Below are positions 1 through 64,000 of a stretch of 64,000 nt of DNA, one piece after another. The translations under genes and the position numbers were made by a program. The notes below the pieces were generated by a model. It was not told the DNA's origin. It saw nothing but the letters and a program-made list of their open reading frames with translations, and made no database searches. This DNA is from Escallonia rubra (lineage: Eukaryota; Streptophyta; Magnoliopsida; Escalloniales; Escalloniaceae). The stretch lies in the NCBI GenBank assembly GCA_033065855.1, contig JAVXUO010001947.1:62001-126000 (forward strand). Reading direction: 5' to 3'. Each line of letters opens with the position of its first letter. Positions within the stretch are counted from its first letter, which is position 1.

Positions 1-1002
1 GGTTCTGACCACCCCACGCTTCTAGTAACGTGCTCCACGCACAATTTTGATGGTCAAAGTCCCCTTTGACCAAACGTCGGTTAGTTTTTGAAGGGGGAAA
101 TAATCATTTTGGTTATTGTCTCTCTAAAACCTAGACCTGAATCAAGGAACTTCCATCACGACCAAATCTTATTACTGCCGCCTCCGCCATCTGCACTGCC
201 GCCCCCACCATACTAATCTCATCATCGATGACCACCATCTCCCAATTGTCATCCCCATCGCAGCCTAGTTACCACCTCAGCCCACACCGACTGCCACACC
301 CCCAGTCCACATCGACCGCCATACCCAGCAGCCATAACCCTCTAAATAGCTGCCACCACCACACCAGATTCCATTATCATCGACCTCTATTTCACCCTTT
401 TCTTTCCCCCCTCCCCCCAATGGTCACCACTACCGTAACCCACATCGATCGCGCACCACCCTAGCCTGCAAAACCCTTAAAATCTCAGCTAAAATGGTTG
501 TTGTCTTTCGGTTGGAATTGTTTAGGAGAAACCCTAACGGTCAAAGCAACAACATTTTATCTCCGGCGAAGACATCAACGTCAATCTCAGAGTTTGTGCA
601 CATGCAAGAACCCCTGTAGGTTTGGTATTTTTGTATGGGTTTGTTGTTGTGGTGCTTTTAGTAGAATCATTGCTTGTTCGCTGATCTGGGCTCCATATAA
701 GGTGTCATCCTAGATTTGGACTCCACATAGAGGAGGAACTGGGTGGGCAATTGCAGCGATGGGTAGAGGGGGAGAAAGGAAACAGGTCACTGAGAGGGAA
801 AAAGGTTAATTACGTTGTTAATTTAATGAAGAAAGTGATGTGGACGCCACTTAGGTGCCAAATGCATGCCACTTAGATGCCATTTTGGACGTAATAAGCA
901 AAGTGACTAACTTGTCCTTAAAAAACTAACCAACATTTTGTCAAAGGCGATTTTGACCGTCAAAATGGTCCATGGAACACATTCCATGGGGTGGTTAAAA
1001 CA
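1..1002. mobile_element. Non-autonomous TIR element, probably Mutator-like, long inverted ends
   Basis: The left end (about 3-115) and the reverse complement of the right end (about 890-1002) match over roughly 100 bp. Shared blocks are ACCACCCCA, a run reading ATTTTGAYGGTCAAA, CCTTTGACMAAAMGT and GGTTAGTTTTT. This is a long-TIR, transposase-free element of about 1 kb. Long TIRs suggest a MULE, but no target duplication can be shown because the left end lies at the window edge. The interior is C-rich on the + strand and its open frames look fortuitous. It ends about 150 bp before the start codon of the zinc-finger gene, so it probably contributes to that gene's promoter region. Confidence 0.65.
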
Positions 1003-1159
1003 AAAAAAAAAGTCTGGAGTGTTCCATGTAAAAGACCCCAAAGTATAGGGTTTTATGTGCATTTTATCCAAAGAACACATTTCGACGTTTCACTTTCTCC
1101 TTCCTGAAAGGAAAAAAGTATGTGCACAGAATACCAACAGATAATTCAAAGCCCTAACC

Positions 1160-2125
1160 ATGGATCTAAAGCACATAGCCCCTGAAGCCTACGACCCATC
1201 ACAAGTTCAAGCTTACGACCAATCAACACAAGCTTACTACGATTACCACCTCCAATACCAACAACAATACAATCAACAGCAGCAACAGCAATACCCATAT
1301 TACCCTCAAGATTATGCGAATGCCTATCGGCAACCACCCCAGCAGGCACCCACTTCGATTCACCCTCCCGGGGTTCCAGTCCCACCTGAGCCGGCCCATT
1401 TCGTTGGCCAAGAACAAGGGTTTCATCAAGCCCATGTACAGAGTCAGCAGGTTCCTTATTACCGACCACCGCAATTGGACCCTGCTGCGGCGGTGGCTCA
1501 GTTCCCAGGAAATGCGGGGTATGATCAAGGGCAGCAGTGGCAGGGGACTCGTGGAGGGTTTGGACTGGTATGAATGGATTAGCTGATTGACTCGTGGTGT
1601 GTAATTTGCTGCTTGATTTTTGGAAACCCTGTTTTTATAATTTTTTTCCCCTTTGACTCATTTTGTGAATCTTTAGGATAGAATCCGAATGCATGGACGT
1701 TGAATTGAACTGAGATAGCGATTACATATCAAATGAGTATTTGTTTGAGAAGTAAAAGGAAGGCACAAAGAATGAGCAAGCTCAATAAATACATTCCAAT
1801 TTCAAATACAATACATATGCAAATTGTCCAAGGGGAAAAAAATATGAAATGGAGGAGTTTTTTTTAGGGTTTTATTTATTGTGTTTTGATTACTTCCGGT
1901 TGTTTGACATAATTTTGATTGATTAGTGTCATGGTCCTATAATTTTCTGGGTACAGCAAATGCGAGTGTTTTATATGTATGTGTGTGTGTGTATATATAT
2001 ATATACACACACACACACACGACTGTCATTTTTTTCACCGTCCGCAACATAGTGTAGCGGACGGTAAATTATCGTCCGCAACATAATGTAGCGGACGGCC
2101 AAATCGCGCTAGCAATGGATCACGA

Positions 2126-2169
<44 letters not shown>

Positions 2170-5100
2170 TACTTGAAGTTGCTAAAACCAGCTCTCATTC
2201 ACTACATTGTGAATTTTTTCATTAAGCAATGGGTGGCCTAATGGACGCGGCTCCTGCAATTGTGAGGTTTGCGGTGCGCTGGTATATGTAGCCTTGCCCA
2301 CTTTTGTTGATAGGTTATTTAAACCTGTGACCTATAGGTCACCATGAAGCGACCTTGCCATGTGTAATGACTGTTTGGGGTCAACCGGTATCATTCAATT
2401 TGTTTCTTGTTGTTGATAAATGTAATGCCTATGTTAGATCCGACATGTGGTCTTATCATAAGTAGGCTGATCTGGCTCTTATATTTGTAACTATGATACC
2501 TAGAAAGTATTAGTAAGGCGTGATGGATAAGAGATAGATATGATTGACCATTCTGGTTACGGGGGTCTGTTTTATTATGAAAAGACCATATATGACCTTG
2601 AAATGAATCAGAGTTCGATGAATAAGTGAATAACATTCTTCTCTTGCCAAGAATGCTTGCCATCTAATTTGTATGCTATGACATGAAGCTTTTTAATTTC
2701 CTTAATTAAATAAGACAAAGGAACTAAACCTTTTTGATGGAAAGTCAGATGGCTAAGTGGGAATGGATTTCAAATGATTCTGCCCCCAAAATCATCTTTA
2801 ATTAGGGCTTAATTGATTTAGCATCATCAAGTTGCATGACTTTCTTGTGGTTCTCCTTTAAGTGCTGATAGTGATGGACGTGCCAGACCACTTTATGAGT
2901 AAATGTTACTGCTATGATCTGGATGTAGGGAGTTGCTAAGAGAAAAAAGTGTCAGCTTTTGTTGCTTCAATACTAGTTGTTAAGTGCCAAATTTGTAGTG
3001 ACTAGTCACTAGACCAGGTTTCCGAACTTCACCTCTGGAGTTGGTTGGCAAGTACCAGAGGCTCCTATTCACCCATAAGGCTTGACTTTAACAGAAGGTA
3101 GATTTGAAGTAAAGCTAACAAAAGAAGCAACATGCCCACCACTATCAACTTGCAACATATAATGTTCAGTGCAAGTAACTGAAAAGTTGAGACTTTTGTC
3201 TCCTGGAACTTCCCCCCTTTTCCCAGAGAGATTGTCAAATTTCTCTGATGTATAATGGGGTAATTTCTAGTGTCTAAGCAACGCAAAAGAATGGGTGAGG
3301 TTGTTGACTGAAGTGTTAGCCTTTTTGGAAAGAAGACTGCTTCAGCAATTATGCTAGTCTAACTATCATTGTAACTGAGGTGCTGCAGAGGTTATTCATC
3401 CTTTTTGTTTTTGTCATTTTTGGGAGTGTGCACTATGCATCAACCCTCTAAGCTCTGGGCAGGCAATACTAGTGTTGAATTGGTCAAGAATAACTGAAGA
3501 AATGGTTTAGCAGATTCCAAAAATGAATGTCTTATTTTAGGTACTCTTGGAATTTGGACAACTTGTGTTCTTATCATGCAACTGATGCAGATAGTCTAAC
3601 TCGTATGAGATATTTTTCTTTGAATGCGGATGGTCTCCTTTTGGTGGAAGGGTATAGTCGATCTGGATGAAGCTTTTCTGGAGAACGCTTTGTAGGTGGA
3701 AGATATGTGGGGTGACTGTCCTCGGTGGTATGATGGACTTCCTCAATGGGAAGCAGCACTTTTCAGGGATCACCTTTTAAAAGAAGTGGCTGTAGCCATA
3801 ATTAAAATGGGGCAAAATTGGTTGACAATATGACAAAGAGTGAAAGACTGAATGTTAACCGGTAAGATAAAAGTGTGAACCTTATGACTTAATTGTGAAG
3901 TTATATACTGTTATTGTTATTACCATCTTGTGGAACAATATATCTCCCTCCCTCTCTCTCTGTCTCTCTCTCTCTATGTTTGCTTATTTGTATGTATGCT
4001 TGTAAATGTGCATATAGCATACTTCTAAATGCTGCGTATTCTTAGTAGAACACTGAGTTATAGTTCTAATCCCTCCCTTGCATGATTGTGTCCCCTTTGA
4101 CTCTTTGCGAATTTCTAGGATTAAGTTTGAGTTGTAGAAATTCGCAAAAAAGTCAAAGGGGACAAACATGAAAGGAAATGAGTATTAAATTGTAGCCCTC
4201 TCTTGGCATTTACCTATTTTTACAATGCATGGGTTACTTCTGTGATGCAAGGCACTAAAATCGATGATCACAAGCTTATATAGCTGCAAATTGAATAAAT
4301 AGTCAAGCTCCGCTTGTTTAAACTCTGGTTTCAAGCTTAGTCACCCTTAGAGGTCAAGCAACCCCAAGTTAATGCTGTTGAGCTCGGCTGGATATATATA
4401 TATATATTGGTTTATGTAGAAGCTTTAGATGGGAAGATTCTGCATCATCTGCTGAAGTGGAGGTTCCGTCATCTAAGGTTCTATAAAAACGAGTTGAGCA
4501 AATGCAAGAGCATCATCAGCTGAGCTAGACAGACCAAACTTCTTATGAGACAAGCTAAACGGAGCTGAGCTCAAGCTCCAGCACCAAAGAATGAGAAAGA
4601 GCTTGAGCTTGAGCTTGAGCTTAGACCAGCTTGTGAGTGGTTACAACTTTACAGACTTAGCTTGAACGGCCTGCCAGTTGAGTCCTCATGGTTAAGCTTA
4701 TCACTTCTCCTACTTAAAACTTCTGTTTCTCCTTTGCAGCAGTGCTTAGTCACAAGATTTGGGCTTGGTTGAAGATTATGCCAGTGTTTGACACGGTACA
4801 TTAACTTTTTAATTTGAAGGAGTATACTAAGTTTTTTAAGCCTCCCTTGCGCAGAGGCTTTAGATTTTTAACTCATGAGAAGAAGAGGCTCTTGAAACTT
4901 GGCCACTGAACCTTAGAGCAACCTCATCAACAATTTTTACAAATCAGATATTTCACCTCCTGTTATGAGGCAAAGCAGCAAGTTCGAGGTGGAGATGCTT
5001 TGCATAGTTGTCAATCTATTATTTTTGCGGTTGCTTTAGAGTTCATCTGGCCATATTGGAGTGTGTTGCTGCATGTTTTCATCTTTCATCCCGTTAGACA

Positions 5101-8100
5101 TGTCAGCAGTTCTGTTAGCACTCCTTTTTGGGTTCTGCAGCTCATAATAGTCATGTTGAAACTCATCGATGTTGTATCTGCTTCTTGACTGTATGGCAAT
5201 GTTAACTGGTGTTATATGATGTGCCATAAAGTTGAGGAGGCAGGGCAATACTCGTTCTTACCGGGGATTCCTGAGATCATTTTTCATTAGGGTTTTTAAT
5301 TGAATGAGGTGTTTCTTGTTTATTGTGTACTTAGGTATACAATGAGCCTTTGTTCAACTCTCATAGCTTCTTGCTGCTGAAGCTTCGTGGATGGAGATTA
5401 ATGCTTAGAGATAAACTTTGATGGAAATTACTGGTGGGTATGTAATCTTTCTTCAGGGGCCAATTGTTATGAATGGTTATAGAACGGTGAACGGCTACCC
5501 TTTAGCGGTCATGGCTGGCAGTTAGTTTTTTAGGATTTAGGATAAGCAATATACTCCTCTTGTCTCAGAAGACTGGTCTTCTGCCCTTTCTTTGTCTGTC
5601 ATGATTGCTTCTTCCGTTAAAAATGCAAGGGGTCGGAATTTACAGTTTTCTACTGTATGTCTTGTTGTAGATTACTTTGATTGTAGCAAGGAGTATCTAA
5701 GATATCAATGCTAATGAGAGACTAGTTCTGAGGACAAACAAAAGAAATGGGATTTTCATAGCTATTAGTCGTTGCAGGTCAGATGAAACCGTATTTTCTT
5801 TTTACCTGTCAAAAAAAGGAAAAACTATATCTTTTTCCAATTATTTGGCAGGTATATCTGAACTTTTCTATGTAAAATTTTTCACTTATGTTTTCCGTTC
5901 ATTTCTAAGATAACAGAGTTACTAATTGTATTGGTCTTCGAAAATAGTAGCTTAGTTCTTAAACTAAAAGTAGGTAAAAACCGGTTCTATAGATGCTCTT
6001 TCATTTTAGAAATTGCTGTACAGGTTAGACCCGTCCAATACGTAGATTATCATCAGTGTCATAATTTTACTTGCTTGTGTATATTAGAGGTTGAGCTCTA
6101 TATGTTTTGATAAGTAAACTGTTTTTCCTCTTTTCCCCTTCTTCCCCAATTGTCCGTGTCAGGTGCAGAATTTTTTGACAATCCTAGACATGTCGGGTGC
6201 ATCAAAGAAGCATCTACATTTTCACAAATGCCTTTTACCTGCAAACATGTTGGAAGACCTTGGAATTTGGTTTGGAGGTAAACAAAATAAAGAAGAACAT
6301 GTAACACTACTAAGGTTCATGGCTAGGAAATGAAGGGAAATTAGAAAAAAGACGTAAAGACACTAATGCTAGTAGATACTACTTAATTCCGGAAACACTT
6401 TCTTAGTCAGTCCAACTTATAAGCAAGTCATCTACATGAAGAGGATTGTAATATCTATGGACTTAAAAAAAGGGCATTAATTGACATTATTACTTCTAGA
6501 TACGTGAGTAAAACAGAAGTTCAGTAATCAAATCTGAAGGGACTTGCTGCACCGATTTTGTATTGTTTTGGCGGCACGGCCGAGCTTCCCATGCCATTAT
6601 TCTGGTGCTGCCTCTAGTCTATCTGACGGTGGCTTAACTGCTTAACTATTTTGTGAACCTGTTTCTTTCTCCTTTTTGGAAATGCAGTCTTAGCAGCTGC
6701 AATGTAATAAGCATATGATACAGGTTATTCTAGTCATCGGGTGTATAAATTTGAATAAAATGCCCTCCTAATGTTTGATACATTATGATCTATAATCTGG
6801 CCTTGAAGTCTGATTTGACCCATTGGTAGTTCTTTCTAGATGCCCTCTTGCATCCAATAGATAGAATTCTTGACGCAAATCAAGCAAGATCCAAGTATTG
6901 AAGGCAAATTCTTGAGAAGCCATACCTCTACGAACTACTTATGGATTTTCTATATTGGTCTATTGACAACCCCTGTTCCCTGACATCAGGAAAAAAGTAG
7001 CGCGAGTAGGTTAAAAATGAGAATCATGGGTTTTCCTTCCCAAGGTTCACTTTAGATGTATAAAGCACCTTTCTCTTGCTTCCAACCAAGATGCCATTTG
7101 GATGATTGTAATGTGTCTTCTCCCCTAAATTCAAGCACCGAAAGTGTTTTCTTTGACTTCTTAGTTAGTGCATCCATTGACGTAACTCTATAGCAAAGTC
7201 CAATATAACTTCTATTCGATAAATACAATAGGTAGCAGGACTTTGTTTCCGAATTGGCAGAAAAGAAGTACGTAAAACCATAAGTACGTGCTTCGTTTTA
7301 AGAAATATGTGCAGGTGAAATAAGCAGCAGGAGACGGGCGTCCTCCAACTTAAAACATTGTTTCATTTAGCATATAACTAAGATTTGTTCCGATTCCCTG
7401 ACTTCATGTTTATCAAAGAACCCAGTCCCATTTCTTAGACTTTTGCTGATTGACTAAAAGTTCAAATATTCAAATGGTATGATCTTCTGCTCTCTCTTGA
7501 CCTTAGAAGATTGTACTCCAGTGATTAAACCCTATTTATGTATGCAAGATAGTGGTCCTGTTTTAGTGAGTCGGTTTAAATTGCATTAGAACTCTAGGAT
7601 GAGACTTTTGGGAAATTTTGTTCGATGAACGGGGAATTAAGAAACAGAGAACGAATAAAGAATCACGAGACTTGTTGAAGAAGGAATGTTGTGTAAAAAG
7701 TAAATGAAAAGTTCTAATCTTCTTTCATGTATTTCACCGCTTGGCCCTTTTGTCCATGGTGAGTTTACTTTGTCTTTTATGTTTCTCTTTATAGTTATGG
7801 TGATCAGTTGTTTGGTTATGTTAGCAACTTGTTTTACTGCTAGATTCATATATGTATCTTTATACTACCTAATCATAACTTCGTATGAGAAATAGAATGG
7901 TATGAAGATGTAAAATGGTTGAACTAATATTACAAAAACTTAACAGTAAGCTGGAACTCGCTGTAGTGTAAATTATATATGTTTGAGCATAAGGCATTTT
8001 CTCATTGTTTTAGGATCTTTACTGAGGAGTAAAGATCCTGAAACCATTACACAGCGTAAAGATCTTAAAACAAAGAGAAAATGCTGCACTTGCCTTACTG

Positions 8101-10021
8101 ACGAGTAAAGATGCTGAACCATTACACAGAGTAAAGACCTGAAAACAAAGAGAAAATGCTGTACTTCCTGTCATTTTTAAACTTTGTACTGGGCTTGCTC
8201 TTAGATGTATGAATGAATTTGTTCGCCTTTTGTGACACCTTTTTTATTGTTTTCTACATGCTCAGTACACAGGTTGATTTTGCAGCATGTGTGTGTTTAA
8301 AGAGTGATAGTGGTGATCTCCCCTAATATTGCAGCTCTCTCATGTGGTGTGGGTGTGTATGTGCATGAATGAAAGGGGAGGGGTTCTGTGTGCATGTTTG
8401 CAAGCGTCCTTTCTTATTGCGAAGAGTTTCGTTGAGAATTTTTTGAATTAGGTTGGACATCCCCTTTTGCAGTTCAGCCCTGCATCGCGTTCTGAATCTC
8501 CAAAATAATCCTTTACCTTCTAGTTTGCTTTTGTAATGTCCAATTTTACCAGTTTTTCCACCCGTGATTTAGTTTAGATGGTGTTGGTTTTACACAATGA
8601 GTTGCTTTTTGATCAATAAATGTGTTTCTTTTTTGTGCATTTTTATATCCCTGACTGGTTAAACTAACTTATAAGATGTTTCTTCTAGTATCTAGCATGA
8701 CAGCTTGTTATGCTGGAAATATATTTCTCGTTTTAAAGTCCCTATTACTGCCATCCTGCAGATTGGCCAATACCCACCATGGGGTGGGGGTCGGGCCGGT
8801 CGACCCCTTAGAGGGGGTAGGGGACGTGGACGTGGTCGTGGTCGTGGTGGACACCTTCCATCAAATTCTGCAACAGCAACAGCTGAAGGCCCAGTATCAC
8901 TTGGTCAAGGACAATCGATCCCAACCTGGCCACCACGTATAGCTTGGTGCGAACTTTGCAGGGTTGACTGCAACACAGTTGAAATCCTTGAACAGCACAA
9001 GAATGGAAAAAGACATAAAAAGAACTTGCAAGTACATGCAGAGTTGCAGAATCTTAACAAACTCCTGGTTGAAGGACAGAATGAGCAAATGCCTAATCCT
9101 GAACTGAAGACAGAGTCTCCTAATCAGGCCGAGAAAGTCGGGGTATCTGGGGAAAAGGGAGTACCACTAGCAAATTTGACCTCTCGCCCTGTGACTCAGG
9201 AAATTAAAAAGGAAAGTGAGCTGCATGAAGTTTCAGAAGCGGCAGTACCAGAAGGGGAACAAGCAAAGAAACCGAGGATGGATCATTTTGAAGCTCGGGG
9301 ACGTGGTTCCAAGCGTAAGATGAGAGGTGGACGAGGAGGTAAATGGATGAAAACTTCTGAAGGATCAAGAAGATCAGTTGAGCCATCCAAACCTAAAGAG
9401 ATTGTCCCCTTAATATGTGAGTTGTGCAATGTTAAGTGCGAGTCACCAATTGTTTTTGATAGTCATTTGAAGGGTAAAAAACACCTTTCGAACCTTAAGA
9501 AATTCGAGGCCAACCAGGCCATGCTTGGACAGGCAGCACTTCAGGCACTTTACCCTGCACTTCAAGCACTTCTTTATCCAGCTCTTCAAGCGCTATGTCA
9601 GGCTGACTCGAATGCACCTCAATTTCATCAACAAGGAGTTCAGGGGCCTCAGGATCATTATTCTCAGCCCGGGTCGGCTATGTTTCCCCAAGGTAAAGCA
9701 TCAACATCAGCTCCACCCTTCGGGACCCTTGACCAACAAGATTCTAAGCTACAATTTTCAACTCCAGGAGGTTTGAGCCTCACTGCTGTTACAGAAGAAA
9801 CTAAAGATCATCAGCAAGCTACCGTAGTTGATTTTGAAACAAAGAAGGCTACCAGTGCCGATGTAAGCTCAACTGTTGGAGCAGATCAAGCTTCTTTTGG
9901 CACGGTGACTGGTGGATCTGTTGATATTCCGGAGAGTGAAAATGCACCTTCAAATGTTCTTCCCCTAGCCAAGAGTGTACCGGAGGAGCCCGAGTCAAAG
10001 GGAACAGAGCCAACTGAGTAA
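1160..10021 (+). CDS. Two-exon gene: protein with two matrin/U1-type C2H2 zinc fingers and RGG-like tracts
   Basis: Exon 1 is 1160-1567 (136 codons, ATG start) and exon 2 is 8762-10021. The donor is CTG|GTATGA and the acceptor TGCAG|ATTGGC; the intron is phase 0. The predicted protein has 555 residues. Residues 1-136 are rich in Gln, Tyr and Pro. Residues about 139-166 are a Gly/Arg tract (GGRGRGRGRGRGG). Finger 1 uses C199, C202, H215, H221 and finger 2 uses C355, C358, H371, H377; both have the C-x2-C-x12-H-x5-H spacing of the jaz/zf-met class, which usually binds double-stranded or structured RNA. A second basic Gly/Arg patch precedes finger 2. The C-terminal third is low complexity and rich in Ser, Thr, Glu. 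Family knowledge suggests a nuclear RNA-binding protein; the exact role is not known to me. No frame damage is seen. The 7.2-kb intron is unusually long and holds repeats described separately. Confidence 0.85.
1978..2166. repeat. GT/TA/CA microsatellites enclosing a GTCCGC-hairpin fragment
   Basis: Positions 1978-2022 are (GT)n-(TA)n-(CA)n and 2131-2166 are (TA)n. Between them (about 2023-2130) two imperfect palindromes of the form CGTCCGCAACATARTGTAGCGGACG lie about 32 bp apart. The same outer stem, TCCGC...GCGGA, dominates the ends and arrays of the large MULE at 38220-50084, which also sits in an AT microsatellite. It is therefore probably a remnant of that family. The flanking words (ATCGCGCTAGCAA) loosely resemble TIR words. 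Confidence 0.6.
4089..4164. repeat. Near-perfect foldback, 28-bp arms, 19-nt loop
   Basis: Arm 4089-4116 and the reverse complement of arm 4136-4164 differ by one base and one gap; both begin TGTCCCCTTTGACT and end TTGCGAATTTCT. On the transcribed strand this gives a stable hairpin within intron 1. A diverged copy of one arm (CCCCTTTGACTC...TTAGGATA) lies at about 1646-1682 near the intron's 5' end. Confidence 0.8.
4590..4625. repeat. Short (GAGCTT)n tandem repeat
   Basis: About four copies of the hexamer GAGCTT in tandem, within a 300-bp stretch (about 4300-4680) rich in AAGCTT/GAGCTC words that probably derives from an old, unidentified repeat. Confidence 0.6.
7994..8155. repeat. Inverted repeat with partial tandem copy
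   Basis: Arms 7994-8023 (GCATTTTCTC...GGATCTTTAC) and 8055-8084 (GTAAAGATCT...GAGAAAATGC) are complementary, with a further GTAAAGATCC copy in the loop. A second, weaker copy of the right half (GAGTAAAGATGCTGA...GAGAAAATGC) follows at 8095-8155. It looks like a foldback element that duplicated locally inside intron 1. Confidence 0.65.
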
Positions 10022-10436
10022 CTTTGGGTTTGCTCTATATGCGGGTTTAGCTATTGCCTTGTTTTCAGAGATTTTTTCTGAATATTCACTTGGTAATAGC
10101 TGTTTAGGCTGACCAGGTCCAGCATTTATACTTCGCAACTCTTGCAATTGATAATGGGTTTACAAGTTTTATAAACTTCCTTGGAGACTGGAGTAGCTGA
10201 ACTACAGTTACTTATAATGTTATCACATGTAGCTTGTTTACCAAATTTACTAGATGTGAAGCAAATAGATTTTTTTTTTGGTGCAAAGCAAATAGATATG
10301 TGGAGTCATGTCTAATAGCTAACCAGAGATGTTTACCACCTCTATTGCTTTCATGTTAGCTGCTTCAGCTTCACAGCTACTCTTTCTGAAAACTTTGATG
10401 CCGTTTCTGAAGCACCTAATATTTTTTAGGGTTAAT

Positions 10437-11560
10437 TGCAAAAATATACTCTCACATAAGGCACGTTTGCATATTATATCTTAGACCTACTAAAATAGCA
10501 TTTTTTATCCACCAAATTATTGCTAACGTTGCAAACGTTTACCTTCCATTCAACTTATTAGAAAAAAATAGGGTTTGCAAAAATACACCCCAACATATTG
10601 AGGGCATATTGGTCAAATCACGGAGGTATGTTTTGGAGGGAAAAATGACGGGCAATTTGCATAAGGGAGTCCAGAATATCTGTTTTGGGTAATTTTCACA
10701 ACAAGGGGGGTTGCTTGAGGGCAGGGGTGTGTTGCATTGTAACCGATCGTGGGGAGGATTAGTACATCTTCAATCGCGACTAGGGATCGCTTTCTTCTGT
10801 AATCACGACAATGGTGGGGTTCTGCGCGAGTGCCACATGCTCCTAGAATACGGTAAGTCCTTCATTCATCTTCTTCAAATGGACTTAGAGATTAATGATT
10901 ATCCCTTGAATTACTTCAGTTTAATCGCGATTAGAATTTTTTAGTAGTCGTATTTTGTTGTTAGGTTATATCTTGCTGTTGAAATTAAATTGGAAAAACA
11001 TGGCTTTTTCTGTAATGGATTTTCAACAAATTTTAACTAGCAATTTCTATTCTATTGAATGCAGAAGCTGAGTCTGAATTCTTTACTATTGAGTTGCACC
11101 ATGGAGGTGAATTTAAAAACTGCCCTTTTACAGTTTATTTGGGTAGAAAAGCTACTTATTTGGACTATAAGTGATCCAGATCAATTATCAAAGTTTTATT
11201 TTAAGATGCATGGTTGCAGGACTTCTATTGTTGGGATAGGTAAGATTGCCCTAGCCTCGACTAAAAATGTAAAACACAATAGGATCATAAAAGTTTATGT
11301 GAAGCACAGTGAACCCATGGTTATATTTGATAGTCAAGCTGGATCATCTACTGTTGTGTCTAAAAGTGTGCAACCTTATGATAGAATTTCAAAGGCAAAG
11401 AACACGATAGATGAAGACTGTAGTGATGGCTCTGTGACCTCAAAAGACTCAGTAGAGTTTAGGGAATAAGATGGCGGGATAGTGGACAGTGATTACCTTG
11501 TTAGTGATGATGAAGTTGTGAAACTAACGACAATTCCAACGTTGATGCTAGACATGACTC
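10437..11560 (+). pseudogene. MULE (MuDR-type) relic: transposase N-terminal region
   Basis: At 11065-11150 one frame reads FFTIELHHGGEF...YLGRKATYLDY, the signature of the N-terminal domain of plant MURA-like transposases (family knowledge: an FTIxxHHGGxF...YVGG...YFDxVDPDxxS pattern). About 25 codons on, the homology moves to another frame (SDPDQLSKFYFKMHGC), so there is at least one frameshift. Near 11490-11530 the acidic word DSDYLVSDDE, also usual in this family, is present. No DDE core or SWIM finger follows, so this is only the 5' third of a transposase. The AT-rich stretch starting GGGTTAATTGCAAAAATA at about 10437 looks like the element's terminal region. The right end was not found. 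Confidence 0.65.
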
Positions 11561-12074
11561 TAAAGTTAGAATATACGGGGAAACCCTAGGTTTTATACTT
11601 GGAGAAGGGAGGGATCTGAGTTAGAATAGGATTGGATTAGCTAATTTCCTTTGGGGAAGAAGAAAAGAAAATGGCAGCAATAAGCATTTTGGTCTGATTT
11701 GAACCCCAAATTCTCAAAGTTAGTGCCAAAAATCTAACCAGGAAAACCACCCCCTGTAATTTTTTCAGTCTCCTGATAAACTGTTTGGCTTCTTCATTAA
11801 ATTCTTCCAATCTTTTAATTAATCAGATGGTTCATCTTCATTATTCCTGCCTTCTGACCAACTGTCCGGTTTAACTAATAAATAATTTGTGCGCTTTGTT
11901 TTCAAGATTCTCCCTTCACCCGCATGTTTTACATGTTTATAGTGTTAAACATGTTTCAAAATCTCTGTGTACTTGTTTGTTTGCATGCTTGTGAGCTTGT
12001 CCTTTAAAAATAAGTGAAAATATTTGATTCTACAATGATTCTCCAATTTTCTTGCTCAACTCATTGATGTTGTA
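11561..12074. other. Intergenic stretch, nothing recognised
   Basis: AT-rich sequence with no coding region, tandem array or inverted repeat that I could support. Confidence 0.5.
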
Positions 12075-12245
12075 CAGTATAAGACCGGTATCACATATTA
12101 TCCCTCGCTGCCAGAAGCGGCATTTTCTCCATATCAATTAGAAGATAAATTGATATGGTCTGACACTCACCGACCAACTGTCATCAAACATCATTGGCTC
12201 TGGCTTTGAGTGATTTCTCGATAACTTTTCTATTTATGTCTAAGT

Positions 12246-12400
12246 GAACAACCGCTTGCAAGCGTTGTTGGCCCCAACTCCTAGATAAAAAAATTTATGT
12301 CCCAGCAACCAACCGCTTAAACGCGTTATTGGCTCTGGCTTTTGGATATATTGTAGTGTACCTAAGCGACCAACCGCTTCCACGCGTTGTAGTTTGGGTG
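12246..12400. repeat. Left subterminal repeats of the CACTA relic
   Basis: Three copies, about 60 bp apart, of a unit centred on AACCGCTTNNACGCGTTGTTGGC, each itself partly palindromic (CCGCTT / AAGCG or ACGCG). They are distinct from the right-end repeats, as is common in CACTA elements, where they serve as binding sites for the element's own protein. Confidence 0.6.
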
Positions 12401-12479
12401 GCTCCGGCATCCAGGCATACAAGTCGGGATTGGGGGGGGGGGGGTGGGGGGGATAGCAGCAGGATACAAACAACTAAGA

Positions 12480-14276
12480 GGCCGGGGAAGGGCTGATCAG
12501 GGGTCGGCGAGTCTCGGATCTGGATCCTGTTGATCCTCCTTGTCCACGAGGGCACTGTGATTCGAATCCTGCTCGGCAGGTTCAACAGTAGTGCCCTGCA
12601 TGTAAAGGCACGAACGCATTAATCTCGACAGCAATCGTATAAAGTGTTTACTCAACGTATATAATGGTTGTACCTGATTATTCGCCGTGATCATCGTATA
12701 CACCTCCGTAGCAATGCGACGGATCTCATATTCTTGTAACTATGGTCGCCCAACGATTAGTTTCTGCATTTGTGGAGGGGTAATGGGGGGTGCGGACACT
12801 CCTATCAAGACACGTGCAGTCGTACCGGGAGGCTGTGTACACGGCCTTTCGGCCTATTGACAACCCCCGGTGTATCCAGCCATCACTCCAATTCCCTAGT
12901 GCTCGTGCCCGTATTCATGGACGCTGATGGTTGTCTAGACTGTTGCCCAAACCCCCTGATATGTTCGTACGAGGCCTGTAAGCCAGTGATTTGACATGCA
13001 AAAGATTAAGGCGACAAACATCAAATACAAAGGCAAAAATTTAACAAACTAAACAAATTATTTCGTAACTTACATCAATCTACCGGGAAATATCTGAAAC
13101 ATAGTCCCCCGCCTGGTGTTGATCGTCCTTATCCTTCTTCCTCACGTGCGTCTGAGTGTATGTCAGAGCACAGACCTCATCCGGTGCCAGGTTTGGGTGC
13201 TCAATCGCATTCTTGTGTCGGAGGATGTCGTAAGCCACCGCCCCCCCCCCCCGTGTGCGTGGGATCTTTGTCGTGTCTGTTCTCGCTCCCACTCTAACTC
13301 TTGGCCTCCAAGGATGTATCATTCATCCACCTATCAACCATCTTTCCTCATATAGATGGAGATATTCAATGAGGGGGAAATTTCTTCCACTCCTCCATCG
13401 GGGCACCTTCGGGCGTCATCTTCCTCGCCCGCTCTCGTGTGTCGTACAACCATCGCCGGTAATTTTTGCCTATGTAGGCAAAAAAAGCCTGCCGCCCCAA
13501 CGCCTGCTGCTAAAAAAACAACTCAAACTTGAACCCCTCTTGTAAGGTATCCAATTACACAATCAATACGATTAATTTAAAATTACGTTCTAATTAAACA
13601 AATAACAACTGACACAAATAGCTAAAAACCATACCAACCACTCCTCCCATAAGGACTCCCTCATCGCGGCATCCCAGTCCTTCCAGTATAGCCGTGGCTC
13701 AAAAAATCGGCCCTTCACAAGGACGCCGATCTTCATCTTCGCCAGAGTCTTCAGGATCCTGATAGAGAAACAAACAATCAAATATATTAAATAAGTGGAC
13801 AATCATAAATATCGGAATTGAAGATTGTAAGTAATGCATTATGTATATTTTTACTTACTGGCCCTCCTGGGTGAGAGTAACTCTATGTTTACGCTGGGGG
13901 TCGATGCACACCTTGCGTGTCTGTCCATGGCCTCGTCGAGATCCTGTAAAACACCAACATTAATACATATCAAATATAATTTAAATACCAGTCTAGCATT
14001 ATGACCAAACACCGTTATCAAATATACCTGAGGTAGAACCCTCAGGAGAAAGAGAACCAGCGGGCGTGTGGGAGGAATGGACCCGGGGCTAGGCCAACGG
14101 CTGGGACTGGGGCAGGGGCAAAGGCTACGGTTGCGGCTTTGGCTGGGGCTAGGCCCCCACCTGCTGGATATGAACACTATGTGCCTCATCATCAACAGGC
14201 AATAACGAGGCAGGAACCACCGGGGTAGACGCAGCTCGGTGTCCACCACTACCACAGATGGCCCGTAATCTATCCA
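12480..14276 (-). pseudogene. Decayed CACTA gene for a Transposase_24 (Ptta/En/Spm) protein
   Basis: Read on the minus strand. Exon 1 starts at 14276 (MDRLRAICGSGGHRAAS) and is Pro/Gln-rich. The exon at about 13940-13861 reads GQTRKVCIDPQRKHRVTL. The exon at about 13765-13632 reads FFEPRLYWKDWDAAMRESL. The exon at about 13545-13066 includes FFAYIGKNYRRWLYD...APMEEWKKFPP and later LAPDEVCALTYTQTHV. A last exon near 12950-12700 reads ITGLQASYEHIRGFGQQS. These are ordered motifs of the plant transposase family usually accompanying TNP2. Several in-frame TAG codons stand where CAG is expected and a G-run (13237-13250) disturbs the frame, so the gene is dead. The TNP2 (DDE) transposase itself is absent apart from a possible tail. 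Confidence 0.7.
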
Positions 14277-14440
14277 TGTCTTATTTCGTGTATAACAAGT
14301 CCAAAGAAATTAACACATACAAAATAATGTATAGTCCACATCATGTTACAACACTATATAAATGAACCGAGTATATATATGAATTGAGTATAAAAACATT
14401 ATATGAACCGAGTACTAAAAGAATGCATGTTACAAGAGTA

Positions 14441-15209
14441 CAAGTCAATCATCTTCGTTTTGGGAATCATCGCCATCATCTTTGTCGGACGCGTCATCCT
14501 CTTCTTCCTGGGACTCGTCGTCCTTATCATCGAGTAATTCTTCATCTTCGTCAGTAGACTCAACCTCATCATCTTTAACACTTTCTATGTCTTCCGCGTC
14601 ATCATCTACAACTTCTTCTCCTACATCAACTGTTGGTTGAAGAGGGAGATCGTCCTCCTCGTTATCCACCTCAACAGGTACTGAGACAGATGCTTGGTCA
14701 GCTTAAAAGGTGTCTACCTCACAAAGGTCATCGCCATCATATCGTCTCATAGAGTAATTCAGTAGACTCAACCTCATCATCTTCAACACTTTCTGTATCT
14801 TCTGCGTCATCATCTATTACTACTTCTCATAGATCAACTGTTGGTTGAAGAGGGAGATCGTCCTCCTCGTTATCCACCTCAACAGGTACTGAGACAGATG
14901 CTTGGTCAGCTTAAAAGGTGTCTACCTCATAGTACAAGTCATTCATCTTCATTTTGGGAATCATCGCCATCATCATCGTTAGAATCGTCTTCTTCCTGGG
15001 AACCGTCGTCCTTATCATCGAGTAATTCTTCCTCTTCGTCAGTAGACTCAACCTCATCATCTTCAACACTTTCTACGTCTTCCGCGTCATCATCTATGAC
15101 TTCTTCTCATACATCAACTGTTGGTTGAAGAGGGAGATTGTCCTCCTCGTTGTCCACCTCAACAGGTACTGAGATAGGTGTTTGGTCTGCTTAAAAGGTG
15201 TGTACCTCA
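14441..15209 (-). repeat. Tandem repeat (about 2.6 x 275 bp) encoding an acidic tail
   Basis: Unit 1 is 14441-14720, a shortened unit 2 is 14748-14930, and unit 3 is 14931-15209; all end with GGTGT(C/G)TACCTCA. On the minus strand unit 1 reads a very acidic peptide (VDNEEDDLPLQPTVDVGEEV and then Asp/Glu/Ser runs), preceded by YDGDDLCEVDTF and a TAA. Position and composition fit the C-terminal tail of a CACTA TNP2-type transposase, upstream of the Transposase_24 gene on the same strand. That assignment is inference; the tandem copies are directly visible. Confidence 0.6.
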
Positions 15210-15536
15210 CTGTCATATGCCACGGGCAATTTATTGGAATTGATAACTGTATACCAATAAGGTTTTTTATGCATGCATGAATTTGAAAATTGGTAACATA
15301 TGCAACCATCTTTGTGAAATTTCAGAATTTCAGAAAAATGGAAACATTAGGTTAATTTGCCAGAACATGCCATAATCAAAATGATTCACTTTCAAATTCA
15401 TTGACAACGAGTTGTAACTAACCCATTGTCAATAGACACCACAAAATAAGAACGAATATTCTTAATGTATGCTGTCGACTCACGTTTCTCGGTGGAATAT
15501 GGAGTTCATTCGCGGAGTTGATATCGTGTCACCTGT

Positions 15537-16260
15537 GATTATGATGAAATTTATGGTTTAGTTAAGGTTAGAGTTGTATTTAGGCTTATCAGGGTTAACT
15601 ATGGTTTAATTGAGACCTATGATTGTGATATTGTGTCACCTGTAATTAGGGTTTAATTAGATTAATTAGTTTATATTAGGGTTAATTAGGGTTACTTCAA
15701 GATGTGTTAGGGGTTAAATCAAGGTTAATTGGGAGTTCCTTAGGGTTTATTAGAGTTACTTCAAGATGTCTTAAGGGTTAATTAGGGTTAACTAGGGTTG
15801 ATTAATTAGGGTTAACTAGGGTTGATTCCTTAGGGTTAATTAGGTTACTTAGGCTAAGTACGGCTAACTAGGCTACATTAGGGTTAATCGGGTTTAAGTA
15901 AGGTTGATTAGTATTAATTAAGGTTTAATTAGGATTTAGTTAGGGTCTATCGGGGCTAATTAGAGTTAATCGGGTTCAATTAAGGTTAATTAGTATTAAT
16001 TAGGGCTAATTAGGGTTTATCGGGGCTAATCCTAATTAACTCTAATTAGGTTAACTAGGGTTAATTAGAGTTTAGTTAGGGTTTATCGGGTTTAATTAGT
16101 TAGGGTTTATCGGGTTTAATTAGGGTAGTTAGGCCAGTTAGGGCTAATTGAGTTCTTTAGGGTTAATTGAGTTTTTAAGCTTTAATTAGGGTTTAATTAA
16201 GAGTTATCTAGGGTCAATTAGGGATAGTTAGGGTTAATTCGAGTTTAGCTAATGTTAATT
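15537..16260. repeat. Degenerate telomere-like TTAGGGTTAAT repeat tract
   Basis: About 700 bp consist of loosely tandem words such as TTAGGGTTAATTAGGG, GGGTTTAATTAGG and TTATCGGGGCTAAT. They resemble the plant telomere unit (TTTAGGG) but are spaced about 10-11 bp and highly degenerate. The tract lies inside the CACTA relic, so it is an internal satellite of the element rather than a telomere. Confidence 0.7.
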
Positions 16261-16679
16261 AAAGTTACAACATGCAACAATGTACAATTAGAGTAAAATT
16301 ACACTATACATTACAACAAATTAACTTCAGTTAATCACAATTATGGTAAAATTTAATTCAAACTCAAACTCAAAATTAACCACATTATATTAAATTCAAA
16401 CTCACATGCATTAAACCACAATTAGGGTAAGATGGACATACCGGCGGCCGAGGTGGTGCGGTAGCGACGACGGTGGTGGCGCGACAGTGGAGGGCCACAG
16501 GAGCTGTGGAAGGGCACGACGTCGTAGGGGGCTGTCGCCCGAGGGGGGTGTCATCGGAAGGGTGATAGCCGGGGGTGGGGGATCGTCAGGGGAAGAAACT
16601 GCCGGTAAGTGAGAGAGAAAGAGAGAGAAAAATGGAGAGAGAGAGAGAAAAGAAAGGAAAGTGGGTATTTATAACAGGA

Positions 16680-17225
16680 CTTTTAGTGACAGATATATCC
16701 CGTCGCTAAAAGTCTGTTGCTTAAAGTTAAGACTGTTAGAGACGAATATTTTAGAAACGGAATGTTTTGTCGCGAAAGGCTAGTTTTAGCAACGGAACGC
16801 TAAAAGTTTGTTGCTTAAAGTTAAGACTGTTAGCGACGGATATTTTAGAAACGGAATGTTCCGTCGCAAAAGGCTTGTTTTAGCAACGGAACGCTAAAAG
16901 TCCGTTGCTTAAAGTTAAGACTTTAAGTGACGGATATTTTAGCAACGGAATGTTCCGTCACGAAAGGCTAGTTTTAGCGACAGACTTTTTAGCAACGAAA
17001 CGTATCCGTTGCTAAAAAGTTTCTACAAAATTTTTAAAAAAATTAAGTGGCCGAAAATAGGAAATTTTTTAAAATCTTTTAGCAACGGAATAACCCCGTC
17101 GGTCAAAATCCGTCGGTAAATATTTTTAAACCGTCGGTAAAAGTTTTTAGCGACAGACTTTTACCGACTGTTGTTTCCGTCTTTGAAACTACCTTTTAGC
17201 AATGAATTTGTGTCCGTCGCTAAAT
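16680..17225. repeat. Right subterminal repeats of the CACTA relic
   Basis: At least ten copies, in both orientations, of words like TTTTAGCAACGGAA, TCCGTTGCTAAAA and CCGTCGCTAAA, some in tandem units of about 95 bp (16725, 16820, 16910). This is the usual arrangement of transposase-binding sites next to a CACTA terminus. Confidence 0.8.
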
Positions 17226-17240
17226 AGTTTTCTTATAGTA

Positions 17241-20142
17241 TATGCTATCGAAGTTGACACTGCAACTTGGATGTTGGAATTTTATTTTGCCTTAATTTAG
17301 AAAGATGCTTATGTAATGAAATGACACTTTAAATAGTTTGTTGAAGACTTGTGCATTGGTTGTAACAATTGTCTTTCCTTGGAACATTTGCACATCTTGT
17401 CTATTCATAAACTAGCAGAAAAGTACGACATTCGGAAATATCATTAGCCAATTTATGTCAAGTGAAAGCATTTGTCACGTTCAACCATCATCCTTACACG
17501 TAACTACCAAGACATGATGGCTTACAAAAATAGCCCAAGTAATACCACACCATCTAAGTTTTTTACTGTTTTTGCAGTGTCACACTTAAATATGTAGAGA
17601 AGCAAACACAAGTTTGGTATGCTATTGACTTTAACTTTAGCGTATCTTTTGTAGTTGTCTTCCCAACTTGTGTTTTCCCCTTATCTTTTGCATCATGTGT
17701 CTTTCTGGGTTTTGTTTGCCCAACTTGTCCATTCCCAATTAATCTTCTTCCTAATGCAGTTACAACTATATCTTACCCTTGGTTGTGACAACCATAACAA
17801 AGCACTACCTGTAGCTTGATTTGGTGAGGCTTTCTTTGGATCTGCAGCATGCTTTGAATTTGAACAACTGCTCGAATTGGTGTTAGAGGCGCTTTGGAGT
17901 CGTAGCTGTTGTTTGCCACGGTTTGACAAGCCTTAAAGTTGTTCCAATTGGTAGAGACACAGACAACCTTTTGATTTGTAGCACCAGATGGTCTCCATGC
18001 AACCCACTGACTTGCTGGCAGTGGACTTATAACTTTAGATGATTGTGGCAAAGAAACATGCTGAGAATGTGCATAACGAGCTGGCTAAAATTATGCAGAA
18101 TATAACACCTGTGTATTTGGTTGTGAAAGGGCTTGCTTTATGATTTAGCAGTGAAATAAGAGGTTTGAAGAGCTTGTTCCTAACCAATTTAACTTTGAAG
18201 AAGGAGGCTATGAACAACTTGCTCTTGATTGACTTGGCCTTTAAGAAGGTGGATATGAAGAGATTGCTTCTTTCTTGGCCTATGAGAAGTTGGTGGCTAA
18301 TAATATCTTGCTCTTTGTTGAGGAATACTCGCATCTGGTAGTTATCGAACCTTCAAAACAAACAATAATAGTTTAGGAAACAATATGGAACATGGCTAAA
18401 TATAATGTTTAAGAGAAGTGGTATACAACTTACTTCCTTCTGCTGAATTGTCTCCAATGAACCTTTCATTTTCCTTTGTTTGTATTAACCTAAAGCAAAA
18501 TCTTAACAATATATATGATTGGCCCTATAATAACTTAATAACTTGCAAACATATGTGATAAAAATAATACTTGAAAGGGAGTTATCACAAGTCTAGGATG
18601 TGGGTGCGCTGGTTCCTTATAAGACCTTTTCTTGTGAACTCTTTAAGCATTTTGCATGGGTGACATTCCATATAATCCTCCTTATTATAGCAGTTGCCAA
18701 CATAATCTTCATGATTTTCCTGTTGACAAACATGGCAGCCATAGAATGATATCAAGGTATCCCGCTGAGATCTCAAATTGTGTAATTACAGCTTCCAACA
18801 ACCAAATCCATACGCTGGGATGTATAGGGCCTAAATATTGCACAATGTCCAAACTTTTGTCTACATCCTTTCTTGTACCAATCCATTTGTGAAAGTCATT
18901 CACATTACCTGCCCTTACAGCATTGTGCTAATATTTTCTTAATTCCTTGCCATTAAACTTTTGTTTGAGGTTTGAACATCGATGTAAAAAAAAAAAACTG
19001 TGGTTTGTATTAGGAAGAAGGTGAAAGTAAAGTTCGATATTAAGCTTATTTACTTTGGCCAGTTGATCTTCCAATAATGAAAGCTAAATTACAGACCTTT
19101 GTAAAGATGTAAAGTTCATAGTTCACTTCTTCAAGATGAGTAAATTATTCCACAAAGTAGACTGTCTTGCATGTGCACCCAAATTCGACTCCTACCTAAA
19201 ATTAGAATCAAAGTCAAGCATAAATCACAATCCAACACTAGCACACACATACTATAACATGATATAAAGATAACAAAACGTAATTGTTATGCTTAAGTGA
19301 TTAAAGAGGTAAAATAACCCAAGATGGATGCGACAATGCAAAAATAGGGTGCCTAAGGGCAGACTAGACTACTAGACTTTGACATGGGTTATGCCCATGA
19401 AAAGAATCTGAATGGACTCGACCGGAATAAACTAAAAAAGAAACTAAGCCTAGTTAAATTAAACTAACTACTGGACCGAAGTGAACTCAAATGGAGTGGA
19501 CTATACTGGAACTACACTTCACTGGAGCGAACGAATTGGATAAAAATTAAAAAGAGATAAAACCTATAAAATAGCCTAGATGACTAGCTCTAAAAATTGG
19601 ACTGGATTAAGCTGGATTACACTAAAATATCAAATAAATCCTTTCGAAAAAGGGGTGTTTACCATTAGTAGAGGTCATTAATTAATAAGAATGTTTAGTG
19701 CAAATAGAATACCTTGTACAATTCTAATACGCCGGACCTGAATTTGGATTTTCTGCGAATTAAAACATCTTAACTTCAGTTTAGCCATGACTTGTTAAAC
19801 TATAAGATTCTTATCTTCTAGCAACAATTTAATGAGCGAGATTTGTATTTCAAATTTTGGTACTAAGATTTTCAATAGCGCAAATGGATAGCACTTTGGT
19901 TACTTCAGGGTTACGTTGTTGGGATTGATAGCGAATGTCTGAGACAATATACTGCATGTTTGGATGCATGCAAAAGATGAAGGGAAAATTGCACTGAGTA
20001 CCGCTGTGGTTTGGGGCTGTTGCGAAAAGACGTTGGTGCTACCAATTGCAAAAAACATTTGACGAGACAAATGTGTTGTATCCGTCAAGAAAATCATCTA
20101 TTTTAACTATGTTTGTGACAAATGTGTTCTTATAAAATGAGT
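17241..20142. other. Intergenic; no gene recognised
   Basis: AT-rich sequence. On the minus strand short reading frames at 18051-17773, 18334-18035 and 18903-18585 have somewhat protein-like composition. One contains CHVCQQENHEDYVGNC followed by CHPC, a possible Cys/His cluster. They are interrupted and lack a convincing shared gene model, so they may be remnants of an old gene or transposon. I cannot name a family. The rest shows no repeats beyond short A-runs. Confidence 0.4.
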
Positions 20143-21919
20143 TGACAATACCGACCCACGCAGGGGTCTCACCACATTGTAGTGATGGGCTCACCGGAAT
20201 CTCACACAGACTTTAAACCCATTCCCGAGCATGTTATAGCTGATCATTACTTACAGAGGGGATTCAAACGAGGGTGAGCTTTTGAGAGTTCAGTAAGGTC
20301 ATACAAGGTCAACCGAAGAAATTACAAAATGATTCAAAAGAATCCATTTAATGATAATGTTTTAAAACATTTCAACAGTCATGAACAGTTCGATAAATTC
20401 CAAAAGAATCGTAATAAGTCATAAGTATATACAAAAAATGACCAAAGACAATCCTAGACAGACACCGATACAAACATTGACGATCATCTCAGTTTCAAAA
20501 CGAACATTAACAATCATAACCAACTACCAACACAATCATTTGCAGATCATTTCAAAGCCATCATTTTAAAATATAGTGATGATTTTCCCAAAGGTTTCAA
20601 GGGAAATAGGGAAAGGGTGTCAGACGATCACAAACAGTTTGATCACAATTTGGGGAGGAGTTTCACTCGATCCCCTTCAAACAGATAAGACATTAATTTG
20701 AATGTCATTCTCAAACAATCATTGTAAGATACAATGAAAATAAACTCAGAGATATTGATCCTGGACAGATGTAATGCCATTCAGGCAATGTGCAGAAAGT
20801 GTACACATGTGATGCATGATGTACGACAACTATACCTTCTCATTAAGGTACTAGCGCTGCATAATTACGTAGGTTCAAACCCCTTATAACGCCTCCCCAC
20901 AGAACAGATTCCCAGGTCAGCACAAAAACCAACAATTATAGAATCAACAAGAAATTCACTGCTTAAAATGCAATAAATGAGCACCAACATGAATTCAAAT
21001 AACCGAACAATTAAGGTTTCAATAACAATTAAGCATATTGATATAAATCATCACTTAGAATTCCAGAATAGCCACAAACAAATAGCAAGAATGATTACAA
21101 ACAGTTGTAGAATCTAGGCACAACAATTCAAAAGAAAGAATGTAAATAATTATCGAATTTGCTCAGTATGTAATAACATGTGAGTATCAATAAGATTTCC
21201 AAATAACCGATTCAGGTTCAATATTGGGGTTTTCCTAGCAATAACATGCTGATATCAATGCATAATTCAGTATTCGACAATAGCCATAAGTAAATCGAAA
21301 GAATACTTACGAGTACGAGTTATCGAAATAAGGGTTCGGATAGAAATCCTTAGCCTGGGTTCATATAGAAACTCTTATATGGATCCGAAGCTTAGCTAGT
21401 TTAACCAGAAAGTCTGTTGTTTTAACCTAAACGGAACAATCTAATCATTAGTATATAGTCTACACTATTATATTATAACTCAATACTAACTCACACGTAC
21501 TTCCATAATGAACCCCCCCCCCCAACCCCCCCCCCCCCCCCCCCACGGGGTACGTAGAATTACCACCCCTTTGGTACAAAATTACCAAAAACACCTTTCT
21601 CAAACTTAAATCACCAAACCAGCCTTCCCTATTTTAGCAGCCTTCGCAGCAACCGAAAAATCTCAAAAATTTTCATAGCGTGCATTTCGTTAAAATAATA
21701 GGGGTTTTTGTTTTAGACTTTGTCAAATTTTGATCCTAACTATTTATAAAAATTCGTGTAAAAACTGCCTAAATAATTTTCTATCTTTAGTGACAAAACA
21801 ATTACTGTTCAAATCAAAACACCAACCATCTCACCTAAGCTACACACAGTCATCTTTTTCCTCTTCACTGCTGAGATACCCATTTCCATAACAAAACACA
21901 CACACACACACACACACAC

Positions 21920-21964
<45 letters not shown>

Positions 21965-23060
21965 TTGCTACACTCAAAAGCACACACTAAAAAACACCTA
22001 CGTACACATTAATACCCCCAAAACACATTCTAACACACAATTACACATACACATTTACACACCCATAACACTACTCAAGAACACACACACACACACTCAC
22101 TGTCACACTATACACACAAACAGACTCACGACTCCACTAAAACACACCTTAATACAACACAACCCTTACCTAAATCCTCTCATACACACTCTTGTTCACA
22201 CAATACCACACACAATTACCCATGCACGCACAGGTACACACTGAAGGCCACTAAAACACTTACAACCCTCACTAATTTACACCGTCACCTCCACGGTTTC
22301 TCAATTCCCTCTATAACCCAACACCCGTAGCTCTCCACACACCAAAACACACACACACTGAACACCTTTAACGCACAGTAAAACACACACTAAATTCATG
22401 TAATAGAGTAAGGGAATTACCCCGAAGAATTTCTCTACTTCCTTTGCCTGAATTCTTTTTTTTCTCCCCTGTTTCTTTTTTTCTTCTTTGTTCCCTGTTT
22501 CTACTATTGTTCTACTATTTCCGTTTTCTCAAATTTTGAATTTCCTCCCCAAAATTCCCTTTATATTTTTCTTTTGGTTCTATTTAATCCAATCCATTAG
22601 CTTATATTTAATTGGATTAGTCATCAGGTAAAATAAGTAGGAGGTGGCATCTTTAGGATCAATTTCTCTAAAGTTTAGACACATAATGCCCAACTTTCAA
22701 ATTTTGCAACTTAGCCCCCAAAGTTTTCCAAAATTACAAAATGACCCCAAAAGTTGTAAAATTTACATTTTTGCCCCAAAACTTTTCTAATCTTTATAAT
22801 TTAACTCTAACCCTAAATATTACCAAAATATACTTACTACCACTCATTCCATTATTTTTCAAGTAAAAACAATAATTTACGGTTTAGTCCCCCAAAGTTT
22901 CTCATATTTACAAATGGCCCCAAAACTTTACAAAATCTTTTTTTCCCAACATTATTTTAACATTTCATTCTATGAATACCCGAGCATTGCTCAAGATTAA
23001 CGCCCGCTTATTTTTTGGGTCACCGATAGTTATTTTTAACTGCTTTAAAAAGTACTAGAT
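20143..23060 (-). mobile_element. Ty3-type LTR fossil (chromovirus, Tekay/Del-like), minus orientation
   Basis: Read on the minus strand, the left border ends GGGTCGGTATTGTCA, the style of a Tekay/Del LTR 3' end, and an internal GAGCTTTT...CAGTAAGG motif common in these LTRs lies near 20275-20300. The region also holds a C-run (about 21510-21544), CA/CT microsatellites (21895-21964) and AT-rich blocks with CCCCAAAA words. No primer-binding site follows the 3' end, so it is a solo or truncated LTR. The right limit is approximate. It looks old and broken, and is without coding capacity. Confidence 0.45.
21510..21964. repeat. Poly-C run and CA/CT/CA microsatellite
   Basis: C-runs at about 21513-21544 and a compound (CA)n-(CT)n-(CA)n tract at 21895-21964, followed by 400 bp of CACA-rich degenerate sequence. 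Confidence 0.85.
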
Positions 23061-23079
23061 ATTACAGATATCTAGATCG

Positions 23080-25729
23080 GTATTGTACTAGTACTGCTTT
23101 ACTAACTCCCTTACAACATCTTCCCATATGTGGACTTGGGCTTCATCTAAAGTAAGGAACTATTGGGAAGTGACTCCGATTAAGGTGCAGGGGAAAAACT
23201 GTATCAACTGGTTCAGATTTACCCCATATGGGGCCAACGCTTGCATGTACATCTTCACATGAACCTTGGAATTTGTCGTCTCGTCAAACTTATTCATTTC
23301 CTGCATCTTGAACTTGAAGGATAGCCGATCCTCAGAGTTTATATACAGTTAGAGCACTGAGGTCTAAAAGGGCATCGGTTCTTCTCATCCTACCAATCTG
23401 GGACTTGAGGCGGCTAATTTGTCCTTCCATTCTGGTACAACATGGGGTTTTATTTCTTTTTCTTTAGACTCATACATTCAATCAAACTCCGGAACTTTCT
23501 TCTTATCATCTTTCTTCCTCTCTTCTTTTGATTCTTTCTTACCTCTCTTCTTTTAAGGTTATCCAATTCCTTGGCGGTTCAGGATTGTTGCTCAGTTAGG
23601 GTAGTAAAACTATTCTGAAGATCTTTCTGAAGTTCACTGATGATACGAACCAAATTGGAGATTTATGAAAATTCTTCAGCCATTGAAGTTCGTGAGAGTT
23701 TTTCGGACGAGTCTCAATACCAACCACGCTTAACCTTAACTGTAGAGATCAAGTTGTCTAAAATTTAATAATACACTCCATAAAAATCGAGCTGGCTGGC
23801 TCATACCCTAATGGGGGTGAAGGGCACTTTCTAGTTCTTAGGGTTTCTTGTTTTTTCGAATTTTAAGGAGGCCTGACTTACCGTCCCATTATCTAGATGC
23901 ATAACCGGTAGGTTGGTCAGCATGGTTAGGTTCTTCTCTGGGGAATTTTCTGAAGGATGGATTTTCTGGAAAACCGGTTGGTTGGTCAGTGGGTTGATAG
24001 TTTAATTATGAGAATTTTTTGAAAATTTTCTAAAGGATAGAGTTTCTGACTAACCATCCGGTCACCGTGGCGAAAAATCGGCGGGTTGGTCAGTGGGTTG
24101 ATGGTTTATTACTGAAACTTTTGGGAATTGACTTGATCGTCGGATATCATATCATTGTGAAAGAAATGGGAAGAATTTTCTAAAAAAAATTCTGAAGAAT
24201 AAGGTTTCTAACTAACTGTGCGGTCATCCGGGAGGACAACCGGCCAGTTGGTCAGTGGATTGGATCAGGTATGAACTAGCCAGTTTCAAAATTTTCAAGT
24301 AAATACACATACTAACTAACTGTTCGGTTGAGAGCGCAGATAACTGGCCAATTAGTTGGGGAGTCTCCCATTTTTTTTAAAATTACCAGTTTAGCTTACA
24401 GAATGATGGTGGTTTCCATGCTAACATGCCATAGGGCAATAAGGTATTCTCCCAACGAAGGGCAGAGTACTGAATCGTCCGAATGTGAGTTTTTCTCCTT
24501 ATAACACCGATGTAAAGGTCACTCATATCGGCTCGACTGTACCATATACATGTTGCCCGTAACTATAAAGTTAATAATGGTCGATCACCAGTACGCATAC
24601 AACTCGTTAATATACGAAGAAAATAAGAGGAATCTTTAGTACAAGGCCGTGGAGTTGAGAGCTCAATCGAGAGATCCTTGAGCCTAAGAGGACCAAGGGC
24701 CTCAACTGTTACTCTCGAATGGGTGGGTCAGGGTGAAACGTGCGCATGTGTGAGGTATGGAAATAAAAGCACAAGTACCACAATTATGTCATTTGTACAT
24801 ACTACAAAATACAACAAGACCAAAAATCAAGAAAAAACTTTTCAAGTCTAGTCCTCTTAGTGTCTTAGTCCCCATCGGAGTCGCCACTTGGTGCACCGCT
24901 CGAGAAAAATCCCCGAAAAAAGGATTTTAAGAGTCTTCATGTTATTTAATAAGGAAAAAAAATTGAAAATGACTCTAAAGTGTCCAAAAAGACGATAAGT
25001 CTATTGAAACCAAGAGAAGGGTCCGGGGACTAAGTTATGCAACGAGAATGCGTTAGGCACCCTCCACGCACTTTCTATCTCTACTTTGTTTTTAATGAAT
25101 TTTTGGCCTAAAAAATACATAGCATGCAAAATATAACAAGACTCACCTTAAGCAAAATTTTACTATTTTTTGCTTGAACTCAACATCCAGGGGTCGAGTG
25201 GCCTACATATTCAATCGGATTAATTGAAATCAGAACCGCCGTAGTTCAACACTGGTCCTACATGGAGTAATCTATAATTTTTCCTGAATTCCAAGGCACT
25301 ATCTGACCTTAATTTCAGTAAGTGTCTCTGAAAACATATGGGATGTACCAGATTCGGGACAAGTCATTTCCTAACTAAAAAATGAATTAATTTAATCTTT
25401 TTATCAAGATTAAATCATGGATTATTTCCCAAGTCATCTAGATAAATTATACCAATTAGTATAATCTAGACCTTGGACCAGACTTGACCTAAATGAACCG
25501 GACTGATGGACTGGACTGACAGACGGGACTGTCATGAAATAGACTGGACTGGATAACTTAACTGAATTGGACAAGACAATTTAACTTGACCAAATTAAAT
25601 AAATAAAATTTGGCTAAATTAATTAATTAAACTACATTACCAAGCCTAAGGTCAATAATGCCTCTTGATAAATAATAAAGCCTATTATTTATTTAACTAA
25701 AAATGCCTACAAAAATGGGGTATCTACAG
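23080..25729 (-). mobile_element. Ty3 LTR-retrotransposon fossil (Tat/Ogre-like): 5' LTR, PBS and gag remnant
   Basis: On the minus strand the LTR begins TGTAGATACCCCATTTTTG near 25729 and ends near 24893. It is followed by TGGCGACTCCGATGGGGACT (24872-24891), a primer-binding site of the tRNA-Arg type usual in Tat/Ogre elements. Downstream (about 23480-23090) a gag remnant is recognisable. The element is truncated on its 3' side at about 23080, next to another LTR fossil, and the gag is broken several times. No pol or second LTR of this family was seen. It appears old. Confidence 0.6.
23880..24370. repeat. Diverged minisatellite in the retrotransposon leader
   Basis: Four to five diverged units of about 100-130 bp share CTAACYRTCCGGTCA...AACCGGYYGGTTGGTCAGTGG. 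Leader tandem repeats of this sort are known in Tat/Ogre-type elements. Confidence 0.6.
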
Positions 25730-25732
25730 TTG

Positions 25733-26460
25733 TTGTGCCCCATATTTAACAGGAGAAAGTTAAATTTTAGGTCCTTGTCAACTGGACGGAATGTTGACAC
25801 ACAGTATTGTTCCTCGTGGTCACCCTTGCTTCCACAGTAACTATTATCCCGAGGCGGGATTCCGGGTCCAAGTCAGTGGGACCAAATGGTAATCGCAGCA
25901 TATCGTTTGAGACGGTGTTGGGTTGGAATTGTCTTGTGATGACGTTTTTTGTGCCAAACAATTTTTATGCCCTCAAATTTGTTCCATTTACTCTATTATG
26001 TTTTATGCAATGACTTCTTATTTCCAGCCTTGAAAAATGATTATTTACTCCTTCATTCTATCTCATAAAGTGGTTGAATTGTAAACTGAGTTTTTATTTT
26101 GACATGCTATGATCCAGGTAGTTGAATCACTGGCTACTTATTGAGCACGTGAAAGCTCATTCATTATTTAACATTTTCAGGTTGAAAAGTAAGGCGAGGA
26201 TGACAAGCGTGAGATTTGAACATTGAATGGAGCTCCAAAGACTGCAAGTAGATGAGTTTGAGTCTAGCATAAAAATTTGTTGCAAGCAATTTTGGAACAT
26301 TAGAAATGAAAATATATTTGAAGTTATAAAAGTTTTACTTCCGCTGCAATTATATTGATTTTTAGTGCATAAGGCCTGTGAGTGCCTTGGTGAGAGTCCA
26401 ATGGGCGTGCGGCCAATCATAGATCCAACTCACAGGCCCTGCTGTGGGCTCGGGTCGTGA
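25733..26460 (+). mobile_element. Partial Ty3 (Tekay/Del-like) LTR fossil, plus orientation
   Basis: The sequence from TGTTGTGCCCCATATTTAAC to GGGCTCGGGTCGTGAC matches, in opposite orientation and along its whole length, 31383-30658. The 3' border style (GGGTCGTGACA in the sister copy) is that of Tekay/Del LTRs. No PBS follows. The 5' side abuts the Tat/Ogre-like LTR at 25729, which suggests that element inserted into it or that a rearrangement joined them. Broken and old. Confidence 0.55.
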
Positions 26461-27468
26461 CGTAGTGTGTTTTGAGATCAAAGGGCATCGGCTGCTTGTT
26501 TAAAGCAGAAATCGGGATACACTTCAGTTTATATAATGAGCTATCGCGGTGGTAAATGCTATGGAAGTTGCCGGGGATAAGTATTATGGAAGAATGTTAA
26601 TTAAAATAAATTGTATCAATGCGCTCTAGGCCATTCATGTTGACACAGATGAACATTCCCATATTAGCATCGTCATGGGAATTCGAGCTCTGTTGAAGAA
26701 ACACTGGTTTGTCGCTTGGTTTGCAGTTGGCGCGAAGTAAACAAGTGTACATACAAAACTTGCAGGGTTAAGATTGTCTTCTTTTAAGGTGATTTATTTG
26801 TTGCTAGAATCTCTTGTAATAATTTTGAAAGAGCTTGATGACGATAATAAAGGTGATGGTAAACACAAGTGGTGCACATATTAAGTTATAGCATCTTTTT
26901 GGGAATTTTGGATAATGCCTATTGATCTGTAATGTTCAATAACATTCAAAATGTTTGCCCTTTAAGCTCTTTAACCTTTTTGTCAGAATTTTGCATGTAT
27001 CCACTATGTGTAAATAACCCCACCTTGTGAATAGTCCTTTGATAGGTGGAGTCAATTTTTTACACTTTTTACTAAATTCACACTTGCATAGTACCAAAGG
27101 ATCAAATAATGCTTTTACCGGTTATGCAGTATTCTTACTTTCGCCAAGCTTGTATGTACGTGCAATGCACATGCACAACTAGTCTCCATGAAAAGAGTTT
27201 GGAAAGCTTGTGATGTAATTGTAGTTTTGGGAATAATGCTTTGGATATACCTAATTTGTTTTACTGATCTTGGCTCGGCTACTTTCTAGATTTTGGACCT
27301 TCTATGGGGTTAATGTATTGAAAAATTCACGAACCGGTTTTGGACTTTATTATTCATGTCATGTGATTTTTGGACTTGATGATTGTGCAGATGCTTCAGT
27401 GACCTTTTGCCACTGAAATTATTTTTCTTGTGTTAATAGTTTATATCCAACTGATATGAAATAATTTA
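26461..27468. other. Intergenic, nothing recognised
   Basis: AT-rich unique-looking sequence without coding region, tandem array or inverted repeat that I can support. Confidence 0.5.
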
Positions 27469-28890
27469 GGGTTAATTACACTTATGTCCCTGAGGTTTAG
27501 GTGTAATTACAGTCAAGGACACAAAGTTTCAAAAGGTAACAAACCGTGTCCACAAACGTTAAAAAGATAACACTTATGTCCAGCCGTTAGGGATCCATCC
27601 AAAAAGTATATTTTTTTGGTGATGTCATCAATGCATATTTTTAAAATGGCAATACTACCCCTATACTGAGTAAAAAAATATACAGAATCATTTTTGCTAT
27701 CAAACCCACGTGTTTTTTTCTCTCTTCTAGTTGTACGGCAACTTTTTAAAAGGGACATAAGTGAAAAAACTGGACCGTTGAGTTTAAATGCAAATCTGAA
27801 GAAGCAATGGCTAGTTTTGAAATGAGGCAGCTCATATGAATGCATGGGTTTCAAAATGTTCTCAATTTGTAAATTAGGGTTTCAAAACCCTAAGCTATCT
27901 TAATCCGCAAATTAGGGCTTCAAAATATTCTCAATTTGCAAATTAGGGTTTCCAAACCCTAATTTTCTAAATCTGCAAATTAAAGTAGGCGGCAGAGACG
28001 GAGCTTAGGGGCATACGCACTCGAGATTGTAATGAACCACTCACGAACCATGAGTTTATGTTCTGCATTTCCAATCTGCATTCTCATGCCTCTGCGTTTC
28101 CCCTTCTCCATTAACATGGTTGTGCGGTTTTTGTGTGATTGGGCAATTGTCGGTGGTTGCAGAGACTGGGGGGTCGTGGGTGGCTGATGGTGCTGGCTGC
28201 CGTACGATGGCGTGCATCGATGCCTGGTGGTGGGTCTGCTCCGACATCGGCCGTGGGTGGGTCGATTTGTGGAAGCGGGCAGTTATGGTTGTGCGGTCGT
28301 CAGCCGTGGGTGGGCCGATCGATGGGGATGTACATTGGTGTTTGGTTGGTGGCAATCGCCGGTGAAGACTAGTAGTGGCCGTTGTTGGCCATCTGCCCTT
28401 GCCGAAAATGGTGCAAGGCGTCGAGCAGGAGACTGGTGCCTACTGTGGTGGCCCGTTGTTGGGTCATGGTGGTCTGATCAGTTGTGTTTGTGGCCGGCGG
28501 TGGTGGGGAGACTGGTGCCTACGGTGGTAGCCTGTTACTCGGTAGCGGGCAGTGGGCATGGCAGCCTAGAGTGGGTTGCCGGTGAAGATGGATGGTGATG
28601 GGTAGGAGAGAGAGAGAGAGAAAGAGAGAAATGAAGAGACGTCGGGGAGAGAAAAAGAGAGAGAGAAGTTAGAAAAGAAGAAAGATATTATGTCTCCCAC
28701 TTCCCGCTTTTGGCTTTCCATTGGCAAATCAGGGATATTATTTTTAATTATGGCCAATAGGGTAATTTTAACCCTTCCGTTATGTCTTTGTGTATTCCGT
28801 TAGGTTCAAGGACATTAGTGCCTATTTTCCAAACTTATGGACACGATTGTAATTACACCTAAACCTTAGGGACATAGGTGTAATTAACCC
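27469..28890. mobile_element. Complete non-autonomous MULE, 1.42 kb, with 9-bp target duplication
   Basis: Both ends begin GGGTTAATTACAC and stay complementary for about 70 bp or more (TATGTCCCT-AGGTTTAGGTGTAATTACA). They are flanked by the perfect direct repeat AATAATTTA at 27460-27468 and 28891-28899. A 9-bp target duplication with long TIRs defines a Mutator-like element. No transposase is present. The interior holds repeated AAATTAGGGTTTCAAAACCCTAA words (27870-27970), a G/T-rich block (28120-28600) with fortuitous open frames, and a (GA)n tract (28600-28680). The G-rich block could be captured host sequence, but I recognise no gene in it. Confidence 0.9.
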
Positions 28891-28899
28891 AATAATTTA

Positions 28900-30657
28900 A
28901 TATATGCATCTAATGTTGTTGTAACAACAATCCGTTGTTAGAACAATAATCTATTGGTAGCAACAAATGCTCTGACCGGAGACCTAATCTTGAAACATAA
29001 GGTGAGTTTAAAACTAGAGGTGAGCACGATTTGGTTTTGTTAAGTTTATGAGTCAAACCACAAATCAAATCGTTACCCATCGGTTCAAAAAATTTTAAAC
29101 CAAAATGAACCAAACACTATCGGGTTAAACAATTCGGTTTAGTTGGTTTAAACGGTTCAGTTGGTCGGTTTGGATTTTTTTTTGCCTTGTACTTTTGCAC
29201 GCCTATTATTCGACTCAGATATTATTCAAAAAGATAATAAATAATACAATAAAAACTCAAGTATGACTTTGTCATTGATGCACGAAAAAGAATGTTTGCA
29301 TATGTAAGAGATATTGATCACTAGACTTCGTGTTGAAAGAGCTCTCATTATTTTCTTTTAACTTTCAAGGTTTTGGTTATTTCGCTTAGCTTAGTACCAT
29401 GTATTTGAACATAATCAATAAATGTCACTGAAATAAATTAATAAATCATAGGTCAGTTTTGTTCGGTTTGTGATCGGCTCCAAAAAATTTGATCCATGAA
29501 CCGAACAGAATCGAGGTTAGTTTGAGAAGCGCAAAATTGAACTGTAGATATTTTTGGATAGTTCAATTTAATAGGTTGAAGCGGTGCAAATCAGTTTGAA
29601 CAATTTGATGGTACTCTTTATTTGAAACCCTTGTGGTTATTAGTTTTTGGTTTTCAAAAAACTAAAACCCTTAGATATATCGTTCTTCTCAAACTTAACA
29701 CCTCCAACCACCATCCCCATCAACACTAGTACCACCATCAAACTCACAACACCGCCACAATTAATTCCACATCCCATTGCTACTACCATGAAGCGCTCCA
29801 CCACTAGATCTTCATTGATACCCCAAGACGTCATGACCCTCGTCATCAATTCCTACAGATTTGATGCTAGCAGCACTGACATGCAGGAGAATTGATGAAC
29901 TTGGCACAGATCTGTAGGTGGCGGATGGTGGTGGGGTGGCAGCAAGGGGATCTAGTTGTATTCTCTTTTCATAAGCTAGTCAACAGCCTATAATAACTCA
30001 TATTTGGTTTACCTTTCTTACACTGATGGTGACAGATAAGCAACTCATTAAGATGACTATAAGAGAACTCTTTTTATAAGAAAGAGGAAAGAGATAGAAG
30101 AAAATATCAAACTGGAACAGCCATAGAGAAAATCGCTTCCCTTATGGTCCATCTTTTCGTATACATATTTTTTGTTAGGAAGAAGTCAAACCAATTCTAC
30201 TAGAAAAATAGCGGCAAGTTTAGATAAGGTGGGATGGCGGCAACATGTTTAAATCAAATATAGGGTGATTATGGATTGTCAGGTGGCGTGGCCATGGTGA
30301 TGTGGCTGTGATGGAAGTGAGAAATGAGTTTTGTTTAAATTGTGACTTTTAATTTTCTTCTAATGAATTTTGAAGGCTGTATCTCAAACTAAAAATCAAA
30401 ACCGAAAACTCAAAACTCCAAATTAGAGTTTTTAAAAGCAACGGAAAAATACAGTTTGATCGCATGTACTTAGAGCAGTGAGAAATTTACTTTCTTCTAT
30501 TTTTACTTGATGTACTTGACACCCCTCCAGTTTATAAAATACAAGACAGACAGGACTATTACAAACTCAATGAGATGACCCCTTAAACCCTCTTTTCTTA
30601 TCATATTTTAGGTTAATACCCCTTTAAACCCCTTTCTTACTTCCACTCCTTCAACAA
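28900..30657. other. Intergenic with weak repeat remnants
   Basis: From about 29013 there is a stretch rich in GGTTTGGTT/AACCAAACC words (AGGTGAGCACGATTTGGTT...), typical of an old DNA-transposon MITE whose ends I cannot fix. From 29640 to about 30430 C-rich and AC-rich words alternate with AAAACTAAAA motifs. No gene recognised. Confidence 0.4.
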
Positions 30658-33600
30658 CACGTGTCACGACCTGAACCCACAGTTGGGCCCGTGATCTAAA
30701 TCTTTGACCGACCGCAGGCTCACTGGACTCCTACCAAGGGCTCTACCAAGCCTTACTCACTAAAACTAATGCATAGTATTGTGGAACTAAAGTATTAACA
30801 ACTCCAAATACAACCTTAATTTCAGAATTGTTACAAAACATTTATATATCAACAGTTATACAATAATCCCGATTACAGCAACTACAGTCCTTTACATCCA
30901 CAGCGTTCTCCATAAAATTTACAATCCTCAATCGTCGCCAACACCTTAGTCATAAACCTGAAATGCTAAGTAAGGAATGAGCTTCCACATGCTCAGTAAG
31001 TAACCAGTGAGTCAACTAGCTAGACTGTAAAATATTGAAATAATAACTCAGTTTACCATTTAACAACTTTAAGAGATAAAAATAATGATGTAAATAATCA
31101 TTACCTCATTCTGAAAAACGTAATAAAAACATAAATCTGAGGGCATAAAATCATCTAGCACAAAAAATGTCTTCGCATGACAGTTCCATCTCAACACCTG
31201 CTCAAACGATATGCTACGATCAGCGTTTGGTCCCACTGACTTGGACCCGGAATCCCACCTTATGATAATAATCATTGCGAAAGCAGGGGTAACCACGAGG
31301 AACAATACTGCATGTCAACATTATGTCCAGTTAACAAGGACCCGAAATCTAACTTTGCCGCGTTAGATATGGGGCACATCAACCGAGTAGCAAAAACCAC
31401 CATTTTCGTTTGATCACAAATAAAATCCTTGAATCACTGATGGTCAACACATCTCACAACTTTTTGATTGTTTTTCAAAACATTTCATATTCGTAATAAA
31501 TTCCACACCGAAACATCTCACTTGCACCAAGCATTTCAAATCTGAAATAAATTATTTCTTCTAACAAAATATCATTTACATGCTGATCTAGTTTTAACGA
31601 GAAATAGTGTCGCTACAGAATTTTTAGCAAAATTCTTTTCTCCAAGGAAAACAGATAAACGTAGTTAAAATAGTTCAATGCTGATAAACAATGCTCTTCA
31701 AAAGTAAATAATAAATACACTTTCTGAATATACTAGTTGAATCAACAGGTCACTTACTCAACCGCTTAACCAAATCCAAATGTTCTCATTCGACTCTGAC
31801 CTCAGTCACCTTCCACCATATCTTTCCAATTTCTCTTCTCCTCCCTCCTCCTCATCTCTCTTCTCTGCTTCTTCTCATCTGAACTCCTCTCTATTTTTCT
31901 TTCTTCTGTTTCTTTTTCTCTTCTTTTCTTTATCCCCCTTGAAACCAATAAAACAACCCTATAGGAGGGTGAATATGATTTTTGAAAATTCGTGGAGAAT
32001 TTAAATTAAACACAATTACAAATCTCAATCAAACCAAGTAATACTTCAATGAAGATGATAACTACATAATCTCAAGCAAATATAGAGCAATAAGTAAAGA
32101 TATTAAGTTAGAGACATTTGAGAAGAAGATTTAAATGGTTAATCTTGAACTACCCTCAAGCCTACATTCACCTTTTCAAGGAAATTCCTTGCACGGGCGC
32201 TAGAATCCACTAACAACAGTCTTCTTCCCGGTCAAGATCCAAACCCTTACAACACTTTGTGATATCCCCATACCAAGCATAAGCTTTGAATCCACAAACC
32301 TCATGCAAGACTTGACAAACCCAAGCTTTTATCATAATCCTTTTACAAAGATCAAATGTGTACAAAAAAACCCTCTTGAAAAGAAATAAGTACAAATGAA
32401 GCTCTAATACAATAGATAGATTAGATAATTGATGACTTGAATAATGCTCACTCTCAATCAAAAAATTATTTACAAAGATGTTATCTTTAATGATGAAAAT
32501 TTATGAAGATGAAGAGAAAAAAGTTTAATCTATGAGCCTTGATGTTTCTCTAATAAATGAAGGCTTAGAATGTGGTTTTTTTATAGTGTATGCCCCAAAT
32601 TATTTTTACAAGGTTGATATCAAATATAGCCGTTATTTCTCACCCAACAGTCAACAAAGTTGACTGCATTCACAATGTAGTCGACTGCATTCCTTTACTG
32701 CCCATTTCTCGACTGCCTCATGAAACCCTATTTCTTATTTTAGGTATAACTTTTTCTAGAAAAATCGAATTGAGACGCTTTGCATTGCAAAGCTAATGAA
32801 AGTTTTATCAAAATATGAAAATATTAGCACCAAAAACATTTTTTGAGAAATTTTGAGTGAGCTCCAAAGTTCACTCATTTTCAAGAAACACACTTGTGTG
32901 AAAGGTTATGAACTCACTTGCAATGCACAAGTTGTCCTAAGGTCACTTTAGGTCATAGTCATCAATCCAAGTATGAAACTAAGACTAGTTACATAATATT
33001 AAAGTTCAATCATAATTGAGAGTAACTTAGTCAATGCATTCTTTGTTACTTTTTTACATTAGACTCGATGAAGCTTCCATGGCATGTCCACTATAGCTTA
33101 AAGTTTCTTTTACTTTAATCCACATATCCAACTTCTTAAATATTTTTTCATGAGTGTGTATGTATATACCTACTAAGAATATACTTAAAGCACACATTAG
33201 AAGATAATAAATGTGTTGTTATCATCAAACTAGATGTAAACATAGGTTATCCAACCATAGGGCTAACACACCTTTTTCTGTAATTTATTTATTTATTCTG
33301 CTTAGTCACCCCCTAAGTAAGAGGTGGCTAACTACCAAGGGTTTTCACTATGACACACCAACACAAATGCTAATCCTAACCGACTTTCTGAAATTATAAA
33401 ATAGCCCTAAAACTTTTCATAATTATAAACTAACTCCAAAACTTCACATAATTATATTTTGGCAGCAAAAGAAATTTTAACCTTAATTTCATACTATACG
33501 AATTCCCAAAATGTCGTTAAAAATTATTGCCATTTTATTTTTCTTACCAACAAATAATTATTTTGACACTTCAGAAATGTACGGGGCATCACAACACCTA
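30658..33600 (-). mobile_element. Ty3 (Tekay/Del-like) LTR fossil, minus, interrupted by a Copia LTR
   Basis: On the minus strand the sequence starts near 33600 (TGTGATGCCCCGTACATTTC) and ends near 30658 (GGTTCAGGTCGTGACA), both in the style of Tekay/Del LTRs. Removing the inner Copia-type LTR (about 31945-33280) leaves about 1.6 kb. Its 3' 725 bp (31383-30658) pairs with 25733-26460 in inverted orientation. No PBS or coding region adjoins it, so it is probably a solo LTR. It is older than the inserted Copia LTR. Confidence 0.5.
31945..33280 (-). mobile_element. Solo Copia-type (SIRE-like) LTR fossil inserted in the Ty3 LTR
   Basis: On the minus strand it begins TGTTAGCCCTATGGTTGG, with CTAGTTTGATGATAACAACA shortly after, the usual start region of SIRE-like LTRs. 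It ends in ATTCACCCTCCTATAGGG followed by a TTATTGG word resembling the region before a tRNA-Met primer site. No coding sequence is attached. Limits are approximate. Confidence 0.45.
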
Positions 33601-34469
33601 CGCCTAGAGTCGCAACCCACTTTCACTGATGCCACATCCTATAACACCCCATCCCTGCCCCAAACTGTCGCCCCCTCGCATCGCATCACTACACCACACT
33701 CACTCTACACACACGTACCCACACAAACCCCCACTATACTCATCATGGTGTCCCCCATACCATTAACCAGTTAGACTCCCACCACCACTGCAAAAACAAA
33801 CCACCAACTCACTTTTTACCAACTAACGCGACAGCTACCCACCACCCACCCGCCCATCGCGTATGCCACCCACTATCACAACAATCACCCACCAGGAGCG
33901 CACAAATAAACCACCACAACACAAAATCACCAACCAGTGCAGCATCCACCAACCACCACACCACCCACCCACCGCACATGCCACCAATTATCTAAACGAT
34001 CAACCACCACCCCTGCACAAACAAACCACCACCACCACAAGATCCACTAACAAGCATCACCGCTGTCTCCTCCACCTCCTCGATCTCAATCCACTTGGTG
34101 GGCTTTGGTTAATTTGGTAGAAAAACAATAGGTTCGAAATTGAAAGATCATGAAGAGATTAATGAAATTGAAGCAAAGTAATGAGGCTATGGAAGGTATG
34201 TGTTTGTGTCCATGGTGGTTGGGGATGGGGGCGGTAGTGGTAATAGGTGGCGTCGTGGGTACGGGGTGGAAGTGAAGAAAGGGTGCAAAATTATCAATTC
34301 AAAAAGATGTTCTGTAAGCCAATGCATATAGAGGGGACTAGAATTCTCACCCTCCCTAAGTAAGGGGGGGTGTCAAACTCTATTTACCCAAAAAAAAAAC
34401 AAGCCTAAATTGACAACTAGTTTAAAACAATGAAAGAAAAAAGAAGACTTGAAATGTATTTGAGATTGA
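33601..34469. other. CA/CC-rich low-complexity stretch
   Basis: 33600-34080 is strongly strand-biased (C and A rich on +, with CCACC and CACACA words) and 34150-34290 shows the reverse bias (GGTGG). The open frames through it (for example 33511-33774 and 33863-34120) are compositional artefacts. The two biased blocks could be the interior of an old non-autonomous element, but ends were not found. Confidence 0.45.
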
Positions 34470-35177
34470 TTCTAGAGTGGCCAAACTGGTTTTAAAAAAT
34501 TTAAACACAGGTACTTTTAGTGTTTGACAAAAAACGAAAGTGTTTCAAAAAACCCCCAAAAAATGAAAAACATGTTTGACCAACAAAAGTACTAGATTAC
34601 CTCGTAAATTTTACAATATGATATTGAATGTCTTCTTTTCTTTTGAGACTTAACTATCAACATGTAACCAAATAGAAAGAAAGAGTGAGCAAAATATTTT
34701 GATATATTTATTGTAGAAAGAAAAGGTGAACAAATATTATGAAATATATATATTTATGGAATATGATAATATACAAAAGGTGAAAAATAACCAAAATTTA
34801 TATATTCTTATTTCAAAATTTTACTAAAAGAGAAATATTGGGAATTGGTAATTTTTTGATGCCCTTTGGTCATTTTCACATTAGAATTGTTTTATGCACT
34901 TTTATTTAACCTCTTACATTCAACTGATTATACTAAAAAATTATTAAAACAAACTTATTTTGTTTCAATCAAAAAATTATTTTCTAGAATCAGTTCTACA
35001 TGAACTCAAAGAAAAAAGAAAAAAGAAAAATAAGAGTGCCAAAAAAACATTTTATACACAAAAAGCAGTAAAAATTTGGAAAACCTCTTACACCACGCGA
35101 ATTAGACTACCTACACTCCCCCATTTTCTCTCTCCTCGTGGAGTATTCATCACCTCTCTGCAACAAACGAAACATAA
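34470..35177 (+). repeat. Duplicated promoter/leader of host gene 2, copy A (uninterrupted)
   Basis: From TTCTAGAGTGGCCAAACTGG to CAACAAACGAAACATAA this 708-bp segment matches 37939-38219 joined to 50085-50518 at about 95% identity by eye. Copy A runs through the position where copy B is split by the 11.9-kb MULE (A reads TATGAAATATATATATTTATGG), so it represents the empty site. Copy A stops 50 bp short of the host gene's first in-frame ATG equivalent, so it carries promoter and leader only. Confidence 0.9.
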
Positions 35178-35480
35178 GAGGTAACAGCACATATGGTCCC
35201 TAAACTTTTCTCAGCTCTCACATATAGTCCCTGTATTTTAAAAATGGTCAGATCAGTCCCTACTTTTTAAATTTACCCACTGAAGTCCTTTTCCACACGG
35301 CCGTCTGTTTTCAGCCGTTAATGTGACTTTAGTTGGGGGTATTTTCGTCTTTCCCCTCCTCAGTTTCCCTCCAAAATAAAATAGTTGCTTCCCTCTTTCC
35401 CTCCAACATACTTCCACACTCGTTGACTAACAACCCATCCCTTGGAAGCTAAACCAACTCGTGGCCATAGCTGCAGATAT

Positions 35481-35881
35481 ATGGAAGCTCGATGCTTTTG
35501 TGGAGTGAGTGCAAAGTTGCGCACTTCATGGACAAACCTCAATCCAGGAAGGAGGTTTTATGTTTGCGAGATCAATAGGGTAAACTTATGTTTTGATATT
35601 CTTTCTTTTTTCTTAATGAGTTGAATTTTTTTTTCATTTGTAACTTTAAAGTTGGGTTAACTGTAATGCACACCAACTGTTTGTAGAATGGCTCATGTGG
35701 ATACTTTGAGTGGTATGATCCCCCTATGTGCCGTAGATCATGTCAACTGATTCCTGGGCTCTTGTGAAAGATTAAACACATGGAAGCTCAGATTACAAGG
35801 CACAATCAAAGGGAGAAGAAGCTTTGGATGGCCTTGGTCTTGTCATATCTGATGGCACTGGTGTGTTGGTGTCTAAAGTAA
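35481..35881 (+). pseudogene. GRF-type zinc-finger protein (At4g04775-like), transposon-associated
   Basis: Exon 1 is 35481-35579 (33 codons: MEARCFCG...SWTNLNPGRRFYVC) and exon 2 starts at 35687 after a TTTGTAG acceptor (GSCGYFEWYDPPMC). C-x-C-G, NPGRxFYxC and CGYFEWxD form the GRF zinc finger, a small nucleic-acid-binding fold. An in-frame TGA at 35765 follows LIPGLL. Reading on in the same frame gives a short basic helix and a hydrophobic C-terminal segment (ALVLSYLMALVCWCL) up to 35881, the usual tail of this plant family, so the TGA is probably a decay mutation. Many such genes sit in or near MULEs, as here. Confidence 0.7.
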
Positions 35882-36305
35882 TGCCTAAGTGTGTTCCTGT
35901 AGTCTAGTTATTGTGTACCCAAATGGCATTGTAAATTATGGACTCCAATTTGTTTTGGTGTAAGCAGATGGGGACTCTAGGTTGTTTTGATGCAATGTGA
36001 CTGAAATGAATTACTTTTATGCAATGGGAAGTGAAATGCATGGTTAAATGCAGTACATACACAAAAGACATAACTCCATGAGCAATGACACCATCAAACA
36101 ACATAAAAAAGGCACCACCTGTATTACCAATAACAAGCTACCAATTTATTACATAAAAAAACTCATTATGTTTTTAAAGTTTCAATCAAGCTCATGATTA
36201 CCAATCAAGGTACCAAGTGATTACATAAAGACACAATAGAAAACATAAAGTTCTAATCACACTCAACTACCAACATATCCATCTCATTTCATAAACACAT
36301 ATCCA

Positions 36306-37930
36306 TCAATTCTTATGATTCCTCTTCTTGGTAGGGGTAACAACTTGACTTCTTGTAAGAACCGTAGTGGGAGTGGCAACTTGACTTCTTGTCACCACCC
36401 TAGTAGCTGTAGGAGAGTGAGTAGTAGCAAGAACACTGGTAGTGGGAGGCTTGGATGGAGTAGCAGCCTTGCTTCTTGTCACTTCCCTAGCAGGAGGAGA
36501 GCTATCAAGAACACATATTCTGGAACTAACAGACTTGGCTGGAGTTGCAGCCTTGCTTCTTGTCACTACCCTAGTAGGAGAAGAGCTATCAAGAACACTG
36601 GTACTGGAACTTGCACATTTGGATGGAGTTGCAGCCTGGCTTCTTGTCACTACCCTAGCAGGAGTAGCAAGAGGTGTAGGGGTTGTAGGAGTAACAGCAG
36701 CAGGAACACTGGCAGACTTGGATGAGGTAGCATCTTGGCACCCTGCACCCACAGCCAATCTTGCATTTGCCTTTTTCCTCTTAAGTATGCCCTTCCTCAA
36801 TGCTGCAGATTCTTGGCCAGTCACCTTTACAACCATCTGTTCATTGTGTTGTTCTTGAGCAGCCACATCATTTGTATCTACTTGATCATTTCTTGCTCCC
36901 ATCTTCTGTGCTCTTGTTGCTCTTGCATTTTTCATCTTCTGTGCAATCAAGCTCTTCCTCCTGGAAGCTTTCTTCTATGTTCTTTCACTGCCATCCACAT
37001 TCATAGTACTTGGGCTTTGATGTGTATTAACCTGTTTAAAGATGCCAAAATACAAGGGAAGTTACCATACTGTAAACAAATTGGACAGGGTAACAGTCAT
37101 TGACCTAAGAAAAACAAACTCACAGATAAATCCTGAGTTTTTCCTTCATGCCTTTGACCTGCATCAACATCCTGAGTTCTTCCTTCATTTCTCTTGACCT
37201 ATTTATAGATGTCAAAGTACATGTGAAGTTAACCCTTCAACATTGTTATTGCATCAACACATATGTGAAGTTAACGTATTGTAAGATATACTCACAGGTA
37301 ACTTCTCTGGCCTCCATGCTTGTCTTTGTCTTGCATCAACACATATGGTAGGTACATTGTCCACATTTGATTCAGCCATAGCAGTTGCTTTTTGGGGTAC
37401 ACTTCCCTGTCCCTTGCATGTTCTTTGGTTGTGGCCATACTTCCCACACTTACCACAAGTCATTCTCACTCTCTTTTTACTTAGCTTAGTAGCACCTTTA
37501 GGGTCATCTTCATCCCTTCTCCTAACCTTTCTTGGCCTTCCTAGTTGAGTATGATGAATTGGGGGAAGAAGTTTAGGCTTACCACTAGACTCCCAAAGGT
37601 CTGGACCATTGATTGGGTGGATGAGGTTCTCATATATCTTAATTTGAGTCTCTCTTTTGTAACAATCATGCACCCATTCCTCTGGTCTCATCCCTTTGTT
37701 TCTGCCATTTGCCTCATCAGAGTGTATGGCAGAAATAACATGAGGGCAAGGGATGCCACTGAGGTCCCATCTTCTACATGTACAAGTCCTATTTCTCAAA
37801 TTCACAACATATTGAGCACTAAAGGGACATCTAAGCTGGTACTAATATCCCCCGTTATAAGTGCTAATACACTCATTTGACCTAACCTTGTTCTGTTCAA
37901 CTATTTCATGAATATGAGGTGTATTTCTCC
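36306..37930 (-). pseudogene. C-terminal part of a MURA-like (MuDR) transposase
   Basis: Minus strand. 37930-37292 encodes the SWIM finger (CTCRRWDLSGIPCPH), then Arg/Lys-rich sequence and a CCHC zinc knuckle (CGKCGKYGHNQRTC), ending at a good donor (CCT|GTGAGT). A small exon (37197-37138) carries a duplicated EGRTQD/EGKTQD motif. The last exon (about 37030-36306) encodes a Thr/Ser/Ala-rich tail with five or six RVVTRSxxATPxK repeats. SWIM plus knuckle is the C-terminal order of plant MULE transposases; the DDE core and N-terminal domains are missing at the 37939 break. An in-frame TAA stands just before the SWIM finger. Confidence 0.75.
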
Positions 37931-37938
37931 CATTGTGC

Positions 37939-38219
37939 TTCTAGAGTGGCCAAACTGGTTTTAAAAAATTTTAAACAGGTACTTTTAGTGTTTGACAAAA
38001 AAAGAAAGTGTTTCAAACAACCCCAAAAAATGAAAAACATGTTTGACCAACAAAAGTACTAGATTACCTCATAAATTTTATAATATGATATTGAATGTCT
38101 TCTTTTCTTTTGAGACTTAACTATCAACATGTAACCAAATAGAAAGAAAGAGTGAGCAAAATATTTTGATATATTTATTGTAGAAAGAAAAGGTGAACAA
38201 ATATTATGATATATATATA
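37939..38219 (+). repeat. Duplicated promoter of host gene 2, copy B left part
   Basis: Matches 34470-34748 closely. It is interrupted at 38219/38220 by the large MULE and resumes at 50085. The junction lies in a TATATATA stretch. Confidence 0.9.
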
Positions 38220-38506
38220 GGGAGCTGATCCGTTGAGAGCGTTAGCAAAATAGGAGAAGTTGCAAGCGCGATCTGACCGTCCATCTTGAAAGATGGACGG
38301 CCCAGATCGCGCCTTTTTCGCAAACTGTCAGTCGTCCGCCATAATGTATGGCGGATGGGGTTTTTTACCTTTTTGCCCCTCCGCGCCTGTCCGCTACACT
38401 GTGTGGCGGAGGACATTAAAGTCCTGATGGGAGACAGCAAAAAGACGTCCGCGATACAGTGTAGCGGACGTCCCCTAGGCTGACACCTGTCAGGGCCTGT
38501 CCCGTC
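38220..38506 (+). repeat. Left terminal inverted repeat of the large MULE
   Basis: 287 bp matching the reverse complement of 49797-50084 with about 12 substitutions and a short T-run length change (about 96% identity). It contains three GTCCGC-type palindromes (near 38334, 38388 and 38449). The pairing inner bases differ between them. Confidence 0.95.
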
Positions 38507-38554
38507 AGTTCTTTTCGGCAATGACGATTTTCTTGTCCTTATCTGTCACGTCAA

Positions 38555-38650
38555 CAGTGTCCGCTATACAGTGTAGCGGACGTTATAGCCATCCGCGATA
38601 CTGTATCACGGACGTAATAGCCATCCGCGATACTGTATTGCGGACGTTCA
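38555..38650. repeat. Three hairpin motifs just inside the left TIR
   Basis: GTCCGCTATACAGTGTAGCGGAC, then two ATCCGCGATACTGTATyrCGGAC copies spaced about 37 bp, joined by GTWATAGCC. Same outer stem as the TIR and array hairpins. Confidence 0.85.
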
Positions 38651-39266
38651 ATATACTTTCAAACGACAGTAACTACGACACTCTTCTCCACTCTTTCTAC
38701 TCACAAAATTTTTCAGCGGCGTTGGCAAGCAGATCGGCGCAATTCCATCTTAAGAACACCTTTAATACCCTAAATCGATCACGTAAGTTCACAAAATCTA
38801 TACTTTTTTTTGTTTGTAATCGATAGTTGTGATGAATATTGCATTTTATATATGTATGTTTTTGTTCATGTGCAAGCGTTTGTAAAATCTGATTCCGTAT
38901 ATGTATATATATCTATTATACATATGAGTATATATGCTAACATTGTATACATTTTTTGCATGTGCTTGCGTTATATGTAATATGCATGTGCTAGCTTTTG
39001 TTTGTAATCGATAGTTGTGATGAATATTGCGTTTTATATATTTATGTTTTTGTTCATGTGCTAGCGTTTGTAAAATCCGATTTCGTATATGTATATATAT
39101 ATCTATTATACATATGAGTACATATGCTAACATTGTATGCATCATGCATGTGCTTGCGTTATATGTATTATGCATGTGCTAGCGTCATATTTTTGCGAGC
39201 GATTATCAAAATCCAAAACGTAAAATCCAAACTGAGAAGGTTTTTCCATAATTTCAGTTGCAAAAA

Positions 39267-42200
39267 ATGAAATTTAACCCTGGACCAGAAGACACATCCG
39301 TGTTATACGACCAAGACAACCATATCAGTACGCTCATATGGGATGGTGGAGTAAGATACATTATTTATCAACTCTGAAAATTCTTACGAACGTTGAATAT
39401 ACCGTTTGTTTTGCTTAAATTGTATTTATTAATTCGTAGGAAATAGAACTTCTCAACACCGTAGAAATATCTCGCGAGTTCACATCGTGGAAACTGAACA
39501 CCGCCCAGAAGAGGATACTGCGTGGAATTGGGTTTGGGATTTTCACGCATGGGCAGATATTTCAACAGCTTGACCGAGCCTTGATAGGTGCCCTTGTTGA
39601 GAGGTGGACCCGCTCAGAGAGATGACAATTACCCTAGAAGATATAGGGTTCATCTTAGGGTTGCCGGTGACGGGGCGACCGGTAATTGCTCATCCGTCAA
39701 AAGCAACGAATAAGAGAACCGCTAGGAACTTCTTAACTTCGATACCCCATGATCAATTTAGCAGTGGTGGTATCAAGTTGAAGTGGTTGGTAGATACCTA
39801 CGGGGTTTTGCCGGAAAACTATATGGGCCGTGACCTTGTGCTGTACACACAAGCCTTCCTCTGGTGGGTGGTGGGGGTAATATTATTCCCAACGACGTCG
39901 AAGAACACGGTCAGCGTGAGATATTTACCGTTGTTGGGTAACCTCGCGGAGGTTGGAGATTATGCATGGGGTGCAGCGGTTCTTTCGTATCTGTACCGAG
40001 CATTGCACAAGGCAACGAGGCCCGACTCCAAAGCCATATGTGCATGTCTCTCGCTATTGCAGGTATATCATATAAATCATGTCTTCGTTATTGTTTTTTT
40101 TGTTTTTGCTTTTGTTGAATCGACGATAAAAATATAATTTGCCCATGTTCTCATGTGTGGTCTTATGAACACCTTGCTCCCGGTGCACCAACGCGTAGGG
40201 ATGGAACCGATAGAGTATGGCCTCGGTTGCGTGCTTGGGAGTACAGCCAGAAGAATAGCCACTACCGCAGGAGAGTCGATCCCCATCACAACATCACGTA
40301 CTATCGAGGGGAGTTCGACCGCCTATCTCCGGGCCAATTGCGTTGGGCACTGTACATACGTTTGGCGCGACGGGTAGAAGAGTCGTTCGTCTTCACGCTC
40401 TCCGGGTTGCAGCACACACCCCTCATCCACTTCGAGGTCGCAGAGTGGCAGCTGCCAAACCTAGCAATGCGCCATTTTAAGTTGGAGCAGGGTTTGCCAG
40501 CCGGTGCCCCAGATATGAGGGTTAACAGGGACCCACCGGATGTCGGGCGGTTTGGCAAGGCCAATGCGCAAGAATTGTGCGCGGCCGAACTAGAGCTCTG
40601 GACTTCTTGGCAGGACACACTGGCGGCCATCGTCTCGGAGCCGAACCCCGTTATCAGCATCGAACAGTACAATTAGTGGTACTACCGCATCACGCGGAGG
40701 AGAGTAGCCCAGTGAACTTTGAACGCGGGGAGAGGTATGCGCCTAGGGGTCAGATCGACGAGCGTATGGCATACAATCTCGTAAGTTGCCCAACCAGTCT
40801 GACTTGTCTTGAATGTGTTGAATATAAATGTCTGATTAAAGTTACTTATTTGTTATCTCTTTGGATGTAGGTTAATGCCTCGCTTGCATTCTTCCAGAAG
40901 TTGAGTGAGCGGAAGGATCTGATGAGCGCAATGGGCGAGGATCTTCACCAACAGGCTGCTGCACTGGCTTTAGGCTGCGGGAATTTTGTGCGACAAGCAT
41001 CGGGACAGTCTTCGGTCGACAGCCCGGGAATGGGTTATACGGGCGTCAGCCCGTATAACGTTGATCCCTCCGGGCAAGCTTCAGGGGTGAGCCAGGGAGT
41101 TGGTGGTCCCTCTGTACCGGGGATGGGACATGCTCAAGCGTCGTGGGCCGATTACAGCGGCCCGACCTTCAATTTGTTCCTGGAACCCCAACCCCTCTCT
41201 CAGAGTCAAGTCACGCAAGACTGGCCTTACGGTTTCAACGAGGCACTGCCCATTGTACCGTGGGCGGGACCACTTGGCGGCCCCGAAGGGCAATATCAGC
41301 CGGCGGAAGAAAATGGTCGGCGAGCAATATCAGCCGGCCGGGGCCCCCGAAGGCGATTATCAGCCGGCCGGGGCCCCCGAAGGGGATTATCAGTCGGCCG
41401 ATCCGTTGGTTGGAGGCCAATTTCTTCCGTTGCTCTTACCCCCCGGCGGAGGGCAAGAGCAACCGGTCGACCCCCGAGGGCAATATCCGAAAGGGCATCT
41501 AGCCAGGCCCCTGAAGCCGCATAAACATGACCTAATCCGAGCCCGTTATTTTAGCGGGCCCCCCCCTAGACAGAGCGTCGTATGACGTGGATCACCCGCA
41601 GGGCTTGGATTACAATGCCTCGTGGAACGAACTGTCCTCGCTGGCACCGAAAATTTGGTTAGACAACTTTGTCATCTCGCACTACGTGCAAATTCTGAGG
41701 CAAAGGGGTCGGGAGCAGCCTAACTACGGTCCGTGCATTTTTATCATCGATGCTTACTTTCATGGCATCCTAATACAAGAGTGGGGCGACTGGGACAAGG
41801 TGAGGAAGCAGGCGAGAAAGGGGAACGCCCAGCTCCAGTGGAGACCGTCTGCTAACCTGGAAACATATCTTGCTAGGGATAGTCCAGTGAGCGCAAGTGT
41901 GGCGGACGTGTTTCTAATCCCATTTATAGTGAATGCCCACTGGTTCTTGGTTTGCTATGAACCGGTAGCGAAGACCGTATCAGTCCTCGACAGTCTCTAC
42001 GATGATACCCCCGTGATGGGTGTGATTGAAATGTACCGAGGCTTAGGCCAGTTGGATGCCATGGTAAGATCATGTTTACTTCTTATTGTAACTTGCATAT
42101 TGTAGAACTGATTAATCTTATTATGTTTGCTATGTTTAACGTTTAATGTTTAATGCTTATTATGTTTCTCGCAGAATCTATTTGATGCCATGGTCAATAG

Positions 42201-42475
42201 GAAGCGTCGAGAGATACGACGTTTGTTCTCCGATTAAAGAGGAGTAGGCCCAAGCAACTTAATTTCTCGGACTGCGGCGTCTTCGTCTGCATGTACATGG
42301 ATTACATCTGTCGGACTGAGAGCCTCAAGAAGACCGTCTGGAGCCAAGAATGCATAAACTGCTTTAGGTATAGGATGGCTTGGCAAATTATCAATGGCCG
42401 GCCTAGAGCTATTAGATTTATAGTAAATCCGTGTAACGAGGGGGATCCCGCAGGGGCTGAGGGCCCCAATTGACA
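39267..42475 (+). pseudogene. Plant mobile domain (PMD) to Ulp1/C48 cysteine protease fusion gene
   Basis: Exons: 39267-39350 (MKFNPGPEDTSVLYDQDNHI), 39440-40062, about 40158-40780, 40871-42063, 42175-42475. The first three encode the PMD fold seen in MAIN-like proteins and in transposons (GFGIF...ALVERW, MTITLEDIGFILGLPVTG, LPLLGNL, YAWGAAVLSYLYRAL). A Gly/Pro/Gln-rich linker follows, with a duplicated GAPEGDYQ unit near 41340-41400. Then comes the Ulp1 core: His in NAHWFLVCYEP, Asp in VLDSLYDD and Cys in NFSDCGVFVCMYMDY, so the catalytic triad is visible. Damage seen: frameshifts near 39612, in the linker near 41320 and in the last exon, two TAGs where CAG fits near 40674-40710, and a weak acceptor (CTCATGTG) at exon 3. 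The gene starts 760 bp inside the left TIR. Confidence 0.85.
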
Positions 42476-42717
42476 ATGTTTGCTTATAATAACATTATAT
42501 TAACTTTTTTAATTGTCCTTATCGTTGAATCTTATCGTTGAATGCGATTGATGATTTCATTTGTGTTGACTGAGATATGATCGGCGTTGAATGCGATTGA
42601 TTTGATTCACTGATATCGTTGTGTTGTTGATCTGAGTGTTTGATTTGTTCTGTGTAATTTGCTTTGTGTCCAGGGGGAAACAAAGTGTAAAAACCAAGTG
42701 AGACTGTGTTTCTGCTT

Positions 42718-43605
42718 GACTGTCCGCTATATAGTATAGCGGACATAGATAGGGCCAAAAAAAAACTAAGTGTTGAGGACAAGACCTTCTGCTTGATTGT
42801 CCGCTATATAGTATAGCGGACATAGATAGTATAGCGACATAGATAGGGCAAAAAAAAAACTAAGTGTTGGGGACCCTTCCTTCTGCTTGAATGTCCGCTA
42901 TATCGTATAGCGGACATAGATAGGGCCGAAAAAAACTAAGTGTTGAGGACAAGACCTTCTGCTTGACTGTCCGCTATATAGTATAGCGGACATAGATAGG
43001 GCCAAAAAAAACTAAGTGTCGCTATATAGTATAACGGACATAGATAGGGCCAAAAAAAAACTAAGTGTTTGGGACCCTTCCTTCTGCTTGAATGTCCGCT
43101 ATATCGTATAGCGGACAAAGATAGGGCCGAAAAAAAACTAAGTGTTGAGGACAAGACCTTCTGTTTGACTGCCCGCTATATAGTATAGCGGGCATAGATA
43201 GGGCCAAAAAAAATTAAGTGTCGCTATATAGTATAGCGGACATAGATAGGGCAAAACAAAACTAAGTGTTGGGGACCCTTCCTTCTGCTTGAATGTCCGC
43301 TATATCGTCTCGCGGACATAGATAGGACCAAAAAAAAAACAAAGTGTTGGAGACTCTTCCTTCTGCTTGACTGTCCGCCATATAGTATCGCGGACATAGA
43401 TAGGACCAAAAAAAAACTAAGGGATAGTCTTCCTTCTGCTTGACTGTCCGCTATATAGTATAGCGGGCATATATATGGCCATAAACTTAGTGTTTGGGGA
43501 CTCTTTCTTCTTTCTGTTGTGCTGTCCGCTTTACTATATAGCGGACATGCATAGGACAAAAGAAAAACCAAGGTTTTGAAGGTCCGCTTTATAGTATGGC
43601 GGATG
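42718..43605. repeat. Hairpin satellite array 1 (about 75-90 bp units)
   Basis: About 13 units, each with a palindrome such as GTCCGCTATATAGTATAGCGGA, joined by CATAGATAGGGCC-(A)n-CTAAGTGTTG and a CTTCTGCTTGA spacer. Some units are shortened to half palindromes (43019, 43220). At 43170 and 43446 the outer stem reads CCCGC or GCGGGC; at 43170 both arms have changed together. The array starts about 240 bp after the protease gene's stop. Confidence 0.92.
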
Positions 43606-43731
43606 TAGTTACAAACATAAATTCCCAACATTTTACATGCTTCAAAAGACGAGATTCGCTAATTAGAATGACATGTGGATAAGTGCCAGTTGGAATGAAA
43701 TCCTAACATGCAGTAAGAAGAGATATATATA

Positions 43732-44166
43732 TCACTCTTCATTTGACATATACTCATCAGATAAGTACTGATCATTGGTTAAAATATTGTTTCTCTCGTT
43801 TGATTTGAGGTGCCTCCCACTAGCCTCGGCCATTTCTTCCGCAAGTTGAAGCATGTAAAATCGTTTTCTACGCAACAACATTAGGTTATTCTCCATACGA
43901 ATTCGGCGCACAACTTTCTTACACTGCTTAACATTACGCCTCGACATACTAAGTGAACGACGTTGCGGCACAGGTGCCCGCAGCATGGTGAGATCTTGGT
44001 GTAGTGCTTCTGATTCCTTAACTCGATATGCCCATTCTCTTCGTAAATCACAATAATATTCTCTCGGATCCGTGTACTTCACTTCTTTGTAGTCGTCGTT
44101 CCTTTCACACAACAACCGCACAGTCTGACGTCCCCGCAGACTAGAACTCCCAGGAACTCCTGCCAT
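43732..44166 (-). CDS. Intact small coiled-coil protein of the MULE (144 aa), unknown function
   Basis: ATG at 44166, stop at 43732, no interruption. The protein is basic and helix-forming, with a probable coiled coil from the CDLRREWAYRVKESEALHQD region through VVRRIRMENNLMLLRRKRFY and LAEEMAEASG. It has an acidic tail (YLSDEYMSNEE). It is paralogous to the ORF at 44552-44983 on the opposite strand (shared LRxEWxYRxxExExLxxD, RxNxx, RIRxEN and LxxMA positions, about 30% identity by eye). No known domain recognised. It could be a transposition accessory or DNA-binding helix protein like MURB-type second proteins of MuDR, but that is analogy only. It is the only MULE gene here with an undamaged frame. 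Confidence 0.65.
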   Translation of the reverse strand: MAGVPGSSSLRGRQTVRLLCERNDDYKEVKYTDPREYYCDLRREWAYRVKESEALHQDLTMLRAPVPQRRSLSMSRRNVKQCKKVVRRIRMENNLMLLRRKRFYMLQLAEEMAEASGRHLKSNERNNILTNDQYLSDEYMSNEE

Positions 44167-44349
44167 TTAACTTAGGCGGTTCTAATGCGATGAGCATGGC
44201 TAACATATATAAATAAGCCCACATACACATACACAATATATTGGTGTGATAGCTACACAATAGTCTGCCCATCTCTGGTGACAAGACAAGTCTATGGACA
44301 TTGAAGATGACAATAGTTTGAGACAATAACATGCCCGTGTCATAAAGTT

Positions 44350-44400
44350 GACAAGTCTTTGGTGACAAGACAAGTCTCTTTGGTGACAAGACAAGTCTCT
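44350..44400. repeat. Short tandem repeat between the divergent small ORFs
   Basis: Two to three copies of a 21-bp unit (TTTGGTGACAAGACAAGTCT), with a related CTGGTGACAAGACAAGTCT at 44275-44293. They lie in the putative bidirectional promoter. Confidence 0.7.
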
Positions 44401-44551
44401 AGTCTATTGCAGAGGCTTGTCACATCTCATAAAGTTGAACTTGTAGTATCTCGTAAAGTGGTCCCGTTTCAAAGTATATATAAGTACATGCATTGCACGA
44501 AGGGCAAATGGCATAGAGTGATATACTCCCAATTTCATAACAACTCTGAAA

Positions 44552-44983
44552 ATGTCATATACTCCACGAGATATTTTTGAAGCAATGGGTCGTTACTGGG
44601 CGGGCGAAGATGAATTTCACTATTCTTTGCGTCCAAGTTTGCGTTACTGATCAAGCTATGTTAATACATTACGTGCAGAATGGTCTTATCGGATGAATGA
44701 ATATGAGGTCTTAGTAGCTGATTCACGGCGCATGAATATACCCATACCTCGACAAAAGGCAATCAACATGCCTCGAATTACGCCCATGGAGCTTGAAAGG
44801 GCACTGCAACGAATACGTGAAGAAAATAATAGAATGAGAGTTCGTCAAAGTAGGCATAACTTACGTCGTATGGCACGTGATGCACATGAAGATGGCAACA
44901 ACAATGAAGCACAAGTATACTTGAACATGAGCTTCGAACTAGGATCTGTTTCCGATGCTCCAGTTTCAGATGAAGATGACTGA
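44552..44983 (+). pseudogene. Paralogous small coiled-coil ORF of the MULE, one internal stop
   Basis: ATG at 44552 (MSYTPRDIFEAMGRYW) and stop at 44981-44983, with a single internal TGA at about 44648 that replaces a codon in an otherwise continuous frame (probably CGA). The second half reads LRAEWSYRMNEYEVLVADSR...LERALQRIREENNRMRVRQS...LRRMARDA and ends with an acidic tail (SDAPVSDEDD). It matches the minus-strand ORF at 43732-44166 in order and spacing. The two are divergent, 385 bp apart, with short tandem repeats (TTTGGTGACAAGACAAGTCTC) between them that may lie in a shared promoter. Confidence 0.6.
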
Positions 44984-45004
44984 AGATCGAGTTCTTCTAA
45001 GGCT

Positions 45005-45388
45005 ATAAGGCCTCCGCTTAGGCCGGGGTTCGGGAAGGTCGGAACTAAGTGTCTGGTTCGTGCCAACCATTTTCTGGTCCAAGTTGCAAACAATGATCTG
45101 CACTACTATGATGTGAGATCCTCATCTGTGCACCTTTTGTTTGTGTGTGGGTTTCCGTGGTGCATGGATCTGGATAGCACAGCAAAAAAAACTTTCTGTT
45201 GTGCCGTCCGCTAGATAGTATAGTGGACAGCCCCGCAGAATACATGACCAAGCAAAAAGGTGCACAACTGAGGATCTTACGTCATAGTGGTGCAGATCAT
45301 TGTCTGCAACGTGGACCAAAAAATGGTTGGCACGAACCAGACACTTAGTTCCGACCTTCCCGAACCCCGGCCTAAGCGGAGGCCTTAT
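45005..45388. repeat. Large inverted repeat, 137-bp arms, about 110-bp loop
   Basis: Arm 45005-45141 and the reverse complement of arm 45250-45388 are about 94% identical (ATAAGGCCTCCGCTTAGGCC at the outer ends, GTGCACCTTTT at the inner ends). The loop holds one GTCCGCTAGATAGTATAGTGGAC palindrome and another variant directly abuts the right arm at 45389. A transcript through it would make a long double-stranded RNA. Confidence 0.9.
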
Positions 45389-45414
45389 GTCCGCTATATA
45401 GTAGAGCTAGACGT

Positions 45415-45520
45415 GGTAGCGTAATGCAGTTTTAATAAATTGGCGCCCGAAGACTTATTTTAGCGACATTGTAGCATAATGCTGTTTTAATAAATTGGCG
45501 CTCGAAGACTTGTTTTGACG
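45415..45520. repeat. Two-copy tandem repeat, about 60 bp
   Basis: TAGCGTAATGCAGTTTTAATAAATTGGCGC...GAAGACTTATTTT is followed by TAGCATAATGCTGTTTTAATAAATTGGCGCTCGAAGACTTGTTTT. No other role seen. Confidence 0.75.
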
Positions 45521-45689
45521 ACAGAATCAACAATCTCAATATCGATAAACAATAAATAACGTACGATTCACAATCAACGATCTCAATATATCGAGGGAAT
45601 CTCAAACGGCACAATTAAGCACAATTAAGCGAGAAAAAACTGCAAAAAACATAATGAACAAGAACATAAATTTTTTTATTAATAATAAA

Positions 45690-46171
45690 TTAAAGTTCAC
45701 ATTGGGGGAAATAAATTTTTTCACAAGCGTTCTGATCAAAGATTACAACTTGAAAATCCCACCACCCAAGGTGTTCAAACATTACAAAGTCCCCGAGTTC
45801 GAGGCCGTGCTGGCGCACGAAGACGTTCCAACCCTCTGCGAATTGCTTTTTTTTGGGGTCGGCCGGGCTTCAGCTTGATTTCAACCTGCCATGCCCCCTT
45901 GCGGCTATATACTCTTGCACTGTCATGAATTGTTGTAAATTGAATGGTCAAGGCTTCCGGTATGTCCTAACAAACACAAAACAAAAAATAGGTTAGTTTT
46001 TAACCAAAAGATCAAACTTTTAACACACGAAAATACAGAGAAAGAGGGATGGCCTACAAGTTCATTCTCAAATCCTGACATCATGACTTTGAAAAAGTGT
46101 TTGCCTGCCAGGTGCAAGTTGCCAATAAAATCGTAGGTGGTCTCCGATCCAGAAGCCATCGGGGTCGGCAT
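45690..46171 (-). pseudogene. B3 DNA-binding-domain protein carried by the MULE
   Basis: Minus strand: exon 1 46171-46058 (38 codons, MPTPMASGSETTYDF...GKHFFKVMMSGFENEL), a 91-bp phase-0 intron, exon 2 45966-45690 (DIPEALTIQF...GAWQVEIKL, then GWNVFVRQHGLELGDFVMFE and VVIFDQNACEK). This is the full order of the plant B3 fold: the N-terminal FFKVM...GFxxEL strand, W-x-V, GWxxFVxxHxLxxGDF and the FDxxxCEK end. The domain makes up almost the whole of the about 129-residue protein, as in small REM-type B3 proteins. An A8 run at about 45845-45852 shifts the frame once. If start 46159 were used, the protein would lose four residues. B3 proteins are plant-specific DNA-binding transcription factors; finding one inside TIRs is unusual. 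Confidence 0.8.
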
Positions 46172-46324
46172 TGAGGGGAGGACCGTGGTGTCGCCGGAGT
46201 TGTGGGTCACCGGAGATGTGGCTCGCCGTAGATGGGGTAGCGGCTTGGGTTAGATGTTCGAGACAGAGAGAGTGCTCTCAGCGGACTGATAACAGCTGAT
46301 TGCCCGATTTGATTAATATATATA

Positions 46325-46700
46325 ATAGGATAGAGTTATCCGCTACATTGTATAGCGGACATAAAAGAAGACCAAAAGTTTTTCTGCGATGCCGTCCGCT
46401 ACATTATATAGCGGACATAGAAGAAAACCAAAAGTTATTCTGCGATGCTGTCCGCTACATTGTATAGCGGACATAAAAGAAGACCAAAAGTTTTTCTGCG
46501 ATGATGTCCGCTACATTGTATAGCGGACATAAAAGAAGAACAAAAGTTTGTCTGCGATGACGTCCGCTATATTGTATAGCGGACATAAATGAAGACCAAA
46601 AGTTTTTTGCCATAATGTCCGCTTCATTGTATAGGGGACTTAAAATAACCCCAAAAAATTAGGGCTCTGCATATCCGTCCGCTTTATTGTATAACACGGA
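46325..46700. repeat. Hairpin satellite array 2 (about 57-bp units)
   Basis: Seven units of the form TCCGCTACATTGTATAGCGGAC-ATAAAAGAAGACCAAAAGTTTTTCTGCGATG. The last two are degenerate. It lies just beyond the 3' end of the transposase gene, mirroring array 1, which lies beyond the 3' end of the protease gene. Confidence 0.92.
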
Positions 46701-46832
46701 CGGGGCTGACAAAGAAAAAAAAAACAACTTAAGACTTTAGATTTGATTTGATGGCCTCTCATAGGTCCATCAGATAAAAAATTCCAGTATTCGGTCGAAA
46801 AATTATTACAAATATCAAACTTATACAAAAAA

Positions 46833-49104
46833 TTAAAGGTCCACTGCAGCTTGTTCGTCCTCATCTTCGGCGTCATCTTCTTCCCCGTCTTGCAAACCCC
46901 CTGAACTTATCCCCAGTGCCTTGTAATGGTTCTGCTTGTCGTGGTCGGTCATTTTGTTGCACAATGCACACCTTCGCAGCTTTTTAGGTTGAGTTGCCGT
47001 TTCAATAGAGCTTTTCATCCGCATAGATCTCTTGCGGCCTTTCGTTTACGATATAATTGGATCCAACGGCCGGATATCATTGTCGTCTTCCTCCCCCGGC
47101 TCGTCATCTTCTGCCCCGTCGTAGGCTCGGTGTCAACTAGATTGGTGACGGAAGCTGTTTCCAACTGGTCGACGATGGGCTCTTACTGCTGAGCTACCTC
47201 GAGGAGATGTTTATAACCGACCATTGTAGCAGCAACCTTTACGGACAAACGTGTGAACAAACGTCTCTGATTCTTCAAAGTCAGTATACGGGTGCTCCGG
47301 AAAGGCAATGGTACCGTGCAACCTGTTTGCACCTTTCATCCACCGTGGCAAGACGTATTGATCGGGGATTGTCCTGATATTCTTCTGGGTGAAAAATCAC
47401 AGAATGTGTCTACAAAGGATGCCATGGAACTCAAACTTCTTGCAAACACATGTCATCGAGTCCGTCAATGTGTCGTGACTCACCGTATACATTCCGCGCA
47501 GCTTCTTAGGAACGAGGTCATTCACAAGCGAATAAACCTTGTACTCACGCGTAGACTTTTCTGCCACCTTGTTTATACAGTATCGTTCCGATTTCTACAG
47601 CTTTACTTGGTATAGCAAGAAGATCTCATTCGTATAGACTTTGGCACCATTCAGCTCCAGCGGGGTCTCAAGCAACCTTCTCCTCTGTTTGTACGTGGTT
47701 GCAAAGTCTGCAGCCCTTTCTTTCACGAACAACGACGCAATCGCTTTCTGTGCGAATGTGACGAAACTCTTCAAATTGGTAGCGGTACCCACGTAACTAT
47801 CGAACGTGGCATTCATAGATTCACTCCTGACCGTCGTTTTCATGCCCGCAGAAAAATGCCTCCTCGTGTAAACGCCAATCCATTGCTCTTTGAGCTCATA
47901 CAAGTGCTGGAGCCACCCGTTGTCTTGCAATGAGTAATCCTCAACAATCTTTTCATACCTCTCCTCAAATTCCTCAATCGTTAACGACTTGCTAACGCAC
48001 GTGTCAAAATCCTGTTTAAAGTTTGGAAACTTTGCGTACACGTGATGCAAACGTTCGGGGTATTTGTTGCTTATGTGCCAAGTGCACAAGTTGTGTCGAG
48101 TATCTGGGAAAACGGTGGCAATAGCCTTCTTCATTGCCAAATCTTGATCGGTGATGATTACGTTGGGTGCTTTGAAGTTCATGGCTTCCAGCCACGCCCT
48201 AAACAACCATTCAAAAGAACTCTCGCTCTCGTCCCTTAACAAGGCGAACCCGAACATGATGGAGTGATAATGATGATTGACCCCCGTGAAAGGGGCAAAC
48301 GGCATCGAGTACTTGTTGGTACGGTATGTGGTGTCGAAAGTCACGACATCCCCAAAATGCTTATAAGCAAGCCTCGAACGACCGTCGACCCAAAAAAATT
48401 GTGCTAACTCGATGCTCGTCGTCAAGTTTATAATCGAAGGTAAACTGCGGGTTCTCCATCTGCATCCGCTTCAATAGGCTCATTGTGGCTTGAGCATCAT
48501 TGATGTCATACACGGCTCGACTATGGGTTCAGACCGCGTTACAAACGTCTGTTGTGTTAAAGTTTAAATTTTGAATTCCCCCGGCCTGTTCAGCAAGAAC
48601 ATTAATCACGTCGGTAGGTCCTAGCCGCGCATCGCTCATTGTGTGAATTAGGCTCCTCGCGACCTTACCCATCTTCTTGTGTTGATGCATCTGACTCACC
48701 TTAGAAGGGGTTACTAACGGGTGATTGTGTGCCAGTTCCAGGCTGCTAATAAGCCAATGATCTTGCTTGGCTTTATAGCTTATGAACATCTTGACCTGGC
48801 AATTCATTCGCGCAAAGAAGTCCCGTCTTCTGCGCGAATATCCTATTTCGTCATCACTGTCATCGTTGCCTACACTTGTCTCATTTTGCACTGGGTTTCT
48901 GCCCTTATGGCACTCGTATAAGCGAGAGCATATCTTTTTCGTGACGTTGCTCGTTCTTGAAGTCTTTATTCTAATGCCAAATCCAACCCTCAATGAATAC
49001 GCTCGGAAACATTCTCCAGCTTCCTCCAATGTTTGAAAGGTTCGTCTTAGATACAGATCACTAGCATCTACGGGGGTGTTGGAGCTCGACACGAAATCAG
49101 ACAT
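46833..49104 (-). pseudogene. FAR1/FHY3-type MULE transposase
   Basis: ATG at 49104 (minus strand), stop near 46833, apparently without introns. In order: FAR1 DNA-binding domain (FQTLEEAGECFRAYSLRVGFGI...CQVKMFISYK...LELAHNHPLVTP), the MULE catalytic domain (FFWVDGRSRLAYKHFGDVVTFD, THYRTNK-like TTYRTNKY, NVIITDQDLAMKKAI, and HRxxC-type NLCTWHI), then a SWIM finger (CVCKKFEFHGILCRHIL) and a Lys-rich, then acidic tail with a CALCNKMTDHDK zinc-knuckle-like motif. Catalytic Asp residues (FDTTY, ITDQD) are visible. Disruptions: in-frame stops after CNAV, after YQVKL, after CRHIL and in the tail, and one frameshift before AQFFWVDG. Most stops could come from CAG, CAA or CGA. It starts about 690 bp inside the right TIR. 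Confidence 0.88.
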
Positions 49105-49796
49105 TGTGAAACAAGACCTATGTAGAAATATAGACTACACTTAACAATCAAATGACATTTTCAACTGAAAATATTACCTAAAAATTATCTTGACGAATAG
49201 ACCAATTTAAGATGACAAATATACCATATACATAATCTCAAAAGTCTCCAATTTTGCTAATTATAGATTTATTGAACATAACAAATTAAAATTACTAAGA
49301 TAAATAGACAAATTCATCATGCCAAAATACAACAAACGTATCTCAAAAAATTCGAATTTAAATAGGATAGATGTGCCGAAGTTAGCGCTCTTCAAAAAAA
49401 TCAAAATTAACTACAATAAACTTATTTAAAGTTAACAAATTAATTTCTAGAACATCACAAGTTGATGAATAGAGTGACAAATTTCTAGAACATCATCAAA
49501 AATCTGTACTTTTTTGTCCTTCAAAAAAATATATACTTCATCAGTCAATCTGCCCAGAAAATATTTGAGATCAGAAACTAACCTTGCTTGACTGAAGATT
49601 GAAGCAAGTGTTACTCGAAGCTTGAGGGTAGCCGAAAATGGAAGCAAGTGAATCCGAAGGAGAAGAAAATTTTACCGAAAGAGCTGAGAATTAGGGAACC
49701 CTGGGGTATATGGGAAGTATTGTCCGCGATACTGTATAGCGGAAATTATTCCCGACACTAACACGTGCAGAAATAACAGACCTGACATCCCTTTCG

Positions 49797-50084
49797 ACGG
49801 GACAGGCCCTGACAGGTGTCAGCTTAGGGGACGTCTGCTACACTGTATCGCGGACGTCTTTTTACTGTCTCCCATCAGGACTTTAATGTCCTCCGCTACA
49901 CAGTGTAGCGGACAGGCGCGGAGGGGCAAAAAGGTAAAAAAAAACCCGTCCGCCATACAGTATGGCGGACGACTGACAGTTTGCGAAAAAAGCGCGATCT
50001 GGGCCATCCATTTTTCAGGATGGACGGTCAGATCGTGCTTGCAACTTCTCCTATTTTGCTAACGCTCTCAACGGATCAGCTCCC
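49797..50084 (-). repeat. Right terminal inverted repeat of the large MULE
   Basis: Inverse of 38220-38506. A further palindrome (GTCCGCGATACTGTATAGCGGA) lies just inside at about 49722-49744. Confidence 0.95.
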
Positions 50085-50518
50085 ATATATATATATATAT
50101 ATATGGAATATGATAATAATCAAAAGGTGAAAAATAACCAAAATTTATATATTCTTATTTCAAAATTTTACTAAAAGACAAATATTGCGAATTGGTAATT
50201 TTTTTGATGCCCTTTTGGTCATTTTCACATTAGAATTGTTTTATGCACTTTTATCTAACCTCTTACATTCAGCTGATTATACTAAAAAAATATTAAAACA
50301 AACTTATTTTGTTTCAATCAAAAAATGATTTTCTAGAATCAGTTCTACATGAACTCAAAGAAAAAAGAAAAACAAGAGTGCCAAAAAACATTTTATACAC
50401 AAAAAGCAGTAAAAAATTGAAAAACCTCTTACGCCACGCGAATTTGACTACCTACACTCCCCCATTTTCTCCCTCCTCCTGGAGTAATCATCACCTCTGT
50501 GCAACAAACGAAACATAA
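50085..50518 (+). promoter_or_regulatory. Promoter/leader of host gene 2, copy B right part
   Basis: Matches 34749-35177. It begins in the (TA)n stretch next to the MULE and ends 50 bp before the first in-frame ATG of the nucleotidyltransferase gene. The gene's proximal promoter is therefore only about 480 bp long before MULE sequence begins. No TATA box can be singled out in the AT-rich sequence. Confidence 0.75.
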
Positions 50519-50567
50519 CCACCACCTGAAGACAACTCGAACAAGCAAACAACCAACCAACCGAAAC

Positions 50568-53500
50568 ATGCACAATCCAGCCCCTAAATCCCCGTACAAG
50601 AATCTACAGCCGAAGCCACCTTCAACGCACCGGACAATGGACTCGAAGCAGCTCGTCGACTCACTCACCTCCCACATCTCCCTCTACCACTCGTCATCAC
50701 CACCCACAAACCCTAACCCTAGGTCCTCAATTCTCAAATGGTTCTCATCCCTCACCGTCCACCAACGCCAGTCCTACATCACAGCCGTCGATAAAAACTT
50801 CACCCAGATCCTCCTCCAAATGCAAGCCAAGCTCCAATCCAACGGCCACGGCTTCTTCCTCGTTCTTCCCGATATACCCTCCCACTCCCACCCCCACCTC
50901 CCCAGCCTCTGCTTTCGCAAATCGCACGGGCTCTTATCCAGGGCTAGCGAGTCGAACAAGTCAGAATGGTTCATTCGCGAGTCGACTTGGCTGTTCTGCT
51001 CGAAAGAAGGCGAAACTGTTAGTGACGAATGTGGATTGGGATTACTCGATACAATAACGGTTAGCGAGAAGTTTGTTACTAATGTGGATGAATTTGTGAG
51101 GGCAATGGACGGGGTGACAAGCGGGGGGTTTTTGAGGGGGGGTGTGGGAGGATTAGGGGAGGAGTGGGCGGAGTTGGAGTGGCTGAAGGCAAAGGGGTAT
51201 TATGGGATTGAGGCTTTTGTGGCAAATCGGTTGGAGGTGGCGTTAAGGCTGGCGTGGCTGAGTTGTTGCGGGAATGGGAAGAAGAGGGGGGTGAAGTTGA
51301 AAGAGAATGTGAGCGCAGTGGGTGTGGCGGCGAATGTGTTTTGGAGGAAGAAAGGATGCATGGATTGGTGGGACAAATTGGATGGTGCAATGAGGCGGAA
51401 GGTTTTGCGCATGGTTTTGGGGAAGGCAGCTAAATCTCTGGTACTTTCTTTTAACTTTTTTGTTCTTATGCTGTTTTTATAGTTTAATTCAAGCTTGAAA
51501 GAATAAACAATGCCGTCAAATTGTGACCAGGTCTGTACCTGTATTTCCATTATTACCAAGTTCAATTCTATATGTACAATTTTTTTCAATCCTACATATC
51601 CTTGAACCATCTTGACTTTGAATTCTATCATCATGTCTATTGTATCTTTTTATCCCTTCTTACTTTTGTGAATACAAATGTTTTCATCCGGAATGCCATG
51701 TGATAATGTTGAATTTGTCCAAGTCAGCTTACCTTTTAGTAAAATGTGCAAGATCTTAGGCCGGCTCGCGATGTAGGCATATGCTGATCGGAACTTTTCT
51801 TGTCATCACCGTTATGCATGCTCTTTGTTATCTCAGTTACCTATCCGTAAGCAGTGTAGTTTTTATAGCCTATAGGTCAGGCAACCAATATATATATGCT
51901 TGTCATGTAAATGATCTACTTTGTAGCAGTAATCTCATTTTTCACTCTTATGTTGGGTACTCAATCATAAGCTTCTATTGATGAGCTTTATTGGGACATG
52001 GTGCTGGTTGGGGAGGAGAGATGTTTTTTTTTTTTTTGTGTATGTTGGGGGGGGGTGGGGGCTATTCGTTAATTCCTCACTAAATAGATGAATTCCAAAT
52101 GTTTGTGGAGTTTGGGGAAAAACTTTGAGACTACAGTGTGTGCATTGTGGTATGGAAAGAAAGTTGCTACTTCGACTAGATGTATCACTGGCAAAAAGTG
52201 TGTATAGTTACTTCGACTAGCATATTGTATGTATTGAAAGCTAATATATTTTATAGACGTCAATATGCTGGTTGGAAGCAAACCTCATAATGTTTTGGTT
52301 CGCTAAATATGGCAAATGTTAATCACCAATTTGCTCTGTGAGCTAACTTAGAAAAGAATAACCCAAAAAGAGAGGGAGCAAAGCCTTGCGTTATTCTTTG
52401 ACCCCAATTCTATACTCGATATTTATTGTTTTTGTAATATTTAAGGCCAACATGTAGCTCTGCTCCTGGCTATGTCTTGCCTTCTTTTACATGGCTGGCA
52501 TATTTCTCCCCGTTGGCAAGGTTGAACAAGAAGATCATTCTCTTTACTTAATAAAATCAGAACCAGTTATGATCTTATAATCAGAACATAAGATCGTTCT
52601 TGAGTAGTCCTTTTGCCCTTCATTTTTGAGAAGCAGAAATAACCTTCTACAAGTGAATACTTACAGTTTTAGGATCACTTGTTGTAGTGGAAATTACTAT
52701 AAGAATCAGCTCTATATGATCTCTCTTTGTTGAGTCTATGGCCTGATCTATGTTCATAATAAGTTTCAGACTGCTGGAATTCTGAAGGGAACAAATAGTG
52801 GCAGGTTTGTGGAGGATGAAACTCCCCTCTTTGGTGCAGGGGCTGAACAGCACAGGTCTACTGTGTCACGTCAAAGGACAGCTGCGAGACTCGGGGAAAA
52901 AGATGCAGAGTTTGGCTCGATCATGAACCTCAATTTAGTTTCTCGAAAGAACTCTTCCTTATGCTTTATATTAAATGGTTTGCTTGTTCTTCAGGACTTA
53001 TCCACTATTTTATCTGCATGCGACCATAGTGAATGTGATAGGGAAAAGCTGTTCTATAGCTCATTGGGTTCTATAAGTACCATTTCTGATTGTATATTTA
53101 GGAAACTACGGGGGTTGCTCATGGTTGTTTCACTTGACTGTACAAGACTTGAGCTACTAGAAGATGGAAAGTCGTATCCAACAAAGCGACCGAAAGAAAA
53201 AAATGGAAGCGCTAGCCGTAGGAAAAAAAGAAAGGGTCGTAATATGGAAAGGCCAATACCTCCTCCAACATCTAGAGATGATCTCATGCTAGATAAACCT
53301 CCCAAGGTATTATCTTTTTCTAACAGCCCTTGTTTGTAGACTATTTTCTGGTTTTTCTAATATTTCAAATATATTGCAGGGTCAGGGATATGAATTGATG
53401 TTTAGTGATAATCTTGATACAAGCAAGTCTAACAGGTTGGATGGTGCACTTCGGGAAAAGGGCCTTGACAGAGAGTTTCCTTTGTCAGCGGTTGACATGG

Positions 53501-56500
53501 TTGTACTTTTCTTAATTGGATCTTATGTCTTACTAATAATGCTATTTGATTTTAACTGATTGACTGTCATCAGCAGCCTGGTGAAAGATTGGCTAATGGG
53601 AATGTAGAAACCACCTTCCGGAAGAATAAGGAAGAGAGCAAAAAACTGAAGAAATCTGGTCTACACAGGGCAGTTGAAGCTGGAGTTTCTCAAAGAAGAA
53701 CGAATGAAAATCTGACTTTCCCTGTTATATCTCGAAATGAGACTGCAATCCCTGATTGCGCATTTGAAAATCCGGTCATCATAGACAATCCAAATGATTC
53801 TTTGACTTTTAAAGACAAGCCTGTTTTAAACTCAAGTGCTTGTGATTGTACCAGTGGGTCTACTGAAAAGGACGACCTGGCCCACACACAAGGAAGTGAC
53901 AATGTTGGTTTTATGGAAAACAAAAGCGATATGAGTTTCAAGCGCTACCAACCTTCAGACAAAATTACAGAAGATCCTGATAATAGGCTAGAAAATGTAA
54001 ATACTACTGTGGATTCTAGCATGCCATTTACACTTATGCCTGTGGTGGAACTTGATGTTCTTGGCAGCGAAGGTGTAAACTGTAGAAAGTGTGGAAATTT
54101 TAGTGAAAAGGATCCAGAATCCGGGTTCATCAGAAAAGAATTCAAAGATGTTGAGTCAGAACAAGAAGCTACCTGTATTCAGGATCAGGAGAGCGTTAGT
54201 ATATGTGATACTGGAACAATAGATTTTTCAGGGGATCCTTCGCATGAGTGGCCCAGTGTAACTCCTATTCATTTTCCATCTGTTCACGCACGCCTCCCAG
54301 CAGCCACGGATAGATTGCATCTGGACGTTGGTTACAACTGGAAAAATCAAATCCACCAAGTAAAGAGGGTGCATCAGGCGAGACATCAACCAACTGAAAA
54401 TGGGTGCAACGGGATTCTTTCTCGACCATTACCATTGAGTTTAGATTGGCCCCCAATGGTACACCATGGCAGTGGTTTGGTTCCATCAGTAACGGGTAGC
54501 TATGATTCTGGATTTATATCAAGGCGGCAACCTTCTTTTCAGCACGGTTTTACTGCTCAAAGCATGCAGCAGAATGCATTGACTGTCGAGGATGAGAGGG
54601 TGTATTCTAGTGATTTTGTGGACTTCTCTGAACTTACAAATGCTCAAGAACTAGCAGATGAGCATGAGAATCACTGGATATCTGAAGAAGAGATGGAGGT
54701 GCATGCAGTCTCTGGGATGGATTATAGTCAATACTTTGGTGGAGGTGTAATGTATTGGGATCCTTCTGATCGTACTGGGACCAATTTCTCTAGGCCTCCT
54801 TCTCTTAGTTCAGATGACAGCTCTTGTACTTGGCGAGAGGCGGATATGAATAGGGCTGTTGATGATATGGTTGCCTTCTCCTCATCTTATAGTACAACTG
54901 GTTTGACTTCTCCGTCTGCCTCATCATTTTGCTCCCATTTTGATCCTTTGGGCCCCCCACACCAGGCTCTTACTTATGTCATACCTGGAAGTGAGGTATC
55001 CGGAAAATTGTTGCATCCATCATCAGCCATGACTGATGTGGTGGCAGAGGAGAAACGTTCTGGTTCTTTGTCCAAGATGTCTGGGGATAGTGAGGCGAAG
55101 ACTGGAGATTTGCTTCCTTACCCCATTTTGCGACCTATTATCATTCCGAGTATGTCACGAGAAAGATCAAGATCTGAGTTTAAGCGTAGTCATGATCATA
55201 AAAGCCCATGTGTTCCTCCTAACAGACGGGAGCAACCTCAGATCAAGAGGCCACCTTCGCCTGTAGTACTTTGTGTTCCACGTGCTCCTCGTCCACCTCC
55301 ACCCTCTCCTGTTGGGGATTCCAGAAAGCACCGGGGTTTTCCAGCTGTCCGATCTGGTAGCTCTAGTCCAAGGCAGTGGGGTGTGAGAGGTTGGTTCCAT
55401 GATGGAACCAACATTGAGGAATCTTGTGCACGCATGGACGGCAGCGAGGTGGTTTGGCCTACTTGGAGAAATAAAAGTCTTTCTTCGCGTCAGTTGGCTC
55501 AGCCTCTACCAGGGGCATTACTGCAGGATCACCTGATTGCCATTTCCCAGCTTGCTCGTGATCAGGATCATGTAAGTATATGGTTTATGTACAATGGTGT
55601 TAGCATTTTGGCTAAAATGAAACTCTTCTCATTATTTTGATGTACTGTTTGGCTTTGTTTTATCACAGCCTGATGTTGCAATTCCTCTGCAACCACCTGA
55701 CCTGCCAAACTGTTCTACGCGTAAGGCATCTCTTTCTCTGATGCACAACTGCCTCCATGATGAAATAGACTCCTTCTGCCAACAGGTACAAGGCTAGATT
55801 GACATAAAGGTTTTCATTGGCTTTTTGAAGATATCATCATCCAAGATCTGCAGCCAAGTTGCATATAGCTTGCATGGTTTTGAAGCTTTTTTATTTTTGC
55901 ATCATTGGATGTCACAAGATATTGATGCCTCGTATCAATGATGTCCAAGGTTGGTGCAGAGAATACAAATAGGAAGCCCTACATTAACTGGGCTGTCAAG
56001 CGTGTTACACGGTCTCTCCAAGTCTTATGGCCCCGTTCTAGGACAAACATCTTCGGTTCAAATGCAACTGGGTTGTCCCTTCCTACAAGCGATGTGGACC
56101 TTGTGGTTTGTCTCCCTCCTGTGAGGAACTTGGTGAGAATACTTAAATTTATCATACAGTTTACTTTTGTTGTTTGTGCTTGCAAGTCATCAGGAAGAAA
56201 GTACATAGCGAATGAAAGGAAAGAAAGAATTCTGATGTAAGCAGTCATTCTCTAGGAACCCATAAAAGAAGCTGGAATCTTAGAGGGACGCAATGGTATT
56301 AAAGAAACTTGTCTCCAGGTATGCAGTGAGTCATAGAAGTTGCTGATATGATCGATAGGTGTATTTGGTTTAGTTCCTATTTCTTGATACCCGGGCAGGT
56401 TGTGTCCATTAACTTGTGGAAGTTTTTTGTTGTTTGTATTATGTGTAAATGTTAACAAGATATTTCCGTACTCTTTTTTTCCGTGACATTAGAACATGTT

Positions 56501-59312
56501 TCATTATCTTTATTGGTTGTGTATAGACAATTTATCTGTTTTGAAACATGCATCATTGCTTTTATTGGTTTCGTAGATGAATGGCTAATCGACAATCGTA
56601 CTTTAGCCAAGCTTGCATGTTGCAGAATTTAGCTCAAAAGTTTAAACATGCAGGGTTTGCATGTCAACCTATGCGAATATCTATTGTTCTTGCTAGGTAC
56701 TTGTTATCAAATTAAGAACCTTTAATAGAAGCTGCATAATGATACTCAAGTCAACTAGTTAGACAAGATCACTTTCTATCCTTAGTTGCATCATAAATAT
56801 TCTGGTTTTATCCTTGATGATGATTCTTGAAATTTCTAGTAACAAAATTTTGTTACATCCACGTTATGCCATCTTGATTGCTTCAGTCAATCTGCTCTCC
56901 ACCCTTCTTCTTTCAATCATAGATCTTTCTACTTATACCGTACAAATCTTGAGATCGAATGATTTCTTCCCTCTTCTGGTTAGATTTGACAGCTGACATT
57001 GGACATGTCTTTCTTGCAGCATGCAGCTAGGGTTCTTGCTAACCAGGAGTGGGTTAAAAATGATTCTCTCAATATTATAGAAAATACTGCCGTAATGCCT
57101 CTTTCTGTTTTAATCATAATTCCCTTCTTTCACTTGTTATGATTAATAAAACTTTTAATTTGTGCTATACATTTTTTTAGATACCCATAATCATGCTTGT
57201 GGTTGAAGTTCCTCATGATGTTATTGGCACTAGTGCCTCAATTGTACATATGAAAGAAGAACTTAGCCGACATTCTGGAGAAGAAGGCAATGCTTTTCGG
57301 GCTGATACGGCTGGAATAGAAATTTCTGCTTCGCCAAAGTGTTCTACTAATAACATTAATAGCAAGGGTGTGAAATCAGTTCGTATCGACATCAGTTTCA
57401 AGTCACCATTACACACAGGACTCCAAACCACAGAATTGGTACTTCTAATCAGGATGCCTTCTACTTTTGACTGTTTGAAGTCAATGATGAATGATTGTGG
57501 AGATCTGATGCATGTTTTTAACTATATTTTTAATTCAGATAATCATTTACCTGAATTAGGTATTTTAAAGTAGTTTGATCTGATGCATGTTTTCTACTGC
57601 ATTCTTAACAAAATATTTCGTTCTTTTATATTGTAGGGCTCCATATGGAGTTAAGGGACTTGAACCCACCCTGGACTACATGAATACCCATGGCTATAAA
57701 ATCAAAATGCTCAGAGTCTACTTTGCTGTATATGACGGAGCTATGAAAAATGTCATTAGTAGGCTACTTAGTGGACCTGGCAAGGGCTATGAGAGCTGGG
57801 CCCTTCATGGTTTGACCCTTGACGGGCCACTTGCTAGACCTCTGGCGGGGTTACGAGAACTGGGTCCTGACCAGCTGCTTGAAATTGCTCTAAAGTAGCA
57901 ATTAAAATTACTGCCTCTGGCAAGGCTTGAACCTCGTCCATCCCCGATAAGGATTTGAGGGATACCCGTAAAGCTAATGCTCATTGGTATTACAAATAAT
58001 TGCTGAACTTAGAAAAAAAGAGAGGAAAGAGTTGGACTTTTCACTTTTGGTTTCTATAGCACATATCATTCTCAGTAACATTTCAGGGGCACCAGAAGAA
58101 TTGAGATGTTTCTTCTTAAGCTTTTCATTCTTCTGTACCCCAAATCTACATGGGTATACAATTTCAACTTTTTATCCATAGACTATATGAAGAAAAGTTT
58201 ATTACAGATGTTCTACAATATTTTAGGCAATATTGGTTATTTTCCGCTAGTTGTTTATTACTTTCATGGAAGCTATGTTTCAGTCTCTCTCTGTTTTGTT
58301 TTTGGTTAAATCTGTATCTGTTAAACTTTTGCACGTGTTTTCCTTTTCCGGTTCATATCTCTTATGCTTCAAATTTTTATCACAGGTTAAAGAGCTAACT
58401 GAGCAATTTCCTGCTGCTACACCCCTTGCTTTGGTTTTAAAGCAGTTCTTGGCAGATCGTAGCCTGGACCAATCTTATTCTGGTGGCCTGAGTTCATATT
58501 GCCTGGTAAAGTTGTAATGTGTTCTCAAATCACAGTATAGCTACTTGTTAACATAGTTTTGTTTTTTAGATGTTTGGGTATGCTATGTACTTGTCTGTTC
58601 TACCTTTCTTTATTTCAAGAAAGAGAGGGTGATGGAATCTTAGCTGCAAGAAGTTTTTCTTTTTTTTTTTGGGGGGGGGGGGGGGGGGGGCAGGAACATG
58701 GGAGGGGGAGTGTTAGCAACCGGAAGAATCTAAGGTTTGGAGCGGTTTTGAATACATAAATTGGTAAAGAGTATCACTGCCATGACCCGAACCCATAGGT
58801 GAGCCCATGAGTTAGGTCTGTGACTGGCGGCAGCCAGCAGGGCCACTAAACCTCCACCAGGCTCTGCCAGGTTTACTACAACATGTACACAAGATTTATT
58901 CAAACTCACTAGATTCTAAAACATTTAATTGGCTACTAAGAGCCGCACTTAAGGATTCCTCAACTGTCACTAATAAAAACTTCGATTACATCCGACTGAC
59001 AATTATAAAGAAATTCGAGGAGACCTAGGCTCCCGACATAAAGTCGTCAAACCAAACAACCACAAAATTTAAATTATCAGGTCTAACTGACACTCCGATA
59101 CTCTAGTGATCCTCTTCTCGTGCCTCTCCCTCGTGTTCCTCGAAGGGAGTGGTTGCCTCTAGATCGTCACCTGAAAAATAAAGGAATGAGCTACAACCCA
59201 ACAAGTATGCATACCATATCCCTAAAATAGAATTTGGGGTTCATAAAGCATGCCATGGATTTTCTTTTTCAAGATCAGAAATCATAATCACTTATAACGA
59301 AATCAGCTTCTC

Positions 59313-59367
<55 letters not shown>

Positions 59368-60956
59368 TATACATATGTGTGTGTATGGAAGCTGATCCGT
59401 TGATAGCGCTGGAAACTTAATTAAGTTGCCAACGCATCCAAACCGTCCATCTCAGCACTTTGAACGGCCAAGATGGGTTATGTTTCAGCAAATTTCAGTC
59501 ATCCGCCAGATTATCTAACAGACAGGTCATCTGACGTTATTGCCCCCACAAGCAGATGTTCTTAGGTAGCGTTTGAAATCACTTAAGTTTCCAGTTTTTT
59601 TCTCCAGTTTTGTAAACCGGAGAAAAACGCGTTTGACACACAATTTTTCCTTTTTTTTTTGCTTTAGTTTTGAAAACCAGTTTTTAAAACAGAGTTGTTT
59701 TTGAAAACTCCCATTTTGGAGTTTTGGGTTTCCAGTTTTGGTTTTTGTTTTGAGACAGCTGCTACCGCCACCACAAAACCCCCCCCCCCCCCCCCGGGGC
59801 GCCCCTGCCACCGCCACCAAAGAAAAAACTCAAAATAAAAATTAGGTAATCAAACACCGAAAATAAAAAATTCAAAATAAAAATCAAACACCCATTTGTT
59901 TTTGTAAAAAATATAAACTAACTGGTTTTGGTTTTTTAAGTGATTTCAAACAGACCCTAATTGTTCGTCTTCCTTATTCAGCTTCCAGACAAACAAAATG
60001 TTCTTTAGGTTTCTCCCTCAACTAAGTAATTACTTCACAAACTCCATGGATCAAAACCAAAGTAAATTGAAATCAAAAGATATGATTCATATGTTAATTT
60101 GGGTTTTAGATTTTTGAAAATGATGAAAATAATTGTGCAATACAATACCGCAATTAATACATATTTAATAATTACCTATATACACCATTTTGAAACTTAT
60201 TTACCCGCATACCACACTTTTAGAAATCGCTGTTTGAAACCACGTTTTCAAGGTAAAAATCGTTATTTCAAACAACACCTTGAAAACGTGGTTTCAAACA
60301 ACGATTTCTACTTTAAGGTAAAAATCAAGCGCTGCAGCGCCAAAATCGTGGTTTCAAACAGCGATTTCCAAAAGTGTGGTATGCCAAAATGTTGTATATT
60401 GGTAATTAAGTATTAAATATGTATTAATTCTCATACAATACCTAACACCACCGTCATCGATCACCACCATCTAAATCATCGCTGCCGCCACGAACCACCA
60501 CCATCCAAACTCACGCTACCCCCTAACCATTACTATCTAACTGCCGCAGCCCCAAACCACCACCACTAAAATTTTCGTTGCCCCAACCATAACCAATCAA
60601 ACCGCTAATGCCGACCCACCATTAAACACGTTAAACTGCCATCACCCCGCCACCACGATCTAAATCGTCCATGCCCCCAACATGGACGATTGAACGTAAT
60701 TGTGCAATACAATACCCACGATCTAAATCATCCACGTTTTTAGGAGATACTGGAAGGTGGGTGGCAGCGTTGTCGTGGATCTAAGATATGAAAAGTATTG
60801 CTTAATGTGGGGGTGATAAGATCTGAAAATGTTTGTTTTTATATTTCTTGCCATGCCTCTGGCATCTTTCAGCCTTCTTACATTTTCATTTTGCAGATAC
60901 TATTGATTACTCGTTTTCTTCAGCATGAACATCATCATGGCCGGTCAATTAACCAA
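50568..60956 (+). CDS. MEE44: Nucleotidyltransferase (non-canonical poly(A) polymerase fold), MEE44-like; 3' end outside window
   Basis: Visible exons: 50568-51440, 52770-53306, 53380-53499, 53574-55571, 55669-55785, 55950-56132, 56256-56318, 57020-57091, 57181-57438, 58386-58505, 60897-60956; all introns are phase 0 with GT-AG borders. That is 1467 residues so far. Residues 1-291 hold a conserved N-terminal region (DSLTSHISLYHSSS, LKWFSSLTVHQRQSY, NGHGFFLVLPDIPS). A basic nuclear-signal-like patch (ASRRKKRKGR) is in exon 2, and exon 4 is long, acidic then Ser/Pro-rich. The catalytic core begins in exon 6: GS at 1251-1252, DVD at 1263/1265, and the third Asp in VRIDISF at 1391. Exons 10-11 start the PAP-associated helical domain. 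The next expected exon was not found before 64000. Start could be ATG 50637 (MDSKQLVD) instead. An alternative 3-base-shifted acceptor (CAGCAG) precedes exon 4. Symbol is from recollected similarity to Arabidopsis MEE44. Confidence 0.85.
51441..52769 (+). other. Intron 1 of the nucleotidyltransferase gene
   Basis: 1.33 kb, clean GT-AG. AT-rich, with a T-run and a G-rich stretch at 52024-52062; no element recognised. Confidence 0.8.
57640..57995 (-). mobile_element. Possible tRNA-derived SINE in intron 9
   Basis: On the minus strand, about 57975-57920, TAGCTTTACGGG (box-A-like, two deviations) is followed 43 nt on by GGTTCAAGCC, an exact match to the pol III box B consensus GGTTCAANCC. The body would extend leftward to about 57640. 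It sits in the intron between exons 9 and 10, which the flanking reading frame skips. No clear tail or target duplication was seen, so this is tentative. The 80-codon plus-strand frame here has an ordinary-looking composition but is outside the host gene's reading path. Confidence 0.35.
58660..58692 (+). repeat. T-run followed by a G-run
   Basis: A poly-T then poly-G homopolymer tract in intron 10; the length may be unreliable. Confidence 0.85.
58770..59235 (-). mobile_element. Ty3-type LTR fragment fossil in intron 10
   Basis: On the minus strand the sequence ends in TGGGTTCGGGTCATGGCA and shares the AGCTCATTCC...GGTGACGA type of internal words with the LTR copies at 25733-26460 and 31383-30658. 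Diverged, truncated, no coding sequence. Confidence 0.45.
59310..59362. repeat. (TA)n-(CA)n microsatellite
   Basis: A TA tract followed by a CA tract of about 18 repeats, directly left of a TIR fragment of the large MULE family. Confidence 0.9.
59388..59545. mobile_element. Diverged single TIR of the large-MULE family
   Basis: GGAAGCTGATCCGTTGATAG...ACCGTCCATCTCAGCACTTTGAACGGCC...TTTCAGTCATCCGCCAGA follows the order of words in the 38220 TIR (GGAGCTGATCCGTTGAGAG, ACCGTCCATCTTGAAAGATGGACGGCC, TGTCAGTCGTCCGCCATA). Only one end is present. It adjoins an AT/CA microsatellite, like the full element. Confidence 0.75.
59565..59962. mobile_element. MITE with about 24-bp TIRs (about 400 bp)
   Basis: The left end TTAGGTAGCGTTTGAAATCA and the inverse of the right end TTAGGGTCTGTTTGAAATCA match in 17 of 20 positions; inner bases (CTTAA) also pair. 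A C/G run lies at 59779-59799. A non-autonomous DNA element within intron 10; superfamily not decided (hAT- or PIF/Harbinger-like). Confidence 0.65.
60125..60450. repeat. Foldback element, about 150-bp arms
   Basis: The left arm (GCATACCACACTTTTAGAAA, TCGCTGTTTGAAACCACG...) pairs with the right arm (CGTGGTTTCAAACAGCGATT, AAGTGTGGTATGCC). Inner smaller palindromes (GAAAACGTGGTTTCAAACAA, GCGCTGCAGCGC) lie between. The outer word AATTGTGCAATACAATACC recurs at about 60697, which suggests a larger element or local duplication up to about 60760. Confidence 0.7.
60451..60760. other. C-rich low-complexity block in intron 10
   Basis: CCACCAC/ACCACCATC words, like the block at 33600-34080. It is probably the interior of a non-autonomous transposon. 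No coding sequence. Confidence 0.45.
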
Positions 60957-63900
60957 GTAAGTCATTAAGTTTGGTATTGTGGGGATATTATATGGTTTTA
61001 TTTTCTTTCGTACTTCCTGTTTCCAAAAATCGGAGGAAAAGGGAGATTAGTATGCCATATTAAAGTAGTTTTCGGTATTGCTGTTTTTAATATTTTTCAA
61101 ACCGTATTGCCTTCTAATGATTTTATGTGACGTTGCATAGCATGCCCTTATTGTAGCACATCACTGTGCCTGTTATCCAGCATTTCAATTGTTTTTTTTT
61201 CTTTTTGATTCAAACTTGTTTGTTCTGATCACAATGGAAATTGTGTGCTATATGCTTTTACCATTGCTCTGATTTGTTTAGTGTGTTGCTTATGATTGCC
61301 GTAGTCCAATTTTCCTCCGCGACGATAAGGTGCTAAAAGATCTACTTCTATTATTCCGGTTAGAGTTATCGCCCTTATAATAAAATTCCTGGCATAGTCC
61401 CTGTTCCTGGTCAGAGATATAACAAAATCACCTTTGTTTTACTTTAGAACTTTCTTCAGTGCACGAATATGGGACAAACTGCATCTAGTTTTCCTATGGT
61501 CCTCTATTCTCTTCTTCTTATGCTTTTATTAACATATGAATGTGTAAAAGAGTATATGTAGATAAACACGTGATTGAGTGTGGCTGTATGTGTGCGTTTA
61601 TATATATATATATACTAGTACTAATAACCTAAGTGCAATTCACTTCAAAGTAGGTGTACCCTAATATTTGCTGACTTGAACTCTTAAAGTCGTAAACTCA
61701 AGAAGTAACAAAAGCGACAATATTTAATTCGCCTATATCAACCAGAGTAATTGTTAGACAAAACCTGATGATCTAGTACAAGTTTACCACAAAGTTATGA
61801 ATTTTCAATTGTCTGTAACCAGATACATGAGACTCCTTTTTTTCAGGATCCTTTGACTATTAGGCCGTGTTTGGACGACTGGATAATATAGGCTAAAAAG
61901 GTAGGATAACGTGAGGTAAGAGAGCATTTCTTTTCTAGTGGGTTAGGGAGGATATGGATTTTATTCTATGCTGTGTTTGGGATGGACATCGGACCACAAG
62001 CGGGATAGCTGTAATTTATAATTTGTTTGTAATTAGACCCGCCACCTTCAACCACCGCAGCACCATCCGCCCCATCCCACAACCACCAACTTCAACATCT
62101 CCAGGGTCAACCAAATCACCACCTCTGTTGCATCCTCCACACCACAGGTCACAATAACATGCATCTCCAACACCCACTAAAAAATTAAACATAAAGAATA
62201 GAAGTTAACCCAGAAGCAGTATATCACGGCCGGAACCAACACATAGATCTCTTTCTTCCAAAAGTGTTAGCTGGTCGCATCAATGTTAAGTGATGGTGAT
62301 GACGATGAGATTTTGCGGCATTCGTTCAACACTGTCCATATTGGCGCCAACAAAATCTCCTGAAAGATTTCTGTCTAAAAAATCTCCACCAATACTTCAT
62401 TGCGGTGGCCATCGGAAAATTTATTCGTTCTCTATTAACGTCTCCAATCGCCAGATATAGAATCTGTCACATAAATATCATCATATCCGGTCCTTTAACC
62501 CGCAAATGAAATTGAGCCTTAATGCAGTTAGATCCATATAGGATGTAGATGTAAGAAGCGTCACGTGGCTTGTATTCATTGAATATTTTTTCGTCAAAGT
62601 AGGTACCTGTTGAAATTACTGTCGCGTAGATGTGAACCAACGAACTCTAAAAAAGTGAAACATGAACAAACTTTGTCTGAGTTATACAAGTATTTAGCTG
62701 CATAAGGATTCACCTCATCTTCTTTTCCTTTTGATACACACTGTGATTTTCCACATTAATTTTATCGTTTTGCTGGAATGGCCAGCTTCCCTGATGTCCA
62801 TTCGAACGCTTCAGAACATCAAAGATTTGATATAACAATTTTTCTATCTTGGTAGCTTTCTTTTGCAACAATTTAAATTAGTGGTTATGCACAATCTATT
62901 AAATTAGAGGTTATCCATGATTTTATTACCAACTTTCACAAAAAGTTTCAAAGTCCATAATCTAATATTCTTTGTTCCTGGTGGTAGAGAATCGATTATA
63001 TGATGTTCGAAGATTCACATGTTCAGGGAGCTTCACGTGGTTATCACATAGAAAAGAGCAGCTTCCCTCATGATTCTACTAACGCTTGGGTCATCCAAGA
63101 TGGTATCACGAGGGTGTTCCATCTCTATTGTGCAAGCCAATGTTGGTTGCGGGCTAGTGGCAGGAATGAGGGCCTAACGAGACTGACTAGGGCGAGCGTA
63201 TTACAGTCGGATTAGAATGAGATTGAAGGCATGATATATAGGATAGGCTCGTCGAGCAGCAAGCATGGCACTTGCACCATAGGATATTGTTGGGTTTCAT
63301 CTGGGTAGGAAAAAGTAGACTGTATAACTTTTTTTTCCATGATACCTGCACCCAGGGACAACTATCTACGTTTGTTGTTAGAACTGCAAACATGTAAAAC
63401 GTGTCTGGAGAAGAATTCCATTTCTTCGCGGTTAGTAATTTGTTTGCTGAAAGCCCTCCTTGGCACTCACAAACTAGGGTTTGCCAATGTGGGCTTTTGT
63501 CAGCTTCTCTTGTGATGGCTGGTTGGCATGTGTAAGTATCCATGTATGGCAAAGTAGGGTTCTCTTCATGTCTCGTCTTTGCTCTGATTTGGAACAAAGA
63601 TGAAGAGACAAGTGGTGAAAGTTCCCTTCTCTACTATGACAAAGAATGAAGATGGAGAGAAAATTGAAAGTTGGGCTGCTTATGTTCTATGGAAATTGTT
63701 TATTGCTATATGGTGTTTTGGCCTTGAAGCTAAATATTGGGCATCTCCCTCCTCTTTGTAAACTCTAGGAACAATGCGATTGCCAACAGTTTGTCCCAAA
63801 TAATGTTTCCTAAATGATGTACCTAACCACTCAAATGTATAATTTGAAAAATGTGGTAGAACATTAAATGCAACTTCAGAAGGGTTTTTGGTGTAAAATC

Positions 63901-64000
63901 GAAGTTCTGAAGGATACAATTGCACTGTAAAAGTCTTGATATGTAGCAGAATAGTCTATCATTACATGGAGGCCATAAGTAGCACCAACCACCATACAAA
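60957..64000 (+). other. Downstream intron (or 3' flank) of the nucleotidyltransferase gene
   Basis: After a clean donor (CAA|GTAAGT) at 60957 no further exon of the family was found. The stretch holds a (TA)n at 61600-61612, a GGCCGTGTTTGGACGACTGG word at 61864 that looks like a DNA-transposon end without a visible partner, and an open stretch at 63000-63215 that I cannot assign. The next exons are probably beyond 64000. Confidence 0.5.

Follow-up and report, generated by a model that had tools for sequence, protein, structure and literature searches.

The Palindrome-Studded, Five-Gene Layout of a Dead Escallonia rubra MULE Suggests That the Element Once Encoded Its Own Escape from Plant Gene Silencing

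Introduction

Why would a MULE carry four genes besides its transposase, and what would a palindrome repeated many times within such an element be for? The question is raised by a mutated MULE copy of 11.9 kb (11,865 bp) at positions 38220–50084 of a 64-kb stretch of Escallonia rubra DNA (the window). Our analysis covers this one dead copy, and the window contains no second full copy. A sequence-only reading had described inverted ends of about 287 bp enclosing PMD, Ulp1, B3, and FAR1-transposase coding regions plus two small paralogous ORFs, a description that the TIR alignment and the Pfam and BLASTP searches bear out.

The Element, Its Termini, and Its Target Site

The features of the element and its borders are as follows.

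38209–38219, unstranded: TA microsatellite adjoining the left end
38220–38506, + strand: left TIR, 287 bp, beginning GGGAGCTGATCCGTTG; 47-bp imperfect palindrome at 38266–38312 and 21-bp palindromes at 38335, 38390, and 38448
38560–38644, unstranded: three left subterminal palindromes (38560, 38592, and 38624), upstream of PMD-Ulp1
39267–42473, + strand: PMD-Ulp1 fusion gene, with introns
42702–43603, + strand: array 1, 12 palindromes, tandem unit spacing mostly 48, 77, and 94 bp
43732–44166, − strand: small ORF 1, 144 aa, intact
44585–44983, + strand: small ORF 2, paralogue of small ORF 1
45005–45388, unstranded: foldback between small ORF 2 and B3
45690–46159, − strand: B3 gene (exon 46159–46058, intron 46057–45967, exon 45966–45690)
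46339–46725, + strand: array 2, five clear palindromes in 56-bp units, plus degenerate ones
46833–49104, − strand: transposase with FAR1, MULE, and SWIM domains
49723–49743, unstranded: right subterminal palindrome, upstream of the transposase
49796–50084, − strand: right TIR, 289 bp; 21-bp palindromes at 49834, 49892, and 49949
50085–50104, unstranded: TA microsatellite adjoining the right end

The TIRs are 95.2% identical across 289 alignment columns. Both flanks carry the direct repeat ATATATATA(TA), a putative target duplication of 9–11 bp (8–11 bp is usual for MULEs), but the sequence on each side is itself TA microsatellite. The long TIRs and the MULE domain (PF10551, 3e-33) identify the element as a MULE, and the transposase also has FAR1 (2.2e-14) and SWIM (1.4e-5) Pfam matches. 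Its N-terminal FAR1 domain, its C-terminal SWIM domain, and a TIR length within 39–292 bp agree with the Jittery/FAR1 group. In the table of PMC6446971, however, that group has FAR1 and a single ORF but no PMD, whereas the present element has five genes. Against PDB sequences, the FAR1 piece matched only an unrelated isomerase (0.11). A search for transposase relatives gave three pattern stretches in viral contigs and 13 in bacterial or archaeal contigs, none of them confirmed, as expected of a plant element.

From left to right, PMD-Ulp1 and small ORF 2 point rightward, and small ORF 1, which lies between them, points leftward, as do B3 and the transposase at the right. The symmetry of gene arrays envisaged in the sequence-only reading thus holds only loosely; its proposal of one multi-gene MULE inside a single TIR pair is supported, and no internal TIR-like junction was seen around B3 or the small ORFs in the 25 longest of the 94 inverted-repeat pairs of that region. 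The transposase has at least four in-frame stops and a frameshift near 48470. PMD-Ulp1 has about four frame changes or stops, counted by eye, although some of the frame changes could be unrecognised introns. A single frameshift, within a stretch of A residues, disrupts B3, and small ORF 2 is broken once, by an in-frame stop close to its start. Because every gene but small ORF 1, which is uninterrupted from ATG to stop, is broken, this copy is dead.

The Accessory Genes

PMD is recognized by two Pfam matches (1.7e-34 and 9.7e-12). Its similarity to DUF7745 is weak and below cutoff (1.7e-4), and that to DUF1985 is not significant (E 0.014; 15.8 bits, with the cutoff at 35.1). The Ulp1 part matches Peptidase_C48/Ulp1 in the second exon (3.8e-6), with the first piece under the cutoff (0.0074). 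Still legible are H (in NAHW), D (in VLDS), and Q and C (in QLNFSDCG), which we take to be the catalytic residues. Against PDB sequences, the PMD exon found no match, and the first Ulp1 piece found only weak ones, to SENP2 and SENP1 (best 0.071).

The small ORFs are divergently oriented paralogues, with 33% identity over 78 aa (BLASTP 4e-14). Small ORF 1 is predicted to form a helical hairpin, with helices at residues 34–61 and 79–116. Neither ORF matched a Pfam family at cutoff (the best was FAM167, E 0.016) or an NCBIfam family, and the best PHROGs match was 0.042. Small ORF 1 found no PDB sequence at E up to 1, and its AlphaFold model (two-sequence alignment, mean pLDDT 71) found no Foldseek match below E 1.

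The B3 exons were modelled by eye from GT/AG signals and B3 similarity. The second piece alone scores just under the Pfam cutoff (1.8e-6, 28.2 bits against 30.1), and the first piece alone has no Pfam match; read through the one frameshift, the gene matches at 8.4e-9. Among PDB sequences, B3 resembled At1g16640 (E 0.021) and VRN1 (E 0.034) only weakly.

The 21-bp Palindrome

The element contains 28 copies of a 21-bp palindrome, TCCGCnAyA...TrTnGCGGA, distributed over both TIRs, both subterminal regions, and two tandem arrays, with one further internal site. Array 1 separates PMD-Ulp1 from small ORF 1, whose 3′ ends face each other across it, and array 2 lies immediately 5′ of B3 and 3′ of the transposase. 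The half-site TCCGCNAYA, a consensus derived from the very sites that it was used to count, occurs 47 times in the element, whereas 200 shuffles gave 0.62 on average and 4 at most. Only one of the 47 falls within the coding spans, which, introns included, occupy 6,875 of the 11,865 bp. Among forward/reverse half-site pairs −40 to +60 bp apart, 19 of 21 have an identical 12-bp offset.

The TIR and array copies have the palindrome in common, mostly without common flanks. When the three left-TIR sites were paired with four representative internal sites, the palindromes matched at 15–18 of 21 positions in the 12 pairs. The flanks matched at 8–17 of 40 positions, against a background mean of 11.6 and a 95th percentile of 16, which one pair exceeded. 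The view that the palindromes are mere array homology was rejected on this ground. Entropy is lower in the palindromes than in the spacers, partly by construction, as the sites were picked for palindrome similarity. The TIRs differ from each other in 14 alignment columns, three of them within palindromes, which make up 22% of the TIR; since this matches chance, we see no post-insertion constraint on the palindromes of this copy.

CpG Content and Related Fragments

The CpG observed/expected ratio is 1.00 in the element and 0.55 and 0.54 in its flanks. It falls to 0.03 in a MuDR-type MULE remnant 378 bp from the element, and some stretches outside the element reach 0.9–1.67. Two fragments related to the element lie elsewhere in the window, both also beside TA/CA repeats.

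2024–2128, − strand: short related remnant of roughly 105 bp between microsatellites, with two palindromes and little else
59387–59546, + strand: related TIR fragment after a TA/CA repeat, 71% identical over 124 alignment columns

The first fragment has a 21-column TIR match outside its palindromes (score 30, reached by none of 1000 shuffles). It also holds all four half-sites found in the window outside the element. The first palindrome of the second fragment, at 59502, is degenerate; clear copies outside the element are confined to the two in the remnant.

A Proposal for Self-Encoded Anti-Silencing

We suggest that 38220–50084 is an inactivated, TA-microsatellite-targeting MULE with a Jittery/FAR1-type transposase; besides this it carries genes for PMD-Ulp1, for a small B3 protein, and for two small, predicted helical proteins encoded divergently. 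The 21-bp palindrome would be the dimer-binding site of one of the element's own accessory proteins, PMD-Ulp1 or B3 being the likeliest. Bound at the promoters near the TIRs and at both internal arrays, this protein would activate the element's genes in concert and hold off host methylation, in the manner of VANC in VANDAL elements. Other copies would presumably share the design. We hold this reading, in which a TA-targeting Jittery/FAR1-type MULE resists silencing and coordinates its genes through its own palindrome-binding protein, only tentatively. The palindrome arrays and the CpG retention lend indirect support to the idea, raised in the sequence-only reading, that the element encodes its own regulatory proteins.

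The palindromes might instead be binding sites of the FAR1-type transposase, serving end pairing and self-regulation, with the accessory genes doing other things. The FAR1 domain has a DNA-binding annotation, three palindromes lie in each TIR and others are subterminal at both ends, and two are kept in the roughly 105-bp remnant; the TIR palindromes fit binding by the transposase and binding by an accessory protein equally well. However, 18 of the 28 palindromes, in the two arrays and at the one internal site, are distant from the ends and beside the accessory genes, and we consider transposase binding rather unlikely.

It is improbable that B3 and the small ORFs are host gene fragments captured in Pack-MULE style, with no role, and that the arrays are neutral tandem duplications. 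Gene capture is frequent in MULEs (PMC2528002), and the flanks held in common within the internal arrays make it clear that these grew by tandem duplication. The TIRs, however, hold the same palindrome mostly without those flanks. The frames of the small pair are still open, or nearly so, at 33% identity and near-saturated divergence (pS 0.77 versus pN 0.46), and in B3 the splice sites remain plausible, with a single lesion over some 125 codons. Counted by eye, lesions per codon are no higher in B3 and the small ORFs than in the transposase, so these genes do not look as if they had been dead longer.

A later nested insertion of the central block of small ORFs and B3 is very improbable. Homologous arrays lie on either side of the block, both in the same orientation, and a foldback inside it has 134-bp arms (94% complementary) and a 116-bp loop holding one palindrome (45207). 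Yet of the 94 inverted-repeat pairs in 42474–46830, the 25 longest include only one that is not built of palindrome units, namely this foldback. No bounding TIR pair and no insertion junctions of the block's own were seen among those 25, and nested insertion was rejected. The block's genes, moreover, have a CpG observed/expected ratio of 0.79–1.13, like the rest of the element, and the block holds one of the same palindromes.

RNA hairpins or terminators, favoured by the position of array 1 between convergent gene ends and by symmetric pairing in excess of shuffled pairing (211 of 250 against a shuffled mean of 201; 9 of 5000 shuffles reach 211, relatedness not controlled), were rejected as the main role, and are scarcely credible, since palindromes also lie in the TIRs and upstream of genes, G-T and A-C departures are both found on one strand, and Rfam has no match at gathering score in 38000–50300.

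Returning to binding by an accessory protein, it is tempting to go further and propose that a Jittery-type MULE lineage evolved sequence-specific anti-silencing independently of VANDAL/VANC, with PMD-Ulp1 (or B3) acting on the 21-bp palindrome, amplified both in the TIRs and in the arrays, and the lineage remaining unmethylated long enough to keep its full CpG content. We regard this extension as somewhat unlikely. Counter-silencing by plant transposons is known from VANDALs and their VANC proteins. If another MULE lineage did the same with a different motif, and with PMD where VANC has DUF1985, anti-silencing would have evolved convergently or very early. A reason for the recurrence of PMD and Ulp1 among plant transposons would also suggest itself, and the long, easily recognised palindrome would be available as a test substrate. 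That the element retains CpG while a MULE close by has been stripped of it suggests that whole genomes could be screened in a simple way for systems of this kind.

Comparison with Known Systems

In En/Spm, a repeated subterminal motif is bound by the element-encoded TNPA protein, which serves transposition and de-silencing; the superfamily, the protein, and the motif differ from those of the present element. Published MULEs already include Jittery-like ones of grape with Ulp1, many groups with PMD, and Jittery-like ones that target TA. In our searches of the open-licence literature, we found no MULE carrying a B3 gene and no combination of PMD, Ulp1, and a MULE, and searches there on B3, PMD, and Ulp1 themes met no MULE with a small ORF pair. 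None of the open-licence papers found was, by title, on a B3 domain tied to VANC or a transposon, or on combinations of DUF1985, PMD, Ulp1, and transposons.

CitMule of citrus resembles the element in its FAR1-MULE-SWIM transposase and A/T-rich targets but, in the available text, is 6.9 kb long, with one gene described, no long TIRs, and 9-bp TSDs (PMC4334395). Jitvine-1 and Jitvine-2 of grape are Jittery-like elements of 11.9 and 14.4 kb, and some Jittery-like grape families have a Ulp1 region downstream of the transposase; unlike the present element, the two are given there, in the portion available, with no TIR listed and no B3, PMD, or small pair described (PMC2528002).

The position of both ends in TA microsatellites is shared with MuTAnT/AutoMuTAnT of Medicago and SaTar of guayule and rice (PMC4486113; PMC5907723). 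MuTAnT also resembles the element in its Jittery-like transposase and in its long TIRs, whose constituent modules fold back, but its TIR end is GGGGTTTGCTAGAACA rather than GGGAGCTGATCCGTTG, and AutoMuTAnT, at 4.9 kb, has a single ORF and other TIR ends (PMC4486113). MuTAnT and SaTar, as far as the accessible descriptions go, have no PMD-Ulp1, B3, or palindrome arrays (PMC4486113; PMC5907723). PMD-bearing MULE groups have a PMD gene that in several groups is antisense to the transposase, as in this element (PMC6446971; PMC5418596), and it has been speculated that MULE-captured PMD serves anti-silencing (PMC5418596).

VANDAL/VANC elements and KI-MULEs, like the present element, are multi-gene and have a short motif repeated in non-coding tandem arrays (PMC5735166; PMC10398659; PMC13317346; PMC2528002). 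Some VANCs have Ulp1 (PMC13317346), and in KI-MULEs, as here, Ulp1 is opposite in orientation to the transposase (PMC2528002). DUF1985 is a VANC domain, the VANC21 motif is 9 bp, and the term "palindrom" is absent from PMC5735166 as available. Whereas VANC has DUF1985 and KI-MULEs have non-TIR ends, the Escallonia element has PMD and a FAR1 transposase between long TIRs, and its motif differs from theirs in being palindromic and in sequence.

Gene content and decay

Judging by gene content (FAR1, PMD, B3, and a MuDR-type remnant), the window is presumably plant DNA. The element, a MULE copy at 38220–50084, is bounded by terminal inverted repeats (TIRs; 38220–38506 and 49796–50084) of 95% identity, with the first bases GGGAGCTGATCCGTTG. 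The TIRs enclose the following genes, from left to right:

39267–42473, plus strand: PMD-Ulp1 fusion gene
43732–44166, minus strand: small ORF 1
44585–44983, plus strand: small ORF 2
46159–45690, minus strand: B3 gene, one intron
49104–46833, minus strand: transposase, with FAR1, MULE, and SWIM domains

The sequence-only reading, that inverted ends enclose PMD, Ulp1, B3, and FAR1-type transposase regions plus two small paralogous ORFs, is borne out by the TIR identity, domain matches, and ORF paralogy (33% identity, 78 aa, 4e-14). To exceed its family cutoff, B3 must be translated through a frameshift, one in all (8.4e-9); the second piece alone lies slightly below cutoff (1.8e-6), and the first piece alone has no family match. 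Small ORF 1 is predicted to fold as a hairpin of helices, with a mean pLDDT of 71 for the full model and 79–91 in ten-residue blocks spanning residues 31–120. Between the small ORFs, pN is 0.46 and pS 0.77, values near saturation and suggestive at most.

Lesions counted by eye on translations number zero in small ORF 1, one each in small ORF 2 and B3, about four in PMD-Ulp1 (part possibly unrecognised introns), and at least five in the transposase. From these small counts, the per-codon decay of B3 and the small ORFs would not be above that of the transposase. A lineage is not definable from one dead copy, and it is as such that the element is known here.

Local repeats were also seen. A 188-bp tandem duplication (92%; 38808–39183) lies immediately 5′ of the PMD-Ulp1 start codon. 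A GACAAGTCTTTGGTGACAA tandem repeat, without relation to the palindrome described below, occupies 44350–44400, in the promoter region from which the two small ORFs diverge. Between small ORF 2 and B3, a foldback (45005–45388) has 134-bp arms, 94% complementary, with all eight arm differences in the inner half; it is possibly a MITE, an inverted duplication, or a hairpin RNA source.

A palindrome common to termini and arrays

A 21-bp dyad is common to the TIRs and two tandem arrays, array 1 (42702–43603) and array 2 (46339–46725). A scan tolerating two arm mismatches and demanding at least 7 of 10 symmetric pairs gave 31 sites: 28 in the element, two (2041 and 2075) in a short related remnant, and a degenerate one at 59502, left out of subsequent palindrome-position counts. 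The 28 are distributed, from left to right, as follows: left TIR, 3; left subterminal, 3; array 1, 12; middle, 1; array 2, 5; right subterminal, 1; right TIR, 3. Strict TCCGC-N(7–15)-GCGGA matches number 24 across the window, against 0.09 expected. Among 25 unique sites, TCCGC, A7, A9, T13, T15, and GCGGA are most conserved, and position 6 is variable. The half-site TCCGCNAYA, a consensus derived from the very sites then counted, occurs 47 times in the element (once in coding spans) and four times elsewhere in the window, always within 2041–2095 of the remnant; 200 shuffled elements gave a mean of 0.62 and a maximum of 4.

Twelve representative sites were compared in pairs, with a flank-agreement background of mean 11.6 and 95th percentile 16. 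Internal-array palindromes agree with each other at 16–26 of 40 flank positions. Left-TIR and internal palindromes agree at 15–18 of 21 palindrome positions and at 8–17 of 40 flank positions. Since these sites are alike in the palindrome while their flanks are mostly near background, the comparison suggests that selection has acted on the palindrome as such, most simply as a putative dimer-binding site. Against selection, three of the 14 columns of TIR differences fall inside palindromes, about the same rate as elsewhere, in this one copy.

Ends in TA repeats

The element touches a TA tract at each of its two ends; tracts of at least four repeats (n = 17) make up 0.35% of the window. Because TA repeats adjoin both ends, the length of the duplicated ATATATATA is not firm. 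The remnant (2024–2128) has a TA tract touching its right side and mixed TG/TA/CA repeats beside its left. Next to a TA/CA microsatellite tract, on its downstream side, sits a diverged TIR fragment of the element's kind (59387–59546), for which a terminus scan allowing up to four mismatches found no second end.

CpG retention

The CpG observed/expected ratio (o/e) is 1.00 in the element, against 0.55 and 0.54 in the left and right flanks. In 600-bp windows the mean is 1.00 inside (n = 19) and 0.57 outside (n = 85; Mann–Whitney p 5e-9, which is optimistic because adjacent windows are non-independent). GC-matched windows give 1.01 (n = 14) versus 0.57 (n = 29, some possibly straddling the element end), and without palindromes the element remains at 0.96 (600-bp windows). 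Certain outside windows reach 0.9–1.67; the 600 bp starting at 16801, at 1.67, overlap a CpG-rich 94-bp tandem repeat (16704–16978). A MuDR-type transposase remnant 378 bp from the element (36000–37841) has two CpGs in 1,842 bp (o/e 0.03). On its minus strand are a SWIM match (8.5e-9) and a sub-cutoff zinc knuckle, and despite the CpG depletion two stop-to-stop reading frames are still open, 195 and 222 codons long.

Deamination strips CpG from methylated plant transposons. Since the element has retained its CpG, the lineage it comes from was apparently subject to little methylation until the present copy arose. Alternatively, the element may have come in recently from a lineage whose habits differ. 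Between the two TIRs there are 10 transitions and two transversions; as we read the contexts listed, four of the 10 transitions are at CpG sites, a pattern consistent with methylation following insertion of the present copy.

Proposed mechanism and known systems

B3 is a DNA-binding domain, and the candidate palindrome binders are PMD-Ulp1, B3, or the transposase FAR1 domain. By analogy with VANC, the anti-silencing protein of VANDAL MULEs, an element-encoded protein would bind palindromes in three settings: the TIR promoters that serve PMD-Ulp1 and the transposase, array 2 immediately upstream of B3, and array 1, where gene ends converge. The entire element would thereby be opened. Ulp1 would presumably remove SUMO at the bound site. 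The small proteins may, speculatively, be dimerising partners.

No report of a B3 gene within a MULE was found in open-licence literature. Against literature surveyed for the domain genes of MULEs, the palindrome system, the small ORF pair, and the overall combination appear new. Jittery-like MULEs with Ulp1 are already described (PMC2528002), PMD is known from many MULE groups (PMC6446971), and an anti-silencing role is suggested for PMD in MULEs (PMC5418596). PMD matches DUF1985, a VANC domain, and DUF7745 weakly, both below cutoff. PMD-Ulp1 is the architectural counterpart here of the Ulp1-bearing VANCs (PMC13317346). TA targeting by MULEs is already known: with its two ends in TA repeats, the element has the same preference as that given for MuTAnT, a Jittery-like MULE (PMC4486113), and the SaTar MULEs (PMC5907723).
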